From NCBI RefSeq assembly GCF_001998865.1, contig NZ_CP019607.1, forward strand, positions 2,294,001 through 2,358,000: a stretch of DNA of 64,000 nucleotides. Direction: 5' to 3'. This DNA comes from Tessaracoccus flavescens (GTDB lineage: Bacteria > Actinomycetota > Actinomycetes > Propionibacteriales > Propionibacteriaceae). A program made the position numbers and the translations under genes. This document shows positions 1-64,000 of this stretch, piece by piece. Positions within the stretch are counted from its first letter, which is position 1, and every line of letters begins with the position of its first letter. The notes beneath the pieces were generated by a model. That model saw only the letters and a list, made by a program, of their open reading frames with translations, searched no databases and had not been told where the DNA came from.

Positions 1-104
1 GGAGGCGCCGAGTACACCCAGTGCCCCTGCGTGCAGGCACTCAGCGCGACTGACATTGCGGCGGTCGCGACGATCGCCGCGATGCGGCGCATGGGCTTGG
101 TCAT
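1..104 (-). CDS. Partial lipoprotein (N-terminus only)
   Basis: Only the first 34 codons lie in the window; the gene runs off the left edge. The start ATG follows a clear GGAGG ribosome binding site about 5 bases upstream. The translation has a positively charged n-region (MTKPMRR), a hydrophobic stretch and the lipobox LSAC, so the product is predicted to be exported, lipidated on that cysteine and anchored on the outer face of the membrane. No functional domain is visible. It is divergent from carD. Confidence 0.6.
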
Positions 105-259
105 TGGTCCTCCGTGGGCGCGTAGGGTCACCACATCCTAACCAGATCGGGCCGCCCGGCGCGACGATTGCGCCTGCGGTGAGCCTCTACCCCGGAATGA
201 GGGTCTGGGCCGATTGGGGTCCGCCTGCTAGAATTAGCCCTGGAAAGGGGTCTTCAGGT

Positions 260-745
260 ATGACTTTTTCGATCGGTGAGACGGTTGTTTACCCTAATCA
301 TGGGACAGCCGTCATCGAAGACATCGAAAACCGGACCATCAAGGGGGAAGACAAGCTCTTCCTCGTTTTGCGGGTCATTGGCCAAAACGATCTGGTGATC
401 AAGGTGCCGGCCTGCAACCTGGATCTTGTCGGGGTGCGCGACGTTGTCGACGCCGACGGTCTGGAGCGGGTCTTCTCGGTTCTTCGTGCGGAGCACACGG
501 AGGAGCCGGCCAACTGGTCTCGCCGGTTCAAGGCGAACATGGAGAAGCTCCACTCCGGCAATGTGATCAAGGTCTCGGAGGTCGTGCGCGACCTGTGGCG
601 CCGCGATCGTGACAAGGGTCTGTCCGCAGGCGAGAAGCGGATGCTGGCAAAGGCCCGCGCCATTCTCGTCGCAGAGCTCGCGCTCGCGGAGCAGGTTGAA
701 GAGGACAAGGCTGAGATCATGCTGGACGAGGTCCTTGCCTCCTGA
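260..745 (+). CDS. carD: CarD family RNA polymerase-binding transcription regulator
   Basis: CarD-family proteins bind the RNA polymerase beta subunit and the upstream edge of the transcription bubble and stabilise open complexes, mainly at rRNA and stress promoters. The 161-residue product starts [15 protein letters not shown], the usual N-terminal Tudor-like RNAP-interaction domain, followed by the helical DNA-binding C-terminal half (about residues 70-160). The ATG at 260 was chosen over longer upstream readings because the family begins here and an AAAGGGG box lies about 9 bases before it. A TAGAAT -10-like hexamer sits at 229-234. The gene is followed at once by ispD, an order common in actinobacteria. 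Confidence 0.95.
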
Positions 746-1439
746 CCAGCAACCGAACTCTCCAGAACCGGTCGTCGCCGTCGTGGTGGCGGCCGGTTCT
801 GGTTCCCGGCTGGGCGCCGCCCTGCCGAAGGCCCTCGTGGAACTCGAGGGTGTCGCCCTCATCAGGCGCTCGGTAGAGGCGCTGCGCGAGGCGGGGGTGG
901 CTGACATCGTCGTCACCATTCCGGTCGGCTTCCTCCCGCTCTTCGAGGCGGCCCTGCAGGGGCTGTCCGTCACCTTCGTTCCCGGCGGCGCCACGCGCCA
1001 GGACTCCGTCCGGGCCGGGCTCGCCGCCCTCACCGCACCCGACGATGCCGTCGTCCTCGTGCACGACGCAGCCCGCGCGCTCGTTCCCGCAGCCGTCGTC
1101 CGCGCCGTCGCCGACGCCGTCCTGGCCGGAGCAGATGCCGTGATCCCGGTCGTCCCGGTCATCGACTCGATCCGGAGGGTTGAAGGCGAAGACTCCCACA
1201 TCGTCGACCGTTCGCCGCTGCGCGCCGTCCAGACCCCGCAGGGCGCCCGGCTCGCCACCCTGCGGACCGCCCACGACCGGATCGCGGAGGAGGGCGTCCA
1301 GGTCACCGACGACGCCGCCGTCTGCGAACACCTCGGGATGCACGTGGTCCTCGTCAACGGACACCGAGACTCCCTGAAGATCACCGAACCCGTCGACCTC
1401 ATCCTCGCCAGCGCCCTGCTGCGGGAAAGGACACCGTGA
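735..1439 (+). CDS. ispD: 2-C-methyl-D-erythritol 4-phosphate cytidylyltransferase
   Basis: IspD transfers CMP from CTP to methylerythritol phosphate, the third step of the non-mevalonate isoprenoid pathway. The N-terminal nucleotide-binding loop [10 protein letters not shown] is present, followed by the conserved LVHDAAR and the TPQ and DDA segments expected in the family. The frame has no ATG near the family N-terminus; TTG at 735, overlapping the end of carD by 11 bases, gives a normal 234-residue protein and is the best start I can see, but it is uncertain. The stop overlaps the start of ispF, so carD-ispD-ispF are probably co-transcribed and translationally coupled. Confidence 0.92.
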
Positions 1440-1912
1440 TGCGCGTCGGCATCGGCACAGACGTCCACAAGCTCACCCAAGGCGTCCCGATGTGGCTCGC
1501 CGGGCTCAACTTCCCGGACGAGCCCGCGGGGCTCGCCGGTCATTCCGACGGAGACGTCGCGGCCCACGCCGTGTGCGACGCCCTGCTCAGCGCGGCCGGC
1601 CTCGGAGACCTCGGGTCGAACTACGGCACGTCCGAACCGGAATGGGCAGGCGCCAGCGGCGTCGCCTTCATCCGGGAGACCGCCCGCCGGGTCCGCGCCG
1701 CCGGGTTCCAGGTCGGCAACGCCTCGGTGCAGATCATCGGGAACCGCCCGCACCTCGCCGCCCGCCGCACCGAGGCTGAGGCCCTCCTCTCCGAGGTGCT
1801 CGGTGCCCCGCTCAGCATCAGCGCGACAACCACCGACTCCCTCGGCCTCACCGGAAGGGGAGAGGGCGTCGCAGCCATGGCGGTGGCCCTGGTCCAGCAG
1901 CCGTTAGGCTGA
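1439..1912 (+). CDS. ispF: 2-C-methyl-D-erythritol 2,4-cyclodiphosphate synthase
   Basis: IspF cyclises CDP-ME 2-phosphate to MEcPP, two steps after IspD. The 157-residue product has the metal ligands D8 and H10 in GTDVHKL, the third histidine in LAGHSDGDV, and the family core GDLGS. The ATG overlaps the ispD stop as TGATG and has AAAGGA about 7 bases upstream; a GTG three bases earlier (1436) is an alternative start. The gene follows ispD directly, the usual MEP-pathway pair. Confidence 0.95.
1905..1910 (+). promoter_or_regulatory. -10 hexamer TAGGCT, predicted leaderless start
   Basis: TAGGCT ends 7 bases before the GTG at 1918 and lies inside the 3' end of ispF. No ribosome binding site is present. 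The spacing predicts transcription beginning at or next to the start codon. Confidence 0.5.
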
Positions 1913-1917
1913 CCCGC

Positions 1918-3585
1918 GTGAAGAGTCTGCGTCTCAGCTGCCTGCTCGTCCTGGCGACCCTGCTGCTCGTCCTCGGAAGTCCGGCCGCCCGTGCCGACAC
2001 CTCGGCCGACCGGCTCGATGTCGCGATCACCGTCAACGCGGACGGCTCGATCGACGTCACGGAGGAACTCGAGTTCGGCACCGCGCCGGGGGAGATCCGC
2101 CGCGAACTCCCCCTCACCTGGGACATCGACAGTGGCGCCTACTACCGCTACAGCGTCAGCGACGCGTCCGCCACCCTGCCGGGCGGTGAGACCGTCGGCT
2201 TCCAGGAGTCCGGAGACGCCCTCACCCTCAACGCCACCCTCGACCAGCCGGGCACGCTGCAGAGCAGCTACCGGGTCGTCGGGGCCACCTCCGCCCAGAC
2301 CGGGCAGGACGGCGCGTTGTCCGGCATGACCTGGCCTGCGCTGTACGGGCTCTCGGTCGGGGTGAAGCAGGTGCAGGTCACCGTCACCGGGCCGGCACCC
2401 CAGATGATGGACTGCGTTGCCGGACCGCTCGCGAGCATCGGCAACTGCGCTGCCATCAGCGGCGGAACCGTCGAGACGCCCAACCCGGTCTTCCAGGACG
2501 GCCCGCGCGAGGCGCTCGACGAGGTCGTCGTCACCGTCGGGTACGACCCGGCCGAGGTATCGGCCGACGCCGACCTGCAGCACCGCTGGAGCCTCGACCG
2601 CGCCTTCGAGGTGAGCTGGCCCACCGTCGCCTGGGCTCTGGCCGCTGCGCTGATCGGGGCGGCCCTGCTCTACGCGCTGTTCCGGCGCACCGGACGCGAC
2701 CTGGCAGGCAACGAACCCACCCTCGTGGCCGGGTTCACGCCGATCGGCGACGGTGAGGCGACCTTCGAGGTGCGCGACGCCATCCGTCCCGGTCACGTCG
2801 GAACGGTGGCCGACGAGCGCGTCGACCCGCTCGACATCACGGCAACGCTGCTCGATCTCGCGGTGCGCGGTCATCTGCTGATCACCGAACTTCCCCGCGC
2901 CCAGCACGGGCTGCTCGACTGGACCCTGCAGCGCCGCGAGGGCCGCGACGAGCTCGCCCGGTTCGAGCAGGAACTGCTCGACGTCGTCACCCCGGCGGGT
3001 GAACCCACCCTGGTCTCGCAGCTCCCGGCGAGCCTGTCCGCGGGCATCGGAAGGGTGCAGGACGCGCTGTACGAGGACGTGGTCACCCGAGGCTGGTTCG
3101 AGTCGCGGCCCGACTCGACCCGGTCCTCCTGGCGCGTCCGTGGCTGGATCGCGCTCGGGGTGGCAGTCGTCGCTGCCGTGCTGCTTGTCGCGTTCACCAA
3201 CCTCGGCCTCCTCGCCCTCGTCCTGCTCGCCATCGCGGCAGGTCTCGTGTGGATCGCCGACCGGATGCCGCGCCGCACGGCCGCGGGCTCCGCCCTCCTG
3301 CGGGGGCTCCAGGCCCTGTCGGCGGTGCTGGCGACCCAGCCGACCGACCACCTGCCGAAGGGGCGCGAGCTGCCCGAGGCGTCCAGGCTGCTCGGCTACA
3401 CCGTCGTGCTCGGAAGCAAGGAGCGCTGGATCGAGGCGCTCGTCGCGGCAGACGACGACGTCGAGGCTCCCGACCCCGACGCGCTCGACTGGTACCACGC
3501 CCCCGACACCTGGCACCTGCAGGACCTGCCCGCCTCGCTGACCCAGTTCGTGCACACCGTGCAGGGTGAGCTCTTCGGCAGGTGA
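1918..3585 (+). CDS. DUF2207-like membrane protein
   Basis: The 555-residue product has an N-terminal signal peptide ending near AARA (about residue 27), an extracytoplasmic beta-rich region of about 200 residues with ITVNADGSIDVTEEL, a membrane segment near residue 232 (WALAAALIGAALLYALF), a cytoplasmic part and a second hydrophobic hairpin near residues 410-440. This is the layout of DUF2207 predicted membrane proteins. Their function is unknown. The GTG start at 1918 is supported by a TAGGCT hexamer 7 bases upstream. The gene may also be read from the ispDF transcript. Confidence 0.8.
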   Translation: MKSLRLSCLLVLATLLLVLGSPAARADTSADRLDVAITVNADGSIDVTEELEFGTAPGEIRRELPLTWDIDSGAYYRYSVSDASATLPGGETVGFQESGDALTLNATLDQPGTLQSSYRVVGATSAQTGQDGALSGMTWPALYGLSVGVKQVQVTVTGPAPQMMDCVAGPLASIGNCAAISGGTVETPNPVFQDGPREALDEVVVTVGYDPAEVSADADLQHRWSLDRAFEVSWPTVAWALAAALIGAALLYALFRRTGRDLAGNEPTLVAGFTPIGDGEATFEVRDAIRPGHVGTVADERVDPLDITATLLDLAVRGHLLITELPRAQHGLLDWTLQRREGRDELARFEQELLDVVTPAGEPTLVSQLPASLSAGIGRVQDALYEDVVTRGWFESRPDSTRSSWRVRGWIALGVAVVAAVLLVAFTNLGLLALVLLAIAAGLVWIADRMPRRTAAGSALLRGLQALSAVLATQPTDHLPKGRELPEASRLLGYTVVLGSKERWIEALVAADDDVEAPDPDALDWYHAPDTWHLQDLPASLTQFVHTVQGELFGR

Positions 3586-3604
3586 GCCACCACGAAGCAG
3601 AAGT

Positions 3605-3644
3605 GAAGAGGGCGGGGCGACCGATCGGTCACCCCGCCCTCTTC
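3605..3644. terminator. Bidirectional terminator hairpin
   Basis: A 13-bp inverted repeat (gaagagggcgggg with its complement) encloses a second short stem with loop GATC. It lies between the convergent DUF2207 gene and glyA and can serve both. Confidence 0.75.
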
Positions 3645-3659
3645 GCGTGCGTCAGCTGA

Positions 3660-5096
3660 TCAGAGCTCGAGGCCCGGGTACAGCGGGTGCAGGTCGAGCA
3701 GACGCTGCGCCTCGGTGAGCGACGCGTCGCGCGCGTCGTCGGTGAGGTCGAACTTCGCCTTGCTCGGTGCACCGGCCGACGTGGTCGTCGGGGTGGTCGA
3801 CTTCAGCACCGAGACGATCATGTCGGCGACGGCGTCCATGTCGGAGGTGGTGAAGCCGCGGGTGGTCAGCGCCGGGGTTCCGAGGCGGACACCGGTGGTG
3901 TACCAGGCGCCGTTGGGATCGTTGGGGACCGCGTTGCGGTTGGTGACGATGCCTGCGTCGAGCAGCGCCGCCTCGGCCTGGCGGCCGGTCAGCCCGAAGT
4001 TGCGCACGTCCAGCAGGACAAGGTGATTGTCCGTGCCCCCGGTGACCAGTTGAGCGTCGCGCGACAGCAGGCCCTCTGCGAGTGCCTTGGCGTTGTCGGC
4101 CACGTTCTGGGCGTAGGTCTGGAACTCGGCGGTGCGGGCCTCCGCGAGCGCGACGGCCTTTGCTGCCATCACGTGCCCGAGGGGGCCACCGAGCACGAGC
4201 GGGCAGCCACGGTCGATGGAGGGCGCGTACTCCTCGGTCGACAGGATCATGCCGCCTCGAGGTCCGCGCAGCGACTTGTGCGTCGTGGTGGTGACCACGT
4301 CGGCGAAGGGCACCGGATCCTCGTCACCGGTGAACACCTTGCCTGCGACCAGGCCGGCGAAGTGGGCCATGTCGACCATCAGCACGGCGCCGACCTCGTC
4401 GGCGATCTCGCGCATCTTCGCGAAGTTGATCCGGCGCGGGTAGGCCGAGTAGCCGGCCACGAGGATCAGCGGCCTGAACTCGCGCGCCTGGGCGGCAAGC
4501 GCGTCGTAGTCCAGCAGCTGGGTCTCAGGGTTGGTCCCGTAGGAGCGCTGGTGGAACATCTTGCCCGAGACGTTCGGGCGGAAGCCGTGGGTGAGGTGAC
4601 CACCCGCATCGAGCGACATGCCGAGGAGGCGCTGGTCGCCGAAGCGACGGCGAAGGGTCTCCCAGTCGGCCTCGCTCAGCTCCGCGACGCCCTTCGCGCC
4701 GAACTCGGCGAGGGCGGGCGACTCGATCTTGTGGGCCAGGATCGCCCAGTAGGCGGTCAGGTTGGCGTCGATGCCGGAGTGGGGCTGCGCGTAGGCGTAC
4801 TTCGCGCCGAACAGCTCGCGGGCGTGCTCGGCCGCGACCGATTCGACCGTGTCGACGTTCTGGCAGCCGGCGTAGAAGCGGTGGCCGATGGTGCCCTCGG
4901 CGTACTTGTCACTGAACCAGGTGCCCATGGTGGCGAGCACGGGGAGGCTTGCGTAGTTCTCGGACGCGATCAGCTTCAGCGAGTTGCGCTGATCGGTGAG
5001 CTCCTGGCGGGTGGCCTCCGCGACGCGCGGCTCCACGGCCTCAATCATGCTGAACAGGGTGCGGTAGGCCGCTGAGATCGATTCGAGATCGCTCAC
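3660..5096 (-). CDS. glyA: Serine hydroxymethyltransferase (long form)
   Basis: GlyA interconverts serine and glycine using tetrahydrofolate and PLP and supplies one-carbon units. Visible marks are the substrate-binding segment LIASENY, YAEG, and the PLP lysine in [14 protein letters not shown]. The GTG at 5096 follows GAGGAGA by a few bases and gives 478 residues, longer than the usual 415-430; a similarly long form occurs in some actinobacteria and chlamydiae. An upstream in-frame extension of about 37 residues is Arg/Gly-rich and unlike any GlyA, so it was left out. The gene is monocistronic and convergent with DUF2207. Confidence 0.93.
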
Positions 5097-5188
5097 AGTT
5101 CTCCTCAAGGTAAGTGGGATGTGGCCTACTTTAGCCCCGCGGCCCCCGCCGCGCCCCTCGCCGGCGCGGGGGTGGGCACCCCATGAAC

Positions 5189-5194
5189 TACCCT
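5189..5194 (+). promoter_or_regulatory. -10 hexamer TACCCT, predicted leaderless start
   Basis: TACCCT ends 6 bases before the GTG at 5201. This favours GTG 5201 over the ATG at 5183, which would lie upstream of the predicted transcript start. Confidence 0.55.
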
Positions 5195-5200
5195 GACCCC

Positions 5201-6364
5201 GTGCCACTGACTAGACGATCTGCGCTCGCCCTGCTTGCCGTGGGCGGACTGACCGGCTGCGCCTTCAAGCCCATCTCCTGGGGAGAGCCCACCGGCTCGC
5301 CGGTGCCGACGGCGTCGGCCGACGACGCGCTCGAAGTCGCCGAGGACTACTTCAACCAGTCACCCGATTCGGGGGCCAAGATGCTCAACGAGGGCATCAC
5401 CACCATGCAGCGGATCTCGACTCCGCACTTCGACGCCCGGCTCGACCGCCGCTTCGCCGGGGAGACGCTGAGCGCCCAGACCGTCGCCCAGGTCTTCGAA
5501 CAGGGCGCCATCCGCGCCCCGCAGGGGTTCGAACTGGTGGCCTTCACCCTCCAGGCCGGGCACCCGTACTACGGAGAGACGGACACGGCACGGGCCGCAG
5601 CCGAGATCCTCGTCGCAGAGAGCACCGTCATCCCCCTGACCGCACCGTTCGGTGTGTTCAACGACACCACCCGCCGCTTCGCCCGCGAATGGGTGCTCGT
5701 CATCCTGGCCGTTCCCGCCGGCGCGCCGGTGATGCTCCAGATCCGCGATGAGGGCCTCACCGTCGCGGTCGACCTGCGCAGCGGAGCCCCCGTCGTTGAC
5801 GAGGCCTGGGCCGCAAACACAGGCTTCCGGGAGCGCGTCGGGATCAAGGTCATCGGCGACGACCAGGTGTTCCACCGCACGCTCGCGACCCTGCCGACGG
5901 GAGCCCTCCAGAAGCAGACCTCGCGGTTCAGCTTCGGCATCAAGCCGCAGGCGAGCTGGGGCCTCGTCCCATGGAACTCCGAGGACGGCTGGGCGGAGAA
6001 GGGCAAGCAGTGGCTGCGGGTCTCGACGGGCGCGCGGGTCGCCTTCGAACCCCCGGGCAACCCGGCGGTGATCATGGACATCGACGTGGTCAACTCGTTC
6101 CAGTACGTCGAAGGAACGGCAGCGCCGATCCCCGCCCACCGGCCGAAGACGATCACCACCGAGGCCATCTACAACGGTGAGGCCGTGCTCGATGTCACCT
6201 GGCTGGTTCCTGGGATGGAGTCGCGGGCGACCATCACCTGCAACCCCGTCGGGGAGCTGCGGGCCAGGTACTCCGACCACCCGGATGTGAGCGCGGAGTT
6301 CACAGGCGCGGCATCACCGATCTCGTTCACCCTCGCCTTCAGCCCCCTCGAAGAGGAGTGGTGA
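5201..6364 (+). CDS. Secreted lipoprotein of unknown function
   Basis: The 387-residue product starts [20 protein letters not shown]: a twin-arginine-like n-region, a short hydrophobic core and lipobox LTGC, so it should be lipidated and held on the outer membrane leaflet. The rest is soluble and beta-rich, with no domain I can name. There are few cysteines after the lipobox, and a short stretch rich in aromatic residues lies near residues 255-275. The start was set by the TACCCT hexamer 6 bases upstream. It is divergent from glyA and convergent with rlmB, so it is probably its own unit. Confidence 0.65.
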
Positions 6365-6377
6365 GGGTTCCGGCTGA

Positions 6378-7331
6378 TCAGTCGGCAGACGCCGAGCGCT
6401 GCTGCGAGACCTCATAGAGCGCGATCGCTGCGGCGACCGAGGCGTTGAGCGACTCGACGGCGCTGGCGATCGGGATCGAGATCAGCGAGTCGCAGTGCTC
6501 GCGCACCAGTCGGGCGAGGCCCTCGTCCTCCGACCCGACGACGATCACGAGCGGCCCGTCGATGCCGGGGGCCCCTGAGACGGGAACCTCGCCCTCGCCT
6601 GCGAGGCCGACGATGGTGAAGCCCATCTTCGACGCCTGCTCCAGCGCGCGGTTCAGGTTGGTGGCCATGGCGATCGGCAGCCGCGCCGCCGCCCCGGCCG
6701 AGGTCTTCCAGGCTGCGGCCGTCATCGAAGCCGAGCGGCGCGAGGGGATGACGACGCCGGTCGCGCCGAACGCGGCAGCGGAGCGGATGATCGCGCCGAG
6801 GTTACGCGGGTCGGTGACCCCGTCGAGCGCCACCACGATGCCGTCGACCTCGAGCGCGTCGGCAAGCACGTCCTCGACGTCTGCGTACTCGTAGGCGGGC
6901 AGCTGCAGCGCTACGCCCTGATGGACGAGGCCGCCGGTCACGCGGTCCAGCTCGCCGCGGGTGACCTGCAGCAGCGGCACGCCGTTCTCGGCAGAGAACT
7001 TGAGGATGTCCCGGAGCCGGTCGTCGCGCTCGGCGCCCTCTGCGACGTAGGCCTGCTTCACGGGAAGCCCGGCGGTCAGGGCCTCGAAGACGGGGTTGCG
7101 CCCGACGACCCAGTCGGCGCCGACCGCGGTGCGGGTCGAGCGGCCCTTCTGCTGGGTTCCGCCGCGGCGCTGTGCGGCCTGCTTCGCCTTGTAGGCCTTG
7201 TGGTAGACGCGGTCCTCGGCCTTCGGCGTCGGCCCACGACCCTCCAGCGACTTCCGGATCCGGCCGCCGGAACCGGCCGCCTTCCCCTTACCCTTGCTTG
7301 TCGCTCCGCGACGCGATGAGTTACCGGCCAT
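6378..7331 (-). CDS. rlmB: 23S rRNA (guanosine-2'-O-)-methyltransferase RlmB (SpoU/TrmH family)
   Basis: SpoU-family enzymes use a trefoil-knot fold to 2'-O-methylate rRNA or tRNA; RlmB targets G2251 of 23S rRNA. The 317-residue product has a basic, low-complexity N-terminus (residues 1-80), the substrate-binding domain starting VVGRNPVFEAL, and the three SpoU motifs: DGVTDPRNLGAIIRSA, IVVGSEDEGL and ISIPIASAVESLNASVA. The ATG overlaps the cysS stop (TGATG), so the two are co-translated, the usual actinobacterial pair. The extended basic N-terminus is typical of actinobacterial orthologues. Confidence 0.93.
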   Translation of the reverse strand: MAGNSSRRGATSKGKGKAAGSGGRIRKSLEGRGPTPKAEDRVYHKAYKAKQAAQRRGGTQQKGRSTRTAVGADWVVGRNPVFEALTAGLPVKQAYVAEGAERDDRLRDILKFSAENGVPLLQVTRGELDRVTGGLVHQGVALQLPAYEYADVEDVLADALEVDGIVVALDGVTDPRNLGAIIRSAAAFGATGVVIPSRRSASMTAAAWKTSAGAAARLPIAMATNLNRALEQASKMGFTIVGLAGEGEVPVSGAPGIDGPLVIVVGSEDEGLARLVREHCDSLISIPIASAVESLNASVAAAIALYEVSQQRSASAD

Positions 7332-8767
7332 CAGTTCTCGAGGCTCCATTTCGCCCCATCAGGGGTGTCGGTGATCTTCAGGCCGAGACCGGCCAAGGTG
7401 TCGCGGATCGCGTCCGCTGCCGCCCAGTCCTTCGCCGCGCGGGCTGCGGAGCGCTGCTCGAGCAGCGCCCCGACGAGCCCGTCGACGACCGGGGTGAGGT
7501 CATCGCCCGAGGCGCCGTGCGCCCATTCGGGGGCGCCCGGGTCGAGCCCGAGCACGTCGAGCATCGAGCTGACGGCGAGGAACTGGGAGAGGGTCGCCTT
7601 CCGATCGCCGGACGCGAGCGCCTGGTTGCCTGCGCGGATCGCCTCGAACAGGGCGGCTACCGCGGCCGGGGTGCCGAGGTCGTCGTCCATCGCGGCGGCG
7701 AAGGCCGCGTAGTGTGGGTTATCCGTGGGTACGGCGGCGGCCCGGCCTGCGTCGGTGAACTCGGCTGCGCGCCGCACGAACGTGTCGATGCGGGTGATCG
7801 CCTTCTCTGCCTCGGCGAGCGAGCCGCGGGTCTCCTCGTCGGCGGGGGAGAACTCGATGGTCGAGCGGTAGTGGGGGCTGAGCAGGAAGAACCGGACCGC
7901 GCGCGGGTCGTATGCCTTCGTGACCTCGGAGACGAGTGCGGTGTTGCCGAGCGACTTGCTCATCTTCTCGCCCGCCATGGTGACCCAGGCGTTGTGCATC
8001 CAGTAGCGGGCGAAGCCGCGACCGGCCGCCGCCGACTGGGCCAGCTCGTTCTCGTGGTGCGGGAACCTGAGGTCGATGCCGCCTCCGTGGATGTCGAAGG
8101 TGTCGCCGAGGTACTTGCCAGCCATGGCGGAGCACTCGAGGTGCCAGCCCGGGCGGCCGCGCCCCCAGGGGGAGGGCCAGGACGCCGTCTCCGGCTCGCC
8201 CTGCTTGTGTCCCTTCCAGAGGGCGAAGTCACGCGGGTCGCGCTTGCCGCGCGGATCGGCGTCGGCGGCAGGCTCCATCTCGTCGACCTTCATGCCGCTG
8301 AGCTCCCCGTAGCGGGGCCAGCTCATCACGTCGAAGTAGACGTCGCCCGAACCGTCGGGGGCGACATAGGCGTGCCCGGCGTCGATCAGCTGCTGCGTGA
8401 GCTCGAGCATCTCGGGCACGTGGCCCGTCGCGCGCGGCTCGTAGGTGGGCGGGATGCAGCCCAGCGAGGCGTAGGCGTCGTGGAGTTCCCGCTCGAACCG
8501 GTACGCGAGCGCGAACCAGTCCTCACCGTTCTCGGCCGACTTCTGCAGGATCTTGTCGTCGATGTCGGTGACATTGGCGACGACCTTCACCGTGAAGCCC
8601 TTGTGCTGCAGCCAGCGGCGCAGGACGTCGAAGACGACCTCCTTGCGGATGTGGCCGAGATGCGGCGAGGCCTGCACGGTGAGCCCGCAGTGGTAGATCG
8701 ACACCTCGTCCTCGCGCAGGGGGACGAACTCGCGCACGGAGCGCGTGGCGGTGTCATAGAGCCTCAC
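7331..8767 (-). CDS. cysS: Cysteinyl-tRNA synthetase
   Basis: CysRS charges tRNA-Cys in the cytoplasm. The 478-residue class I synthetase has the HIGH equivalent PHLGH near residue 37, zinc-ligand segments, [15 protein letters not shown] and the KMSKS loop [10 protein letters not shown]. MshC, the mycothiol ligase paralogue, is shorter and usually reads KMSKSRGN, so cysS is favoured. The start is GTG at 8767, with TAAACT ending 8 bases upstream and no ribosome binding site. It is first in the cysS-rlmB operon. Confidence 0.95.
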
Positions 8768-8775
8768 GGGGAGGA

Positions 8776-8781
8776 AGTTTA
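8776..8781 (-). promoter_or_regulatory. -10 hexamer TAAACT for cysS
   Basis: On the minus strand TAAACT ends 8 bases before the GTG of cysS, predicting a leaderless or near-leaderless message. Confidence 0.45.
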
Positions 8782-8836
8782 CCGTGACGGCGCCGCCGCT
8801 CCGACCGGCCGGAGAAGACCGGAGCGGGCGGACGCC

Positions 8837-10339
8837 TCAGTCCTCGGGCTTCTGCGCGACGAGGAGCACGTTGGTCCACGACCATTCGTCCTCGACGAGT
8901 TCCCCGTCGTCGCCCTGGACGTACACCGTCGCAGCGCGGGAGAAGCGGTTCTCGATCAGCCACGGGTTCTGGATGGGGCGGGTGTCGCGCGTCATCACGA
9001 AGCCGTTTGACTCGAGCAGCGCGACCCACTCGTCGGGGGAGAAGAAGCAGAACGCCTCGTGCGCCTCCGAGTACCAGGAGTCGATGTAGTCCTTCTTGGC
9101 GAGGAACTCGTAGAGCTCCCCGCGGGTGAGCTGGACGAGCTCGCGCCCCTCGATCTCGACCGCCTCGTAGGAGATGCCGTCTCCCTCCTCCGCCCGGAAG
9201 TCGCGGGCGAACTTCTCGAACCGGGCCCGGGTCGAGAGGTCGGCGAGGTCGCCGTCTGCGACGCCGTCGGTGGCGCTCAGGTCGGCCAGCACCAGGTCCT
9301 CGCGGCCGTCGGGGCCGACGACGTCGTAGTTGATCCACACCCCGCCGGGCCGCAGCATCTGGAAGACGCGGCCGCAGAACTCGAGCAGGTCCTCGCGGCC
9401 GAGGTAGGACTCGATCTCGTGGGTCAGTGCCATGGAGATGACCGTGTCGAGGGAGTCGTCCTCGAACAGTTGGGTCTGCATGATGTTGCGCTGGTGAAAG
9501 AAGACGTTCGCGTCTCCGAACTCGCCGTTCGACTTGCGCTGCTGACAGATCTCGTAGAGCGGCCGGGCGACCTCGACGCCGTAGAAGTCGGACTCGAACA
9601 GCTCCGGTCGCTCGCTCAGCAGCTTGATCGTCTGCCCCGTCGCGCAGCCGACGTCAACGATCCGGCCGGGACGCACCGCGGCCTCGAACTCGCTGACCTT
9701 GCGCCAGGCGTTGTCCTCGAACGCCGCCCGGTAGGTGGCGTAGTCGCGGGTGACGGTGATGTCGCCGTCATCGCTGTCGATCAGCGGGTCGGAGTAGATC
9801 GACTGCACGGCCTCGGCCAGCCCGTAGCGTCGGTAGTACTCGACGGCGGCGGGCGCCATCACCCCTTCGACGCGCGCCTCCCACTCGGGGCCCGCGTCGA
9901 TGATCGCCTCGACGACCTGCCAGGGCCGCGTCTCCTGCGTGCCGAGTTCGACCGGGTCGATCGCGTACCCGAGCCGCTCGTAGTCGGCGATGACCTCGGG
10001 GGTGGAGCACGCGACAAGCGTGTTAGAGGGGGACATCGAGACGGTTGCGCCGGTCTGCGTGCGGATCTCCTCGATCACGTAGTGCGCGAAGTCGGGCTTG
10101 GGTCGTCGGTTGGCGATCAGGAAGGTCAGCGATGGAAGGGCCGTCTCCGCGGCGACCGACTCGATCAGGCCAAGCCTGCGCGGACCGGGGACCGGGTTGC
10201 GCTGGGTGCCGCCGTGGTCGGCGCTGGTCACGGCCCAGACGACCTCCGCATCCGGATGCCGCTCGACGAGGGAGCGCAGGTGGCGAACCTGGAAGGAGGT
10301 GACGAGGTGGTGTCGGCCGGGGAACAGGATGTAGCGCAC
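8837..10339 (-). CDS. Two-domain protein: nucleotidyltransferase-like N-terminus fused to SAM methyltransferase
   Basis: The 500-residue product has two parts. Residues 1-160 begin MRYILFPGRHHLVTSFQ and contain a histidine-rich loop followed by LVERHPDAEVVWAVTSAD; this looks like the first strand, HxxH-like loop and second strand of an NadM-type adenylyltransferase, but the match is by eye only. Residues about 215-400 are a class I methyltransferase with motif I IVDVGCATGQTIKLL and a later LRPGGVWINYD. The C-terminal 90 residues may bind substrate. The start GTG lies at 10339. The gene is divergent from the DsbA-family gene and apparently monocistronic. The substrate is unknown. Confidence 0.6.
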   Translation of the reverse strand: MRYILFPGRHHLVTSFQVRHLRSLVERHPDAEVVWAVTSADHGGTQRNPVPGPRRLGLIESVAAETALPSLTFLIANRRPKPDFAHYVIEEIRTQTGATVSMSPSNTLVACSTPEVIADYERLGYAIDPVELGTQETRPWQVVEAIIDAGPEWEARVEGVMAPAAVEYYRRYGLAEAVQSIYSDPLIDSDDGDITVTRDYATYRAAFEDNAWRKVSEFEAAVRPGRIVDVGCATGQTIKLLSERPELFESDFYGVEVARPLYEICQQRKSNGEFGDANVFFHQRNIMQTQLFEDDSLDTVISMALTHEIESYLGREDLLEFCGRVFQMLRPGGVWINYDVVGPDGREDLVLADLSATDGVADGDLADLSTRARFEKFARDFRAEEGDGISYEAVEIEGRELVQLTRGELYEFLAKKDYIDSWYSEAHEAFCFFSPDEWVALLESNGFVMTRDTRPIQNPWLIENRFSRAATVYVQGDDGELVEDEWSWTNVLLVAQKPED

Positions 10340-10396
10340 CGCACGATTCTCGCACTGCCACGGGGTCGGTTTGGTAGTTCATGGTTCAATCAAAGT

Positions 10397-11113
10397 GTGA
10401 GCATTGACATCCAGATCTGGTCCGACGTCGCCTGCCCCTGGTGTTTCATCGGAAAGCGGCGCTTCGAGAAGGCCCTCGCCCAGTTCCCGGAACGCGACCA
10501 GGTCAACGTGACCTGGCGCAGCTTCCAGCTCGACCCGACGCTGCCCGAGCACAGCGACCGCGACGAGATCGACTACCTCGTCGAGACGAAGGGGATGCCC
10601 CGCGCCGCCGTCGAGCAGATGATCGGCCAGGTGAAGGTGCAGGCCGCCGGAGAGGGGCTCGACTACGACTTCGACTCGCTCATCGTGGCCAACTCGCGCC
10701 GGGCGCACCGCGTCCTCCAGGCCGCGAAGAAGGCCGACGCCGTCGACGGGGGCGACCGCGCCGACGCGCTGAAGGAGGCCCTGCTGTCTGCCCACTTCGA
10801 GAAGGGCGGCGACATCGGTGATGCCGATCAGCTCGTCGCGCTGGGGATCGCCGCCGGGCTGGACGAGCAGACGGCGCGAGCCGCGCTCGACTCGACCGAG
10901 CTAGACGAGGCGATCGAGGCGGACATCCGTGAGGCCGCCGCCATCGGTGTGCGCGGCGTCCCGTTCTTCGTCATCGACAACAAGTACGGCGTCTCCGGTG
11001 CGCAGCCCCCTGAGCTGTTCCTGCAGGCGCTCAACACCGCGCTCGCCGAGCAGAAGCCGTCCCTGATCACCCTCGACGGGGCGGGAGAGGCCTGCGGGCC
11101 CGACGGCTGCTAG
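10397..11113 (+). CDS. DsbA family protein (FrnE-like thiol oxidoreductase)
   Basis: The 238-residue product begins with a thioredoxin-fold strand and the CPWC active site in DVACPWCFIGKRRFE, with an inserted helical domain (residues about 60-150) and the cis-proline region GVRGVPFFVI. This is the FrnE/DsbA subfamily, which is cytoplasmic, and no signal peptide is present. The C-terminus carries an extra pair of cysteines (EACGPDGC). Start GTG at 10397; the intergenic space to the divergent gene is 57 bases. Members act as disulphide oxidoreductases or 2-hydroxychromene-2-carboxylate isomerase relatives; the exact substrate is not evident. Confidence 0.85.
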   Translation: MSIDIQIWSDVACPWCFIGKRRFEKALAQFPERDQVNVTWRSFQLDPTLPEHSDRDEIDYLVETKGMPRAAVEQMIGQVKVQAAGEGLDYDFDSLIVANSRRAHRVLQAAKKADAVDGGDRADALKEALLSAHFEKGGDIGDADQLVALGIAAGLDEQTARAALDSTELDEAIEADIREAAAIGVRGVPFFVIDNKYGVSGAQPPELFLQALNTALAEQKPSLITLDGAGEACGPDGC

Positions 11114-11125
11114 CCACGCCCCGAC

Positions 11126-11825
11126 TCACACTGCGGGGTCGATCAGGTGGTCGATCCGGTTGATCCAGCCGACGGTGACCTCGCCGCTCTCCCGGTCGAG
11201 CTCGAGCAGGGTCACTGACGCGGTGTCGAGCCGGTACCAGAATCCGATGTCGTAGGAGCTGGGGTTCTCGCGCTCCAGGGTGGCCTGGATCGCGCCCGGC
11301 TGCAGTAGCGCGCTCAGCAGCATCGATCCGAACGCGCCGTGGATCACCAACCCGACGACGTCGTCGTCCATCGTCCACAGCCACTGCGCGACCCGCTGCG
11401 CTCGGCGAAGGCTGTCCGCGACCCGTTCCGGCGGGCCGGGCCACCAGCCCTGCTCTGTCGCGGAGTCGGGGAGCACGACCCGGTCGCTGAACCCCTGCAG
11501 CACCGACCTCGCCGAGCCTGGATGCGGCTGCAGGTCGGCGTGGTCGCCGAGATACGGCCCGGCGCTCTCGTGCAGGTCGGCCCTTGCCTCGCTGACGTCG
11601 AGCGCGTGGGCCCACGGGTGGGCCGTCTGGATGGTTCGGCGCATCAGGGAACAGAAGATGCGCCCGGGGCGAGGACCATTGGCCGCCATCCACGTGCCCA
11701 GCGCCGCGGACTGCTGAAGGCCGAGGTCGGTCAGGTCGGGATCGCTGGTGCGCTGCGCAACCCCAGGGTTCGCATGGACGACGTTCTTGGTCGACTGGCC
11801 GTGCCCGGACTATCAGGAGTTGCAC
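11126..11825 (-). pseudogene. Histidine phosphatase family gene, frameshifted in the catalytic motif
   Basis: Phosphoglycerate-mutase-like phosphatases begin with an RHG motif whose histidine is phosphorylated. Reading from GTG 11825 gives QLLIVR and then leaves frame. Removing one C from the CCC run at 11804-11806 (GGG on the coding strand) restores LLIVRHGQSTKN and continues in frame through RRTIQTAHPWA and IHGAFGSML to the stop at 11126, about 232 residues. The coding frame downstream is open and conserved-looking, so the break is recent or is a sequencing error. An in-frame ATG at 11689 could start a product lacking the catalytic motif. The gene converges on the DsbA-family gene. Confidence 0.8.
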
Positions 11826-11831
11826 CCGCTC

Positions 11832-11837
11832 AGCCTA
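11832..11837 (-). promoter_or_regulatory. -10 hexamer TAGGCT
   Basis: TAGGCT ends 6 bases before the GTG of the histidine phosphatase gene on the minus strand, supporting that start and a leaderless transcript. Confidence 0.5.
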
Positions 11838-11856
11838 GTCAGCCGCGAGGGCCGGG

Positions 11857-12684
11857 TCAGCAGGCCGCCAGCGCAACGATGACCTCCGTGACGTGCTCGC
11901 TCCCGGCTCCGGGATCGCTCAGGTAGCGGTTGCGGTTGCGCTGCTCGACCGGTGCGTCGGGGCCGCCTGCCGCGAGGGTCAGGCCTTCGGCGCGGGCGAA
12001 CTCGGCGATCCGCCCGTGCGCCTCCGTGATCAGCGCGTACGGCCCGACGACCCGTGCCACCACCGCTTCCTGCGCGGGGAGGTGGAACACTTCCAACGGG
12101 GCCGACGCGGTGCTTCCCGCGACGACCGGCACCCAGACGGAGATGTCGACCTCCGACTCGCGGTACTCCCCGTCGTGCTCGATCGCCCCTCCGGGGCCGG
12201 CGGGCGTGAGGTTCTGCCGTGCCACCTCGGGCATGAACTGCTGCCAGAGCAGCCCCTCGCGGTCGTAGGCGGGGATGGTTCCACGCAGCGACACGACGGT
12301 CGAGGCGGGAAGCGTGGCGCGGGAGACGGTGATGGCGTCCATGGTGGAGCCTTTCGAGTTGAGCAGCTGGTGCAGGAGGGCGATCCGTTCCTCGGTCGCG
12401 CGCAGTTCGTGCTGGAGCGCCTCGTGCTGGAGGATCAGCGCCCGCCGGTACGAGTCCTCCTCGTCGGTTGCGGTGACTGCGCCGATGGCCGAGACGGAGA
12501 ACCCGACGTCGCGGAGCCTGCGGATCCGCAGCGCGTCGGCCAGTTGGGCGTCGCTGTAGCGGCGGTAGCCGGTGTCGGGATCGACGGAGGCTGGCTTCAG
12601 CAGGCCGTGCTCGTCATAGTGGCGCAGCATCCGGATGCTGATCCGCGAGAGCGCCGAGAACGCTCCGATCGAGTGGTCGGTCAT
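11857..12684 (-). CDS. MerR family regulator with GyrI-like effector domain
   Basis: The 275-residue product has an N-terminal MerR helix-turn-helix (ISIRMLRHYDEHGLL, then GYRRYSDAQL), a coiled-coil dimerisation helix to about residue 115, and a C-terminal GyrI-like domain of about 150 residues of the kind that binds hydrophobic drug-like molecules. This is the BmrR/TipA-type arrangement for small-molecule-induced activation. The ATG at 12684 is fixed by the promoter: -35 TTGACC, 19-bp spacer and CACAGT ending 6 bases before ATG. The spacer holds a dyad, so the gene is probably autoregulated. No target efflux gene lies beside it; the ISL3 element sits just upstream. Confidence 0.88.
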   Translation of the reverse strand: MTDHSIGAFSALSRISIRMLRHYDEHGLLKPASVDPDTGYRRYSDAQLADALRIRRLRDVGFSVSAIGAVTATDEEDSYRRALILQHEALQHELRATEERIALLHQLLNSKGSTMDAITVSRATLPASTVVSLRGTIPAYDREGLLWQQFMPEVARQNLTPAGPGGAIEHDGEYRESEVDISVWVPVVAGSTASAPLEVFHLPAQEAVVARVVGPYALITEAHGRIAEFARAEGLTLAAGGPDAPVEQRNRNRYLSDPGAGSEHVTEVIVALAAC

Positions 12685-12690
12685 GACACA

Positions 12691-12721
12691 ACTGTGGCCC
12701 CTCACACCGTGTCAGGGTCAA
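12691..12721 (-). promoter_or_regulatory. MerR-type promoter with 19-bp spacer and operator dyad
   Basis: On the minus strand, -35 TTGACC and -10 CACAGT are 19 bases apart, the overlong spacing typical of MerR-activated promoters. The spacer is centred on an imperfect dyad, CCCTGACAC-G-GTGTGAGGG (12699-12717, one mismatch). This predicts autoregulation by the adjacent MerR protein. Confidence 0.7.
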
Positions 12722-12807
12722 GCCCGGCATCAGTGATCGCGATGAGCAATTTTTCTGGTTCGTTCGCCGTTGTGACCCGCCGCCCCGGCGTGTCGCGCAA
12801 CGAGTCC

Positions 12808-12815
12808 GGAAAAGT
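12808..12815. repeat. Target site duplication, left copy
   Basis: GGAAAAGT directly precedes the left inverted repeat of the IS and is repeated exactly at 14233-14240. Confidence 0.9.
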
Positions 12816-14232
12816 GGCTCTATTCATGGATGTGTGGGTCGTGGGCGGCCTGGGAGGCTGGGTTTGGGGCCTGCGAGGTTCAGCATCGCGAGGGCGATGA
12901 GGGGTTCGGGTCCGTGGAAGCCGAACGCGATTCGGGTGATCAGTCGGATCTTGGTGTTGACTGATTCGATCAGTCCGTTGGATAGACCGTGGGTGATCGA
13001 GGCGAGGATCTCGTCGCGGTGTTTCATGATCCGGCGTTGTAGGTCGACGAACGCGGGGATGCGTGAGCGGCGGGCCCAACTGATCCAGTGATCGAACGCT
13101 GCCGGGGCTTCCTGGGGGGAGAGTTTGAACAAGGTGCGCATGGCTTCTTTCAGCAGGTAGGCCCGAAACAGGGTGGGGTGAGACGTTCGTATCCAGTCGA
13201 GTTGGACCTGCTGGTTAGCAGTGAGGTTCTCCGGGTTCTTCCAGATCGAGAACCGGGAATGCTGAAGGCGTTGAGCCTGCCCGACAGAGCGGGGCTGCTG
13301 CCCTGTTTCAGGGTCGTGACGGCGGCGTCCGGTCGCTGCGCTCCAGGCCTGTCTGCGGACCGTGTCGAGGGCCTCGGTGACCCATTTCACGACATGGAAC
13401 GGGTCAGCACACAGCACCGCCCTGGGGCAGCGGTTCCGGATCACTGATTTGATCCAGTTCGCCCCGTCAGCGCTCACGTGGCTGATCATCGCGACCCGGT
13501 CCTGGCCAGCAGCGTCTCCGGACGCGGCGAGCTCGTCGAAGAACTGGTTCAGCGTCGCTTTGTCACGTCCAGGAGCGGCCCAGACCAGGCGCCCGGTGTC
13601 GTGGTTGACCACCACGGTGAGGTACTTGTGGCCGCGTTTGTAGCTGATCTCATCGACACCGATCCTGGTCAGGTCAGCGAACCGGTCAAACGTTGACGCG
13701 GTGTCTTCCCAGACCCTCTCAATGATCGCTCCAACCGAGTGCCAGGCAATCCGCATCAACTCACTGACACCACGTTTCGAGCACTGCGTGACCAGCCAGG
13801 CGACCTGCGCGTCGAACTCGCAGGTGTGACCGGCTCCATGACGAGCCCACGGAACCTGCGCGACGACCACCCCGTGGGCTGGACACGACACCCGCGGAGC
13901 GTCGGCCTCAAGGAACACCCGAGTAGTTCCCGCGTCCAGGCTGCGCCACCGACGACGTCCCCGGCCCCTGTCGAACCGAGGGCTCCGGCTCCCGCATATC
14001 CCGCACCGGTTCATGCACCGCTTGAACGGCCTGACCCGCACCACCAGATCTCCCGATACCTCATCGAAGTCCATCGCTTCGACGACCGTGTTCTCGACAC
14101 CAACCAGCCGGGCACATACCCTGGAACCAAGCACGCCGCTTCTCGCTTTCAGGTCCTGTTCTTAGACAAACAAGAACCTAGCCAGAAGCGGCGTGTCCCT
14201 CACCCCCGACCCACACATCGGTAACAAGAGCC
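12816..14232. mobile_element. ISL3 family insertion sequence, complete
   Basis: The 1417-bp element is bounded by imperfect 30-bp terminal inverted repeats (12816-12845 and 14203-14232, 24 of 30 matching), both starting GGCTCT, the hallmark of ISL3 ends. It is flanked by a perfect 8-bp duplication, the family's usual target duplication length. One intact transposase fills it, with its stop codon inside the left repeat. It sits in intergenic DNA between the MerR and DUF4032 genes. Confidence 0.93.
12824..14134 (-). CDS. ISL3 family transposase
   Basis: The 436-residue product has an N-terminal zinc-finger-like region (CMNRCGICG, then CPAHG), a helix-turn-helix segment, and the DDE catalytic domain: first acidic residue in RIGVDEISYKRGHKY, second in CADPFHVVKWV, and the glutamate in NGLIESVNTKIR. 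Length and order fit ISL3 transposases. The frame is intact from a GTG start at 14134 to the stop at 12824, so the element may be active. Confidence 0.95.
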   Translation of the reverse strand: MLGSRVCARLVGVENTVVEAMDFDEVSGDLVVRVRPFKRCMNRCGICGSRSPRFDRGRGRRRWRSLDAGTTRVFLEADAPRVSCPAHGVVVAQVPWARHGAGHTCEFDAQVAWLVTQCSKRGVSELMRIAWHSVGAIIERVWEDTASTFDRFADLTRIGVDEISYKRGHKYLTVVVNHDTGRLVWAAPGRDKATLNQFFDELAASGDAAGQDRVAMISHVSADGANWIKSVIRNRCPRAVLCADPFHVVKWVTEALDTVRRQAWSAATGRRRHDPETGQQPRSVGQAQRLQHSRFSIWKNPENLTANQQVQLDWIRTSHPTLFRAYLLKEAMRTLFKLSPQEAPAAFDHWISWARRSRIPAFVDLQRRIMKHRDEILASITHGLSNGLIESVNTKIRLITRIAFGFHGPEPLIALAMLNLAGPKPSLPGRPRPTHP

Positions 14233-14240
14233 GGAAAAGT
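14233..14240. repeat. Target site duplication, right copy
   Basis: GGAAAAGT directly follows the right inverted repeat and matches 12808-12815. Confidence 0.9.
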
Positions 14241-14267
14241 GCTCAAGTTCGTGACCCGGGACCGGCG

Positions 14268-15647
14268 TCAGCCCTTCTTCTTCGCCGCGGCCTTCGCGCG
14301 CAGCGCGTTGATGTCGAAGCCCTGCATGACGGGGATGTCCGGGTCGTTGGCCTCGTCCTCCCACGGGTCGTAGGGCTTGTCGTCCTCCTCGCCGTCGGCA
14401 TAGCCCTTCGACGGGTCGTACTTGTCGAGGAGTTCACCCCCGACGGGTTGCAGGTCGCCGAGTTGCTCGTCGGGAAGTGTGGTCAGGATCTCGTTGATGT
14501 AGCCCGTCGCCGCCTCGGGGACGGGGACCTCACGGTTCTCGCGCTGCGACTGGTACCAGCGGTAGTCGAGCATCTCGTGGAAGAACTGCGCCGCGTCGCG
14601 CTTGCCTCGAAGGTGCGCCGGGATCCGGCTGACGGCGGGCTCGAACACCTCGACCAGCCACTTGTGCGCCGCCACCGACTCGGGGGCGTTGGGGGCATAC
14701 TCCGCTCGGAAGGTGTCCATGTCGTTGAGCAGGCGGCGGGCCTGGTGTTCCTCGGCGTCGAGGCCGGTCAACCGCATGAGCCGCCTGGTGTGGTGGCCCG
14801 CGTCGACGACCTTCGGGCGCATCCGGATGGTGCGACCGTCGGGGGAGGCGTCGACGTCGATCTCGGCGACGTCGAAGCCGAGCGCGTTGAGCCTGCGGAC
14901 CCGGCCCTCGAGCCGGTACAACTCCGACCCGTCGAACTCCTCGACGCCGGTCAGCTCGGCCCACAGTTGGTGGTAGCGGTCCTCGATGGTGTTGACCAGC
15001 CATTCGGGGTCGAGCGACGGGTCGAGGATGCCGCCGGCCTCGAGGTCGAGGAACTCCCCGTAGAGGTTGGTGCGCGCGATCTGCAGGTCGTGTTCGCGCT
15101 GCCCGTCGGTGAGTTGGTCGTGCAGTTCGCCGGTCTCCGCATCGACGAGGTAGGCGGCGAACTCGCCCGCGTCGCGGCGGAAGAGGATGTTCGACAGCGA
15201 CACGTCTCCCCAGTAGAAGCCCGTCAGGTGCAGCCGGGCGAGGAGGACGACCATCGCGTCGAGGAGCCTGTTGACCGTCTCGTGCTTCACGCCGGGATAG
15301 AACAGCGAGCGGTAGGGCAGCGAGAACGGCAGGTGCCTGGTCAGCAGGACGGGATCGAGCGGGTTGCCGTCCGCGTCCACCCGCCCGAGCACCACGCCGA
15401 CCGGCTCGACCGACGGCACGCCCAGCCGCTTCAGCTCGGTCAGCAGGCGGTACTCCTGCACCGCCACCTCCTCGAGGATCTCCTTCGCGGCGAGGATGTC
15501 GTCGCCGACCTGCAGGAAGCGCACGACGTGACGCGAGATGCCTCGCGGCAGCGCGACCAGGTGCTGGGTCGGCCAGTCGGCCAACGGCAGATGCCAGGGA
15601 AGCCGGATCAGGTCGGCGTCTGGTTTGGCGGCGAGGAATCTTGGCAC
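14268..15647 (-). CDS. DUF4032 domain protein with kinase-like motif
   Basis: The 459-residue product contains a lipopolysaccharide-kinase-like core: a lysine in ILAAKEILEE, then LTGFYWGDVSLSNILF, which resembles the catalytic loop HxDxxxxN of protein-kinase-fold enzymes but with W-G-D in place of the histidine. A following YLVDAETGE fits the metal-binding DFG-like site. The C-terminal half, DUF4032, has no known role. The C-terminal tail is acidic and then lysine-rich. Start GTG 15647 has TAGGCT 6 bases upstream. Confidence 0.8.
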   Translation of the reverse strand: MPRFLAAKPDADLIRLPWHLPLADWPTQHLVALPRGISRHVVRFLQVGDDILAAKEILEEVAVQEYRLLTELKRLGVPSVEPVGVVLGRVDADGNPLDPVLLTRHLPFSLPYRSLFYPGVKHETVNRLLDAMVVLLARLHLTGFYWGDVSLSNILFRRDAGEFAAYLVDAETGELHDQLTDGQREHDLQIARTNLYGEFLDLEAGGILDPSLDPEWLVNTIEDRYHQLWAELTGVEEFDGSELYRLEGRVRRLNALGFDVAEIDVDASPDGRTIRMRPKVVDAGHHTRRLMRLTGLDAEEHQARRLLNDMDTFRAEYAPNAPESVAAHKWLVEVFEPAVSRIPAHLRGKRDAAQFFHEMLDYRWYQSQRENREVPVPEAATGYINEILTTLPDEQLGDLQPVGGELLDKYDPSKGYADGEEDDKPYDPWEDEANDPDIPVMQGFDINALRAKAAAKKKG

Positions 15648-15653
15648 CGGGCC

Positions 15654-15659
15654 AGCCTA
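15654..15659 (-). promoter_or_regulatory. -10 hexamer TAGGCT
   Basis: It ends 6 bases before the GTG of the DUF4032 gene, with no ribosome binding site between. Confidence 0.5.
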
Positions 15660-16067
15660 CTGCCCTACCTCCTGCGACGGAGCGCCGAGCACGGCCAACA
15701 CCGCGGAGCCGTAGGCGTTCTCGACGTCCGGATCGTGGAAGCGTGCACCGTCGGTGAGCGTGACGACGAACCCGTCCGCATCGCGGTTCAGCCCGGCGAA
15801 CCGGGCGCCGAGCGCCTCGCGCAGCTGCCCCTCGGACGGGATCCAGACCGTGTGCTCCTGGGCGACGGAGTCGAGGGCCCACTCGGTGGTGCCGTTGAAC
15901 GCGAAGATCGTCCCCGTCTCGAGATGGCGCGCCTCGATCACCATGTCGGCGAGGTAGAAGGTGTCGTCGAGCATCTCGGTGCGGGTGACCGCGAACCGGT
16001 CGCCGGGGCGGGTCCTCCAGGCAAGTCCCGCATCCTTGAGTCGCAGCGCGAGTGACAGGTCGAGCAT
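15657..16067 (-). CDS. Conserved hypothetical protein, 136 residues
   Basis: The product is a soluble protein of mixed alpha/beta character, with no signal peptide or membrane segment. It begins MLDLSLALRLKDAGLAW and has a beta-rich middle (WALDSVAQEHTVWIPSEGQL). I do not recognise a named domain. Similar small proteins sit beside DUF4032 in other actinobacteria as far as I recall, which hints at a link but no role. The ATG at 16067 has TAGGCT 7 bases upstream; that hexamer shares its first three bases with the TAG stop of the upstream metB-like gene. Confidence 0.7.
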   Translation of the reverse strand: MLDLSLALRLKDAGLAWRTRPGDRFAVTRTEMLDDTFYLADMVIEARHLETGTIFAFNGTTEWALDSVAQEHTVWIPSEGQLREALGARFAGLNRDADGFVVTLTDGARFHDPDVENAYGSAVLAVLGAPSQEVGQ

Positions 16068-16074
16068 GTCTGAG

Positions 16075-16080
16075 AGCCTA
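16075..16080 (-). promoter_or_regulatory. -10 hexamer TAGGCT overlapping the upstream stop codon
   Basis: TAGGCT ends 7 bases before the ATG at 16067. Its TAG is the stop codon of the cystathionine gamma-synthase gene. Confidence 0.5.
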
Positions 16081-17241
16081 GGCGTTTCCGGAGCGTTCGA
16101 GGGCCTCGGTGACGACGTGCACCAGGTCCTCGGATGCCTCGACGCCCACGCTCAGCCGCAGCAGGGAATCGCCGATGCCCGCGGCGGCGCGCGCCTCGTC
16201 GGTCATCCCGGCGTGGGTCATCGACGCCGGATGACAGATCAGCGACTCCACCCCGCCAAGCGACTCCGCCAGGTGGAAGATCTGCAGCCCGTCGAGGAAG
16301 GACTGGGCGGCGGCGCGACCGCCGTGCAGCTCGAGGCCGAGCAGCGAGCCCATGCCCGTCTGCTGCCGGAGTGCGACGTCATGGCCGGGGTGGCCGACGA
16401 GCCCGGGGTAGTACAGCTTCGCCACGGCGGGGTGCCCGTCGAGCAGCGCGACGAGCGCCTCCGTGTTCTCGGTGTGCACCCGCATGCGGGCGTCGAGCGT
16501 GCGCAGCCCGCGCAGCGTCAGGTAGGCGTCGAAGGCGCTCCCGGTCAGGCCGAGCGCGTTGGCCCAGAGCCGCAGCCGGTCGTGGTGCTCCTGTTCGGCG
16601 GCGACTGCCACGCCTCCGACGACATCGGAGTGACCGTTGATGAACTTCGTGGTCGAGTGCACGACGATGTCTGCCCCGTGCTCCAGCGGGCGCTGGTAGA
16701 GAGGGGAGAGGAACGTGTTGTCGGCGGCCACCAGCGCGCCGACCGCGTGTGCGGCGTCGGAGACGGCGCGGATGTCGGTGATCCGCAGCAGCGGGTTCGA
16801 CGGCGTCTCGATCCAGACCAGGTCGGTGTCGGTGGTCAGCGCCGTGCCGAGTGCCTCGGCGTCGTTGAAGTCGACGAAGTCCACGACGAGGCGGCCCTGT
16901 TCGGCGAGGAAGCTGAACAGGCGCCAGGTGCCTCCGTAGGCGTCGTGCTGCACGACGACGCGGCCGCCGGCAGGCACGAAGGCCTCTGCGACCAGCGTGA
17001 TCGCCGCGAGCCCGGTCGCGACGCAGGTGGCGCCCACGCCGCCCTCGAGCGTCGCGATGGCGTCGTTGAGCTGGTCTCGGGTGGGGTTGCCGGAGCGGGA
17101 GTAGTCGTAGCCGCGCGGCTGGCCGAGGCCCTCGAAGGTGTAGTTGGTGCTCAGGTAGATGGGCGGAACGACCGCGCCGTGGGTCGGATCCTCCCCGAGC
17201 CCCGTCCGCATGCCGCGGGTCCACCGTCCGAGTTCCGCCAT
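16078..17241 (-). CDS. metB: Cystathionine gamma-synthase family PLP enzyme
   Basis: This family makes cystathionine from O-acyl-homoserine and cysteine, or cleaves it. The 387-residue product has PPIYLSTNYTFEG near the N-terminus, YDYSRSGNPTRDQL, the PLP lysine in VHSTTKFINGHSDVVGG and SLGGVESLICHPASMTHA near the C-terminus. GGAGC lies about 6 bases before ATG 17241, and the longer reading upstream is not family-like. The isolated location does not separate synthase (metB) from gamma-lyase, so the symbol is tentative. Confidence 0.85.
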   Translation of the reverse strand: MAELGRWTRGMRTGLGEDPTHGAVVPPIYLSTNYTFEGLGQPRGYDYSRSGNPTRDQLNDAIATLEGGVGATCVATGLAAITLVAEAFVPAGGRVVVQHDAYGGTWRLFSFLAEQGRLVVDFVDFNDAEALGTALTTDTDLVWIETPSNPLLRITDIRAVSDAAHAVGALVAADNTFLSPLYQRPLEHGADIVVHSTTKFINGHSDVVGGVAVAAEQEHHDRLRLWANALGLTGSAFDAYLTLRGLRTLDARMRVHTENTEALVALLDGHPAVAKLYYPGLVGHPGHDVALRQQTGMGSLLGLELHGGRAAAQSFLDGLQIFHLAESLGGVESLICHPASMTHAGMTDEARAAAGIGDSLLRLSVGVEASEDLVHVVTEALERSGNA

Positions 17242-17358
17242 CAGCAGCTCCTTGTCTTCGACTCGAGCATAGGGCCAACTCCGTCCCCCGGTCCTCCCCG
17301 TTCGCGGCCAGCGATGCCGCGTTCTCCCACGTGGAGGGGGCCTGTGTGCGGACATGGA

Positions 17359-17385
17359 AAGGGCCCGGAAAGACCCGGGCCCCTT
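17359..17385 (-). terminator. Terminator of the ABC ATPase gene
   Basis: An 8-bp perfect GC stem (gggcccgg with ccgggccc) closed by a 6-base A-rich loop lies just after the ATPase stop on the minus strand. Confidence 0.65.
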
Positions 17386-17404
17386 CGCGAAAAACGTCAG
17401 GCGA

Positions 17405-18493
17405 TCAGGAGATGCGCTCTTCGGTCTTGGTGCTGAACACGTGCACCTGGTCGGGTGCGGCGGTCAGACGAACGACGCTGCCCTTCTCGGGGGCGGTGCG
17501 GGCGCCGACACGTGCGACGAACTGCTGGGCGTTGACGACTTCCTCGTCCGACAGGCCCGCGAGGGTGCCGTAGAGGTAGGAGTCGGCGCCGAGCTCCTCG
17601 ACGACCGCGACGTCGAGGGCGATGCCCTGATCCGCGATCTGGAAGGCCTCGGGACGGATGCCGACGGTGAGAGTGTCGTCATCGGTCTTTGCCAGGATGT
17701 CGCGGGAGACGGGAACGGTGTAGTCACCGATCTGAACGCCGCCCTCGACGCGCTTGCCCGTCATCAGGTTCATGGCCGGGGAGCCGATGAAGCCGGCCAC
17801 GAAGAGGTTCTTCGGGGCGTCGTACAGGGCCAGCGGGGTGTCGGCCTGCTGGAGGATGCCGTCCTTCATGACCGCGACGCGGTCACCCATCGTCATGGCC
17901 TCGGTCTGGTCGTGCGTGACGTAGACCGTGGTGACGCCGAGACGCTGCTGCAGAGCGGCGATCTGGGTGCGGGTGGAGACGCGCAGCTTTGCGTCGAGGT
18001 TCGACAGCGGCTCGTCCATGAGGAACACCTGCGGCTGACGGACGATGGCGCGGCCCATGGCGACGCGCTGACGCTGGCCACCCGAGAGGGCCTTCGGCTT
18101 GCGGTTGAGGAAGTCCTCGAGGCCGAGCAGCTTCGCGGCCTCCTGGACGCGCTGCTGACGCTCAGCCTTGGGGACGTTCTGCATCTTGAGTGCGAAGCCC
18201 ATGTTGTCGCCCACGGTCATGTGGGGGTACAGGGCGTAGTTCTGGAAGACCATTGCGATGTCGCGGTCCTTCGGAGGAAGGTCGGTCACGTCGCGGTCGC
18301 CGATGAAGATCGAGCCCGAGTTGACCTCTTCCAGCCCGGCGAGCATACGCAGCGAGGTGGACTTGCCACAGCCCGAAGGGCCGACGAGGACCATGAACTC
18401 GCCGTCCTCGATCTCGAGGTTCAGCTTGTTGACCGCAGCGCGGTCGGAGCCGGGGTAGACGCGCGAAGCGTCACGGTAGCTAACAGTGGCCAT
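17405..18493 (-). CDS. Sugar ABC transporter ATPase (UgpC/MsiK type)
   Basis: The 362-residue product has a full ABC ATPase domain: Walker A GPSGCGKST, Q-loop FQNYALYP, signature LSGGQRQRVAMGRAI, Walker B VFLMDEPLSNLD and the H-loop THDQ. A C-terminal TOBE/OB regulatory domain (residues about 235-362) marks the MalK/UgpC/MsmK group that energises carbohydrate uptake. No permease or binding-protein gene is adjacent, which fits the MsiK pattern of one ATPase serving several sugar transporters. RBS AAAGGAAA precedes ATG 18493. The large inverted repeat upstream may be its operator. Confidence 0.92.
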   Translation of the reverse strand: MATVSYRDASRVYPGSDRAAVNKLNLEIEDGEFMVLVGPSGCGKSTSLRMLAGLEEVNSGSIFIGDRDVTDLPPKDRDIAMVFQNYALYPHMTVGDNMGFALKMQNVPKAERQQRVQEAAKLLGLEDFLNRKPKALSGGQRQRVAMGRAIVRQPQVFLMDEPLSNLDAKLRVSTRTQIAALQQRLGVTTVYVTHDQTEAMTMGDRVAVMKDGILQQADTPLALYDAPKNLFVAGFIGSPAMNLMTGKRVEGGVQIGDYTVPVSRDILAKTDDDTLTVGIRPEAFQIADQGIALDVAVVEELGADSYLYGTLAGLSDEEVVNAQQFVARVGARTAPEKGSVVRLTAAPDQVHVFSTKTEERIS

Positions 18494-18543
18494 GCCACAT
18501 TTCCTTTCCACGGGCAGGTACGTGCCCGACGATCCGTAGTGGA

Positions 18544-18571
18544 TAGGAACCTATTCAGTTAGGTGTTCCTA
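18544..18571. promoter_or_regulatory. 28-bp palindrome upstream of the ABC ATPase
   Basis: Perfect 7-base arms TAGGAAC and GTTCCTA are separated by 14 bases that themselves contain CTA and TAG. It lies 51 bases before the ATPase start, in the promoter region, so it could be an operator. The regulator is unknown. Confidence 0.5.
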
Positions 18572-18704
18572 GCAGGGGACTTTACACCGCTGCCGTCCAT
18601 AGTCCAGAGGGGGTTTGCGTTTGAACGCTCAAGCTCGATCTCGAGCGTCCCGGCGTCGCGTTCACCGTCGTCGAGGACCGTCGGAGGCACTGGGCCCGGT
18701 CACG

Positions 18705-18710
18705 TAGCAT
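18705..18710 (+). promoter_or_regulatory. -10 hexamer TAGCAT
   Basis: TAGCAT ends 7 bases before the GTG at 18718. Confidence 0.5.
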
Positions 18711-18717
18711 TCAGCGC

Positions 18718-19539
18718 GTGACTGAGGAACGACCAGGCAGCGCCGACGACCGTCCCGCGCCCGAGCCGACGGCCGAAGAGCAGGCCACCGGGGAGCCGAC
18801 GGGCCCCCGGGAAGCCGTGTCCGGCGAGGAGGAGCCGGAGCGCGAGTGGTGGGAAGACGAGGGCATGCCCTGGAAGAAGAAGCCGGGAAGGGCCGACTAC
18901 GCCTGCCTCGCCTGGTTCGGCGTGATCGCCGTGTTCAGCCTCATCCTCATCCCGACGCGCGCCTGGCTGCTCGGCGTCGCCCCCGACTGGCTGGCGATGA
19001 TCACCGGCGGTCGCACCGCTGTCGCCGCGAGCGGGGCGATCGCCTCGACGGGTGAGATGCCGCACTGGCCGATCGTGCTGATCGTCGCCTCCGTCCTGAG
19101 CCTCAAGTTCGACTGGATCTACTGGTGGGCGGGCAAGCTGTGGGGTCGCGGCATGATCGAGGTCTGGGCGGGCCAGTCCAAGCGGGCCGCACGCAACTAC
19201 GACCGCGCAGAGCGCTGGGCCGAGAAGCTGGGCCCGATCGGCTTCCTGATCGCCTACATCCCCATGCCGCTGCCGCTGATGCAGGTCGTCTTCGTCCTCT
19301 CGGGAGCCTCGGGGATGAGCCTGAAGCGCTTCCTGATCTACGACTACATCGCCTCCACGCTGTGGCTGATCGGCTACTTCGCCCTCGGGTGGCAGCTCGG
19401 CGAGGGCGCCGTCGCAGTCCTCGACTGGTACGCCAAGATCGCAGGCTGGGTCGCCATCGGGCTCATCGTCGTGGTGTTCGTCACCTCCTATCTCGCCCAG
19501 GCCAGGAAGGCCCGCGAGAAGGCAGAGAAGCAGGGCTGA
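18718..19539 (+). CDS. DedA family (VTT domain) membrane protein
   Basis: DedA proteins are inner-membrane proteins linked to lipid flipping and membrane homeostasis. The 273-residue product has an unusually long, acidic and proline-rich cytoplasmic N-terminus (residues 1-60), then hydrophobic segments near residues 65-85, 115-135 and 170-195 and two at the C-terminus. The conserved stretch GPIGFLIAYIPMPLPLMQ corresponds to the DedA re-entrant loop, and the DY in IYDYIAST is family-like. Start GTG 18718 is fixed by TAGCAT 7 bases upstream. A VOC gene remnant follows immediately. Confidence 0.82.
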   Translation: MTEERPGSADDRPAPEPTAEEQATGEPTGPREAVSGEEEPEREWWEDEGMPWKKKPGRADYACLAWFGVIAVFSLILIPTRAWLLGVAPDWLAMITGGRTAVAASGAIASTGEMPHWPIVLIVASVLSLKFDWIYWWAGKLWGRGMIEVWAGQSKRAARNYDRAERWAEKLGPIGFLIAYIPMPLPLMQVVFVLSGASGMSLKRFLIYDYIASTLWLIGYFALGWQLGEGAVAVLDWYAKIAGWVAIGLIVVVFVTSYLAQARKAREKAEKQG

Positions 19540-19852
19540 TGCCGCTCGTCGAGAACGAGGGGTTCCACTGGATCACCCTCACAAGCGAGGCCCAGCCCGG
19601 CGTCAACCCGTGCTGTCCCAGCCTGAGCCTGGCCGCTCGGAGGAGGACGCCCGCGCCCTGTCGGAGCTGCTGGCCAAGGGCGGGCTGACGCCCGTGCACA
19701 TGCGCACCGACGACCTCGGCGGACTGTTCGCGAGGCTCGCCGACGTGGAGGGAGTCAGCGTCGTCCAGGAACCGACCGACCAGTTCTGGGGTGTCCGCGA
19801 CGGCGCCCTGCACGACCCTGCAGGTAACTTCCCGCGGATCGAACAGGCCTGA
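19539..19852 (+). pseudogene. VOC (glyoxalase) family gene remnant
   Basis: Reading from the ATG that overlaps the DedA stop gives EGFHWITLTSEAQPGV, then the frame must shift by one base near 19605-19610 to continue VLSQPEPGRSEEDARALSEL and on to VHMRTDDL and ALHDPAGNFPR. Together these are the middle and C-terminal parts of a VOC-fold protein. About 30 residues that carry the first metal ligand are absent at the N-terminus, so the gene is both truncated and frameshifted (one base missing). It is unlikely to make a functional enzyme. Confidence 0.7.
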
Positions 19853-19860
19853 AAAAGCAG

Positions 19861-19894
19861 CGACGGCGCCGGAAAAGTCCGGTGCCGTCGTTTC
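19861..19894. terminator. Bidirectional terminator hairpin
   Basis: A 13-bp stem (cgacggcgccgga and its near-complement, one G-T pair) with loop AAAG is followed by TTTCG and preceded by AAAAAG. It lies between convergent genes. Confidence 0.8.
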
Positions 19895-19903
19895 GCCTCA
19901 GGC

Positions 19904-20503
19904 TTAGCGGAGGATGGCGACCAGGAAGTCCGAGTCGGCCTTGAACGGGTGCAGATTCCAGGTGGAGAGCGCCAGGTCCAGCTCGAGGCCTGCCTCCCCG
20001 GCATCGGCGAAGAATTCCGCGAACTCGTAGCCGCGACCGGCGCCGAAGCCGACGATGACGCGACCGTTCGGGGCAAGGTGGGCCGCGAAGCGGCGCAGGA
20101 CCTCGCCGCGCGTCGAGGGGGCGAGGAATCCCATCACGTTGCCCGCCGACACGATCACGTCGAAGCCCTCGCTGATCCCCTTGGCGGGCAGGTCCAGTTC
20201 GGCCAGGTCGCCGACCAGCCACAGCGGGCCCGGATGGTCCTCCTCCGCCGCGGCGATCAGGGCGGGGTCGACGTCGATGCCGACGACACGGTGGCCGAGC
20301 TCGAACAGCCTCCCACCGAGCCGGCCGGGGCCGCAGCCCGCGTCGAGGATCCGGGAGTTCCGCTCGACCATGGCGTCGACCGTGCGTGCCTCGCCGTACA
20401 GGTCGTGCCCGGCGGCCTCCATCATCTTGAACCGCTCGATGTAGCGACGGGAATGATCGGGATCGGCGGCGATGATGCGCGACCACTTGCTTGGTTCGGT
20501 CAT
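19904..20503 (-). CDS. Class I SAM-dependent methyltransferase
   Basis: The 199-residue product has the SAM-binding motif I ILDAGCGPGRLGGRL near residue 52, the acidic end of strand 2 in VVGIDVDP, motif II around FDVIVSAGN and a motif III-like LAPNGRVIVGFG. The substrate cannot be read from the sequence. ATG 20503 is preceded at 6 bases by CACAAT, so an upstream in-frame extension is excluded. It is convergent with the VOC remnant and shares its terminator. Confidence 0.82.
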   Translation of the reverse strand: MTEPSKWSRIIAADPDHSRRYIERFKMMEAAGHDLYGEARTVDAMVERNSRILDAGCGPGRLGGRLFELGHRVVGIDVDPALIAAAEEDHPGPLWLVGDLAELDLPAKGISEGFDVIVSAGNVMGFLAPSTRGEVLRRFAAHLAPNGRVIVGFGAGRGYEFAEFFADAGEAGLELDLALSTWNLHPFKADSDFLVAILR

Positions 20504-20509
20504 GGCCCC

Positions 20510-20515
20510 ATTGTG
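20510..20515 (-). promoter_or_regulatory. -10 hexamer CACAAT
   Basis: CACAAT ends 6 bases before the ATG of the methyltransferase gene. Confidence 0.45.
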
Positions 20516-20652
20516 TCCTTCCCGGATCGGAGCCTCCAACCGGGATCGACGAGCGGGGCCGACCTGGAACTGCCGAAGGCCTTATAGGAAGGGGGCCTGC
20601 GCCGCACGTACGGGCTGACCGAGCGGGGAGGCGGTATCGCCCACCCGGAAAA

Positions 20653-20728
20653 TGGAGCCTCCTGAGGGAGTCGAACCCTCGACCACTCGCTTACAAGGCG
20701 AGCGCTCTGGCCGCTGAGCTAAGGAGGC
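20653..20728 (-). tRNA. tRNA-Thr(UGU)
   Basis: The minus strand folds as a complete 76-base cloverleaf: acceptor GCCTCCT paired with AGGAGGC, D stem GCTC/GAGC, anticodon stem CTCGC/GCGAG with loop CTTGTAA (anticodon TGT), T stem GAGGG/CCCTC with loop TTCGACT. The 3' CCA is encoded. A CACAAT -10-like hexamer lies about 8 bases upstream (20736-20741). Confidence 0.95.
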
Positions 20729-20768
20729 GTGCTGGCCCATTGTGCCAACGGTTGGTGGCAGAGGGAAG

Positions 20769-21947
20769 TCAGGCGCCCGAAGCCGCCACGAACAGCTGCC
20801 CTTCGCCGCGCAGGCTCACCGGCTCGTGCGCAGGCACGAACACGGCCTGCCCCGAGAGCAGCTCGACCACATCCCCGTCGCCGTCGAGCTCGAACCGGCC
20901 GGAGGTGACGAGCGCGATCCGTCCGCTGTCGGTGCGCGGCAGATCGAGGGACGTGCAGTCGACCGGCGAGACGAGCCACAGCTCAAACTCCGGGAACGAG
21001 GTGGGGAACACGTAGACACCGTCGGTTCCCTCGGGAACGAGGATCTGGGGGACGGTGGGCTCGAACGCGACGACCTGCAGCAGTCCGTCGACGTCGATGT
21101 GTTTCTTGGTGAGCCCGCCGCGCATGACGTTGTCGGAGTTGGCCATCACCTCGACCCCTGTGCCGCGCAGGTAGGCGTGCAGCACACCTGCGCCCAGCGC
21201 CACGGCCTCGCCTGGCTGCAGCGAGAAGCGGTTGAGCAGGAGGGCGGCGATGATGCCCGGATCGCCCGGGAAGTGTTCATCGAGCTCGACGGCGGTGCGC
21301 GCGAAGATGCCGAGCGCTCCCGGGGCCTCGAGGTGGTTCACCGCTGCCGCGACGACGACGTCGACCAGGTGCGCCCGCTCGGCCAGGGACAGCACGTCGA
21401 GGAAGACCTCCTGGAGGGCGGGGGCGGCGCGTCGGTCGCGCAGCGGGCCGATCACGGAGGCGAGTTGCTGGGCCACGCCGAGCGCCTCGAACAGGCCAGC
21501 CGTCTCGTGGGGGTCGCGGAACCCGAGCAGTCCCTCGAACGGGGTCAGCGCCACGATGGCCTCCGGCTTCGGCCAGTCGTCCTTGTAGGAGCGCGTCGGG
21601 TCGGAGGTCGGGAGGCCGAGCAGCGACTCGCGGGCGTACCCGGAGACGGCCTGCTCGCGCGAGGGGTGGGCCTGCAGGCTCAGCGGGCTGCCTGCGGAGA
21701 GGAGCTTCAGGAGGTAGGGGAGCCGGGTGCCGAACTCGGAGCGGCTGGCCTCGCCGAGGACCTGCGGGTCTGCGTGGATGAGGTCAGAGAGGGTGGCCCC
21801 GTCCTCAAGGGTCGACGGGCCGTTCGGATGGGTGCCGAGCCAGTACTCGGCCCACGGCAGACCATCAGGCTCCCGCCGCAGAATGCCCGGAATGTCGGCG
21901 ACGCTGCCCCAGGTAAAATGCTGAACCTGACCATTGAGTCGGCGCAT
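20769..21947 (-). CDS. manA: Mannose-6-phosphate isomerase, class I
   Basis: ManA interconverts mannose-6-phosphate and fructose-6-phosphate with zinc. The 392-residue product starts MRRLNGQVQHFTWGS, matching the family N-terminus. It has the metal-site segments LSLQAHPS and DDWPKPE (residues about 90-135), and GEAVALGAGVLHAYLRGTG and MANSDNVMRGGLTKKHID, which carry the remaining ligands and the active-site arginine. An upstream GTG at 21983 would add 12 residues not found in the family. Downstream lies tRNA-Thr. Confidence 0.93.
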   Translation of the reverse strand: MRRLNGQVQHFTWGSVADIPGILRREPDGLPWAEYWLGTHPNGPSTLEDGATLSDLIHADPQVLGEASRSEFGTRLPYLLKLLSAGSPLSLQAHPSREQAVSGYARESLLGLPTSDPTRSYKDDWPKPEAIVALTPFEGLLGFRDPHETAGLFEALGVAQQLASVIGPLRDRRAAPALQEVFLDVLSLAERAHLVDVVVAAAVNHLEAPGALGIFARTAVELDEHFPGDPGIIAALLLNRFSLQPGEAVALGAGVLHAYLRGTGVEVMANSDNVMRGGLTKKHIDVDGLLQVVAFEPTVPQILVPEGTDGVYVFPTSFPEFELWLVSPVDCTSLDLPRTDSGRIALVTSGRFELDGDGDVVELLSGQAVFVPAHEPVSLRGEGQLFVAASGA

Positions 21948-22069
21948 GGCGTAGTCAGTCCTCTGGTTGTCCTTCGCAGTCACCCTGACTGTAGCGCGCC
22001 CCGTCTGCGTAGTGCCCCTCAGGTCGGCGCGACAGGCCGAAGGATAATGACACTGTTGTGATTAGCACC

Positions 22070-22075
22070 TAGAAT
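22070..22075 (+). promoter_or_regulatory. -10 hexamer TAGAAT
   Basis: TAGAAT ends 7 bases before the ATG at 22083 and overlaps the alternative ATG at 22074, which rules the latter out if this promoter is used. Confidence 0.55.
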
Positions 22076-22082
22076 GAGCCCC

Positions 22083-22358
22083 ATGTCTGAGGCCACTCCG
22101 CTGAGTTCCCCGCTCGAACTCTCCGAGCGCGACGCGGCGATTCTCGACTTCGAGGACAGTTGGTTCACCTCGGCCGTTCCGAAGGAACAGGCCATCATGG
22201 AGCACTTCTCGCTCTCCTCGGCCCGCTACTACCAGCAGCTGAACCAGCTCATTGACAGCTCAGAGGCGCTCGCCTACAAGCCTCTGCTCGTCAAGCGACT
22301 GCGCCGCATGCGCAGGCAGCGTCAGGCCGCCCGCTCGGCGCGTCGCCTCCAGCGCTGA
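22083..22358 (+). CDS. DUF3263 family protein
   Basis: The 91-residue product matches the small actinobacterial DUF3263 family: LSERDAAILDFEDSWF, then KEQAIMEHFSLSSARYYQQL and the basic tail LLVKRLRRMRRQR. The middle segment has the helical pattern of a winged-helix or sigma-region-4-like DNA-binding unit, and the tail is strongly basic, so nucleic-acid binding is likely but unproven. The start is set by the TAGAAT promoter. It converges on the next gene with only 4 bases between stops. Confidence 0.85.
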   Translation: MSEATPLSSPLELSERDAAILDFEDSWFTSAVPKEQAIMEHFSLSSARYYQQLNQLIDSSEALAYKPLLVKRLRRMRRQRQAARSARRLQR

Positions 22359-22362
22359 GCGT

Positions 22363-22811
22363 TCACTTCCCTCCGGCCCGGGTCAACAGCGTCGCCAGCG
22401 GCCGCTTCGGACGCTCGGGATAGCCGCCCCGTCGCAGTCCCGCCTGGCGTTCGAACAGGTTCGCCGACGCGCGGTCGCCGCAGCGCAGCAACGACCAGCC
22501 GGCAGCGGCGAAGTAGAGCGGGATGAACGGCAGGCCGAGGCACACGGCCCACTGCCAGGCGTGCTCCTCCTCGTGGCCGACGAGATCGGGCAGGATCGTC
22601 TCCACCTCCTCCAGCGTCCGGCCGGGGATGAGCACGACCGAGCCGACCGTCATGGCGCTGGCGTTGAGGAACGGCAGCCGCGCCGACTCGGCCACGATCA
22701 ACGTCCCGACGCGACGCAGGCGCCCGCGGCCGAGCGCGGCAAGAGCGATCCCGAGGGGCGTCGAGAATTGACCACGTTGGCGAGGTTGCGCATACGGGCA
22801 CGTTGATCCAT
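22363..22811 (-). pseudogene. Conserved protein with HExxH-like motif, frameshifted
   Basis: From ATG 22811 the frame reads MDQRARMRNLANVVN and then runs out. Adding one base near 22761-22768 restores LSTPLGIALAALGRGRL and joins to the long downstream frame ending at 22363, about 149 residues. That part contains LVGHEEEHAWQWAV, a zinc-peptidase-like HEEEH, followed by a hydrophobic stretch. A downstream in-frame start could still give a 112-residue fragment that keeps HEEEH. The function is unknown. Either a one-base deletion or a sequencing error explains it. Confidence 0.65.
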
Positions 22812-22897
22812 GGTGCTGGGCCTTTTTGAGCGTCGGTACCTAGTCGCCCTGACCCTATCTGTTGGAAGAGTTGGCACCACACCAGATGGAGGACTCA

Positions 22898-23569
22898 ATG
22901 GACGAAACCGCCCCTCAGGTCATGGAGGCCCAGTTCGACGAACTCATCCGCACGATGCTGCGGATGCAGCCTCGCCACCGCGAGGTCAGCGTGCGCGATC
23001 CCGAGGGCCAGGTCGAGGCGACCTGCGGCCCCGACGGTCGACTTGCGAAGGTCACCGTCGAACCGCGTTGGCAGGACAAGATCGAGCCGGGCGACCTGTC
23101 GACCGTGCTGCTGACCACGATCGCGGAGGCGCAGTTAGAGGCGTCCGGTCTCAACGACGATGACCGTCCCGAGCCGACCGAGGAGGAGGTGGCGGCCAAG
23201 CGCGAGGAGATGATGCGCATGGGCGAGCAGGCCCTCGAGGCGCCGTCCAGCGATGCGACCCTCCAGGCGAAGGTCGACAACCTGCCAAACCTCTTCGACC
23301 AGCTCGACCTGGCGCTGGCCCAGCTCAACGACTCCCTGACGAACCTCGAGGTGCCGATCGCCGTCGAGGAGGCTGAGCAGCTGAACCTCAAGCCGGCAGG
23401 CGGGGTCGAGGTCCGCTCCGAGAACTCCATGGTCACGGTGACGGTCAACCACGGCTATGTGGTCGACGTCGCCATCCATCAGAGTTGGCTGCCCGGGAAG
23501 TCCGGTCACGTGCTCACCGAGTGCTTCGACCAGATCATCGATCAGCTCAACGAACCCCTGAACAGCTGA
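22898..23569 (+). CDS. Tandem YbaB/EbfC-like protein, first gene of WXG cassette
   Basis: The 223-residue product appears to hold two YbaB-like halves. Residues about 22-90 read EVSVRDPEGQVEATCGPDGR with a following amphipathic helix, and residues about 165-223 read VTVTVNHGYVVDVAIHQSW and a helix. Between them lies an acidic helical linker. YbaB/EbfC proteins are nucleoid-associated DNA binders; shorter relatives often sit next to WXG100 genes in actinobacteria. GGAGG lies 5 bases before ATG 22898. The gene is followed 10 bases later by the large repeat-rich gene, so they form an operon. Confidence 0.65.
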   Translation: MDETAPQVMEAQFDELIRTMLRMQPRHREVSVRDPEGQVEATCGPDGRLAKVTVEPRWQDKIEPGDLSTVLLTTIAEAQLEASGLNDDDRPEPTEEEVAAKREEMMRMGEQALEAPSSDATLQAKVDNLPNLFDQLDLALAQLNDSLTNLEVPIAVEEAEQLNLKPAGGVEVRSENSMVTVTVNHGYVVDVAIHQSWLPGKSGHVLTECFDQIIDQLNEPLNS

Positions 23570-23579
23570 GGAGAGTTAC

Positions 23580-25307
23580 ATGTCCGAGACGACATCTTCA
23601 TCCGGAGGCTCCTTCGAGTGGCCCGCGCAGGGCGACCACATCGGTGCCATGCGCGGAGCGTCGCAGTCGACGACGCCCCAGACCACGACGAATGCCACCC
23701 CCGGTGATGCCACGGCAGACGCCCCGGCGGAGGAGTACGTGATCGGCGAGGCCGTCACAGCGGTGCCCGAGGACGCCATCGAGATCACCGCGGACTCGAC
23801 GGTCGCCGACGAGGCGGTCGCGGTCGCGCCCGACGGAACCGTGGTCGACACCAGCGGCGACGCAACGCTCATCTCGACCTCCGACGGCGTCGAGGTCAAG
23901 ATCGGCGTCGACGGCGAGATCACCATCGACGCCGACTTCACCGACAACGACTCCGCCGACATCTCGACGCTCGCTGCGGGCGGTTCCTTCGAGACCGAGT
24001 CCGGAACGATCATCACCCGCAACGAGGACGGCTCGATCACCATCGAGCAGCCAAACGGGCAGACCATGACGGTGCACGAGGACGGAACGGTCGACGTCGA
24101 CCTGCCTTCCGAATACGAAGCCATGGGCGGAGGCGCAGGGGCGGGAGCCGGTGACGGCGGGACCCCGACCGAAGAGCCCCCGGCAGGCGACGAGGAGGCG
24201 GGAGCGCCCGAGGAGGCCGGCGGCGATCTCGGTGGCGGCGGCTCCGGCGGCGGGGGAGACCTCGGTGGCGGTGGCGGAGGCGACCTGGGTGGCGGCGGCT
24301 CCGGCGGTGGCGGCTCAGACCTCGGCGGCCTCGGCGGCGGCGCCGGATCGGGCGGCATCGGGTCGGGCGGAGGGGTCGACGGCCCCGGCGTCAGCGGACT
24401 GCCGACCGGCACCGGAGACACCGACGTCTACGACCCGCAGCAGGTCGGCGGCCCCCAACTGCCCGACAACTTCATCACGGAGGTCCCACGCAGGCCCGAC
24501 GGCGGCCTCGGATCCGAGGCTCCCCAGAACGTGTCAGGCACCGGCTCCGCAGGCATCGGAAGCACCGGCCCGTCGGTTTCGGGCTCCGTGCCCACCACGC
24601 CCGGCCCTTCCGGCAACGACGATGGCCTTGTCTGGAACCCGGTCGACACCGACGGTGACGGGACCCCCGACTACCGCGACACCGATTCCGACAACGACGG
24701 CATCCCCGACGCGGTCGAGGCCGTGCCGAGCCCCGGTGTCGGCACAGACGGCCCCACAGGCCCGGACATCGACGGACCCGGCTCGGGGACTCCTACTCAG
24801 CCGCCGGGCGGCACCCCGACCGAGCACCCGGGCACGCCGCCGGGCGGCACCCCGACCGAGCCCCCGGGCACGCCGCCGGGCGGCACCCCGACCGAGCCCC
24901 CGGGCACGCCGCCGGGCACTCCGCCGGGAACGCCGCCGGGAACGCCGCCGGGAACGCCTCCGGATAACAGGCCGACTGACTGCCCGCCTCCCCCGAGCGA
25001 GAACGGCGACGACTACACCGTCGACATCTCCGACCTCCGCGACGACGCCAGGTACGTCGAGAGCCTGGTCCCCTCGGCCACCGAGCTGACGAACTGCTGG
25101 GAGGCCGTGTCCTCCCTCGTCCAGCACTGGGGCCTGTGGACGCCGGTCTCCGGCACCTACAGGAAGAGCTGCACGCAGTTCGGCACCCTCTATGAGGGGG
25201 CCGCGAAGGAGCTCCAGGCCGTCAGTCAGGCCCTGAACGAGACCGCTGAGCGCTACGAGGAGATGGAAGCCAGCGGCGTCCGTCTCGCCGGCCAGATCAA
25301 CAAGTAA
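23580..25307 (+). CDS. Repeat-rich protein with WXG-like C-terminal domain
   Basis: The 575-residue acidic protein has no signal peptide. In order: a disordered N-terminus (1-55), a beta-repeat region (about 75-180), a glycine-rich tract (about 181-275, GGGGSGGGGD-like), a calcium-binding thrombospondin type 3-like stretch (DTDGDGTPDYRDTDSDNDG, residue about 356), a proline/threonine repeat (about 408-460) and a C-terminal helical hairpin of about 100 residues (475-575) with W-rich core (CWEAVSSLVQHWGLW), resembling a WXG100/ESX substrate fold. RBS GGAGAG precedes ATG. I infer export by a type VII-like route, with the helical end as signal; no secretion ATPase gene is in the window. Confidence 0.6.
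   Translation: MSETTSSSGGSFEWPAQGDHIGAMRGASQSTTPQTTTNATPGDATADAPAEEYVIGEAVTAVPEDAIEITADSTVADEAVAVAPDGTVVDTSGDATLISTSDGVEVKIGVDGEITIDADFTDNDSADISTLAAGGSFETESGTIITRNEDGSITIEQPNGQTMTVHEDGTVDVDLPSEYEAMGGGAGAGAGDGGTPTEEPPAGDEEAGAPEEAGGDLGGGGSGGGGDLGGGGGGDLGGGGSGGGGSDLGGLGGGAGSGGIGSGGGVDGPGVSGLPTGTGDTDVYDPQQVGGPQLPDNFITEVPRRPDGGLGSEAPQNVSGTGSAGIGSTGPSVSGSVPTTPGPSGNDDGLVWNPVDTDGDGTPDYRDTDSDNDGIPDAVEAVPSPGVGTDGPTGPDIDGPGSGTPTQPPGGTPTEHPGTPPGGTPTEPPGTPPGGTPTEPPGTPPGTPPGTPPGTPPGTPPDNRPTDCPPPPSENGDDYTVDISDLRDDARYVESLVPSATELTNCWEAVSSLVQHWGLWTPVSGTYRKSCTQFGTLYEGAAKELQAVSQALNETAERYEEMEASGVRLAGQINK
24801..24956 (+). repeat. Coding tandem repeat, 36-bp then 12-bp units
   Basis: Three 36-base units encode PPGGTPTE(H/P)PGT and are followed by four 12-base units encoding PPGT. 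The units are nearly identical in DNA sequence, so the tract is prone to slippage. Confidence 0.9.
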
Positions 25308-25320
25308 GGAAGACAAGATC

Positions 25321-26130
25321 ATGATGATGCTGGTAGACGGTGGCGGGGGCGGCGGTGGCGCCTGCTCCTTCACGCTCGACGTGCAGTGGATCCTCGACGC
25401 GATCGACAAGGTCAAGAACTTCGTCCGCAAGATCGAGAACGCGATGCGCAACGTGGCCAACAAGGCGGCCCGCTTCGTCGAGAAGCTGAGCGGCATCGCC
25501 GGCCTGTTCTGTTGGGTTCCCGGCGTGGGCAAGTTCCTGAAGAAGGCGATCCGCAAGGCGGCCGAGATCATCGACCGGACGATCCAGATCGTCTCGCGCG
25601 GCCTGCAGGCCCAGCTGGAGATCCTGAAGCACCTGCTCGCCCCCTGGGAGGTGCGTTCCGCAGGTAAGTCGATCGCGGACGAGCTGGCCCCCAAGTGCGA
25701 CGAGTTCGCGCTGCGGTACCAGAAGGGCCACTTCAAGGCGGTCGAGACCTGGACCGGGGCGGCTTCCGAGGCCTTCTTCAAGGCGATCGACAAGCAGCAG
25801 GAGGCGGCCGAGTCCACCGCTGAGGGCGCGAAGAAGTTCGGCGACGCCGTCCATCAGATGGGCGCTAAGGGCGTCGAGATCACGGTGAACTTCATCACGC
25901 AGTACATCACCGCTGCTGTGGGGATCATCCAGGCGGCGCTGACCATGGCGGCCATCCCGGTCGGCACCGCGATCGGGGCGGCGGAGATCATCGCCCTGAT
26001 CGGCGCGATCCTCACCTACATCATGGTGTGGGTCAACGCGATGCTCGGCATGATCACCTCGATGGTCGATATGGAGAGCGCCGCCTACCAGGCGGTCCCC
26101 GGCGGCCAGTGGCCGAAGGCGGTCGTCTGA
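25321..26130 (+). CDS. WXG-motif protein with hydrophobic C-terminal domain
   Basis: The 269-residue product opens with a glycine run, then a lysine/arginine-rich helical region (residues 20-110), and a second helical region with [17 protein letters not shown], a W-x-G turn between two helices (W near residue 143) as in WXG100 proteins. Residues about 195-245 are strongly hydrophobic (two helices, [20 protein letters not shown]), so the protein may be membrane-inserted or pore-like. No signal peptide. It follows the repeat-rich gene by 13 bases with RBS AAGGAAG, and a terminator follows. A role as a type VII-type effector or structural partner is inference. Confidence 0.6.
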
Positions 26131-26143
26131 TCCACTGACGATG

Positions 26144-26176
26144 CGACGGCGTTCCCGTGCGGGGCGCCGTCGTTTC
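26144..26176 (+). terminator. Terminator of the WXG cassette
   Basis: The 8-bp stem cgacggcg/cgccgtcg is followed by TTTCG, 14 bases after the last stop. Confidence 0.7.
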
Positions 26177-26197
26177 GCGTCCGGAGAACGCCGGATC

Positions 26198-26224
26198 TTT
26201 GCACTCCCTTGGGTCGAGTGCTAA
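26198..26224 (+). promoter_or_regulatory. CIRCE element, upstream copy
   Basis: TTTGCACTC-N9-GAGTGCTAA differs from the consensus TTAGCACTC-N9-GAGTGCTAA by one base. It is a binding site for the HrcA heat-shock repressor. Confidence 0.85.
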
Positions 26225-26232
26225 TAATGGAG

Positions 26233-26259
26233 TTAGCACTCTCGTATGCTGAGTGCTAC
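26233..26259 (+). promoter_or_regulatory. CIRCE element, downstream copy
   Basis: TTAGCACTC-N9-GAGTGCTAC differs from consensus only in the last base. A TATGCT -10-like hexamer lies in its spacer (26245-26250), so HrcA binding would cover the promoter of groEL. Confidence 0.9.
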
Positions 26260-26273
26260 CGAATCGTGGATGA

Positions 26274-28001
<1,728 letters not shown>

Positions 28002-28024
28002 TCCGCACCAGCCAGCGAGCTCAC

Positions 28025-28058
28025 GAGAGGGCGGTCCCGGAGGGGGCCGCCCTCTCCT
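28025..28058 (+). terminator. groEL terminator
   Basis: A 14-bp stem (gagagggcggtccc, one G-T pair) with loop GGAG lies 24 bases after the groEL stop. Confidence 0.8.
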
Positions 28059-28251
28059 CGTTCTCAAGGGGAGGCTGATCGGGATGATCGCCCTGGCTCC
28101 CGGTTCGGAAGATCCAGAATGTAGTTTGGTAGCGAGGTCGGAGAGGCGGTCAGGATCTCTCCGAGGGTTGGGTTCCATGTCGTGGACAGCGCGCTCCGAG
28201 GGGCGCGGACGGTCCCCGGAGCGGGAGCATGTCCCAAGAGAGGCTGGTCCA
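28059..28251 (+). promoter_or_regulatory. Non-coding leader region of the Wadjet operon
   Basis: No gene is seen here. Two inverted repeats are present: GGAGAG/CTCTCC at 28139-28162 and CGCTCCG/CGGAGCG at 28192-28223. The promoter of jetA must lie here, but I see no convincing -10/-35 pair. Confidence 0.4.
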
Positions 28252-29709
28252 GTGAGTGTTGTAGGGAGGGCGCTCAGCGCGAGGCAGGCCGTTGAGGGGC
28301 CCATGCGACTCCTCCGGGCCGATCTCCTTCCCGTCATCGCCGCGATCCTTGCGAGCCGCTTTGAGACGGCCCGAGTTATCGGTTACGCCGAGTTCGTCGA
28401 GCAGGTCTCCGATGACCTGGACGATCTGCGTGACAGCGGCTTCCCCCTTCCCCGCCAGGCCCAGGAGTACGTAGGCGACTGGATCAGTAGCGGCTACCTG
28501 ATCCGCCGCCCGACCGGGGCGGCCCGCGAAGAGACGGTGGAGCTGTCGCGCTCCGCAGCCGACATCGTCCGCTTCGTCGGCGATGTGCAGCAGTCGCGAT
28601 CCTCGGTCACGTCTTCTCGGCTCAGCAACGTCACAGGGCTGCTGGACGCGTTGGCTCGCGAGTCCGACCCGGATGCCGCCACGCGCGTCAAGGGCCTGAT
28701 CGAACAGCGCGACCAGATCGACGCCGAGATCGCGCGAATCGAGGAAGGCGAGTACCGACCCCTCGACGACCTGCTGGCCAGGGAGCGGCTCGACGAGATC
28801 CTGCGCCTGGCGGGTGAGGTGCCCGGCGACTTCGCGAAGGTCGCCGACGACCTTGAGACGCTCAACTCCCAACTCCGCGAGCAGATCATCAACCACGACG
28901 GCTCCCGCGGTGGAGTCCTCGACCAGATCTTCGCGGAGGTCGACCTGATCGAGAACAGCGAGGCGGGCCGCACGTTCAACGCCTTCCACGAACTGCTGCT
29001 CGACCGCCTGCTCGCCGACCGGTTCGACACCGCCGTCGATGCCCTTCTTGAGCGAGGCTTCGCCCACGACCTCGACGGCGGCGCGGCCGTCTTCCTGCGC
29101 CGCTACCTGAGCGTGCTTCAACGCGAGAGCCATCAGGTTCGCCTGAACCTCACCGAGTTCTCCAAGAGCCTCCGCCGTTTCGTCGAGACCCAGGAGTACC
29201 GCGAGCACAAGCGATTGGCCGAGGCCCTTGGTCACGCCGAGCAGGCTGCCCTCGCGGCGCTCAAGCGCCACGCTCCCACCGCGCCGCTTGGTCGGGACCT
29301 GGACCTCACCTCGGCGAGGATCGCTTCGGTCGGGTCGTGGTCGTTGCACAACCCTGCCGACCTGCGCACGGTTGACGACGTCGTCGCGAATGCTACCCTT
29401 GAGCTCGATCTGGAAGAGCTTAGGCGACAGGTGCGCCTGACCGAGATCGACTTCCCCGAGTTGCAGTCGCAGATCGTCGAGACTCTCGCCGATCGGGCGG
29501 GCGCGACGGTGGGCGACGTGTTGGAGCGACACCCCGCGTCCCAGGGCCTTGCCTCGATCATCGGCCTGCTGATCCTGGCCGAGGAGTTCGCCAGCCGGGC
29601 CACGGGGGTTGAGCGCTGGTCGTGGACGTCTTCGCGGGGCTCGTCGAGAACTGTCACGGCCCCCAGGTACGTTTTCCTCCAGGTCCCGAGCCATTGGAGT
29701 GAGCCGTGA
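28252..29709 (+). CDS. jetA: Wadjet subunit JetA (DUF3375), kleisin
   Basis: Wadjet is a condensin-like complex that extrudes loops on small circular DNA and cuts it, protecting against plasmids. JetA is the kleisin that links the SMC arms. The 485-residue product matches DUF3375: MRLLRADLLPVIAAILASRF near the N-terminus, acidic and helical throughout, and the AEEFASRATGVERWSW tail. GTG 28252 follows GAGAGG and keeps the RALSARQAVEG segment. The ORF is intact. It ends with a GTGA overlap into jetB. Confidence 0.92.
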   Translation: MSVVGRALSARQAVEGPMRLLRADLLPVIAAILASRFETARVIGYAEFVEQVSDDLDDLRDSGFPLPRQAQEYVGDWISSGYLIRRPTGAAREETVELSRSAADIVRFVGDVQQSRSSVTSSRLSNVTGLLDALARESDPDAATRVKGLIEQRDQIDAEIARIEEGEYRPLDDLLARERLDEILRLAGEVPGDFAKVADDLETLNSQLREQIINHDGSRGGVLDQIFAEVDLIENSEAGRTFNAFHELLLDRLLADRFDTAVDALLERGFAHDLDGGAAVFLRRYLSVLQRESHQVRLNLTEFSKSLRRFVETQEYREHKRLAEALGHAEQAALAALKRHAPTAPLGRDLDLTSARIASVGSWSLHNPADLRTVDDVVANATLELDLEELRRQVRLTEIDFPELQSQIVETLADRAGATVGDVLERHPASQGLASIIGLLILAEEFASRATGVERWSWTSSRGSSRTVTAPRYVFLQVPSHWSEP

Positions 29710-30338
29710 GCATGGAGAGCGCACCGCGTCGCGCGGATGCAGGCGTCGAGGTGGACGAGTTCGACGATGAGGTGGTCGAACTGCCAGATGATCCTGGCGA
29801 GCTCGATCCTGGCACAAGGCGTGTGTTGCTCAAGCTGCTCAACGGACCCTATGTCCGCGCCCAGGACCACGCGAAGCTGTGGGCGGCGCTCGAGCGCAAC
29901 GAGCCGTTGGTGCGCTCCCGCCTCGCCGATCTCTACCTTGAGCTCGTGCTCGACCGAGACTCGGGTGTGGCCTTCGTTCGCAACCTCGCACTCGAGGACG
30001 CCCCGAAGGTGGTGCGGCGTCAGCCCCTCACCCTGCTCGACACGGTGTTGGTTCTCTATCTCCGACGCCTCCTATTGACCAGCCAGGGTAGCCGCGTGTT
30101 CGTCGGGCGGGAAGAAATCGAAGACCAGTTGCGCGGGTTCCTGCGAGGCGACACGACGGACAAGAAGCAGCAGGAAGACCGGATCCGTCGTTCGCTCGTG
30201 AGAATGACCAGCAACTCAATCCTGCTGAAGGCCGAGGTTGAAGACCGTTGGGAGATCTCGCCTGTCCTGCGGCTCGTCTTCGGAGCCGATGAGGTGGCGG
30301 CCGTGACGGCAGACCTCGAGAGGATGGCGTCCGAATGA
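29706..30338 (+). CDS. jetB: Wadjet subunit JetB (DUF4194), KITE protein
   Basis: JetB is a winged-helix KITE dimer that bridges kleisin and the SMC ATPase. The 210-residue product has an acidic N-terminus (residues 1-35), then the winged-helix region with LLNGPYVRAQDHAKLWAAL, the conserved LTLLDTVLVLYLRR, and a second helix-wing with RMTSNSILLKAEVEDRWEISPVLRL. It overlaps jetA by 4 bases (GTGA) and jetC by 4 (ATGA), so all are translationally coupled. An internal ATG at 29712 is possible. Confidence 0.9.
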   Translation: MSMESAPRRADAGVEVDEFDDEVVELPDDPGELDPGTRRVLLKLLNGPYVRAQDHAKLWAALERNEPLVRSRLADLYLELVLDRDSGVAFVRNLALEDAPKVVRRQPLTLLDTVLVLYLRRLLLTSQGSRVFVGREEIEDQLRGFLRGDTTDKKQQEDRIRRSLVRMTSNSILLKAEVEDRWEISPVLRLVFGADEVAAVTADLERMASE

Positions 30339-33300
30339 GCCAGCACCGACTCGCGCACGTTCAGTTGATCAACTGGGGTACCTTCGGGGGTGCCTGGAGC
30401 TTCGACGTGCCGTGGAAGGGAATGCTGCTCACCGGTCCGTCGGGAGCGGGTAAGTCGTCGGTGCTCGACGCCATGGCCTCCATCCTCGTCGCGCCCGGGA
30501 AGGTGCGGTTCAACGCGGCCGCCCAGGGCACCGATACGCGCGATCACGACCGCAGCCTCGTCACCTACGTGCGCGGCGCCCACAAGCGCGAGGCCGACGA
30601 GGAGACGGGCGAGGTGGGGGCTGCTTTCCTCCGCAAAGGCCCCACTTGGAGCGCGGTGGGGCTGACCTTCGTCGATGAGTCGGGCAAGGAAACTACGCTG
30701 CTGCGGCTGTTCCATATCAGCGGCAGCTCGGTTCAACGCGACGAGCTGCGCTCCATGTACGCGATCGCGCCCGGCCGAGTCGACCTCCTTGAGTTGAAGT
30801 CGTTCGTCGCGAACGGCATCGAGTATCGGCAACTCAAGAGTTCCTTTCCCACGTGGAACACCTACCGCGGTGAAGGGTATTCATCCTTCGCAGAGCGGTT
30901 TCGTAAGCAGCTCGGGATCGCCTCCGAGCAGGCGCAGGTGCTGCTGCACAAGACGCAGTCCGCGAAGAACCTGACGAACCTGGACGCCCTGTTCCGCGAC
31001 TTCATGCTTGACGTGCCCGGCACGTTCGAGCTTGCCAATACCACGGTCGAACAGTTCGACGAACTGCGTTCGGCCCACTCCTCGGTGGTCGACGCCCGAC
31101 GGCAGGTGGAAGCGCTCCTTCCCCTGCGCGCCATCGATGAACAACTCCGTGAGGTCGAGTCACAGCAGAGGGAAGTGCAAGACCAGGTCGCGCACCTCGA
31201 GACCTGGCTGAGGCAGCGCAGGAAGGTTGGTCTCGAGGCCGACCTCGTCCGCGAGCGTCCTCTCCTGGCAAGGCTTGAGGCCGAGGTGGCTGAGGCGAAG
31301 GGCCATGCCGACCTGGCCGAGGATGAGCGACGGCGGTGCCAGCAGGCCGTCGACGGTGCAGGCGGCGGTGATGTGACCACGCTCGAGGCTCTCCGGGCAG
31401 CAAGGCTCGACGCTCGCGACCTGGCGCTTCAACGGCGCTCCCGGTACGCCGGTGCCGCCGAGCGCGTCGCCGTGCGTCTGCCCGATGGCGTCGCTGAGGT
31501 CGTCCGCTTCGAGCGAGAGGTCGATGAGGCAAGGGCCGCCCTCGAGGCCAGGCGTGCCGAGTTCAACGCCGCCCAGGGCGAGGCCCTTCGCGATAAGGGG
31601 CGCGGGGCGGACGCTCACCGCCGCGCGGTCGATGAGTTGGAGGCATTGCGTCGTCACCGCTCCAACCTCGATGCGCGGTTGCTCGCGGTGCGCGAGTCAC
31701 TCGCTCAGGCGCTGGGTGTCTCGCCTACGACCCTTCCGTTTGTCGGGGAGCTGCTTCAGGTGAAGCAGGGAGAGAGCGAATGGACGGGAGCCATCGAACG
31801 CGTCCTGGCCAGCTTCGCCCGCACCCTCGTGGTTCCCGCGCAGCACTACCTGGCAGCCGCTGAGTTCGTCGATGCCGAGTTTCTGGGTACCCGGCTCGTC
31901 TATGAAAGGGTCGAGCCGGTCCGCGAGGAGGCCCTTGATTTCGTGCACGGCACTCTCCCAGGCAAGCTCGACCTGGCTGACGGCGCCTACACAGGGTGGC
32001 TCTCCGAACGCCTTGAGCGCCGCTTCGCCTACGCCTGTGTCGACGATGCCCGCAGCCTCGGCGGCGTTCAGCGTGGCGTCACCCGTAACGGCCAGGTGAA
32101 ACACTCGTCGTTGCTCCACGAGAAGGATGACCGGTTCCGCGTGTCCGACCGGACGCGGTGGGTGCTCGGCTTCTCGACGGAGGCGAAGGAGGCCGAGCTC
32201 GAACGAGTCCTTGCCGTCTCGCAGGCCCACCTCGACGAGATCGAGGCGCGGCTGAGGAAGTTGGATGCCGAGCAGGCCGATCTGGCTGTTGCGGCGAGGG
32301 CGCTGCAGGACTTGGCCGAGTTCTCGTGGGATCGAGTCGATCTGTCACCACACGAGGCTGGAATCGACGCCGTCGATCGGCAGCTGGAGCGGCTAAGGGC
32401 CACCAACATTGATCTTCGGGCGCTCGAGGCCCAACTCGACAGGGCGAGGCGCGCGAAGCAGCAGGCCGACGACAAGCTGGCAGGACTGCGCGCGTCCCTC
32501 CTTCAGCGTGAGGAGCATGTCGCCCAGATCCTCCGAGAGGTTGAGACGCTGACGGCCATTCTGAGTGAGGCACCCGACGTGCCGGACGAGGTGGCGCAGC
32601 ATCTGGACCTGCTCTCGGATGATCTCATGGCCGAGGCGAACGGCCTCGACGCGGCCATGCGTCAGCACCTGCACGAGCGCCACTCAAAGCTGTCGGCGCT
32701 CCTTTCTCGCGTGAGCCAACAGGCCGTGCTGAAAATGACGGCGTACAAGAAGGATTGGGAGGCGGCCGCGGCCGACTGGGACGCGGGCCTGCTGTACCTG
32801 CCGGAGTACCTCAGGCGGCTCAGCACTCTCGAGGCCGATCGCCTCCCTGAGTTCGAGGAGCGTTTCTTTGAACTGCTCCATCGCCAGGCGCGTAACAACA
32901 TCAGCGGCCTTGCCCAAGACATCCGTGGTGCGAGACGCGAGATTCGCAGCCGCGTCGACGACGTCAATCGTTCCCTGCTGATGACCAGGTTCAGTCGCGA
33001 GGGGCGCCTTCAGATCAAGGTGCTCGACCGAACCCTTGACGATGTGGACCTGTTCCTGAAAACGCTGAACCGCATCACCGAGTCGTCGATGCTCGATGCG
33101 GGCGGTGCATCCGACGATGCTGCCCGGCGCGAGGCCGAGGAGCGGTTCGTCCGGATGGAGCAGTTGCTCGACAGGCTCGGCTCGGCCGATCCGGCCGATA
33201 AGGCTTGGCGTGAGCGCTGCCTCGACACCCGCCAGCACGTGCAGTTCCAGGCGCGGGTAATCGACGACGACGGCGCGCAGGTGGACGTCTACACCGGGTC

Positions 33301-33664
33301 GGGTGGACGCTCGGGCGGTGAGCGGCAGAAGCTCGTCACCTTCTGCCTCGCGGCGGCGTTGCGCTTTCAGCTAGCTCCGGAGGGCAAGGCCGATCCGACG
33401 TATGCGCTCGTCGTCATCGATGAGGCCTTCGACAAGGCCGATCACACCTTCACCCAGGCTGGGCTCGAGGTCTTCCGCACGTTCGGCTTCCAGCTTCTGC
33501 TCGCCACCCCCATGAAGATGCTGCAGACCATCGACGACTACGTGGGCGGTGTCGTAATGGTCGACAACCGGCCGGGGCGCGGGTCGATCCTGCAGGAGTT
33601 GCACTACGACTTGGGTCGTCCAGCAGTGGTGGCAGCGGATGCCGACCAGGAGGTGCTCTTGTGA
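30335..33664 (+). CDS. jetC: Wadjet subunit JetC, SMC-like ATPase
   Basis: JetC is the motor. The 1109-residue product has an N-terminal Walker A GPSGAGKSS near residue 35, a long coiled-coil middle (about 250-870) with a globular hinge-like region near residues 470-600, and the C-terminal head with signature GGRSGGERQKLV and Walker B LVVIDEAFDKAD, followed by LLATPMKMLQTI. The layout is that of the MukB/SbcC group. The frame is uninterrupted. Its base composition seems slightly less GC-rich than the flanks by eye, in line with horizontal acquisition. Confidence 0.94.
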   Translation: MSQHRLAHVQLINWGTFGGAWSFDVPWKGMLLTGPSGAGKSSVLDAMASILVAPGKVRFNAAAQGTDTRDHDRSLVTYVRGAHKREADEETGEVGAAFLRKGPTWSAVGLTFVDESGKETTLLRLFHISGSSVQRDELRSMYAIAPGRVDLLELKSFVANGIEYRQLKSSFPTWNTYRGEGYSSFAERFRKQLGIASEQAQVLLHKTQSAKNLTNLDALFRDFMLDVPGTFELANTTVEQFDELRSAHSSVVDARRQVEALLPLRAIDEQLREVESQQREVQDQVAHLETWLRQRRKVGLEADLVRERPLLARLEAEVAEAKGHADLAEDERRRCQQAVDGAGGGDVTTLEALRAARLDARDLALQRRSRYAGAAERVAVRLPDGVAEVVRFEREVDEARAALEARRAEFNAAQGEALRDKGRGADAHRRAVDELEALRRHRSNLDARLLAVRESLAQALGVSPTTLPFVGELLQVKQGESEWTGAIERVLASFARTLVVPAQHYLAAAEFVDAEFLGTRLVYERVEPVREEALDFVHGTLPGKLDLADGAYTGWLSERLERRFAYACVDDARSLGGVQRGVTRNGQVKHSSLLHEKDDRFRVSDRTRWVLGFSTEAKEAELERVLAVSQAHLDEIEARLRKLDAEQADLAVAARALQDLAEFSWDRVDLSPHEAGIDAVDRQLERLRATNIDLRALEAQLDRARRAKQQADDKLAGLRASLLQREEHVAQILREVETLTAILSEAPDVPDEVAQHLDLLSDDLMAEANGLDAAMRQHLHERHSKLSALLSRVSQQAVLKMTAYKKDWEAAAADWDAGLLYLPEYLRRLSTLEADRLPEFEERFFELLHRQARNNISGLAQDIRGARREIRSRVDDVNRSLLMTRFSREGRLQIKVLDRTLDDVDLFLKTLNRITESSMLDAGGASDDAARREAEERFVRMEQLLDRLGSADPADKAWRERCLDTRQHVQFQARVIDDDGAQVDVYTGSGGRSGGERQKLVTFCLAAALRFQLAPEGKADPTYALVVIDEAFDKADHTFTQAGLEVFRTFGFQLLLATPMKMLQTIDDYVGGVVMVDNRPGRGSILQELHYDLGRPAVVAADADQEVLL

Positions 33665-34776
33665 GGACTGTCGAGCAGTTGCGTGCCCTCGCCGTGCGGG
33701 TCTGGCCTCGTCGGTTCCCCGGGTGGCTCGCCGAGTCGCTTGATGGAGAGCCGACGCCCTTGTCGTGGCCCTTGCAGCCTCCGTCCGAGCGGGAGGCGCT
33801 CGCCGGGCCAGACCGTGTCGCAGCCTGGGCGACGGCGTGGCAACACTTCTCCGAACGCGACGATGTCACTCTCGAGTGGGTAACCCGTCGGTGGCCGTCG
33901 ATGGGCCGCCAGCGGCTCCCACAACGCGTTTCGGTCGGTCCCCGGGCCGTTGCGGGGCTGTCGGGACAGCGAGCCGGATGGTCGATCGCTTGCGAGGTCG
34001 TGGCCATGCTTGCGCATGGCTGGCCGCAGGCGCCCCTCGTCGACGGCGTCAGCGAGGCAGCGCGTGGGCTCGTCAAGCTGAGGGCTGACGATGTCGGCCG
34101 TCTCGCGAGCGTGCTCGGCTGGCTGAGCGCCAACCCCGATTCGGGCCTGTTCGAGCGCGAGCTACCGGTGGAGGGCGTCGACACCAAGTGGTTCGAGCGC
34201 CACCGCTCGGTCGTCGAGCCGCTGGCCGACGCGATCATCGGGGGCACGGGTCTGCGTAGACACGGCGTGCGGTTCCGTGTGCGCGACCTCGACCCCTCTT
34301 CGCCTGGTGCCGCGGACTTCTCAGTGACGCTCGAAGAACTGAAGCTGCTTTCCATGCGACCCGCGAGAGTGCTGATCTCGGAGAATCTGACCACGGTTGC
34401 GACGCTTCCGCCGCTCACGGGCACGATCGCCGTTCACGGCATGGGTTTTGCGGCATCGTCCTTGGCGGACGTCGCCTGGATCCGCTCGGCCGATGTCTTC
34501 TATTGGGGTGACCTCGACTCGTACGGCTTCCAGATCCTCGGGCAGACGAGGTCGGTGCTGCCGCAGGTCCGGTCGGTCCTGATGGACTCCGATACGCTTG
34601 CCTCCGCTCGCGCCCTGGCCGTTGCCGAGCCGCGGACATTCAAGGGCGAGATCGGGCACCTGACGCTGGCTGAGCGCTCGACGCTCGCCCTCATTCGCGC
34701 CGAGGGTCTGCGCCTCGAACAGGAACGCATCCCGCGCGCGGCGGCGCATTCAGCCATCCTGGAGGCGCTGGCCTGA
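33661..34776 (+). CDS. jetD: Wadjet subunit JetD, Toprim-like nuclease
   Basis: JetD is the nuclease that cuts the extruded plasmid. The 371-residue product has an N-terminal DUF3322 arm (about 1-190) and a C-terminal DUF2220/Toprim core: acidic residue in ISENLTTVATLP, then YWGDLDSYGFQIL with two aspartates, and a C-terminal glutamate-rich segment LRLEQERIP. These fit the metal-binding residues of the family. It overlaps jetC by 4 bases (GTGA) and ends the operon. Confidence 0.92.
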   Translation: MRTVEQLRALAVRVWPRRFPGWLAESLDGEPTPLSWPLQPPSEREALAGPDRVAAWATAWQHFSERDDVTLEWVTRRWPSMGRQRLPQRVSVGPRAVAGLSGQRAGWSIACEVVAMLAHGWPQAPLVDGVSEAARGLVKLRADDVGRLASVLGWLSANPDSGLFERELPVEGVDTKWFERHRSVVEPLADAIIGGTGLRRHGVRFRVRDLDPSSPGAADFSVTLEELKLLSMRPARVLISENLTTVATLPPLTGTIAVHGMGFAASSLADVAWIRSADVFYWGDLDSYGFQILGQTRSVLPQVRSVLMDSDTLASARALAVAEPRTFKGEIGHLTLAERSTLALIRAEGLRLEQERIPRAAAHSAILEALA

Positions 34777-34782
34777 CAGCCT

Positions 34783-36324
34783 TCAGGGGCGGAAGTCGTC
34801 GTGGAGGCGGATGCTGCTCAGCTCGACGGAGCCATCGTTGCGCTGCCAGTAATGCAGACGGCGGGCGCTCGGCGTTCCCACCTGCAGGCTCACCCGCCAG
34901 CAGGTCTCGCCGCCGCGACGGGTGACCGGGGCGTCGTCGCCTCCGGCGCCGGTGCGCAGCTGGTGGAGCTCCCGCGAGGCGAGCTCGGCGTCGCGCCCGG
35001 TGAGGACGTGGACGATCACCTCGATGATCTTGTCGCGCTTGATTCCCTGCACGCGCGCGAGGGTGTCGAAGAAGGCAGGGCCGTACGTCCACGGGCGAAG
35101 CGGCCTCGTCTGTTTCTCCGACGGCGTCGTCATGAGGGCCCACGCGGTCCTCACCTCGAAGTCGAGCTGATCCTCGTCGGACTCGAACAGGCGGGCGAAG
35201 GCCCCACCGCTGTTGACCCGGCGCTCGGCGTCGCGCAGGCGTGCGCGGCCCTTGGCCAGCCGTTCCTCAAGCGTGGCGATCCGTTCGTCGCGCTCGCGGA
35301 TCGTGCGGCTGAGCTGGGCGGTCTCACGGCGCAGCTCCTGGACGAGGGACAGTGCGTCCTCGTCCGTCACGTCGGGTTCCTCATGTGAGGACACCTGCTC
35401 GGCCCGCGGGGGAGCGGGCGGCGTGGCGAGGGCGGGCAGGACCAGCCAGGGCGGACCCCCGCGCAGCAGCGCCGGCGCAGGCACCACCCTCATCCTCGGG
35501 AGCCGCCTCGAGCAGGGAGAGGACCCACTCGCCGTCGTAGCGGTCGGCGAACCAGAGCCGCAGCACCTCTCCCTCGACCATCAGCTGCCGCACGTCGGTG
35601 TCATCCCTGACCAGGTTGTCGGCCGAGATGTCCCGGGTGACACCGGGAAACAGCTCGACGGTGCAGCCGTCGCGACGCACCGCGGTGACCCTCGTCAGCA
35701 CCGTGTCGCCGGGCTGGTAGGCGGGCCAACGCCTCCTCAGGGTCGCGGCGCATCCCCGCCACGTCGATGCGTCGCGAGTCCGGATCGAGGACCCCTTCGA
35801 TGCGCATGCCCTTGTGGAAGACCCGCTCTGCGATGGGACCCGGCACGACGAGCTCGGGCCAGATCACGCCCACTTGTCCGTCGTCGAGCTGGATGAGCGC
35901 CCGGCCTGCCACGATGCCGGAGATCTCGCCCGTGACTGGTCGTGGCAGCTCTGCCGCGCCTGGGAGGGACGCCCCGTGGCGAGCGGCCATGGCCATCGCG
36001 TCCGAGGTGAGGGCCCGGGCCACGTCCGGGCCTTCGGCGGGGCCGAAGGCGAAACGCAGCGGGGAGCTGTACGGAGGCCTCGCGGTCGGTGAGCGTCTCG
36101 CTGAGCGCGTGGGTCGCCGCCTCCGTCGGCAGCGTCACGATGTCGACCTGCCTGCCGAACTCGCGGTCGAGTACGGCCGGATCGACGTGCGGGGCATGGC
36201 TGCCGCGGGCAACGGTCAGGATGACGACCGGCCGGGTGCGCGCGGCCGAGCGGAGGTAGCTGACGAGTTGCACCACGTCGAGCCGGTCGAGGGCACGGGC
36301 AGGGGCCTCCAGCGGGTACTCCAT
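34783..36324 (-). pseudogene. S1-like/coiled-coil protein gene with three frameshifts
   Basis: Four frame segments join into one protein of about 515 residues when one base is removed from each of three homopolymers: GGGG at 36061-36064, GGG at 35723-35725 and CCCCC at 35456-35460. The start MEYPLEAPARALDRLDVV follows GGGAGG and ATG 36324. The joined product has an N-terminal domain (1-90), two small beta-barrel-like segments (GEISGIVAGRALIQLDDGQV and YQPGDTVLTRVTAVRRDG), an acidic coiled coil (about 325-365) and a conserved C-terminal domain ending SSIRLHDDFRP. I do not know its role. It converges on jetD with 6 bases between stops. Confidence 0.75.
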
Positions 36325-36463
36325 GTCACCTCCCTCGGGTTCTCCGCGGCGATGCGGGTACCGCTCATCTTGGCAGCAGCCGCCGACGCAACGACAGATG
36401 CCGGGCGACTTTGGCGACACGCCGTGACTTTCGGAGGAAATCTCGCCGACCCCCTTGCGGGAT

Positions 36464-36473
36464 TGATCGTTCA
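36464..36473. promoter_or_regulatory. LacI-like operator half-pair, copy 1
   Basis: TGATCGTTCA nearly matches copy 2 (TGAACGTTCA) and lies exactly 30 bases upstream of it. A central CG flanked by A/T is the pattern of LacI-family operators. Confidence 0.4.
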
Positions 36474-36493
36474 AATGGCACAGTGACGCCTGC

Positions 36494-36503
36494 TGAACGT
36501 TCA
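36494..36503. promoter_or_regulatory. LacI-like operator half-pair, copy 2
   Basis: TGAACGTTCA is a perfect 10-bp palindrome about 100 bases before the amylopullulanase gene. Confidence 0.45.
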
Positions 36504-36537
36504 TATTCGACCGCGGGTTCCAGCCGAGTGACGTGAT

Positions 36538-36553
36538 CGGACAAAAGTGTCCG
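36538..36553. promoter_or_regulatory. Inverted repeat over the predicted -35 of the amylopullulanase gene
   Basis: CGGACA-AAAG-TGTCCG is a perfect 6-bp dyad. A TAGTTT hexamer lies 9 bases downstream (36563-36568), so the dyad would overlap the -35 region. Confidence 0.45.
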
Positions 36554-36605
36554 CCACACGCGTAGTTTGGCTGGCCCGTGCATCACTGACGAAGGAGTCA
36601 CGCCA

Positions 36606-39600
36606 ATGCGCTCGCCCCGTCTCACCTCGGGCCTCGCGATCACCGCACTGATCGCCTCCAGCGCCGTCGTCACGGCCGCCTTACCCACGCCGCAGGCCGC
36701 AGCCGCCACCACGGCGGTCACACTGGCCGGCAGCCTCCAGTCGGAGCTCGGCTGCGCCGAGGACTGGATGGCGGAATGCGACTCGACGGCCCTCACCGAC
36801 GCCGACGGCGACGGCGTCTGGACTGCCGAGCTCACCGTCCCGAAAGGGGAGTGGGAGTTCAAGGTCGCCATCAACAAGTCCTGGGACGAGGCCTACGGGC
36901 TCGGGGATGGCAACTTCCCGCTCGTGCTCGGCTCCGACACCGAACTGGCCTTCAGCTTCGACGATGCCACCAACAAGGTGTCGGTCGCAGCGGCCGACCT
37001 TCCGGGCGACTACACCGCCTCGGATGATCCGCTCGTGGCCGAGCCCTTCGCCGACCCGGGGCAGGGCAACAACTTCTACTTCGTGATGACCGACCGTTTC
37101 GACAACGGGACGCCGGGCAACGATGCCTGCATCGCGACCGGACACGCACCTGAGGGAGGGGTGCTCCCCGTCGACTGCGCGGGCACCGACAAGCTCGCCA
37201 CCGGTTTCGACCCGGCGGACAAGGCCTTCTTCAACGGGGGCGACATCCAGGGCCTGCGCGACCGCCTCGACTACATCAAGGGCCTAGGCACCACGGCCAT
37301 CTGGCTGACCCCCTCGTTCGTCAACCGCCCCGTCCAGGGCACCGGCGCCGCAGCCTCGGCGGGCTACCACGGCTACTGGATCACCGACTTCACGCAGATC
37401 GATCCCCACCTCGGCACCAACGCCGAACTCAAGGCCCTCATCAACGAGGCGCACGCCAAGGGGATCAAGGTCTACTTCGACATCATCACCAACCACACCG
37501 CCGACATCATCGAGTACAAGGGCCACGAGGGAACGGCCCCGGCCTACGTGACGAAGGCGACCACCCCCTACAGGGACACCGCGGGGGCGGAGTTCGACCC
37601 GGCCGACTACGCCGAGGGCACCCAGGCGATGCCCAAGCTCAACCCGGACACCTCCTCGTTCCCCTACGACCCGGAGGTCCCGGAGGGCATGGAGCAGGCC
37701 AAGTTCCCGCTCTGGCTCAACGACGTGACGCTCTACCACAACCGCGGCTTCGACCCGGGCTGGCCTGCGGGCGAAGCAGCCACCTACATGGACTTCACCA
37801 ACCTCGACGACCTCATGACCGAGAACCAGGTCGTGGTCGACGGCATGAGCGAGATCTACGAGGCCTGGACCGACCTCGGCATCGACGGCTTCCGCATCGA
37901 CACCGCCAAGCACGTCGACTTCACGTTCTGGCAGGAGTTCACGCAGCGGATCGCGCAGCACACCGAGACGTCCAACCCCGACTTCTTCATGTTCGGCGAG
38001 GTCTATGACGCAGACGCCAAGCTGCTGTCTCCCTATGTCCGCGACACCGACATGAACTCCGTGCTCGACTTCGCCTACCAGTCCTCGGCGCTCAACTACG
38101 CCAAGGGCTTCACCGCGAAGGGGCTGTCGGGCCTGTTCGCCGCCGACGACTACTACACGACGGTCGACTCCTCAGCCGCGTCGCTTCCCACCTTCCTCGG
38201 CAACCACGACATGGGCCGCATCGGCCACCTGCTCGGTGGGGCGGACAAGCTGCTCGAGCGCAGCACCCTGGCGCACGAGCTGATGTTCCTGACCCGTGGT
38301 CAGCCCGTCGTCTACTACGGCGACGAGCAGGGCTTCATCGGCGACGGCAACGACAAGGACGCCCGCGAGTCGATGTTCGCCTCGAAGGTGCCGAGCTACC
38401 TCGACAACACCCTCCTCGACGGCAGCGCCTACGGAACCGGCGGCCACTTCTCCACCGATGTGCCCCTCTACCGGACGATCGCCAAGCTCGGCGCGCTCCG
38501 CAAGGCCAACCCCGCGCTCTCGACCGGCGCCCAGATCGAGCTGCACGCCGACAACGGCACCGGCGTCTACGCCTTCGCCCGAGTGGAGCGCGCCGAACAG
38601 ATCGAGCACCTCGTCGCGGTGAACAACGCGACCACCGCGAAGGAGGTCGAGTTCGCGACGCTGACCCCGGGTGCGACCTACGCGCCGCTCTACGGCGCCA
38701 CCTCGCCCATCACGGCCGCTGCAGACGGCACGGTCAAGCTCACCGTCCCGGCCCTCGGCGCGGTCGCCTTCAAGGCGGGCGCCAAGGTCGCAGACACCGG
38801 CGCCGAGCAGAGCGTCGCCGTCTCCTCCGGGGCGCCGACCGACGGGCTGATTCCCGTCACCGCCGACGTCGTGGACGACCGCTGGGCCGAGACCTCCTTC
38901 GCCTACCGCGCGCTCGGTGACGCCGATTACACCCCGCTCGGCACCGCAACCGGCGACCGGCCCCGCGTCTTCGCCGATCTCGCGGCTCTGAAGGACGGCA
39001 CCGTCGTCGAGGTGCGCGCCGTCACGACGGACGCGGACGGCAGCCGCGCCGCCGGGTCGTCCACCGTCGTGGTCGGCACCGACCTTGGCGTCTCGACGCC
39101 CACCGTCCCGGACGTCGACGCATCGGAGGCGGTCACTGTCCCCGGCTCGCACAACGCGGCGATGGGTTGCCCCGGTGACTGGCAGCCTGGCTGCGAGCAG
39201 GCGAGGCTCACCCTCGACGAGGCCTCCGGCCTCTACACCGGCACCTTCGACCTGCCCGCCGGCAGCTACAGCTACAAGGTCGCGGTCGGCGGCAGCTGGG
39301 ACGTCAACTACGGCGCGGGCGGCGTGCCGAACGGCGACGACGTCGCCTACACGGTCGCCGCGGCGGGCCCCGTCACCTTCTACTACGACCCGGTCAGCCA
39401 CGCCTTCTTCAACACCGCACAGTCTCCGGTCGTGACGCTGCCAGGCAGCTTCCAGGCAGCCGTCGGCTGCGACGGCGACTGGCAGCCCGAGTGCCTGAGG
39501 TCGCTCATGTTCGACGCGGACGGCGACGGCACCTACACCTGGTCGACCACCGCCATCCCGGCGGGAAGCTACGAGACGAAGGTCGCGCACGGCCTGTCGT

Positions 39601-42600
39601 GGGCCGAGAACTACGGCGTCGACGGCGTGCCCGGGGGCTCGAACTACACCTTCCAGGTCGCCGCGGGCAAGCGCGTCACCTTCACCTACACGATCGCGGA
39701 CCACAAGCTGCAGATCGCCGTCGAGGATCCGCCCCTGGCCGGGACCGGCGAAGACCTCGGCCACTGGATCGACGCGTCGACCATCGCGTGGCCGTCAAAC
39801 CTGGTCTCCGGGGACGTGACCTGGGAGTTGTGGGCCGACGCCGACGGCGGGCTCGCGCTGCAGGACGGCGTGGTCGTCGGCGGTACAGGCGCCGCCCCCG
39901 TCAAGGTCGGTGACCTCTCCGAGGCCGACGCGGGCCTCACCGAGGAGCAGCTGAAGTACCGGGGCCACCTGCGCGGGTTCCTGGCGCTGAAACTCGAAGC
40001 CGCCCCGGACGCGGTGGCGTCCGCGCTCAAGGGCGACCTCGTCGTGGTGCAGCGCGATGTCAACGGCGCGGCGCAGGTCTTCACCGGCCTGCAGATCCCC
40101 GGCGTGCTCGACGACCTGTACGGAGACGACGCTCGGGGCACGGACCTCGGACTCAGTTTCGCCGGCGGTGTGCCGAGCCTGCGCCTCTGGGCGCCGACCG
40201 CCACTTCCGTCGATCTGCTCCTGTTCGCCGACGGCACCGGAGCGGGTGACCCGACGAGGGTCGCGATGCAGCCCCAGGCCGACGGGACCTGGACCGTCAC
40301 GGGTGCCGCCGACTGGAAGAACCGGGCCTACCAGTTCGACGTCAACGTGTTCGTCCCATCCGTCGATGCGGTGACGCACAACATCGTCACCGATCCCTAC
40401 TCGGAGGCGCTGACCCTGAACTCGACGCACTCCGTCCTCGCCGACCTGGACGATCCGGCCTTCGCCCCGTCGATCTGGACCGACACCGAGGCTCCGCAGA
40501 TCGACCAGTTCGTCGATCGCGCGATCTATGAGCTCCACATCCGCGACTACTCGATCTCCGACGAGAGCGTCCCGCAGGACAAGCGGGGCACCTACGAGGC
40601 ATTCGCGCTGAAGGGCACCGACGGTGACCTGCGGATGCGCGAGCTGGCCGAGGCGGGCATGAACACCGTCCACCTCCTGCCGAGCTTCGACATCGCCACC
40701 ATCGAGGAGGACCGCACCAAGCAGGTCACACCGACCATCCCCGACGCGGGCCCGGCCTCCGAGGAGCAGCAGGCGGCCGTGACAGCGGTAGCCGACAAGG
40801 ACGCCTTCAACTGGGGCTACGACCCGTACCACTACTCCACCCCTGAGGGCTCCTACGCCGCCGACGCCAACCAGAGCGGAGGCGCCCGGACCAAGGCCTT
40901 CCGCGAGATGGTGGGCGGCCTGCACGACAAGGGCTACCAGGTCGTGCTCGACCAGGTGTTCAACCACACCTCCGCCTCCGGGCAGGCCAAGACGTCGGTG
41001 CTCGACAAGGTCGTGCCCGGCTACTACCACCGGCTCAACCTGAAGGGCGCGGTCGAGACCTCGACCTGCTGCCAGAACATCGCGACCGAGCACGCCATGG
41101 GCGAGCAGCTGATGGTCGACTCGGTCGTCACCTGGGCCGCCGACTACCACGTCGACGGATTCCGGTTCGACCTGATGGGCCACCACTCGGCGGACAACAT
41201 GGTCGCCGTCCGCAAGGCGCTCGACGAGCTCACCCTCGACGAGGACGGCGTCGACGGCAGGTCCATGTACATCTACGGCGAAGGCTGGAACTTCGGCGAG
41301 GTCGCGGACAACGCCCGGTTCACCCAGGCCACCCAGGGGCAGCTGAACGGCACCCGGATGGGGGCCTTCAACGACCGGCTCCGTGACGCCGTGCACGGCG
41401 GCGGCCCCTTCGACGAGAACAAGTCGCAGAACCAGGGCTACGGCACCGGCCTCTACACCGACCCCAACGGGGACTCGACGGCCACCACCCAGCAGCAGCT
41501 CGCCGATCTGCGTCACCGGCAGGATCTGATCCGCATCGGCCTGGCGGGCAACCTCAAGGAGTTCTCGTTCGAGACCTCCGCGGGTCGGGAGCAGAAGGGA
41601 AGCGAGCTCGACTACAACGGCCAGCCCGCGGGCTACGCCTCCGAGCCGGACGAGTCGGTCAACTACGTCGACGCCCATGACAACGAGACGCTCTACGACA
41701 TCGGGATGTGGAAGCTGCCCGCCGACACGAAGATGACCGACCGGGTGCGGATGAACACGCTCTCGCTCGCCACGGCGACGCTCGGCCAGTCGCCCTCGTT
41801 CTGGCATGCGGGAACCGACCTGCTGCGCTCGAAGTCGATGGACCGCAACTCGTACAACTCCGGAGACCACTTCAACACGCTCGACTGGTCCATGCAGGAC
41901 AACAACTTCGCGGTGGGGCTTCCTCCCGCGGCGGACAACTCGACGAAGTGGCCCGCGATGAAGCCCTACCTGGAGAACCCGGCGAACAAGCCGTCCGTGG
42001 CAGACATCGCCGCCTCGCACGACCAGGCACTCGAGCTGATGCAGCTGCGCTCGACGCACCCGCTGCTGACGCTCGGCTCGGCCGCCCTGATCGACGAGAA
42101 GGTCACGTTCCCCAACGCCGGTGCCGACCAGACGGCCGGCCTGATCCTGATGCGGGTCGACGACACCGTCGGCGAGGACGTCGACAAGGACCTCGACGGG
42201 GTGCTCGTGGCGTTCAATGCGTCACCCGAGCCGATCACCGAGGCGGTCGACGGCATGGCCGGGCTCGACCTTGCCCTCTCGCCGGTGCTCACCGACGGGA
42301 ACCATGACGACCCGGTGCTGGCCGGGGCCGCATGGGACAAGGCGAGCGGCACGCTCACCGTCCCCGCGCGCTCCGCGGTCGTGTTCGTGCAGGAGCAGGC
42401 CGACGTCACCCCGTCGCCCTCGCCCAGCCCGAGCCCGTCGGTGACTCCGTCGCCGAGCCCGTCCGCGACCCCGACCGGGAAGCCAACGGGCAAGCCCACC
42501 GGCAAGCCGACGAACAAGCCGACCGGCAAGCCGACGAAGCCGAACAAGCCGAAGGACGTCTACACCACGCCCGGGACGCACTTCGTCAACGGTCGCTGGT

Positions 42601-42968
42601 GGCAGACCTCGTGTGAACCGTACTCGGCGACGAAGCGGTGCCGCACCGAGATCTGGGCGACCACGATCCGCTACGAGGGTGGCCGCTACATCAAGACGAC
42701 GGGGTGGGTCTTCAACAACCTGACCTACCTCCCGTCGCCCAGGTCGCTGTGGAAGGGCAACCCACTCGGCAACACCGGCTCCTGGACGGCGGCGGACGGT
42801 CGGCAGTGGCGCACCGAGTGCGACACCGCGACCACCGGCCGCAACGGCTGCCGCAGCTACCTGAAGGCCGATGTGCTGACCGAACGGAAGGTCGATGGGC
42901 GGAGCACGTTCGTCTGGCTGCGTGGCCAGTGGGTGTTCAACAACATCGTGTTGTTCAACCGCTCCTGA
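36606..42968 (+). CDS. Secreted bifunctional alpha-amylase/pullulanase
   Basis: The 2120-residue protein starts with a signal peptide (cleavage near AAA, residue about 36). Domains: an X25-like module (about 38-125); a GH13 alpha-amylase domain with ITNHT (292), GFRIDTAKH (428), catalytic glutamate in FGEVYD (463) and FLGNHD (530); a beta-sandwich region; two more X25-like modules (about 842-935, 942-1036); a pullulanase with NWGYDP (1401), DQVFNHT (1446), [11 protein letters not shown] (1517), YGEGWN (1557) and DAHDNE (1689); a Pro/Ser/Thr then Lys/Pro linker (1932-1985); and a duplicated C-terminal module. All catalytic residues are present. It would degrade starch or glycogen outside the cell. 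No LPXTG anchor is seen. RBS GAAGGAG fixes ATG 36606. Confidence 0.93.
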
Positions 42969-42979
42969 GTCACCGCTGC

Positions 42980-43011
42980 GATGCCCCCGTCGCTCCCGCG
43001 GCGGGGGCATC
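42980..43011. terminator. Terminator after the amylopullulanase gene
   Basis: A 10-bp stem gatgcccccg/cgggggcatc lies 12 bases after the stop, between convergent genes. Confidence 0.75.
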
Positions 43012-43034
43012 CGCGTCCCCGAGGGCGCTCCAGC

Positions 43035-43559
43035 TCAGCCGTTCGCGAGCCTCGCCATGCGGTGCATGCCGATGTTGCCCCAACTGTCTCCGGCCTGGAA
43101 GTTCTCGGCGAGGTCGACGAAGCCACGACTGCGGTAGAACCGGTGCGCGCGCTCGTTGCCGTCGATCAGCCACAGGTAGAGGTCGGTCCCGTCGTCGAGT
43201 CGGTCGAAGAGTTCCGCCGCGAGTCCCGTCCCGTGGAACTCGGGCGCGACGTACAGCCGGCTCAACTCTCTTGGCGCCGGCGAGGGGACGTAGCCGAGCG
43301 AGACCTCCCAGTCCGCAGGGCCGTCGACGACCGACGCGACGCCGACGAGGCGGCCCTCCGACTCGGCGACCAGGCGGCGGGCCGTCCCCGGAGCCGAGAA
43401 CTTCAGCTCGAGGCCCTTCAACCAGTCGGCCCGCTCTGCCTGCTGGCGCTCGATGAAGTCGTCCGGGACGATCCCGGCATAGGCGATCGCCTGCTGGGCG
43501 ATGAGGAAGTCGAACCAGGCGCCTGCGTCGTCGGGCGTGGGTGGGCGGAGATCGGGCAC
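43035..43559 (-). CDS. GNAT family N-acetyltransferase
   Basis: The 174-residue product has the GNAT fold: strand region VGVASVVDGP, the acetyl-CoA loop RLYVAPEFHGTGLAAELFD (R/Q-x-x-G-x-G/A variant with HGTG), and the C-terminal NERAHRFYRSRGFVDL. The acceptor substrate is unknown. GTG 43559 has TAGAGT 6 bases upstream. It is followed, in the same direction, by nothing until the amylopullulanase terminator. Confidence 0.85.
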   Translation of the reverse strand: MPDLRPPTPDDAGAWFDFLIAQQAIAYAGIVPDDFIERQQAERADWLKGLELKFSAPGTARRLVAESEGRLVGVASVVDGPADWEVSLGYVPSPAPRELSRLYVAPEFHGTGLAAELFDRLDDGTDLYLWLIDGNERAHRFYRSRGFVDLAENFQAGDSWGNIGMHRMARLANG

Positions 43560-43563
43560 CGCG

Positions 43564-43968
43564 TCACTCTACCCGCGGAGTTCCTCCCGTGGACGCGCGC
43601 GGGGTGCGGATGCCGCCGCGGATGAAGGTGACAGCCATGCCGATGGGTGCCATCCAGGCGGCGAACCAGAGCGTGCCGAGCAGCAGGGCAACCAGGATGC
43701 AGCCGACCAACGCGGCGAGTCCCGGCGCCACGTCCGTTCCGCTCAGCGTGGAGGGCACCGTCACCGCGAGGCTGACGAGGCACGTGGATGCCCATTGCAC
43801 GAGTGGAATCTCCGCGGTGAACGGGCGCGAGGCGTAGACGAGTCCCCAGCCGATCGAGACGCCTGCCACGAGCCGGAGATCGGCAAGGCCGAGCGACGCT
43901 ATGAGTCCGGCGGGGAACCCTGCAACCGCGACCAGGAGGGCGGCGAACCGGCGGGTGTGAAGCGGCAT
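43564..43968 (-). CDS. Small integral membrane protein
   Basis: The 134-residue product has a short basic start MPLHTRRF and about four hydrophobic segments (9-30, 35-50, 60-78, 83-112), with a positively charged C-terminus. No known domain is visible. The RBS GAGGAGG lies 5 bases before ATG 43968. The -10 of the GNAT gene overlaps its 3' end. Confidence 0.6.
   Translation of the reverse strand: MPLHTRRFAALLVAVAGFPAGLIASLGLADLRLVAGVSIGWGLVYASRPFTAEIPLVQWASTCLVSLAVTVPSTLSGTDVAPGLAALVGCILVALLLGTLWFAAWMAPIGMAVTFIRGGIRTPRASTGGTPRVE
43566..43571 (-). promoter_or_regulatory. -10 hexamer TAGAGT for GNAT gene
   Basis: TAGAGT ends 6 bases before the GTG at 43559. Confidence 0.45.
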
Positions 43969-44106
43969 GTGAGCCTCCTCGAAGGGCTTGTCACCCCAGT
44001 ATGCTCCTCGTCGCCCCGGGTGGACAGCCGGTGGGCGGAGCGGGCGGACCCGGTGCAACCCTCATGCGGTGGGGCGGGTCGCGCGCCGACCGGGGTGCCG
44101 ACCCGG

Positions 44107-44112
44107 CACAAT
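44107..44112 (+). promoter_or_regulatory. -10 hexamer CACAAT for the CutC-like gene
   Basis: CACAAT ends 6 bases before ATG 44119, the same form as upstream of the methyltransferase at 20503. Confidence 0.45.
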
Positions 44113-44118
44113 GTCGGC

Positions 44119-44826
44119 ATGAGTCTGCTTGAGGTGATCGCGCTCCATGCCGCCGACGCCGAGCGCGCCGAGGCGGGAGGCGCCGACCGGGTGGAACTGC
44201 TCGGGACGATGGACGACGACGGGCTCTCGCCCGAGCCGCGCGTCGTCGACAAGGTTCGCCGCGCGACGTCGATCCAGATCCGGCCGATGGTCAGGCTCCG
44301 CGCCGGGTTCTCCACCGACGGCGGCGAGGTGACGCGGCTGCGCGGGCTGATCTCGTCGTACTTCGACGCGGGCGCCGACGGTGTCGTTCTCGGCTTCCTG
44401 AACGGGGCGAACCGGATCGACCGTGAGGTCGTCGGCGAACTCGTCGGCGACGGGTCGTTCCCGTGGACGTTCCACCGGGCCATCGACCACTGCCTCGACC
44501 TCGACCGCGCCTGGCGCGACGTCGTGACGCTGCCCGGGATCACCCAGGTGCTGACCGCAGGATCGGCCCGCGGGGTCGAGCAGGGCCTCGATGACCTCGT
44601 CTCGCGCGCCAAGGCCGACCCGACGATCGCGCGCCTGATCATGGCGGGCGGCGGCCTCGCCCCCGAGCACGTGCCGTGGCTGATCCGGGCCGGCGTGCGA
44701 GCCTTCCATATCGGCTCTCCCGCGCGCCCGGGCCGCTCGTTCAAGGCTTATGTCGACGCCGAGCTGGTCGCGAGCTGGCGAGATCTCATCGACGACGAGA
44801 TCGCCCATGTCCGACACCCCGACTGA
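44119..44826 (+). CDS. cutC: CutC family copper homeostasis-type protein
   Basis: CutC proteins are TIM-barrel proteins once tied to copper tolerance; the activity is unsettled. The 235-residue product shows LEVIALHAADAERAEAGGADRVEL, IRPMVR, GADGVVLGFLN, TFHRAIDHC and the late LTAGSAR segments in family order. The start is fixed by the CACAAT hexamer. The 3' end overlaps the Nudix gene by 20 bases, so they are coupled. Confidence 0.85.
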   Translation: MSLLEVIALHAADAERAEAGGADRVELLGTMDDDGLSPEPRVVDKVRRATSIQIRPMVRLRAGFSTDGGEVTRLRGLISSYFDAGADGVVLGFLNGANRIDREVVGELVGDGSFPWTFHRAIDHCLDLDRAWRDVVTLPGITQVLTAGSARGVEQGLDDLVSRAKADPTIARLIMAGGGLAPEHVPWLIRAGVRAFHIGSPARPGRSFKAYVDAELVASWRDLIDDEIAHVRHPD

Positions 44827-45316
44827 GCGCCCCGTCAAGCGCCGCAGCGGTGCCCGCGTCATCGTCATGGCCGGACACGAGGTGCTGCTCCAAGGCGACA
44901 CCGATCCCGGGCTGCCGGGCTCCCGCTTCTGGCAGGTGCCGGGCGGCGGGATCGACCCTGGAGAGTCGGCAGGCCAGGCGGCCGCCCGCGAACTGCTGGA
45001 GGAGACCGGACTGCGGGTCGAGCCGGAGGACCTGATCGGGCCGGTGGCCCGGCGCCGGGTCTGTCACGGCTACTCGGACCGGGTGCTGATTCAGGACGAG
45101 ACGTTCTTCCTCCTCCGCACCCCGCGCTTCGAGCCGATCCATCTCGCGCTCACCGAGGCAGAGCGGCGACGCCGGGTCGAGACGGCCTGGTTCGACCTCG
45201 ACGCGCTTCCCGAGCAGGTGTGGCCAGGTGAGCTCGCCACCCTTGTCGCGTGGGACGGCGGCGGCGCGGTCGACCTCGGCGACGTGGAGGAGTCGACGGT
45301 TCCTGTCAGATCGTGA
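44807..45316 (+). CDS. Nudix hydrolase
   Basis: The 169-residue product has a complete Nudix box starting GGGIDPGESAGQAAARELL and continuing EETGLRV, with the glutamates needed for metal binding. It probably hydrolyses a nucleoside diphosphate derivative; the substrate is unknown. Its start lies inside cutC, in another frame. An AUG at 44807 gives the family-like N-terminus. Confidence 0.85.
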   Translation: MSDTPTERPVKRRSGARVIVMAGHEVLLQGDTDPGLPGSRFWQVPGGGIDPGESAGQAAARELLEETGLRVEPEDLIGPVARRRVCHGYSDRVLIQDETFFLLRTPRFEPIHLALTEAERRRRVETAWFDLDALPEQVWPGELATLVAWDGGGAVDLGDVEESTVPVRS

Positions 45317-45319
45317 GGC

Positions 45320-46117
45320 TCAGCGGCCGGGGGAGCGCAGCATCGCGATGCTGAACCCGAGGCAGCACAGGAGCGAGAGCACGCCGAGCAGGGGGTTGGG
45401 CGAACCGAGCTCGCCGAGGCCCAACTGGACGAGCAGTCCGAACAGGCCGATGCCGAGGGCAGTGGGACCCACCCACGTCGTGAGCTTCCTGATCCGGAGT
45501 CCGAGCACCCCGGCGATGATCAGCACGAACGGCGCGGAGCCGCTGAGCAGCAGACCGAAGAAGGACAGTACGGCGGCGGTCCAGCCCATGACGCGCTGGC
45601 TCTGCAGCGTCGGGTCGTACTGCTGGGGGGCGCCGTTGAGCGCCTGAGGGCTCGGCGGGGCCCACTGCTGCGGAGGGAGCTGGGTCGGCCGGGTGCCGAC
45701 GCCGGGTGCGGGCGGGCGTGCGCCACCGTACTGACCGGTGTACTGCGGAAGCGGAGGAGGTCCGGGGACGGCGAGCGGCTGACCCGTGGGTGGCGGGGGA
45801 TCGTCGCTGGTGACGACCGTCGCGGATGAGGCGAACGGCTGCCTCGGGTCCCGTGCCGACGACTTCCCTGGCCCGGCGGTCATGGCGAGCGACGCGACGG
45901 CGAAGGAGTCCTTCGGGTTGCGCTGCATGGAGATGCTGACTCCGAGCTGGTCGAGCGGACGCTGCTGAGCGGAGTCGAACCCGCCCGGATGGTGCATCGG
46001 CCCAGGGGTGGCTGCGCGGTACGGCTCGGCCACCGGCAGCGGGTCGGCCACGGGCGTGGCGAACCCGTCGGGTCGCTCTACCGGCGCGTAGGCGGCGCCG
46101 TCCTTCCAGGTGGCCAT
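45320..46117 (-). CDS. Proline-rich membrane protein
   Basis: The 265-residue product has a long Pro/Gln/Thr-rich N-terminal part (1-175) that is probably disordered, and three or four membrane segments at the C-terminus (about 180-262, e.g. GWTAAVLSFFGLLL). This resembles DUF4190-like actinobacterial proteins. ATG 46117 has TAGGAT 6 bases upstream. The role is unknown. It converges on the Nudix gene with only 3 bases between stops. Confidence 0.6.
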   Translation of the reverse strand: MATWKDGAAYAPVERPDGFATPVADPLPVAEPYRAATPGPMHHPGGFDSAQQRPLDQLGVSISMQRNPKDSFAVASLAMTAGPGKSSARDPRQPFASSATVVTSDDPPPPTGQPLAVPGPPPLPQYTGQYGGARPPAPGVGTRPTQLPPQQWAPPSPQALNGAPQQYDPTLQSQRVMGWTAAVLSFFGLLLSGSAPFVLIIAGVLGLRIRKLTTWVGPTALGIGLFGLLVQLGLGELGSPNPLLGVLSLLCCLGFSIAMLRSPGR

Positions 46118-46123
46118 GGCCCC

Positions 46124-46129
46124 ATCCTA
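46124..46129 (-). promoter_or_regulatory. -10 hexamer TAGGAT
   Basis: TAGGAT ends 6 bases before ATG 46117. Confidence 0.5.
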
Positions 46130-46272
46130 GACGGGTGCTGTCGCACCGGCTCCGATCCAGCCTGCCGTACCCCGACCGTCCCCCACGAGGGTGGTACCGG
46201 GCTCCACACCAGCGCCGGTCACCATGAATGATCATTTGAACAAAAAACATGCGCACTTCCATTGCAAAATGG

Positions 46273-46311
46273 GCACAATCTGTGCAAGTACCGCCCCGCC
46301 GGACCTAGGCT
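46273..46311 (+). promoter_or_regulatory. nagB promoter with dyad at -35
   Basis: GCACA-ATC-TGTGC (46273-46285) is a perfect dyad in an A/T-rich stretch. A TAGGCT -10 follows at 46306-46311, so the dyad overlaps the -35 position and is a good candidate operator. The -10 is 54 bases before the start codon, so this gene has a real leader. Confidence 0.5.
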
Positions 46312-46365
46312 TTACCGGTACAGATCTGCCGGGAAGGGCCGGCGCACGAGTGAAGGTAACGAGCC

Positions 46366-47154
46366 ATGGAAATTGTCATCTGCAAGGACCCGCAGGATGT
46401 GGGGAAGGTTGCCGCTGATCGGGTGATCTCCTACCTCGAAGGGCTTCCGACGCCGGTGATCGGCCTCGCGACGGGCAGTTCCCCCCTCGCGCTGTACGAG
46501 GAGCTGGCGCGTCGCGTCGAGGCGGGCACCTTCGACTTCTCCCACGGCCTCGGCTTCGCGCTCGACGAGTACGTCGGCATCCCGCGCTCGCACGCCGAGA
46601 GCTACCACTCCGTGATCACCCGTACGGTCGTCGAGCCCCTCCGCATGGATCCCGCCCGCGTGCGCGTTCCGGACGGCCTCGCCTCCGACCTGCAGGCCGC
46701 AGCCGACGAGTACGACGAGGCCATCGAACTGGCCGGCGGCGTCGACGTCCAGATCCTCGGCATCGGCTCGAACGGGCACATCGGCTTCAACGAGCCCTTC
46801 TCGTCCTTCTCCTCCCGCACCCGGGTCAAGACCCTTACGCCCGAGACCCGCGAGGACAACGCGCGGTTCTTCGACTCGATCGAGCAGGTTCCCACGCACT
46901 GCGTCACCCAGGGACTCGGCACGATCATGGACTCCCGCGTCGCCGTGCTCGTCGCCTCGGGGGAGCGAAAGGCCGAGGCCGTCGCCGCCATGGTCGAGGG
47001 CCCGGTCGCGGCCCGCTTCCCCGCGTCGATCCTCCAGTTCCACCCCCGCGCGATCGTGATCGTCGACGAGGCAGCCGCCTCGAAGCTCGAGCACATCGAC
47101 TACTTCCGCCACGTGCAGGAGCAGGTGGAGGCGGGCGGCTACCCGGCCGACTGA
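46366..47154 (+). CDS. nagB: Glucosamine-6-phosphate deaminase
   Basis: NagB turns glucosamine-6-phosphate into fructose-6-phosphate and ammonia. The 262-residue product has GLATGSSPLALYEEL (phosphate loop), FALDEYVGI with the catalytic aspartate near residue 68, and GIGSNGHIGFNEP. No obvious Shine-Dalgarno lies close to the ATG. nagA, its pathway partner, is 10 kb downstream rather than adjacent. Confidence 0.95.
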   Translation: MEIVICKDPQDVGKVAADRVISYLEGLPTPVIGLATGSSPLALYEELARRVEAGTFDFSHGLGFALDEYVGIPRSHAESYHSVITRTVVEPLRMDPARVRVPDGLASDLQAAADEYDEAIELAGGVDVQILGIGSNGHIGFNEPFSSFSSRTRVKTLTPETREDNARFFDSIEQVPTHCVTQGLGTIMDSRVAVLVASGERKAEAVAAMVEGPVAARFPASILQFHPRAIVIVDEAAASKLEHIDYFRHVQEQVEAGGYPAD

Positions 47155-47229
47155 GCCGGTGTTTCAGTCCCTGTGTGCTACCGGATAGACTGAGCGTTCC
47201 ACTGGCTTCATCAACAAAGTGAGGGCGAC

Positions 47230-47613
47230 GTGCCTACCGGTAAAGTGCGGTTCTTCGACGCCGAGAAGGGCTTTGGTTTCATCACCAAGGACGACGGCGG
47301 TGACGTCTACGTGCGCTCGAACGCGCTTCCCGAAGGGGTCACGGCGCTGAAGCCCGGGCAGCGCGTCGAGTTCGGTGTGATCGAGGGGCGTAAGGGCGAG
47401 CAGGCGTTGAGCCTGCATGTGCTCGAGACCCCGCCGTCGCTCTCCAAGGCCCAGCGCCGCAAGCCCGAGGACATGGCAGTGCTGATGGAGGATCTGATCA
47501 AGATGCTCGACGGCCTCTCGAACGGGTACCGGCACCGCCGTCACCCCGACAGCAGGCAGGCTGCAAAGGTGGCGCAGGTGCTGCGCCGCGTCGCCGACGA
47601 ACTGGAGCTGTAG
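47230..47613 (+). CDS. Cold-shock domain protein with C-terminal extension
   Basis: The 127-residue product begins TGKVRFFDAEKGFGFI (RNP1 KGFGFI) and DVYVRSNAL (RNP2 variant), a single-stranded nucleic-acid-binding cold-shock domain (1-66), and adds a 60-residue helical basic tail found in actinobacterial CspB-type proteins. GTG start at 47230 with GAGGG upstream. The DUF3027 gene starts right after the stop; the pair is conserved in actinobacteria. Confidence 0.9.
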   Translation: MPTGKVRFFDAEKGFGFITKDDGGDVYVRSNALPEGVTALKPGQRVEFGVIEGRKGEQALSLHVLETPPSLSKAQRRKPEDMAVLMEDLIKMLDGLSNGYRHRRHPDSRQAAKVAQVLRRVADELEL

Positions 47614-48384
47614 ATGGCAAAGCCTAAGCTGGACGCCGCGACCGCCGAGGCGGTCGATCTGGCGTGCGCTGCCGCGGTCGAGACCGGGGGAGCAGACGCC
47701 GTCGGCGACCACAAGGCTGCGCTCGTGGAGGAGGGTGACCGGATCGTCACCCACATCTTCGAGTGCCTCCTGCCGGGCTATGCCGACTGGCACTGGGCGG
47801 TCACGCTGGTGCGCGCCGCGCGGGCCAAGACGCCGACGGTCAACGAGGTCGTCCTGCTTCCCGGAGCCGCGGCGCTGCTCGCCCCGGCCTGGGTGCCGTG
47901 GGAGGAGCGCATCGGCGCCGGCGACATCGGCCCCGGGATGCTGATGGCCACGCCCGACAACGATCCGCGCCTCGAGCCCGGTTTCGCAGCGACCGACCTG
48001 CCCGTCGACGCCGACAACGCCGACTGGGTCCAGCTGCGCAGCACCGTTGCGGAGCTCGGTCTCGGCCGCGCCCGGGTGCTGAGCCGCTACGGGCGCGACG
48101 AGGCGGCTCAGCGTTGGCTCGCCGGGCCTCCGGGGCCGAACAACGAGGCTTCGCAGGAGGCGCCCGGCCCCTGCGCCACCTGCGGCTACTTCGTCGCCCT
48201 GCAGGGATCGCTCGGCACCCTCTTCGGGGCCTGCACGAACCAGTACTCGCCCTTCGACGGCCGCGTCGTCTCGCTCGACCACGGCTGCGGCGGCCACTCC
48301 GATGTCGTCGCCGAGCAGCGGGCGAAGGAACTGCCCGCCCCGGTGTTCGACACCATCGGCGTCGACGAGACCCTCTTCGACTGA
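47614..48384 (+). CDS. DUF3027 family protein
   Basis: The 256-residue product matches the DUF3027 family: DHKAALVEEGDRIVTHIFEC, GYADWHWAVTL, and a four-cysteine zinc-site-like region (ATCGYFVALQ, FGACTN, DHGCGGHSD). Soluble, function unknown; the conserved link with the cold-shock gene hints at RNA metabolism. Start ATG directly after the cold-shock stop. Confidence 0.88.
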   Translation: MAKPKLDAATAEAVDLACAAAVETGGADAVGDHKAALVEEGDRIVTHIFECLLPGYADWHWAVTLVRAARAKTPTVNEVVLLPGAAALLAPAWVPWEERIGAGDIGPGMLMATPDNDPRLEPGFAATDLPVDADNADWVQLRSTVAELGLGRARVLSRYGRDEAAQRWLAGPPGPNNEASQEAPGPCATCGYFVALQGSLGTLFGACTNQYSPFDGRVVSLDHGCGGHSDVVAEQRAKELPAPVFDTIGVDETLFD

Positions 48385-48394
48385 GTCCGACAAT

Positions 48395-48437
48395 GCGGAA
48401 GCGGCGGTCACCCAGCGCGGGTGGCCGCCGCTTCCGC
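48395..48437. terminator. Bidirectional terminator hairpin
   Basis: A 13-bp perfect stem gcggaagcggcgg/ccgccgcttccgc lies between convergent genes. Confidence 0.8.
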
Positions 48438-48450
48438 GTCGGTACGAGTC

Positions 48451-48966
48451 TCAGGCGGCGCAGGTGCCGGTGATCAGGAAGCCGATCTGCTCGGTGCTCT
48501 CGGTCTTGCCGGAGCCGAGGTCGAGGAACGTTCCGGTGCCGCTCACGGTGAAGGTCTCGCCCTCCCACCCGATGGTGGCCGTGCCCTCGCCCTCCTTCAT
48601 GGTGCCGATCTTTCCGTCGGCGAGCACCACGCTGGCCTCGATCACCGTCTGCCTGTCCTGGGAGGTGGTCACCGCGGCCTTCGCGCCGCCCTCGTTGCTT
48701 CCGCTGACGGTCCACGTGTCGTTGATCTCGGTACACCCCACGGTTGTGATCGCCTCTTCGGTGTCGCCGAGGCGCACGGCAGCGCCGCCCTCGGGGGCCG
48801 GGGTGGACACCTCCGTCGGGGGAGCTGCGGCCTGGGGCTGGGAGGTGTTGGCCGCGCCGGTGCCCTGGCCGACCGGGTCCGGGGCTCCGCCGGCGCCGGA
48901 GCAGCCGGAGAGGGCGAGGGCCAGCACAGCCGGTCCGACGAGGAGTGTCGCCTTCACGCGGTTCAT
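48451..48966 (-). CDS. Lipoprotein, LpqH-like
   Basis: The 171-residue product has a signal peptide with lipobox LSGC near residue 20, a Gly/Pro/Thr-rich linker and a compact beta-domain in which TTVGCTEINDTW and GFLITGTC carry two cysteines that could pair. This resembles the mycobacterial 19-kDa antigen family (LpqH). ATG 48966 has GAAAGG upstream. It is surface-anchored; its role is unknown. Confidence 0.75.
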   Translation of the reverse strand: MNRVKATLLVGPAVLALALSGCSGAGGAPDPVGQGTGAANTSQPQAAAPPTEVSTPAPEGGAAVRLGDTEEAITTVGCTEINDTWTVSGSNEGGAKAAVTTSQDRQTVIEASVVLADGKIGTMKEGEGTATIGWEGETFTVSGTGTFLDLGSGKTESTEQIGFLITGTCAA

Positions 48967-49117
48967 GGGGGTTACCTTTCCTTCTGCTCCTTCGGGCGCT
49001 GCCAAGCTTAGGGCAGCTTGCGGACAAGGCTGGCACGGGTTGCGGGCACACTGCGCAAAGCGGTCACAGAAGTGGTCATAAGTCGGAACCGGTGGGCCGA
49101 TCCGCGCCCGGGCGCTC

Positions 49118-49123
49118 TACGAT
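49118..49123 (+). promoter_or_regulatory. -10 hexamer TACGAT
   Basis: TACGAT ends 8 bases before GTG 49132. Confidence 0.45.
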
Positions 49124-49131
49124 GTGCACCC

Positions 49132-50676
49132 GTGGTTACGAATCCTCCCTCGGCCGCTCAGGCCCCCCTCCAGGACCCGGCACCAAAGTCCGGCCTGGAC
49201 CGCTTCTTCGACATCACCAAGCGCCGCTCGACCGTCGGGCGTGAGGTCCGTGGTGGTCTCGTCACGTTCTTCGCGATGGCCTACATCATCGCCCTGAACC
49301 CGCTCATTATCGGCACCGCGCCCGACAAGAACTTCAACCTGATCTCCGGCGCGCCCATGTTCCTCGACGAGGCGCACACACAGGTCGACCCGGTCGCCAT
49401 CGGCGTGTCCATCGGCATGGTCGCCGCGGCGACGGCGCTGATCGCCGGCGTCATGACCATCCTGATGGGCGTCATCGGCCGGTTCCCGCTCGGCATCGCC
49501 TCCGGCCTCGGGCTCAACGCGCTCGTCGCCTTCACCCTCGCGCCGCAGATGACCTGGCCGCAGGCCATGGGCCTCGTGGTCTGGGAGGGCATCATCATCG
49601 CCATCCTCGTGCTCACCGGCTTCCGCACGGCTGTCTTCAAGGCCGTCCCCAAGCCGCTGCGCACGGCGATCTCGGTCGGCATCGGCCTCTTCATCGCCTT
49701 CGTCGGCCTCGTCAACGCCGGCGTCGTGCGACCCGGCGCCGGCACCCCCGTCGAGCTGGGCGTCCAGGGCAAGCTCATGGGCTGGCCGATCCTGGTGTTC
49801 TTCATCGGCATCCTCGTCCTGATCACCCTGCACGTGCTCAAGGTCAAGGGCGCGATGCTGATCTCGATCATCACCGCGACCGTCGCCGCCATCATCATCG
49901 AGGCGATCACGCACGTCGGCGGGCAGACCCCAGACGGCACCAACCCGCTCGGCTGGGCGCTCAACACGCCAGCTCTCGGCTCCTTCTCCTGGCCGGACCT
50001 CAGCCTGATCGGCCGGGTCGACCTGTTCGGCGCCTTCTTCGTCGACGGCAAGTTCGCCGTCGGTCACTTCATCGCGCTCGTCGTCCTCGTCTTCTCGCTG
50101 CTGCTGGCCGACTTCTTCGACACCATGGGCACCGTCGTCGCGGTCGGCTCCGAGGGCGACCTGCTCGACGCCGACGGCCTTCCGCCGCGCACCACCGAGA
50201 TCCTGCTCGTCGACTCGCTCGGCGCCGCTGCAGGCGGCCTCGGGTCCGTCTCGTCGACGACCGCCTACGTGGAGTCCACCGCAGGCGTCGGGGAGGGTGC
50301 CCGCACCGGCCTCGCCTCGGTCGTCACCGGCGCCGCGTTCCTGCTCGCCGTCCTGCTCGCACCGCTGGTCAACATGGTGCCGTTCGAGGCGGCAAGCCCG
50401 GTGCTGGTCTTCGTCGGCTTCCTGATGATGATCTCCCAGGTCGTCGACGTCGACTGGAACAAGCCGGAGATCGGCATCCCGGCGTTCCTGACGATCATCC
50501 TGATGCCGTTCGCCTACTCGATCACCGTCGGCATCGGCGCAGGCTTCCTCGCCTACGTCTTCATCCGCCTGATCAAGGGTGAGGGCAGGAAAATCCACGT
50601 GCTGATGTACGTGGTCGCCGCGCTGTTCGTCATCTACTTCCTGCAGGGAGTGATCCTCTCCGCCGTCGGCGGCTGA
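49132..50676 (+). CDS. NCS2 family purine permease (AzgA-like)
   Basis: The 514-residue membrane protein has at least 12 hydrophobic segments. It matches the AzgA adenine/guanine/hypoxanthine group: GGLVTFFAMAYIIALNP, IASGLGLNALVAF, DFFDTMGTVVAVG and SSTTAYVESTAGVGEG. It probably imports purine bases in symport with protons. GTG 49132 is placed by the TACGAT hexamer; the upstream in-frame extension is not family-like. It is followed by a strong terminator. Confidence 0.88.
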   Translation: MVTNPPSAAQAPLQDPAPKSGLDRFFDITKRRSTVGREVRGGLVTFFAMAYIIALNPLIIGTAPDKNFNLISGAPMFLDEAHTQVDPVAIGVSIGMVAAATALIAGVMTILMGVIGRFPLGIASGLGLNALVAFTLAPQMTWPQAMGLVVWEGIIIAILVLTGFRTAVFKAVPKPLRTAISVGIGLFIAFVGLVNAGVVRPGAGTPVELGVQGKLMGWPILVFFIGILVLITLHVLKVKGAMLISIITATVAAIIIEAITHVGGQTPDGTNPLGWALNTPALGSFSWPDLSLIGRVDLFGAFFVDGKFAVGHFIALVVLVFSLLLADFFDTMGTVVAVGSEGDLLDADGLPPRTTEILLVDSLGAAAGGLGSVSSTTAYVESTAGVGEGARTGLASVVTGAAFLLAVLLAPLVNMVPFEAASPVLVFVGFLMMISQVVDVDWNKPEIGIPAFLTIILMPFAYSITVGIGAGFLAYVFIRLIKGEGRKIHVLMYVVAALFVIYFLQGVILSAVGG

Positions 50677-50687
50677 GCCTGAGCCTC

Positions 50688-50722
50688 GACGCCCCCGCCC
50701 GCAACGCGCGGACGGGGGCGTC
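50688..50722 (+). terminator. Terminator after permease gene
   Basis: A 10-bp stem gacgcccccg/cgggggcgtc with a GC-rich loop lies 12 bases after the stop. Confidence 0.75.
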
Positions 50723-50794
50723 ACGCATTGACGGGGTTCGTCAAGGGGCTGCTCACCGCCACGGAACGATAGTTGGGGATGGGAGGCTGGCCGC

Positions 50795-50800
50795 TAGCAT
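50795..50800 (+). promoter_or_regulatory. -10 hexamer TAGCAT for pyc
   Basis: TAGCAT ends 7 bases before ATG 50808 and overlaps the other in-frame ATG at 50799. Confidence 0.55.
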
Positions 50801-50807
50801 GGCGACC

Positions 50808-53800
50808 ATGTTCCACAAGGTTATGGTTGCCAACAGAGGTGAGATCGCGGTCCGCGCGTTCCGTGCGGCGTATGAGCTCGGCCTCGGCACGGTCGCGGTG
50901 TTCGCCTACGAGGATCGCAACGCGGACCATCGCGTCAAGGCGCTCGAGTCGTACCTGATCGGCGAGGAGGGCCACCCGGTCCGCGCGTACCTCGACATCG
51001 ACGAGATCATCCGCGCGGCCAAGGAGGCGGGCGCGGACGCGATCTACCCCGGCTACGGCTTCCTCTCCGAGAACCCCGACCTTGCGGCAGCGTGCGCGGC
51101 CAACGGCATCACCTTCATCGGCCCCTCGGCCTCTGTCCTCGAGATGGCGGGCAACAAGGTCGCCGCGATCGAGCAGGCGCGCAAGGCGGGTGTTCCGACG
51201 CTCGCCTCCTGCCCCCCGTCGACCGACCCCGAGCAGCTCAAGACCGCAGCGTCCGAGATCGGGTTCCCCGTCTTCATCAAGGCCGTCGCAGGCGGCGGTG
51301 GCCGCGGCATGCGCCGCGTCGACGACCCTGAGCGCTTCGAGTCCGAGCTCGGCGCGGCCATGCGCGAGGCTGAGGGTGCGTTCGGCGACCCGACCGTCTT
51401 CATCGAGCAGGCCGTCGCGGCGCCCCGCCACATCGAGGTCCAGATCCTCGCGGACAACGAGGGCAACACCGTCCACCTGTTCGAGCGCGACTGCTCCATC
51501 CAGCGCCGCCACCAGAAGGTGATCGAGATCGCCCCGGCTCCGCACATCTCTGATGAGCTGCGCGAGGCCCTCACCTCCGACGCCGTGAAGTTCGCGAAGG
51601 CGATCAACTACACCTGCGCGGGCACCGTCGAGTTCCTCGTCGAGACCGAGGGCCCACGGGCGGGTCAGCACGTGTTCATCGAGATGAACCCGCGCATCCA
51701 GGTGGAGCACACCGTCACCGAGGAGATCACCGACGTCGACCTCGTCCAGGCCCAGATGCGCATCGCCAACGGCGAGACCCTCGCAGACATCGGCATCAGC
51801 CAGGACGCCCTCCAGATCCGTGGCGCCGCGCTGCAGTGCCGGATCACCACCGAGGACCCGCTCAACGCCTTCCGGCCCGACACCGGTCTGATCACTGCCT
51901 ACCGTTCCGCCTCGGGCGCGGGCATCCGCCTCGACGGTGGCACCACGGGAACCGGTGTCGAGATCAGCCCCCACTTCGACTCGCTGCTCGTGAAGCTCAC
52001 CGCCCGCGGCCGCGACCTCGACATGGCGATCGCCCGCGCCCGTCGCGCGCTCGCCGAGTTCCGCGTCCGCGGCGTGGCGACCAACATCCCGTTCCTGCGC
52101 GCCGTCCTCGACGACCCGGACTTCGAGAAGGGCGGGGTGACCACCTCGTTCATCGACGAGCGGCCCTACCTCGTCTCCGCCCGCACCCCCGCCGACCGCG
52201 CGACCAAGCTTCTGCGCCACCTGGCAGAGGTCACCGTCAACAAGCCCCACGGGGAGACCCCGACCCAGCTCGACCCGCGCACCAAGCTGCCGAAGGTCGA
52301 CCTGACGACCCCCGTCCCCGACGGGCCGAAGCAGCTGCTCGACGCGCTCGGCGCCGAGGGCTTCGCCCGCGCGCTGCGCGAGCAGACGGCGGTGGCCGTC
52401 ACCGACACCACGTACCGCGACGCCCACCAGTCGCTGCTCGCGACCCGGGTGCGCACCCGCGACCTGCTCGCCATCGCGCCCGTCCAGGCGAGGCTGCTTC
52501 CCGGGATGTTCTCGGTGGAGTGCTGGGGCGGGGCGACCTACGACGTGGCGCTGCGCTTCCTCGGCGAGGATCCCTGGGAGCGGCTCGCGAAGCTCCGCGA
52601 GGCGATGCCCAACCAGAACCTCCAGATGCTGCTGCGCGGCCGCAACACCGTCGGCTACACCCCGTACCCGACGCAGGTGACCGAGGCGTTCGTCGCCGAG
52701 GCGGCCGCCACCGGCGTCGACATCTTCCGGATCTTCGACGCCCTCAACGACGTCGACCAGATGCGTCCCGCCATCGACGCCGTCCGCACCACCTCGTCGG
52801 TGGCCGAGGTGGCGCTCTGCTACACCTCGAACCTGCTCGATCCGAAGGAGAGCGTCTACACGCTCGACTACTACCTTCGCCTCGCGGAGAGGATCGTCGA
52901 GTCGGGAGCGCACATCCTCGCCATCAAGGACATGGCCGGCCTGCTGCGACCGGAGGCGGCACGCCGTCTCGTCGGCGCCCTGCGCGAACGCTTCGAGCTG
53001 CCCGTCCACCTGCACACCCACGACACGACCGGCGGTCAGATCGCGACGCTCATGGCGGCGATCGAGGCGGGCGTGGACGCCGTCGACGTCGCCAACTCGG
53101 CGATGAGCTCGACCACCTCGCAGCCGCCCATGTCGGCGCTCCTGATGGCGCTCGACCAGACCGAGCGGATGCCCGACCTCGATCCCGAGGCCGTGCTGAA
53201 CCTCGAGCCCTACTGGGAGGCGGTGCGCAAGCTGTACGCCCCCTTCGAGTCGGGCCTCCCCGCACCGACGGGGCGCGTCTACTCGCACGAGATCCCGGGC
53301 GGCCAGCTCTCGAACCTGCGCCAGCAGGCCATCGCGCTCGGCCTCGGAGAGAAGTTCGAGGCCATCGAGGACATGTACGAGGCCGCAGACAAGATCCTTG
53401 GCCGCCCGACGAAGGTCACCCCCTCGTCGAAGGTGGTCGGCGATCTCGCCCTCCACCTCGTCGCCGTAGGTGCCGACCCGGCCGAGTTCGAAGCCGACCC
53501 GCAGCGCTTCGACATCCCCGACTCGGTGATCGGCTTCCTCAACGGCGAGCTCGGCGAGCCAGCCGGAGGCTGGCCTGAGCCGTTCCGCAGCAGGGCCATG
53601 GAGGGTCGTCGCACCCCGGTGCGCGTCACCGAGGTGGCCGCCGAGGACCTCGCCCTCCTGGAGAACGAGGGACGTGAACGCCAGGAGACCCTCAACCGGC
53701 TCCTGTTCCCCGGCCCGACCCGCGACTTCGAGCAGCAGCGTGAGGACTTCGGCGACATCTCCGTGCTGCCGACCCTTCCCTACCTGTACGGCATGGAGCG

Positions 53801-54203
53801 TGGCAAGGAGTACGCCATCACGCTGGAGAAGGGCGTCACCCTGCTCGCGGGCCTTGAGGCGATCTCGGAGCCGGACAAGCGCGGCAAGCGCACCGTCATG
53901 ACCCTGCTCAACGGGCAGATCCGCCCGGTCCGGGTGCGCGACCTGTCGATCAAGTCCGAGGTCGCCGCGGCGGAAAAGGCCGATGCCGGGAACAAGGGCC
54001 ACGTCGCCGCACCGTTCTCCGGTGCCGTCACCACGACGATTGAGGAGGGGGCACAGGTCAACGCGGGCGACCCGGTCGCCACGATCGAGGCCATGAAGAT
54101 GGAGGCCGCGATCAACGCGCCGATCTCCGGAACGGTCAAGCGGGTCGTCCTGACCGGCACCACGCAGCTGGAAGGCGGCGACCTCGTCCTTGTGATCGAG
54201 TGA
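50808..54203 (+). CDS. pyc: Pyruvate carboxylase
   Basis: Pyc converts pyruvate, bicarbonate and ATP to oxaloacetate. The 1131-residue product holds a biotin carboxylase domain (MFHKVMVANRGEIA, AVAGGGGRGMR, EMNPRIQVEHTVTE), a carboxyltransferase domain starting TDTTYRDAHQSLLATR (about residue 530), and a biotinyl domain with EAMKMEA (about 1099). All three are intact. In propionic-acid bacteria it refills the C4 branch that leads to propionate. The start is placed by TAGCAT. Confidence 0.96.
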   Translation: MFHKVMVANRGEIAVRAFRAAYELGLGTVAVFAYEDRNADHRVKALESYLIGEEGHPVRAYLDIDEIIRAAKEAGADAIYPGYGFLSENPDLAAACAANGITFIGPSASVLEMAGNKVAAIEQARKAGVPTLASCPPSTDPEQLKTAASEIGFPVFIKAVAGGGGRGMRRVDDPERFESELGAAMREAEGAFGDPTVFIEQAVAAPRHIEVQILADNEGNTVHLFERDCSIQRRHQKVIEIAPAPHISDELREALTSDAVKFAKAINYTCAGTVEFLVETEGPRAGQHVFIEMNPRIQVEHTVTEEITDVDLVQAQMRIANGETLADIGISQDALQIRGAALQCRITTEDPLNAFRPDTGLITAYRSASGAGIRLDGGTTGTGVEISPHFDSLLVKLTARGRDLDMAIARARRALAEFRVRGVATNIPFLRAVLDDPDFEKGGVTTSFIDERPYLVSARTPADRATKLLRHLAEVTVNKPHGETPTQLDPRTKLPKVDLTTPVPDGPKQLLDALGAEGFARALREQTAVAVTDTTYRDAHQSLLATRVRTRDLLAIAPVQARLLPGMFSVECWGGATYDVALRFLGEDPWERLAKLREAMPNQNLQMLLRGRNTVGYTPYPTQVTEAFVAEAAATGVDIFRIFDALNDVDQMRPAIDAVRTTSSVAEVALCYTSNLLDPKESVYTLDYYLRLAERIVESGAHILAIKDMAGLLRPEAARRLVGALRERFELPVHLHTHDTTGGQIATLMAAIEAGVDAVDVANSAMSSTTSQPPMSALLMALDQTERMPDLDPEAVLNLEPYWEAVRKLYAPFESGLPAPTGRVYSHEIPGGQLSNLRQQAIALGLGEKFEAIEDMYEAADKILGRPTKVTPSSKVVGDLALHLVAVGADPAEFEADPQRFDIPDSVIGFLNGELGEPAGGWPEPFRSRAMEGRRTPVRVTEVAAEDLALLENEGRERQETLNRLLFPGPTRDFEQQREDFGDISVLPTLPYLYGMERGKEYAITLEKGVTLLAGLEAISEPDKRGKRTVMTLLNGQIRPVRVRDLSIKSEVAAAEKADAGNKGHVAAPFSGAVTTTIEEGAQVNAGDPVATIEAMKMEAAINAPISGTVKRVVLTGTTQLEGGDLVLVIE

Positions 54204-54219
54204 GCCCCCGCTGAACAAC

Positions 54220-54250
54220 GGCGCCTTCCCGGGACCACCGGGGGGGCGCC
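54220..54250 (+). terminator. pyc terminator
   Basis: A 13-base stem (ggcgccttcccgg paired with ccgggggggcgcc, including G-T pairs) lies 16 bases after the stop. Confidence 0.7.
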
Positions 54251-54252
54251 GC

Positions 54253-54870
54253 TCAGTTCACGGAGCCGATCACGACGACGTCGAGTCCGTTGGCGACGGA
54301 CACGCCGAGCACCCCGAGGATCGCTTCGATGAAGTCGCGGGTCTCGGCGGTCATCTCGGTGCTCTGCATGGCGAGCTCCAACGCCTCGGCGGTCTCGGCC
54401 ACATGGACCGACTTCGCATAGCCCGCCACCTGGTCCGGAAGCGGGCGCAGCGGTGTGCCGAGCTGGCGGTCGGCCAGCCTGCGCAGGGAGTAGTCGCTGT
54501 TGAGGCCGCTGCGGGCGAGATCCCACTCGATCCGCTCGAAGAGCGCTGGATCGTAGGGCACCTCCTGGTGGGCGGAGGAGAGCTCTTCGAGCCACACGGT
54601 GAACACCTGCCAGCAGGCCTGCGCGCGGTCGGGGGCGATGTAACCGCCGCTCAGCAGCGCGTCGACGTCGCCGCGCAGCGGGCGGTCGGTGCGGACCTCC
54701 GTGTCCGGGTCGCGGCGCAGCATCGGTTTGAACCAGGAACGCTTCGAGGGCGTCGGCCCCGAGAAGTGGGCCGCGACGACGCAACGCAGCCGCTCCGCGA
54801 GGGCCGGATCGGCCCCGAAGATGTCACGCACGTCATCGATGTCGATGGCGAAGATGACCAGCCGGTTCAT
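54253..54870 (-). CDS. Conserved hypothetical protein, 205 residues
   Basis: The product begins MNRLVIFAIDIDDVRDIFGAD and is soluble, mainly helical, with a motif WQVFTVWLEELSSAH near residue 90. It may belong to the DUF7691-type group, but I am not sure. ATG 54870 has TACCGT 6 bases upstream, and a longer upstream reading is excluded by it. It is divergent from the tiny membrane peptide gene. Confidence 0.65.
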   Translation of the reverse strand: MNRLVIFAIDIDDVRDIFGADPALAERLRCVVAAHFSGPTPSKRSWFKPMLRRDPDTEVRTDRPLRGDVDALLSGGYIAPDRAQACWQVFTVWLEELSSAHQEVPYDPALFERIEWDLARSGLNSDYSLRRLADRQLGTPLRPLPDQVAGYAKSVHVAETAEALELAMQSTEMTAETRDFIEAILGVLGVSVANGLDVVVIGSVN

Positions 54871-54876
54871 GCTCCA

Positions 54877-54882
54877 ACGGTA
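54877..54882 (-). promoter_or_regulatory. -10 hexamer TACCGT
   Basis: TACCGT ends 6 bases before ATG 54870 and faces the TAGCAT of the neighbouring gene 10 bases away. Confidence 0.45.
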
Positions 54883-54891
54883 GCTGGGGCG

Positions 54892-54897
54892 TAGCAT
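54892..54897 (+). promoter_or_regulatory. -10 hexamer TAGCAT
   Basis: TAGCAT ends 7 bases before the GTG of a 32-codon ORF. Confidence 0.45.
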
Positions 54898-54904
54898 TGG
54901 CAGG

Positions 54905-55003
54905 GTGTTTCCGAGAAGTCGTCGCCTGATCGTCACCGGTGTCCTGGTGGCCCTCATCCTCCTCGCCGTCATCGGCGGGGTCTGGACGGCCGTCGGCGCG
55001 TGA
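54905..55003 (+). CDS. Possible 32-residue single-span membrane peptide
   Basis: GTG to TGA encodes a basic N-terminus (VFPRSRRLIV) followed by one hydrophobic helix (GVLVALILLAVIGGVWTAVGA). The TAGCAT hexamer 7 bases upstream has the same geometry as at other genes here, which supports a real start. It is short and could be chance. Confidence 0.4.
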   Translation: MFPRSRRLIVTGVLVALILLAVIGGVWTAVGA

Positions 55004-55076
55004 GCCACGGTGCCACGCCTGATCGGCCCGTGGGCTGACGCGGATCCACGTCGACCTTGACTATGCTGGGTGAGCG

Positions 55077-56036
55077 ATGAAGACCTTCCTCCGCGGCTGT
55101 GCCGCCACAGCCGCCGCCGCGCTCGCCTTGTCCCTCGCGGCGCTGCCTGCTGCCGCGGACGACCTCACGCCGCCCGAGGGATCGACGCCGGTGGTGGGAA
55201 TGGCCGTCGAGCCGGGCACCTCGCAGCTCTGGCTTGCGGGGCCGGCCGCCGACTCGGGAACCTTCGTCAACGCCGAGACAGGCGACACCTGGTCCTTCGG
55301 CGGCGACCCGGATAACGTGCAGGCCCTCGCGTGGAGCGAGGGAAGGCTGTGGGTCGGCGACATCGGCGACCCGGAGGCCGGCCGCGACTTCGTCGTCATC
55401 TTCCGTCTCGGCCCGCCAGAGGGTGACCGGTCGACCTACCACGCGTTCGACTTCGAGTACGAGGACGGCGCGCGCGACGCGCGGGCGATGCTGATCTCGG
55501 GCCGCGGCAACATCTACATCGTGACCACCGGCGAGGACCCGGGCATCTACCGAGCTCCGTCCGAGCCGTCCCGGCAGTCCATGAACACCCTCACACGCGT
55601 GGCAGACGCTCCCGAGGGGGTCAGCGACGGAGTCTTCCTCACCGACGGGGCGACGATGGCGCTGCGCACCGCCACAGGCATCGAGTACGTCGACGCCTTC
55701 AGCTGGGAGACGCTGGTCACCGACACGATCACGGGCGCCCCGGAGGGCGAGTCGATCACCGTCGACCAGGACGACCAGGTCTTCGTCGGCGGCAACCCGA
55801 CCATCCGCACCGAGGAGGTCCCCGCCTCCGACACCACGACGGCCGTGACCCCCGCGCCCACCGCCTCACCGAGCCCGACGGCACCGGCCACCGCCGCGCC
55901 GTCGGCCACACCGTCGGCTGAGGCAGAGGCAGAGCACTCGAAGCAGCCGACACGGACCGGCACCTGGTTCGCGCTCGGCATGGCAGCGCTGCTCGCCGTC
56001 GCGGCCGGAGCCGTGACGTTCATCGTCAGGAAGTGA
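55077..56036 (+). CDS. Secreted membrane-anchored beta-propeller-like protein
   Basis: The 319-residue product has a signal peptide (cleavage near AAADD, residue about 28), a propeller-like region (about 35-235) with repeated short strands ending in G/N-x-x-W or L-W (SQLWLAGP, GRLWVGDIG), a Pro/Thr/Ser-rich linker and a C-terminal membrane helix with a short basic tail (FIVRK). No catalytic residues stand out. A TATGCT hexamer lies 9 bases before ATG. Confidence 0.7.
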   Translation: MKTFLRGCAATAAAALALSLAALPAAADDLTPPEGSTPVVGMAVEPGTSQLWLAGPAADSGTFVNAETGDTWSFGGDPDNVQALAWSEGRLWVGDIGDPEAGRDFVVIFRLGPPEGDRSTYHAFDFEYEDGARDARAMLISGRGNIYIVTTGEDPGIYRAPSEPSRQSMNTLTRVADAPEGVSDGVFLTDGATMALRTATGIEYVDAFSWETLVTDTITGAPEGESITVDQDDQVFVGGNPTIRTEEVPASDTTTAVTPAPTASPSPTAPATAAPSATPSAEAEAEHSKQPTRTGTWFALGMAALLAVAAGAVTFIVRK

Positions 56037-56045
56037 CCCTGCGGT

Positions 56046-57143
56046 TCAGAGCCGCTCGATGACGTAGTCGAGGCACTGGGTCAGCGCCTCGACGTCGACC
56101 GGATCGACAGCCGCGTAGCAGCCCACGCGCAGCTGGTTGCGCTGCAGCGCCCGGTAGGGGTCGATGTCGACGATCCCGTTCGCCCGCAGCGCCGCGATCA
56201 CCTGCTTCGCGTCGATGGCCTCGTCGAGGTCGATCGTCGCGACGACCGGGGACCGGTCGGTGGCCTTCGCGACGAACGGAGAAGCGAAGTCGCGCTCCTG
56301 CGCCCAGCGGTACAGCGTCGACGTGGAGCGACGGCAGCGCTCGGCCACCGCATCGATCCCGCCCAGTTCGAGCATCCAGCCGAGCTGGTCCTCCAGCAGC
56401 AGCAGCGTCGCGAGCGCCGGGGTGTTGAGCGTCTGATGCTGGCGCGAGTTCTTCACCGCGACGGTGAAGTCGAGGCTCTCAGGGATCCAACGGCCCGACG
56501 CCTTGATCCGCTCCGCCCGCTCGATCGCGGCCGGGGAGGCGAAGGCCAGCCAGAGCCCTCCGTCTGACGAGAAGTTCTTCTGCGGTGCGAAGTAGTACAC
56601 GTCGGTCTCCGAGATGGGGGCGTCCATCCCGCCTGCAGCCGACGTCGCGTCGATCAGGACGAGGCCCTCGCCGATCCGGGAGACCGGAGCGGCCGCCCCC
56701 GTGGAGGTCTCGTTCTGGGCCCAGGCGTACGCGTCGGCGTCACCGGCGACGGGCAGCGCGACCGAGCCGGGAGCTGCCTCGGACACGAGGGGCGCTTCGA
56801 GATGCGGCGCCCTTTCGGCCGCTTTGGCGAACTTGCGCGAGAACTCGCCGAAGACGCCGTGCGCCGATCGTCGCTCGATCAGGGACGAGACCGCGAGGTC
56901 CCAGAAGAGCGTCGAGCCGCCGTTGCCGAGCACGACCTCGTAACCGTCGGGGATCCGGTACAGCTCGTTAAGGGACTCCTGGACCACGCGCACCAGGTCC
57001 CGCACCGGGGCCTGACGGTGCGACGTGCCCATGATGTCGCTGCGCATGGCCAGGTAGTCGAGCGCCTCGGGGCGCACCTTCGCCGGTCCCGAGCCGAAGC
57101 GGCCGTCGGCGGGCAGGATTTCTTCAGGGATCTGGATCTGCAC
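56046..57143 (-). CDS. serC: Phosphoserine aminotransferase
   Basis: SerC makes phosphoserine from phosphohydroxypyruvate and glutamate. The 365-residue product is of the mycobacterial type: FGSGPAKVRPEAL, GTSHRQAPV, LGNGGSTLFWD and the PLP lysine in YYFAPQKNFSSDGG. GTG 57143 has TAAGCT 6 bases upstream. It is apparently monocistronic. Confidence 0.93.
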   Translation of the reverse strand: MQIQIPEEILPADGRFGSGPAKVRPEALDYLAMRSDIMGTSHRQAPVRDLVRVVQESLNELYRIPDGYEVVLGNGGSTLFWDLAVSSLIERRSAHGVFGEFSRKFAKAAERAPHLEAPLVSEAAPGSVALPVAGDADAYAWAQNETSTGAAAPVSRIGEGLVLIDATSAAGGMDAPISETDVYYFAPQKNFSSDGGLWLAFASPAAIERAERIKASGRWIPESLDFTVAVKNSRQHQTLNTPALATLLLLEDQLGWMLELGGIDAVAERCRRSTSTLYRWAQERDFASPFVAKATDRSPVVATIDLDEAIDAKQVIAALRANGIVDIDPYRALQRNQLRVGCYAAVDPVDVEALTQCLDYVIERL

Positions 57144-57149
57144 CCGGCC

Positions 57150-57155
57150 AGCTTA
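57150..57155 (-). promoter_or_regulatory. -10 hexamer TAAGCT for serC
   Basis: TAAGCT ends 6 bases before the GTG of serC. Confidence 0.5.
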
Positions 57156-57240
57156 GGACCGGCCGGCGGGTCACCACGTCCGCGCCCGTCATGGTGAAAC
57201 GCGCACCAAGGTTCGCGCTCGCGGCGCGCCCAGGGAGGGA

Positions 57241-57246
57241 TACGTT
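57241..57246 (+). promoter_or_regulatory. -10 hexamer TACGTT for nagA
   Basis: TACGTT ends 6 bases before ATG 57253. Confidence 0.5.
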
Positions 57247-57252
57247 TGGCCC

Positions 57253-58392
57253 ATGCCCGACACGTCGCTCCAGTTCGCCCACGCCGTCACTCCCGAAGGG
57301 GTCGTCGACGGTGCAGTCATCACGATCGCCGACGGGCGGATCGTGTCGGTCGAGCCGGGGGAGGGCGGCGGATCGCTCTGGGCGGTGCCCGGTTTCGTCG
57401 ACACCCACTGCCACGGCGCCGTCGGGATCTCCTTCGGCAACCCGGACCGCGAGGAGAACAAGGCGGCGATCGACTACCACCGCACGCAGGGCACGACGAC
57501 GCTGTTCGCGAGCACCGTGACCGAGCCGGTGGAGAAGTTGGAGGACCAGCTCACCGTCCTGCGCGACCTCGTCTCCGACGGTGAACTCGGCGGCATCCAC
57601 CTCGAAGGGCCGTACCTCTCCCCGGCGAAGAAGGGCGCCCACGACGCCGCCCTCCTGCGCGACCCGGACGCGGAGTCGGTCGAGAGGCTGATCGCCGCCG
57701 GGGGCCCCGCCCTGAAGATGATCACCATGGCCCCCGAACGCGACCACGCGCAGGCCGCCATCGCCCGCTTCGTCGAGGCCGGGGTCGCCGTCGCCTTCGG
57801 CCACTCTGACGCCGACGAGGTGGTCACCACCGAGTCCATCGACTGGGGAGCGAGCGTCGCCACCCACCTCTTCAGCGCCATGCGCTCCATCCACCACCGC
57901 GAGGCCGGTCCGGTGCCGGTGCTGCTCGTCGACGAGCGGGTGATGGTCGAGCTGATCTGCGACGGCGTGCACCACCAGCCGGTGATCGCGGCCATGGCCA
58001 TCGACGCCGCCGGTCCGGGGCGGGTGGCGCTGGTCACCGATGCGATGAGCGCGACCGGCAAGGGCGACGGGCGCTACATCCTCGGCGAGCTCGAGGTCGA
58101 CGTGCTCGACGGCACCGCGCGCCTCGTCACGGCAGACGGTTCACAGGGCGCTATCGCGGGATCGACCCTGACCATGGCGAAGGCGTTCCAGTTCGTTGTC
58201 GAGCAGGTCGGCGTCAGCATCCCCGACGCCGCGCTGATGGCCGCGACCACGCCCGCACGCTGGCACGGCCTCGACGAGGTCGGAGAGCTGGCCCCCGGGT
58301 GCTGGGCCGACCTGTGTCTCGTCGACGACGACGGCGTGCTGCAGGGCGTGATGCGTCGCGGCGAGTGGATCGTGGAGCCGACCGGTCTCTGA
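57253..58392 (+). CDS. nagA: N-acetylglucosamine-6-phosphate deacetylase
   Basis: NagA removes acetate from GlcNAc-6-P, feeding NagB. The 379-residue amidohydrolase has VPGFVDTHCHGAVG (metal motif), GIHLEGPYLSPAKKGAH with the catalytic-site glutamate, GHSDAD, ATHLFSAMRSIHHR, and the catalytic aspartate in LVTDAMSATG. Intact. Confidence 0.95.
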   Translation: MPDTSLQFAHAVTPEGVVDGAVITIADGRIVSVEPGEGGGSLWAVPGFVDTHCHGAVGISFGNPDREENKAAIDYHRTQGTTTLFASTVTEPVEKLEDQLTVLRDLVSDGELGGIHLEGPYLSPAKKGAHDAALLRDPDAESVERLIAAGGPALKMITMAPERDHAQAAIARFVEAGVAVAFGHSDADEVVTTESIDWGASVATHLFSAMRSIHHREAGPVPVLLVDERVMVELICDGVHHQPVIAAMAIDAAGPGRVALVTDAMSATGKGDGRYILGELEVDVLDGTARLVTADGSQGAIAGSTLTMAKAFQFVVEQVGVSIPDAALMAATTPARWHGLDEVGELAPGCWADLCLVDDDGVLQGVMRRGEWIVEPTGL

Positions 58393-58414
58393 GCAGGCTC
58401 AGGCAAGGACGAGG

Positions 58415-58807
58415 TCAGCGACTCTCGAGCAGGTCCCGCAGCCGGCCGAGATCGGCGGCGACCGCTGCGATGTCGCGCTCGAACTCGTCGTCGCTCAGGT
58501 CCCGCTGACGCACAGTGAACAGCACCTCCGCTCCTTCGGGATGGTTCAGGACCTGCAGCGGGTTGTAGACCGACTCGCCTGACGGCAGCCCGACGTCGTG
58601 GTCGAGCACCCCGAACGGGTTGCGCGGGGCGAACGTGACCCGGACCCGGCCCATCGGCGAGTCGACGACAACGGCCGAACCATCGGGCGTTGCCTAGCCC
58701 TCGGCCAGCCCAGCGGCCCAGGTGGGCAGGTTCGCCGGGTCGGCCGCGTACTCGTAGACCTCGACGGCGGGCCGCGCGATGACGATGCTCACGTGTCTGC
58801 TCTGCAT
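58415..58807 (-). pseudogene. SRPBCC family gene with in-frame stop
   Basis: From ATG 58807 the frame reads MQSRHVSIVIARPAVEVYEY and LPTWAAGLAEG, then meets TAG at 58694-58696, and continues in the same frame as ATPDGSAVVV, MGRVRVTFAPRNPFG to the stop at 58415. Together they form one complete SRPBCC (lipid-binding-like) protein of about 130 residues. A single change, GAG to TAG, explains the break. The TAGTCT promoter 6 bases upstream is intact. Internal starts would give only the second half (79 residues). Confidence 0.8.
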
Positions 58808-58813
58808 CCGCCC

Positions 58814-58819
58814 AGACTA
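58814..58819 (-). promoter_or_regulatory. -10 hexamer TAGTCT
   Basis: TAGTCT ends 6 bases before ATG 58807. Confidence 0.5.
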
Positions 58820-58914
58820 GTTGCCCGCCGGAGGCCGGTGGCTGTCTCAGCCGAACGGTAGGGCGCTGGCGTTGCGTTCCCGCCTAGGATGGTGGGGGGA
58901 GAGGGAGGTCGGCT

Positions 58915-59604
58915 GTGAGCGATCTGATCGACACGACGGAGATGTACCTGCGCACCGTCTACGAGCTGCTCGAGGAGGGGGTCCAGCCCCTGCGGGCGCG
59001 CATCGCCGAGCGGCTGCACCAGTCCGGCCCCACCGTGTCCCAGACCGTCGCCCGCATGGAGCGCGACGGCCTGCTCGTCGTCGAGACCGACCGGACCATC
59101 AAGCTCACCCCGACCGGGGCGAAGCTCGCGCGCGACGTGATGCGCAAGCACCGCCTGGCGGAGTGCCTGCTCACCGAGGTGATCGGGCTCGACTGGGACA
59201 AGGTGCACGACGAGGCCTGCCGGTGGGAGCACGTGATCTCGGTCGACGTCGAGAAGCGGCTGGTCGAGATCCTCGACAGCCCGACGTTCTCGCCCTACGG
59301 CAACCCGATCCCGGGCCTCAAGGAACTCGGCGTGCAGACCGACCACCACCCGTTCCGGCAGGGCGCCGAACCGCTCGCCGATGTCGTGGCCGCCGACGTG
59401 CGCCCCTTTATGCTGCGCAGGATGAGCGAGAACATCCAGGCCGACGCCGAGATCCTCAGCGAGCTGGCCGCGGCAGGCCTGCGGCCCGGCGTCCGCTTCG
59501 AGGCGGCCCGCAACACCGAGGGGGTGCAGGTCACCATCGGCGAGAGGGTGCTCGACCTCACGCCTTTCGCGGCGGAACTGCTCTTCGTGGAAGCGGTCGC
59601 CTGA
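58915..59604 (+). CDS. DtxR/IdeR family metal-dependent regulator
   Basis: This family represses iron or manganese uptake genes when metal-bound. The 229-residue product has a winged helix ([20 protein letters not shown]), a dimerisation/metal domain with HRLAE and the ACRWEHVIS segment that holds the Cys-x-x-Glu-His ligands, and a C-terminal SH3-like domain. All three domains are present, as in IdeR and DtxR. GTG 58915 has GGGAGG upstream. It is followed one base later by a methyltransferase gene. Confidence 0.9.
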
Positions 59605-59605
59605 C

Positions 59606-60349
59606 GTGGACGGCACGCTGAAGTGGTTCGGCGGCCGCACCCCGGGCGCCATGGAGGTGGTCCTCTCACGCTCCTACGGTGGTGGCCGCACCGCCTACGA
59701 ATGGCTCGCACGGGCGGTGTCGTCTTCGGCAGAGCTCGTGCTCGACCTGGCCTGCGGCGCAGGCGCGATGATCGAGCGGCTCGAGAAGCCGGGGCGCACC
59801 GTGATCGGCCTCGACCGCTCCGAGTCCGAGCTCGCCGCCGCCGCGGCCCGTGGTCGCGGACCCCTCGTGCTCGGCCACGCCTCCTACCTGCCGTTCGCCG
59901 ACAACTCCTTCGACGCGGTGGTCACCTCGCTCGGCATCGGCGTCGTCGCTGACCGGTCACGGTTCCTCTCCGAGGCGGCCCGCGTGCTGCGCCCCGGCGG
60001 GATCTTCGCGGCGCTGACTCCGTCGCTGAGGCCCGCGAACCTCGACGACCTGCGGCTGATCTCCCGGCTTGCCAGCTACCTGCGCGTCCCACCCCATCTG
60101 CCCGGCACCACCGAGTTCAAGGCGAAGGAGGCGCTCGCGGCGGTCGGGCTCACCAAGGCCGAGGACGCCCGCGCGAAGTACTACTTCGAGGTGACGGACG
60201 AGAAGGACGCTGAAGCGCTCCTCGCAGGCCTCCGCGCCCCCGTCGAGGTCGAACGGGCGGGCACCGCCATCGACTTCCTGCGGCAGCGGCTCGTCAACGA
60301 ACCGGTCAGGATCCCCCTGCCGATGCGGCGCATCATCGCCATCAAGTGA
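59606..60349 (+). CDS. SAM-dependent methyltransferase
   Basis: The 247-residue product has motif I LVLDLACGAGAMIERL, the acidic residue of GLDRSESEL, AVVTSLGIGVV and LRPGGIFAAL, the class I (UbiE-like) pattern. The substrate is unknown. GTG 59606 lies one base after the DtxR-type gene's stop and the stop overlaps the GNAT remnant, so the three form one operon. Confidence 0.82.
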   Translation: MDGTLKWFGGRTPGAMEVVLSRSYGGGRTAYEWLARAVSSSAELVLDLACGAGAMIERLEKPGRTVIGLDRSESELAAAAARGRGPLVLGHASYLPFADNSFDAVVTSLGIGVVADRSRFLSEAARVLRPGGIFAALTPSLRPANLDDLRLISRLASYLRVPPHLPGTTEFKAKEALAAVGLTKAEDARAKYYFEVTDEKDAEALLAGLRAPVEVERAGTAIDFLRQRLVNEPVRIPLPMRRIIAIK

Positions 60350-60845
60350 GCCTCTGGTTCACCCTGCGCGCCGCCGACCTCCGCGACGCCGAGGGCGTCG
60401 CCCGCCTGTGTGAACGGGCGGACCGGGCGCCCTGGCCTGCCGCCGTGCTCGCGCCTCACCCCGACCGCTGCAGCCTCGTCGCGATCGAGGGCGACGGTGC
60501 CCTGATCGGGGTCGCCAAGACGCACCTCCACGTCGACGACGACCCACCCGCACCCGCGGGACACTACCTTGGCGGCATCGTCGTGGACCCGGCGTGGCGG
60601 CGCAGGGGCGTCGGCACCGCGCTGACGCTCGCGCGGCTCGACTGGGTCTCGCAGCGCGCAGCGGCGGTGTACTACTTCACCAACGTCCGCAACGCCGCCT
60701 CGCTCGCGCTGCACGCCCGGCTCGCTTCGACCAGGTGGCCAGGGCGCACACCATCCGCGGCGTCAGCGCGGACGAGCCCGAAGGTGAACTGGTTCTGCAC
60801 CGGCTCGCCACAGGCCTTGAAGTGCCCCCTACTGTGGAGGCGTAA
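60346..60845 (+). pseudogene. GNAT acetyltransferase gene, frameshifted near its end
   Basis: The frame from GTG 60346 gives a normal GNAT core with GIVVDPAWRRRGVGTALT, up to SLALHARL, then switches into unrelated sequence. Adding one G near 60724 restores GFDQVARAHTIRG and ends at 60845, a normal GNAT C-terminus of about 167 residues. The uncorrected product ends in unrelated residues to 60852. A single-base deletion or a sequencing error explains it; the acetyl-CoA motif is unaffected. Confidence 0.75.
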
Positions 60846-60915
60846 GGAATAGCGCGAGCGCGCCGGGCGTTGTACCCGATGACGCACCGAGACCTGACGA
60901 CGAAAGGGGCCGCAC

Positions 60916-61275
60916 ATGGCGACCACCGCACTGACCACCGAGAACTTCGAGAGCACCGTCAACGACAACGACATCGTCCTTGTCGACTTCTGGGCCGACT
61001 GGTGCCAGCCATGCAAGCGCTTCTCGCCGATCTACGAGGACGCCTCCGGACGCTATGAGGACGTCGTCTTCGCGAAGGTCGACACCGAGGACGCCCGCGA
61101 CCTGACCGCCGCCCTCGAAATCCAGTCCATCCCGACCATCATGGCCTTCAAGAAGGGCCAGCTGGTGTTCCGCCAGGCCGGGATCCTGAGCGGCAAGCAG
61201 CTCGACTCGCTCGTCGAGCAGGTCAAGGAGCTCGACGTCGACGCCGCCATCGCGGAGGCGAATAGGCAGGCCTGA
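60916..61275 (+). CDS. Thioredoxin
   Basis: The 119-residue product has FWADWCQPCKRF with the redox pair C30/C33; the active site is WCQPC, not the common WCGPC. The cis-proline region IQSIPTIMAF is intact. GAAAGGGG precedes ATG 60916. It could reduce cytoplasmic disulphides; the Gln in the active site may shift its redox potential. Confidence 0.9.
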   Translation: MATTALTTENFESTVNDNDIVLVDFWADWCQPCKRFSPIYEDASGRYEDVVFAKVDTEDARDLTAALEIQSIPTIMAFKKGQLVFRQAGILSGKQLDSLVEQVKELDVDAAIAEANRQA

Positions 61276-61293
61276 GCCGGCTCTCCGACGCAC

Positions 61294-61320
61294 GGCCCAC
61301 CCCGTAACGGGGTGGGCCTT
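61294..61320 (+). terminator. Thioredoxin gene terminator
   Basis: An 11-bp perfect stem ggcccaccccg/cggggtgggcc with loop TAA is followed by TTCTTC. Confidence 0.85.
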
Positions 61321-61434
61321 CTTCATGCCCACGGCAGGTGCTCCTGCCCGGCCAAGGGTGGGCGTGAGGCTGGTCGGGAGGGCGTCGGTGTGCAGGCTTG
61401 TCCGTCCCACTGGACCGCGGACCGATGCGCCGTT

Positions 61435-61453
61435 CTACTATGACCTGTAGTAG
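61435..61453 (+). promoter_or_regulatory. Promoter-region dyad upstream of the oxidoreductase operon
   Basis: CTACTA-N7-TAGTAG is a perfect 6-bp dyad. It includes a TACTAT -10-like hexamer (61436-61441), so a regulator bound here would block transcription. Confidence 0.45.
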
Positions 61454-61476
61454 ATCCACTCAGGAGGGGACAGGCA

Positions 61477-64000
<2,524 letters not shown>

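Follow-up and report, generated by a model that had tools for sequence, protein, structure and literature searches.

Described type VII substrate loci and the Tessaracoccus trio

EspC-family proteins are stand-alone helical hairpins of about 100 aa with a YxxxD/E motif towards the end; EspC itself carries YxxxD, and EspA and EspE carry WxG. In espA-espC-espD and espE/espF/espH, a substrate pair and a YbaB-like helper (EspD or EspH) are encoded in one locus. EspD and EspH are described as stabilising ESX-1 substrate pairs, with EspE bound by EspH, a chaperone role proposed for EspL and espACD separated from its machine by more than 260 kb (PMC6107294; PMC6319747). Other T7SSa substrates, PE/PPE and EspB, have a helical bundle, WxG and a C-terminal-type signal, with the helical targeting domain at the N-terminus (PMC11217815), and a passage from 2024 gives C-terminal placement behind a long passenger as unknown for T7SSa (PMC11217815). 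A reverse domain arrangement is described for TslA, a lipase of the S. aureus T7SSb that has a C-terminal helical targeting domain and small helical partners encoded alongside (PMC10730906). In open-access PubMed Central, outside of which most subscription papers and preprints lie, no paper joining Tessaracoccus with type VII secretion was found, and the phrase 'reverse domain' in the PPE50 paper stands in the reference list only.

The locus described here lies in a window of 64,000 nucleotides (C1:2294001-2358000 of the 3.65-Mb genome of Tessaracoccus flavescens), which had previously been read from its sequence alone. Three plus-strand genes follow one another in the order gene 1, gene 2, gene 3, separated by 10 and 13 bases, and their places, lengths and spacings are as that sequence-only reading had given them (Table 1). 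The reading frames are conserved, with relatives in nine other genomes of the genus. On sequence grounds, this operon-like run of a putative YbaB-like helper, a YxxxE hairpin and a WxG partner fits the definition of an espACD-type locus, and trios of this sort are already known from ESX-1. Like espACD, it is distant from its putative machine. However, its EspC-like hairpin forms the end of a long protein, its YbaB protein is tandem and first in order, and the machine is of the ESX-4 type. TslA has the same general layout, but it belongs to a T7SSb, has an LXG-like domain and a phospholipase passenger, and its two partners are described without a clear YxxxD/E (PMC10730906), whereas the trio is assigned to T7SSa and has an EspC-like hairpin with YxxxE and a YbaB helper. 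The PE/PPE and EspB arrangement is reversed in the trio, where the putative targeting domain is C-terminal. EsxA/EsxB WXG100 pairs have the same helical hairpin fold but are stand-alone and about 100 aa long.

Table 1. Features of the trio, numbered from the first position of the window
Feature	Positions	Strand	Basis
Gene 1, 223-aa tandem YbaB/EbfC-like protein	22898..23569	+	PF02575 match; alignment A3, 11 rows
Gene 2, repeat-rich protein of 575 aa ending in an EspC-like hairpin	23580..25307	+	
Gene 2 residues ~50-180, conserved and, by eye, probably rich in beta structure	23727..24119	+	Identity of relatives
Gene 2 residues 181-340, Gly-rich (39% Gly)	24120..24599	+	Composition
Gene 2 residues 356-378, thrombospondin-type-3-like, calcium-binding-like repeat DTDGDGTPDYRDTDSDNDGIPD	24645..24713	+	
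Gene 2 residues 386-470, Pro/Gly/Thr-rich	24735..24989	+	Composition
Gene 2 residues 476-575, EspC/CFP-10-like hairpin, proposed T7SS targeting domain	25005..25304	+	AlphaFold2
YEEME (YxxxE) near hairpin end	25254..25268	+	Y and E invariant in 10/10 aligned rows including the window
Gene 3, 269-aa helical WxG protein, proposed co-secreted partner	25321..26130	+	
WTG motif of gene 3, residues 144-146	25750..25758	+	W and G invariant in 11/11 aligned rows including the window
Gene 3 hydrophobic stretches, residues 195-248	25903..26064	+	Kyte-Doolittle scan

Features of the three proteins

Gene 1 belongs to the YbaB/EbfC family (PF02575; 31.8 bits against a Pfam cut-off of 25.5), and its earlier description as a tandem protein agrees with two stretches seen at the lax threshold of E <= 10. 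None of the three proteins has a signal peptide when judged by eye, as had been claimed.

Gene 2 matches no Pfam family over cut-off. Its start is T/A/S-rich by composition, and it is 45-73% identical to nine relatives over matched stretches that include residues ~50-180; Tcp10_C matches were found in 4 of 64 relatives. TSP_3 is detected in the window protein at E 0.07, under the Pfam cut-off, and among 64 gene 2-type proteins at E <= 0.01 TSP_3 occurs in three and TSP3_bac in one. From these TSP3-like repeats and the composition, it may be guessed that gene 2 serves outside the cell as a calcium-binding surface or wall protein.

For the last 100 residues of gene 2, AlphaFold2 predicts two helices (residues 8-41 and 49-98 of this segment) with a turn between them (mean pLDDT 80.4). 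The segment had been called a WXG helical hairpin; the hairpin is upheld by the prediction, but the WXG is not, the conserved turn being WGLW and the signature YxxxE, which sits inside the second predicted helix, towards the end of the hairpin as in EspC-type proteins. This hairpin is the EspC/CFP-10-like side of the proposed pair, and gene 3 carries the WxG. The hairpin scores 14.9 bits (E 0.038) against the PF10824 EspC cut-off of 23.5 bits, with matches at E <= 1 in 5 of 10 aligned rows, and as the tail of a long protein it is not a stand-alone EspC protein of ~100 aa. Its profile matches to ESAT-6-like protein 7, EsxB and EsxA are weak. About 475 residues lie ahead of it and none behind, a layout that reads as reverse-domain, and the hairpin may act as a T7SS targeting domain.

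The WXG motif and hydrophobic end previously noted for gene 3 were both found. The C-terminal hydrophobic stretch is present in 10 of 11 aligned rows and missing in L039. Structure prediction yielded a weak model for this protein (mean pLDDT 57.7), in which WTG lies in a loop between helices 69-132 and 147-211. Gene 3 falls below the cut-offs of both WXG100 (PF06013; 15.5 bits against 27.3, with a length well over ~100 aa) and EspA_EspE (PF18879; 11.8 bits, E 0.35, against 27 bits). At E <= 1, however, WXG100 is matched by 10 of the 11 alignment rows (best 0.0022) and EspA_EspE by 7 (best 0.01).

Recurrence of the cassette and its association with ESX-4

The earlier description of a cassette without its own machinery is true of the window but misleading for the genome. 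FtsK/SpoIIIE matches (E <= 0.01) occur at five places in the genome, none of them in the window, in agreement with the claim that no EccC-type gene is there. A search of the full genome found EccC ~1 Mb from the trio, as a 1356-residue protein with three FtsK/SpoIIIE stretches beside a tandem WXG100 pair over Pfam cut-off (C1:1325550-1326143). Next to these lie EccD (with a YukD domain), EccE, EccB and a subtilase, with Pfam matches over cut-off. By these matches this is a full T7SSa gene set, and it is labelled ESX-4-type on the strength of the genes it contains and of the statement that the T7SS of Actinomycetota other than mycobacteria is ESX-4 (PMC11217815).

Within the genus, genes 1 and 2 match an identical set of 10 of 39 genomes, and gene 3 matches these and, weakly, G035; the three thus occur together, as the check set by the sequence-only reading requires. 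In all 10, groEL is just downstream, with 187-447 bases between matches. EccD was matched strongly (at E 8e-58 or better) in 17 of the 39 genomes, including all 10 with the trio, and neither gene 1 nor gene 2 was matched in the other 22 (probability of the association 3e-5, uncorrected). When the trio and ESX-4 are compared on a groEL tree that holds 38 genomes, they agree in 3.5 of 7 independent pairs and disagree in none, which is not significant. Hairpin matches away from the ESX-4 cluster occur in 15 of 17 ESX-4 genomes and in 0 of 20 others on this tree, an agreement in 6.6 of 7 independent pairs with none disagreeing (median p 0.016). In this scoring, the ESX-4 genomes G033 and G011 count as hairpin-absent because their only match lies within ~7 kb of EccD, and G020, a near-copy of G033, counts as present from a weak match. 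Rescoring G020 as absent gives 6.3 pairs, and rescoring G020 and G024 gives 5.9 (median p 0.031 in either case). One counterexample, G035, has hairpin cassettes but lacks an EccD match; its assembly is 85% complete and consists of 560 contigs, and it was left out of the tree because groEL was not matched in it. A well-supported clade of nine genomes has weak EccD matches and no hairpin match at E <= 1e-4, and one of its weak-EccD loci appears by eye to be another T7SS-like gene set. The cassettes therefore follow the ESX-4-type machine and not T7SS generally. The earlier proposal of a type VII relation is supported by the predicted hairpin and the co-occurrence with ESX-4, and weakly by profile matches to Esx/PE chains; the earlier interpretation as a whole is supported in part.

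A scan of named records gave five loci, three in Tessaracoccus and two in other Propionibacteriaceae, and the genome itself holds further hairpin cassettes away from groEL. A hairpin profile (A6) built from 16 such domains matched 36 of 197 genomes of the family at E <= 1e-4, and had one match below 1e-3 among 7388 reversed frames. Together with the earlier loci and the window, 60 examined neighbourhoods gave 84 distinct matches: 66 long proteins (at least 100 residues ahead of the hairpin and at most 40 behind), 10 stand-alone hairpins and 8 others. These counts are not a census, since nearly all neighbourhoods were picked for a match in a long frame. The claim that a C-terminal hairpin is unlike ordinary WXG100 proteins is supported, and the arrangement is a recurrent one. 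All 66 long proteins contain [YF]xxx[DE]; its last occurrence lies 11-25 residues before the C-terminus in 61 of them and 37-51 residues before it in the other 5. A YbaB-profile frame is directly upstream of 48, and a frame is directly downstream of 65, most often overlapping the hairpin gene by 1 or 4 bases. The downstream frame has WxG in 59 cases and matches the gene 3 profile in 43, such a match having been preferred where a choice existed, and both neighbours are present in 45. For hairpin matches at E < 1e-10 the figures are 28/33 (YbaB upstream) and 32/33 (WxG downstream), against a background in which 62 of 7388 frames match the YbaB profile and 284 of 885 frames with a length of 240-400 residues contain WxG. 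Distances of gene 2 hairpins and gene 3 proteins are correlated over 59 cassettes (Spearman 0.43; 0 of 2000 permutations), which shows inheritance as units and does not speak to contact.

Proposed export of the pair and competing explanations

The explanation judged quite probable is that the trio is a cassette of substrates encoded in trans to the ESX-4-type T7SSa of this genome; the pair would be exported together and chaperoned by gene 1. By analogy, gene 1 is probably a dedicated chaperone of the gene 2/gene 3 pair, and would bind and stabilise it in the cytosol, as proposed for EspD and EspH. The EspC-like hairpin of gene 2 and the WxG hairpin of gene 3 would form a four-helix bundle, WxG and YxxxE would make up a composite signal read by EccC, and the two proteins would leave jointly. 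The N-terminal part of gene 2 would travel ahead of the hairpin as a passenger, the reverse of PE/PPE, EspB and LXG substrates. Once outside, it might work on the cell surface or within the wall, and gene 3 may insert in or bind the membrane. This order of events is proposed because of the precedent of YbaB-like EspD and EspH with ESX-1 substrates. A wider reading is put forward tentatively: Propionibacteriaceae may have a modular, reverse-orientation T7SSa platform made of a tandem YbaB chaperone, a protein in which a C-terminal EspC-like hairpin bears the secretion signal and follows an exchangeable N-terminal passenger, and a WxG partner, with several cassettes per genome and one ESX-4-type machine in trans. 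The passengers in this reading are surface repeat proteins and one muramidase-like domain.

The N-terminal parts bear on an alternative that is rather unlikely, though the likeliest of the rivals, namely that the long N-terminal part of gene 2 has no job of its own and serves just as a disordered spacer or as an extension that forms filaments. The cassette would then be of the ordinary espACD-like type, and 'reverse domain' an overstatement. Most of the N-terminal regions are low-complexity, Gly/Pro-rich by eye, and a Pfam scan of 64 of the 66 long proteins at E <= 0.01 found no enzymatic family, both of which agree with a spacer. The only muramidase-like fusion found in full length is that of G270, one of eight genomes of its genus, which points the same way. 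In this genome, the C-terminus of the middle protein passes the EspC cut-off (24.2 against 23.5 bits). Residues 1-132 of this protein resemble phage endolysin families (best 1.4e-22), with a still stronger match to a portion of a tail tape-measure family (1.3e-53). Against solved chains, this N-terminal part matches the SH3b domain-containing protein 8b2h (1.6e-13) and the muramidase 8b2e (4.6e-11); it has no Pfam family at E <= 1. A mere spacer fits less well with the conservation of the part ahead of the Gly-rich region, with the recurrence of TSP3-like repeats or with the fact that unrelated N-terminal clusters (36, 9, 5, 3 and 3 members, and 10 singletons) sit in front of one and the same type of hairpin.

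It is improbable that gene 2 is instead an unexported cytosolic adaptor or chaperone of gene 3, comparable to the Pro-rich EspK. Its invariant YxxxE and its calcium-binding-like repeats, which suit an exported protein, argue against such a role, and the trio already has a candidate chaperone in its YbaB protein, although EspK, which is said to chaperone EspB (PMC11217815), provides a precedent. That the trio is unrelated to secretion, with gene 1 a nucleoid protein and genes 2 and 3 internal proteins beside groEL by chance, is very improbable: YbaB proteins are known as DNA-binding (PMC6107294), but the way in which hairpin cassettes and ESX-4 vary together across independent pairs, the YxxxE/WxG pair and the cassettes elsewhere in the genome, away from groEL, all speak against it.

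The cassettes supply candidate substrates and test cases for an ESX-4-type system. Should export be shown, a targeting rule of hairpin plus YxxxE at either protein end would be common to T7SSa and T7SSb, and the role of YbaB-like proteins in assisting substrates would extend past ESX-1. The hairpin also exists in a free form, in G039 and G044, and at four loci of two other families (L093, L094, L097 and L109) a YbaB protein, a stand-alone hairpin and a gene-3-like protein are found together. Most simply, the free form would have come first and the fusion would have arisen from it. In G177, two cassettes flank groEL, one on each side, one with a long gene 2 and the other with a stand-alone 99-aa hairpin.

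Further hairpin loci in the source genome

The source genome holds a second trio, a third pair and a fourth pair, the positions of which on contig C1 are given in the table. The second trio sits immediately upstream of genes for a response regulator, a histidine kinase and a lipoprotein. When named by eye, the response regulator and kinase look like MtrA/MtrB and the lipoprotein is like LpqB. For the third pair, no YbaB-profile frame was found upstream.

Coordinates and features of loci in the source genome (G000)
Feature	Position	Strand	Locus	Description
Second trio	C1:9858-12903	-	L091:4359-7404	tandem YbaB-like protein, 260 aa; repeat protein, 502 aa, DTDGDGVPD and C-terminal hairpin ending FxxxE; WDG-bearing protein, 252 aa
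Third pair	C1:1578681-1582288	-	L151	protein with C-terminal hairpin, 289 aa; after it, Pro-rich protein of great length (at most 914 aa), partial match to gene 3 profile
Fourth pair	C1:~890400-890900		L003	stand-alone hairpin frame, 111 aa, ends YxxxE; next frame, 276 aa, with WQG and hydrophobic stretches rich in Trp
Group II intron reverse transcriptase/maturase	C1:1311154-1312665	-	L009:5155-6666	RVT_1 and GIIM matches
CIRCE-like element	window 26233-26259			TTAGCACTC-N9-GAGTGCTAC

A clade of nine relatives

Nine relatives that form a clade (G002, G004, G005, G006, G010, G018, G023, G034 and G037) have neither the cassettes nor an ESX-4-type EccD, and their EccD matches are weak. The one locus read in this clade, L249 of G005, was seen by eye to encode a 1360-aa protein of EccC size, a WXG100-like protein and two EccD-matching frames. 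The clade possibly has another type of T7SS.

Neighboring elements and repeats

The CIRCE-like element upstream of groEL in the window differs by one base from the CIRCE element, and it belongs to groEL, not to the trio. At its subtilase end, the ESX-4-type cluster has the group II intron reverse transcriptase/maturase about 2 kb away. Among the long hairpin proteins, one cluster carries WxPxTGxxYxPxTGRW-like repeats (by eye); the loci concerned (L177, L179, L181, L184 and L201) are all from G270, the relative with a muramidase-like domain fused to a C-terminal hairpin. OCRE matches were obtained for 4 of the 64 members of set A8 (best 4.2e-6), a count for A8 as a whole.
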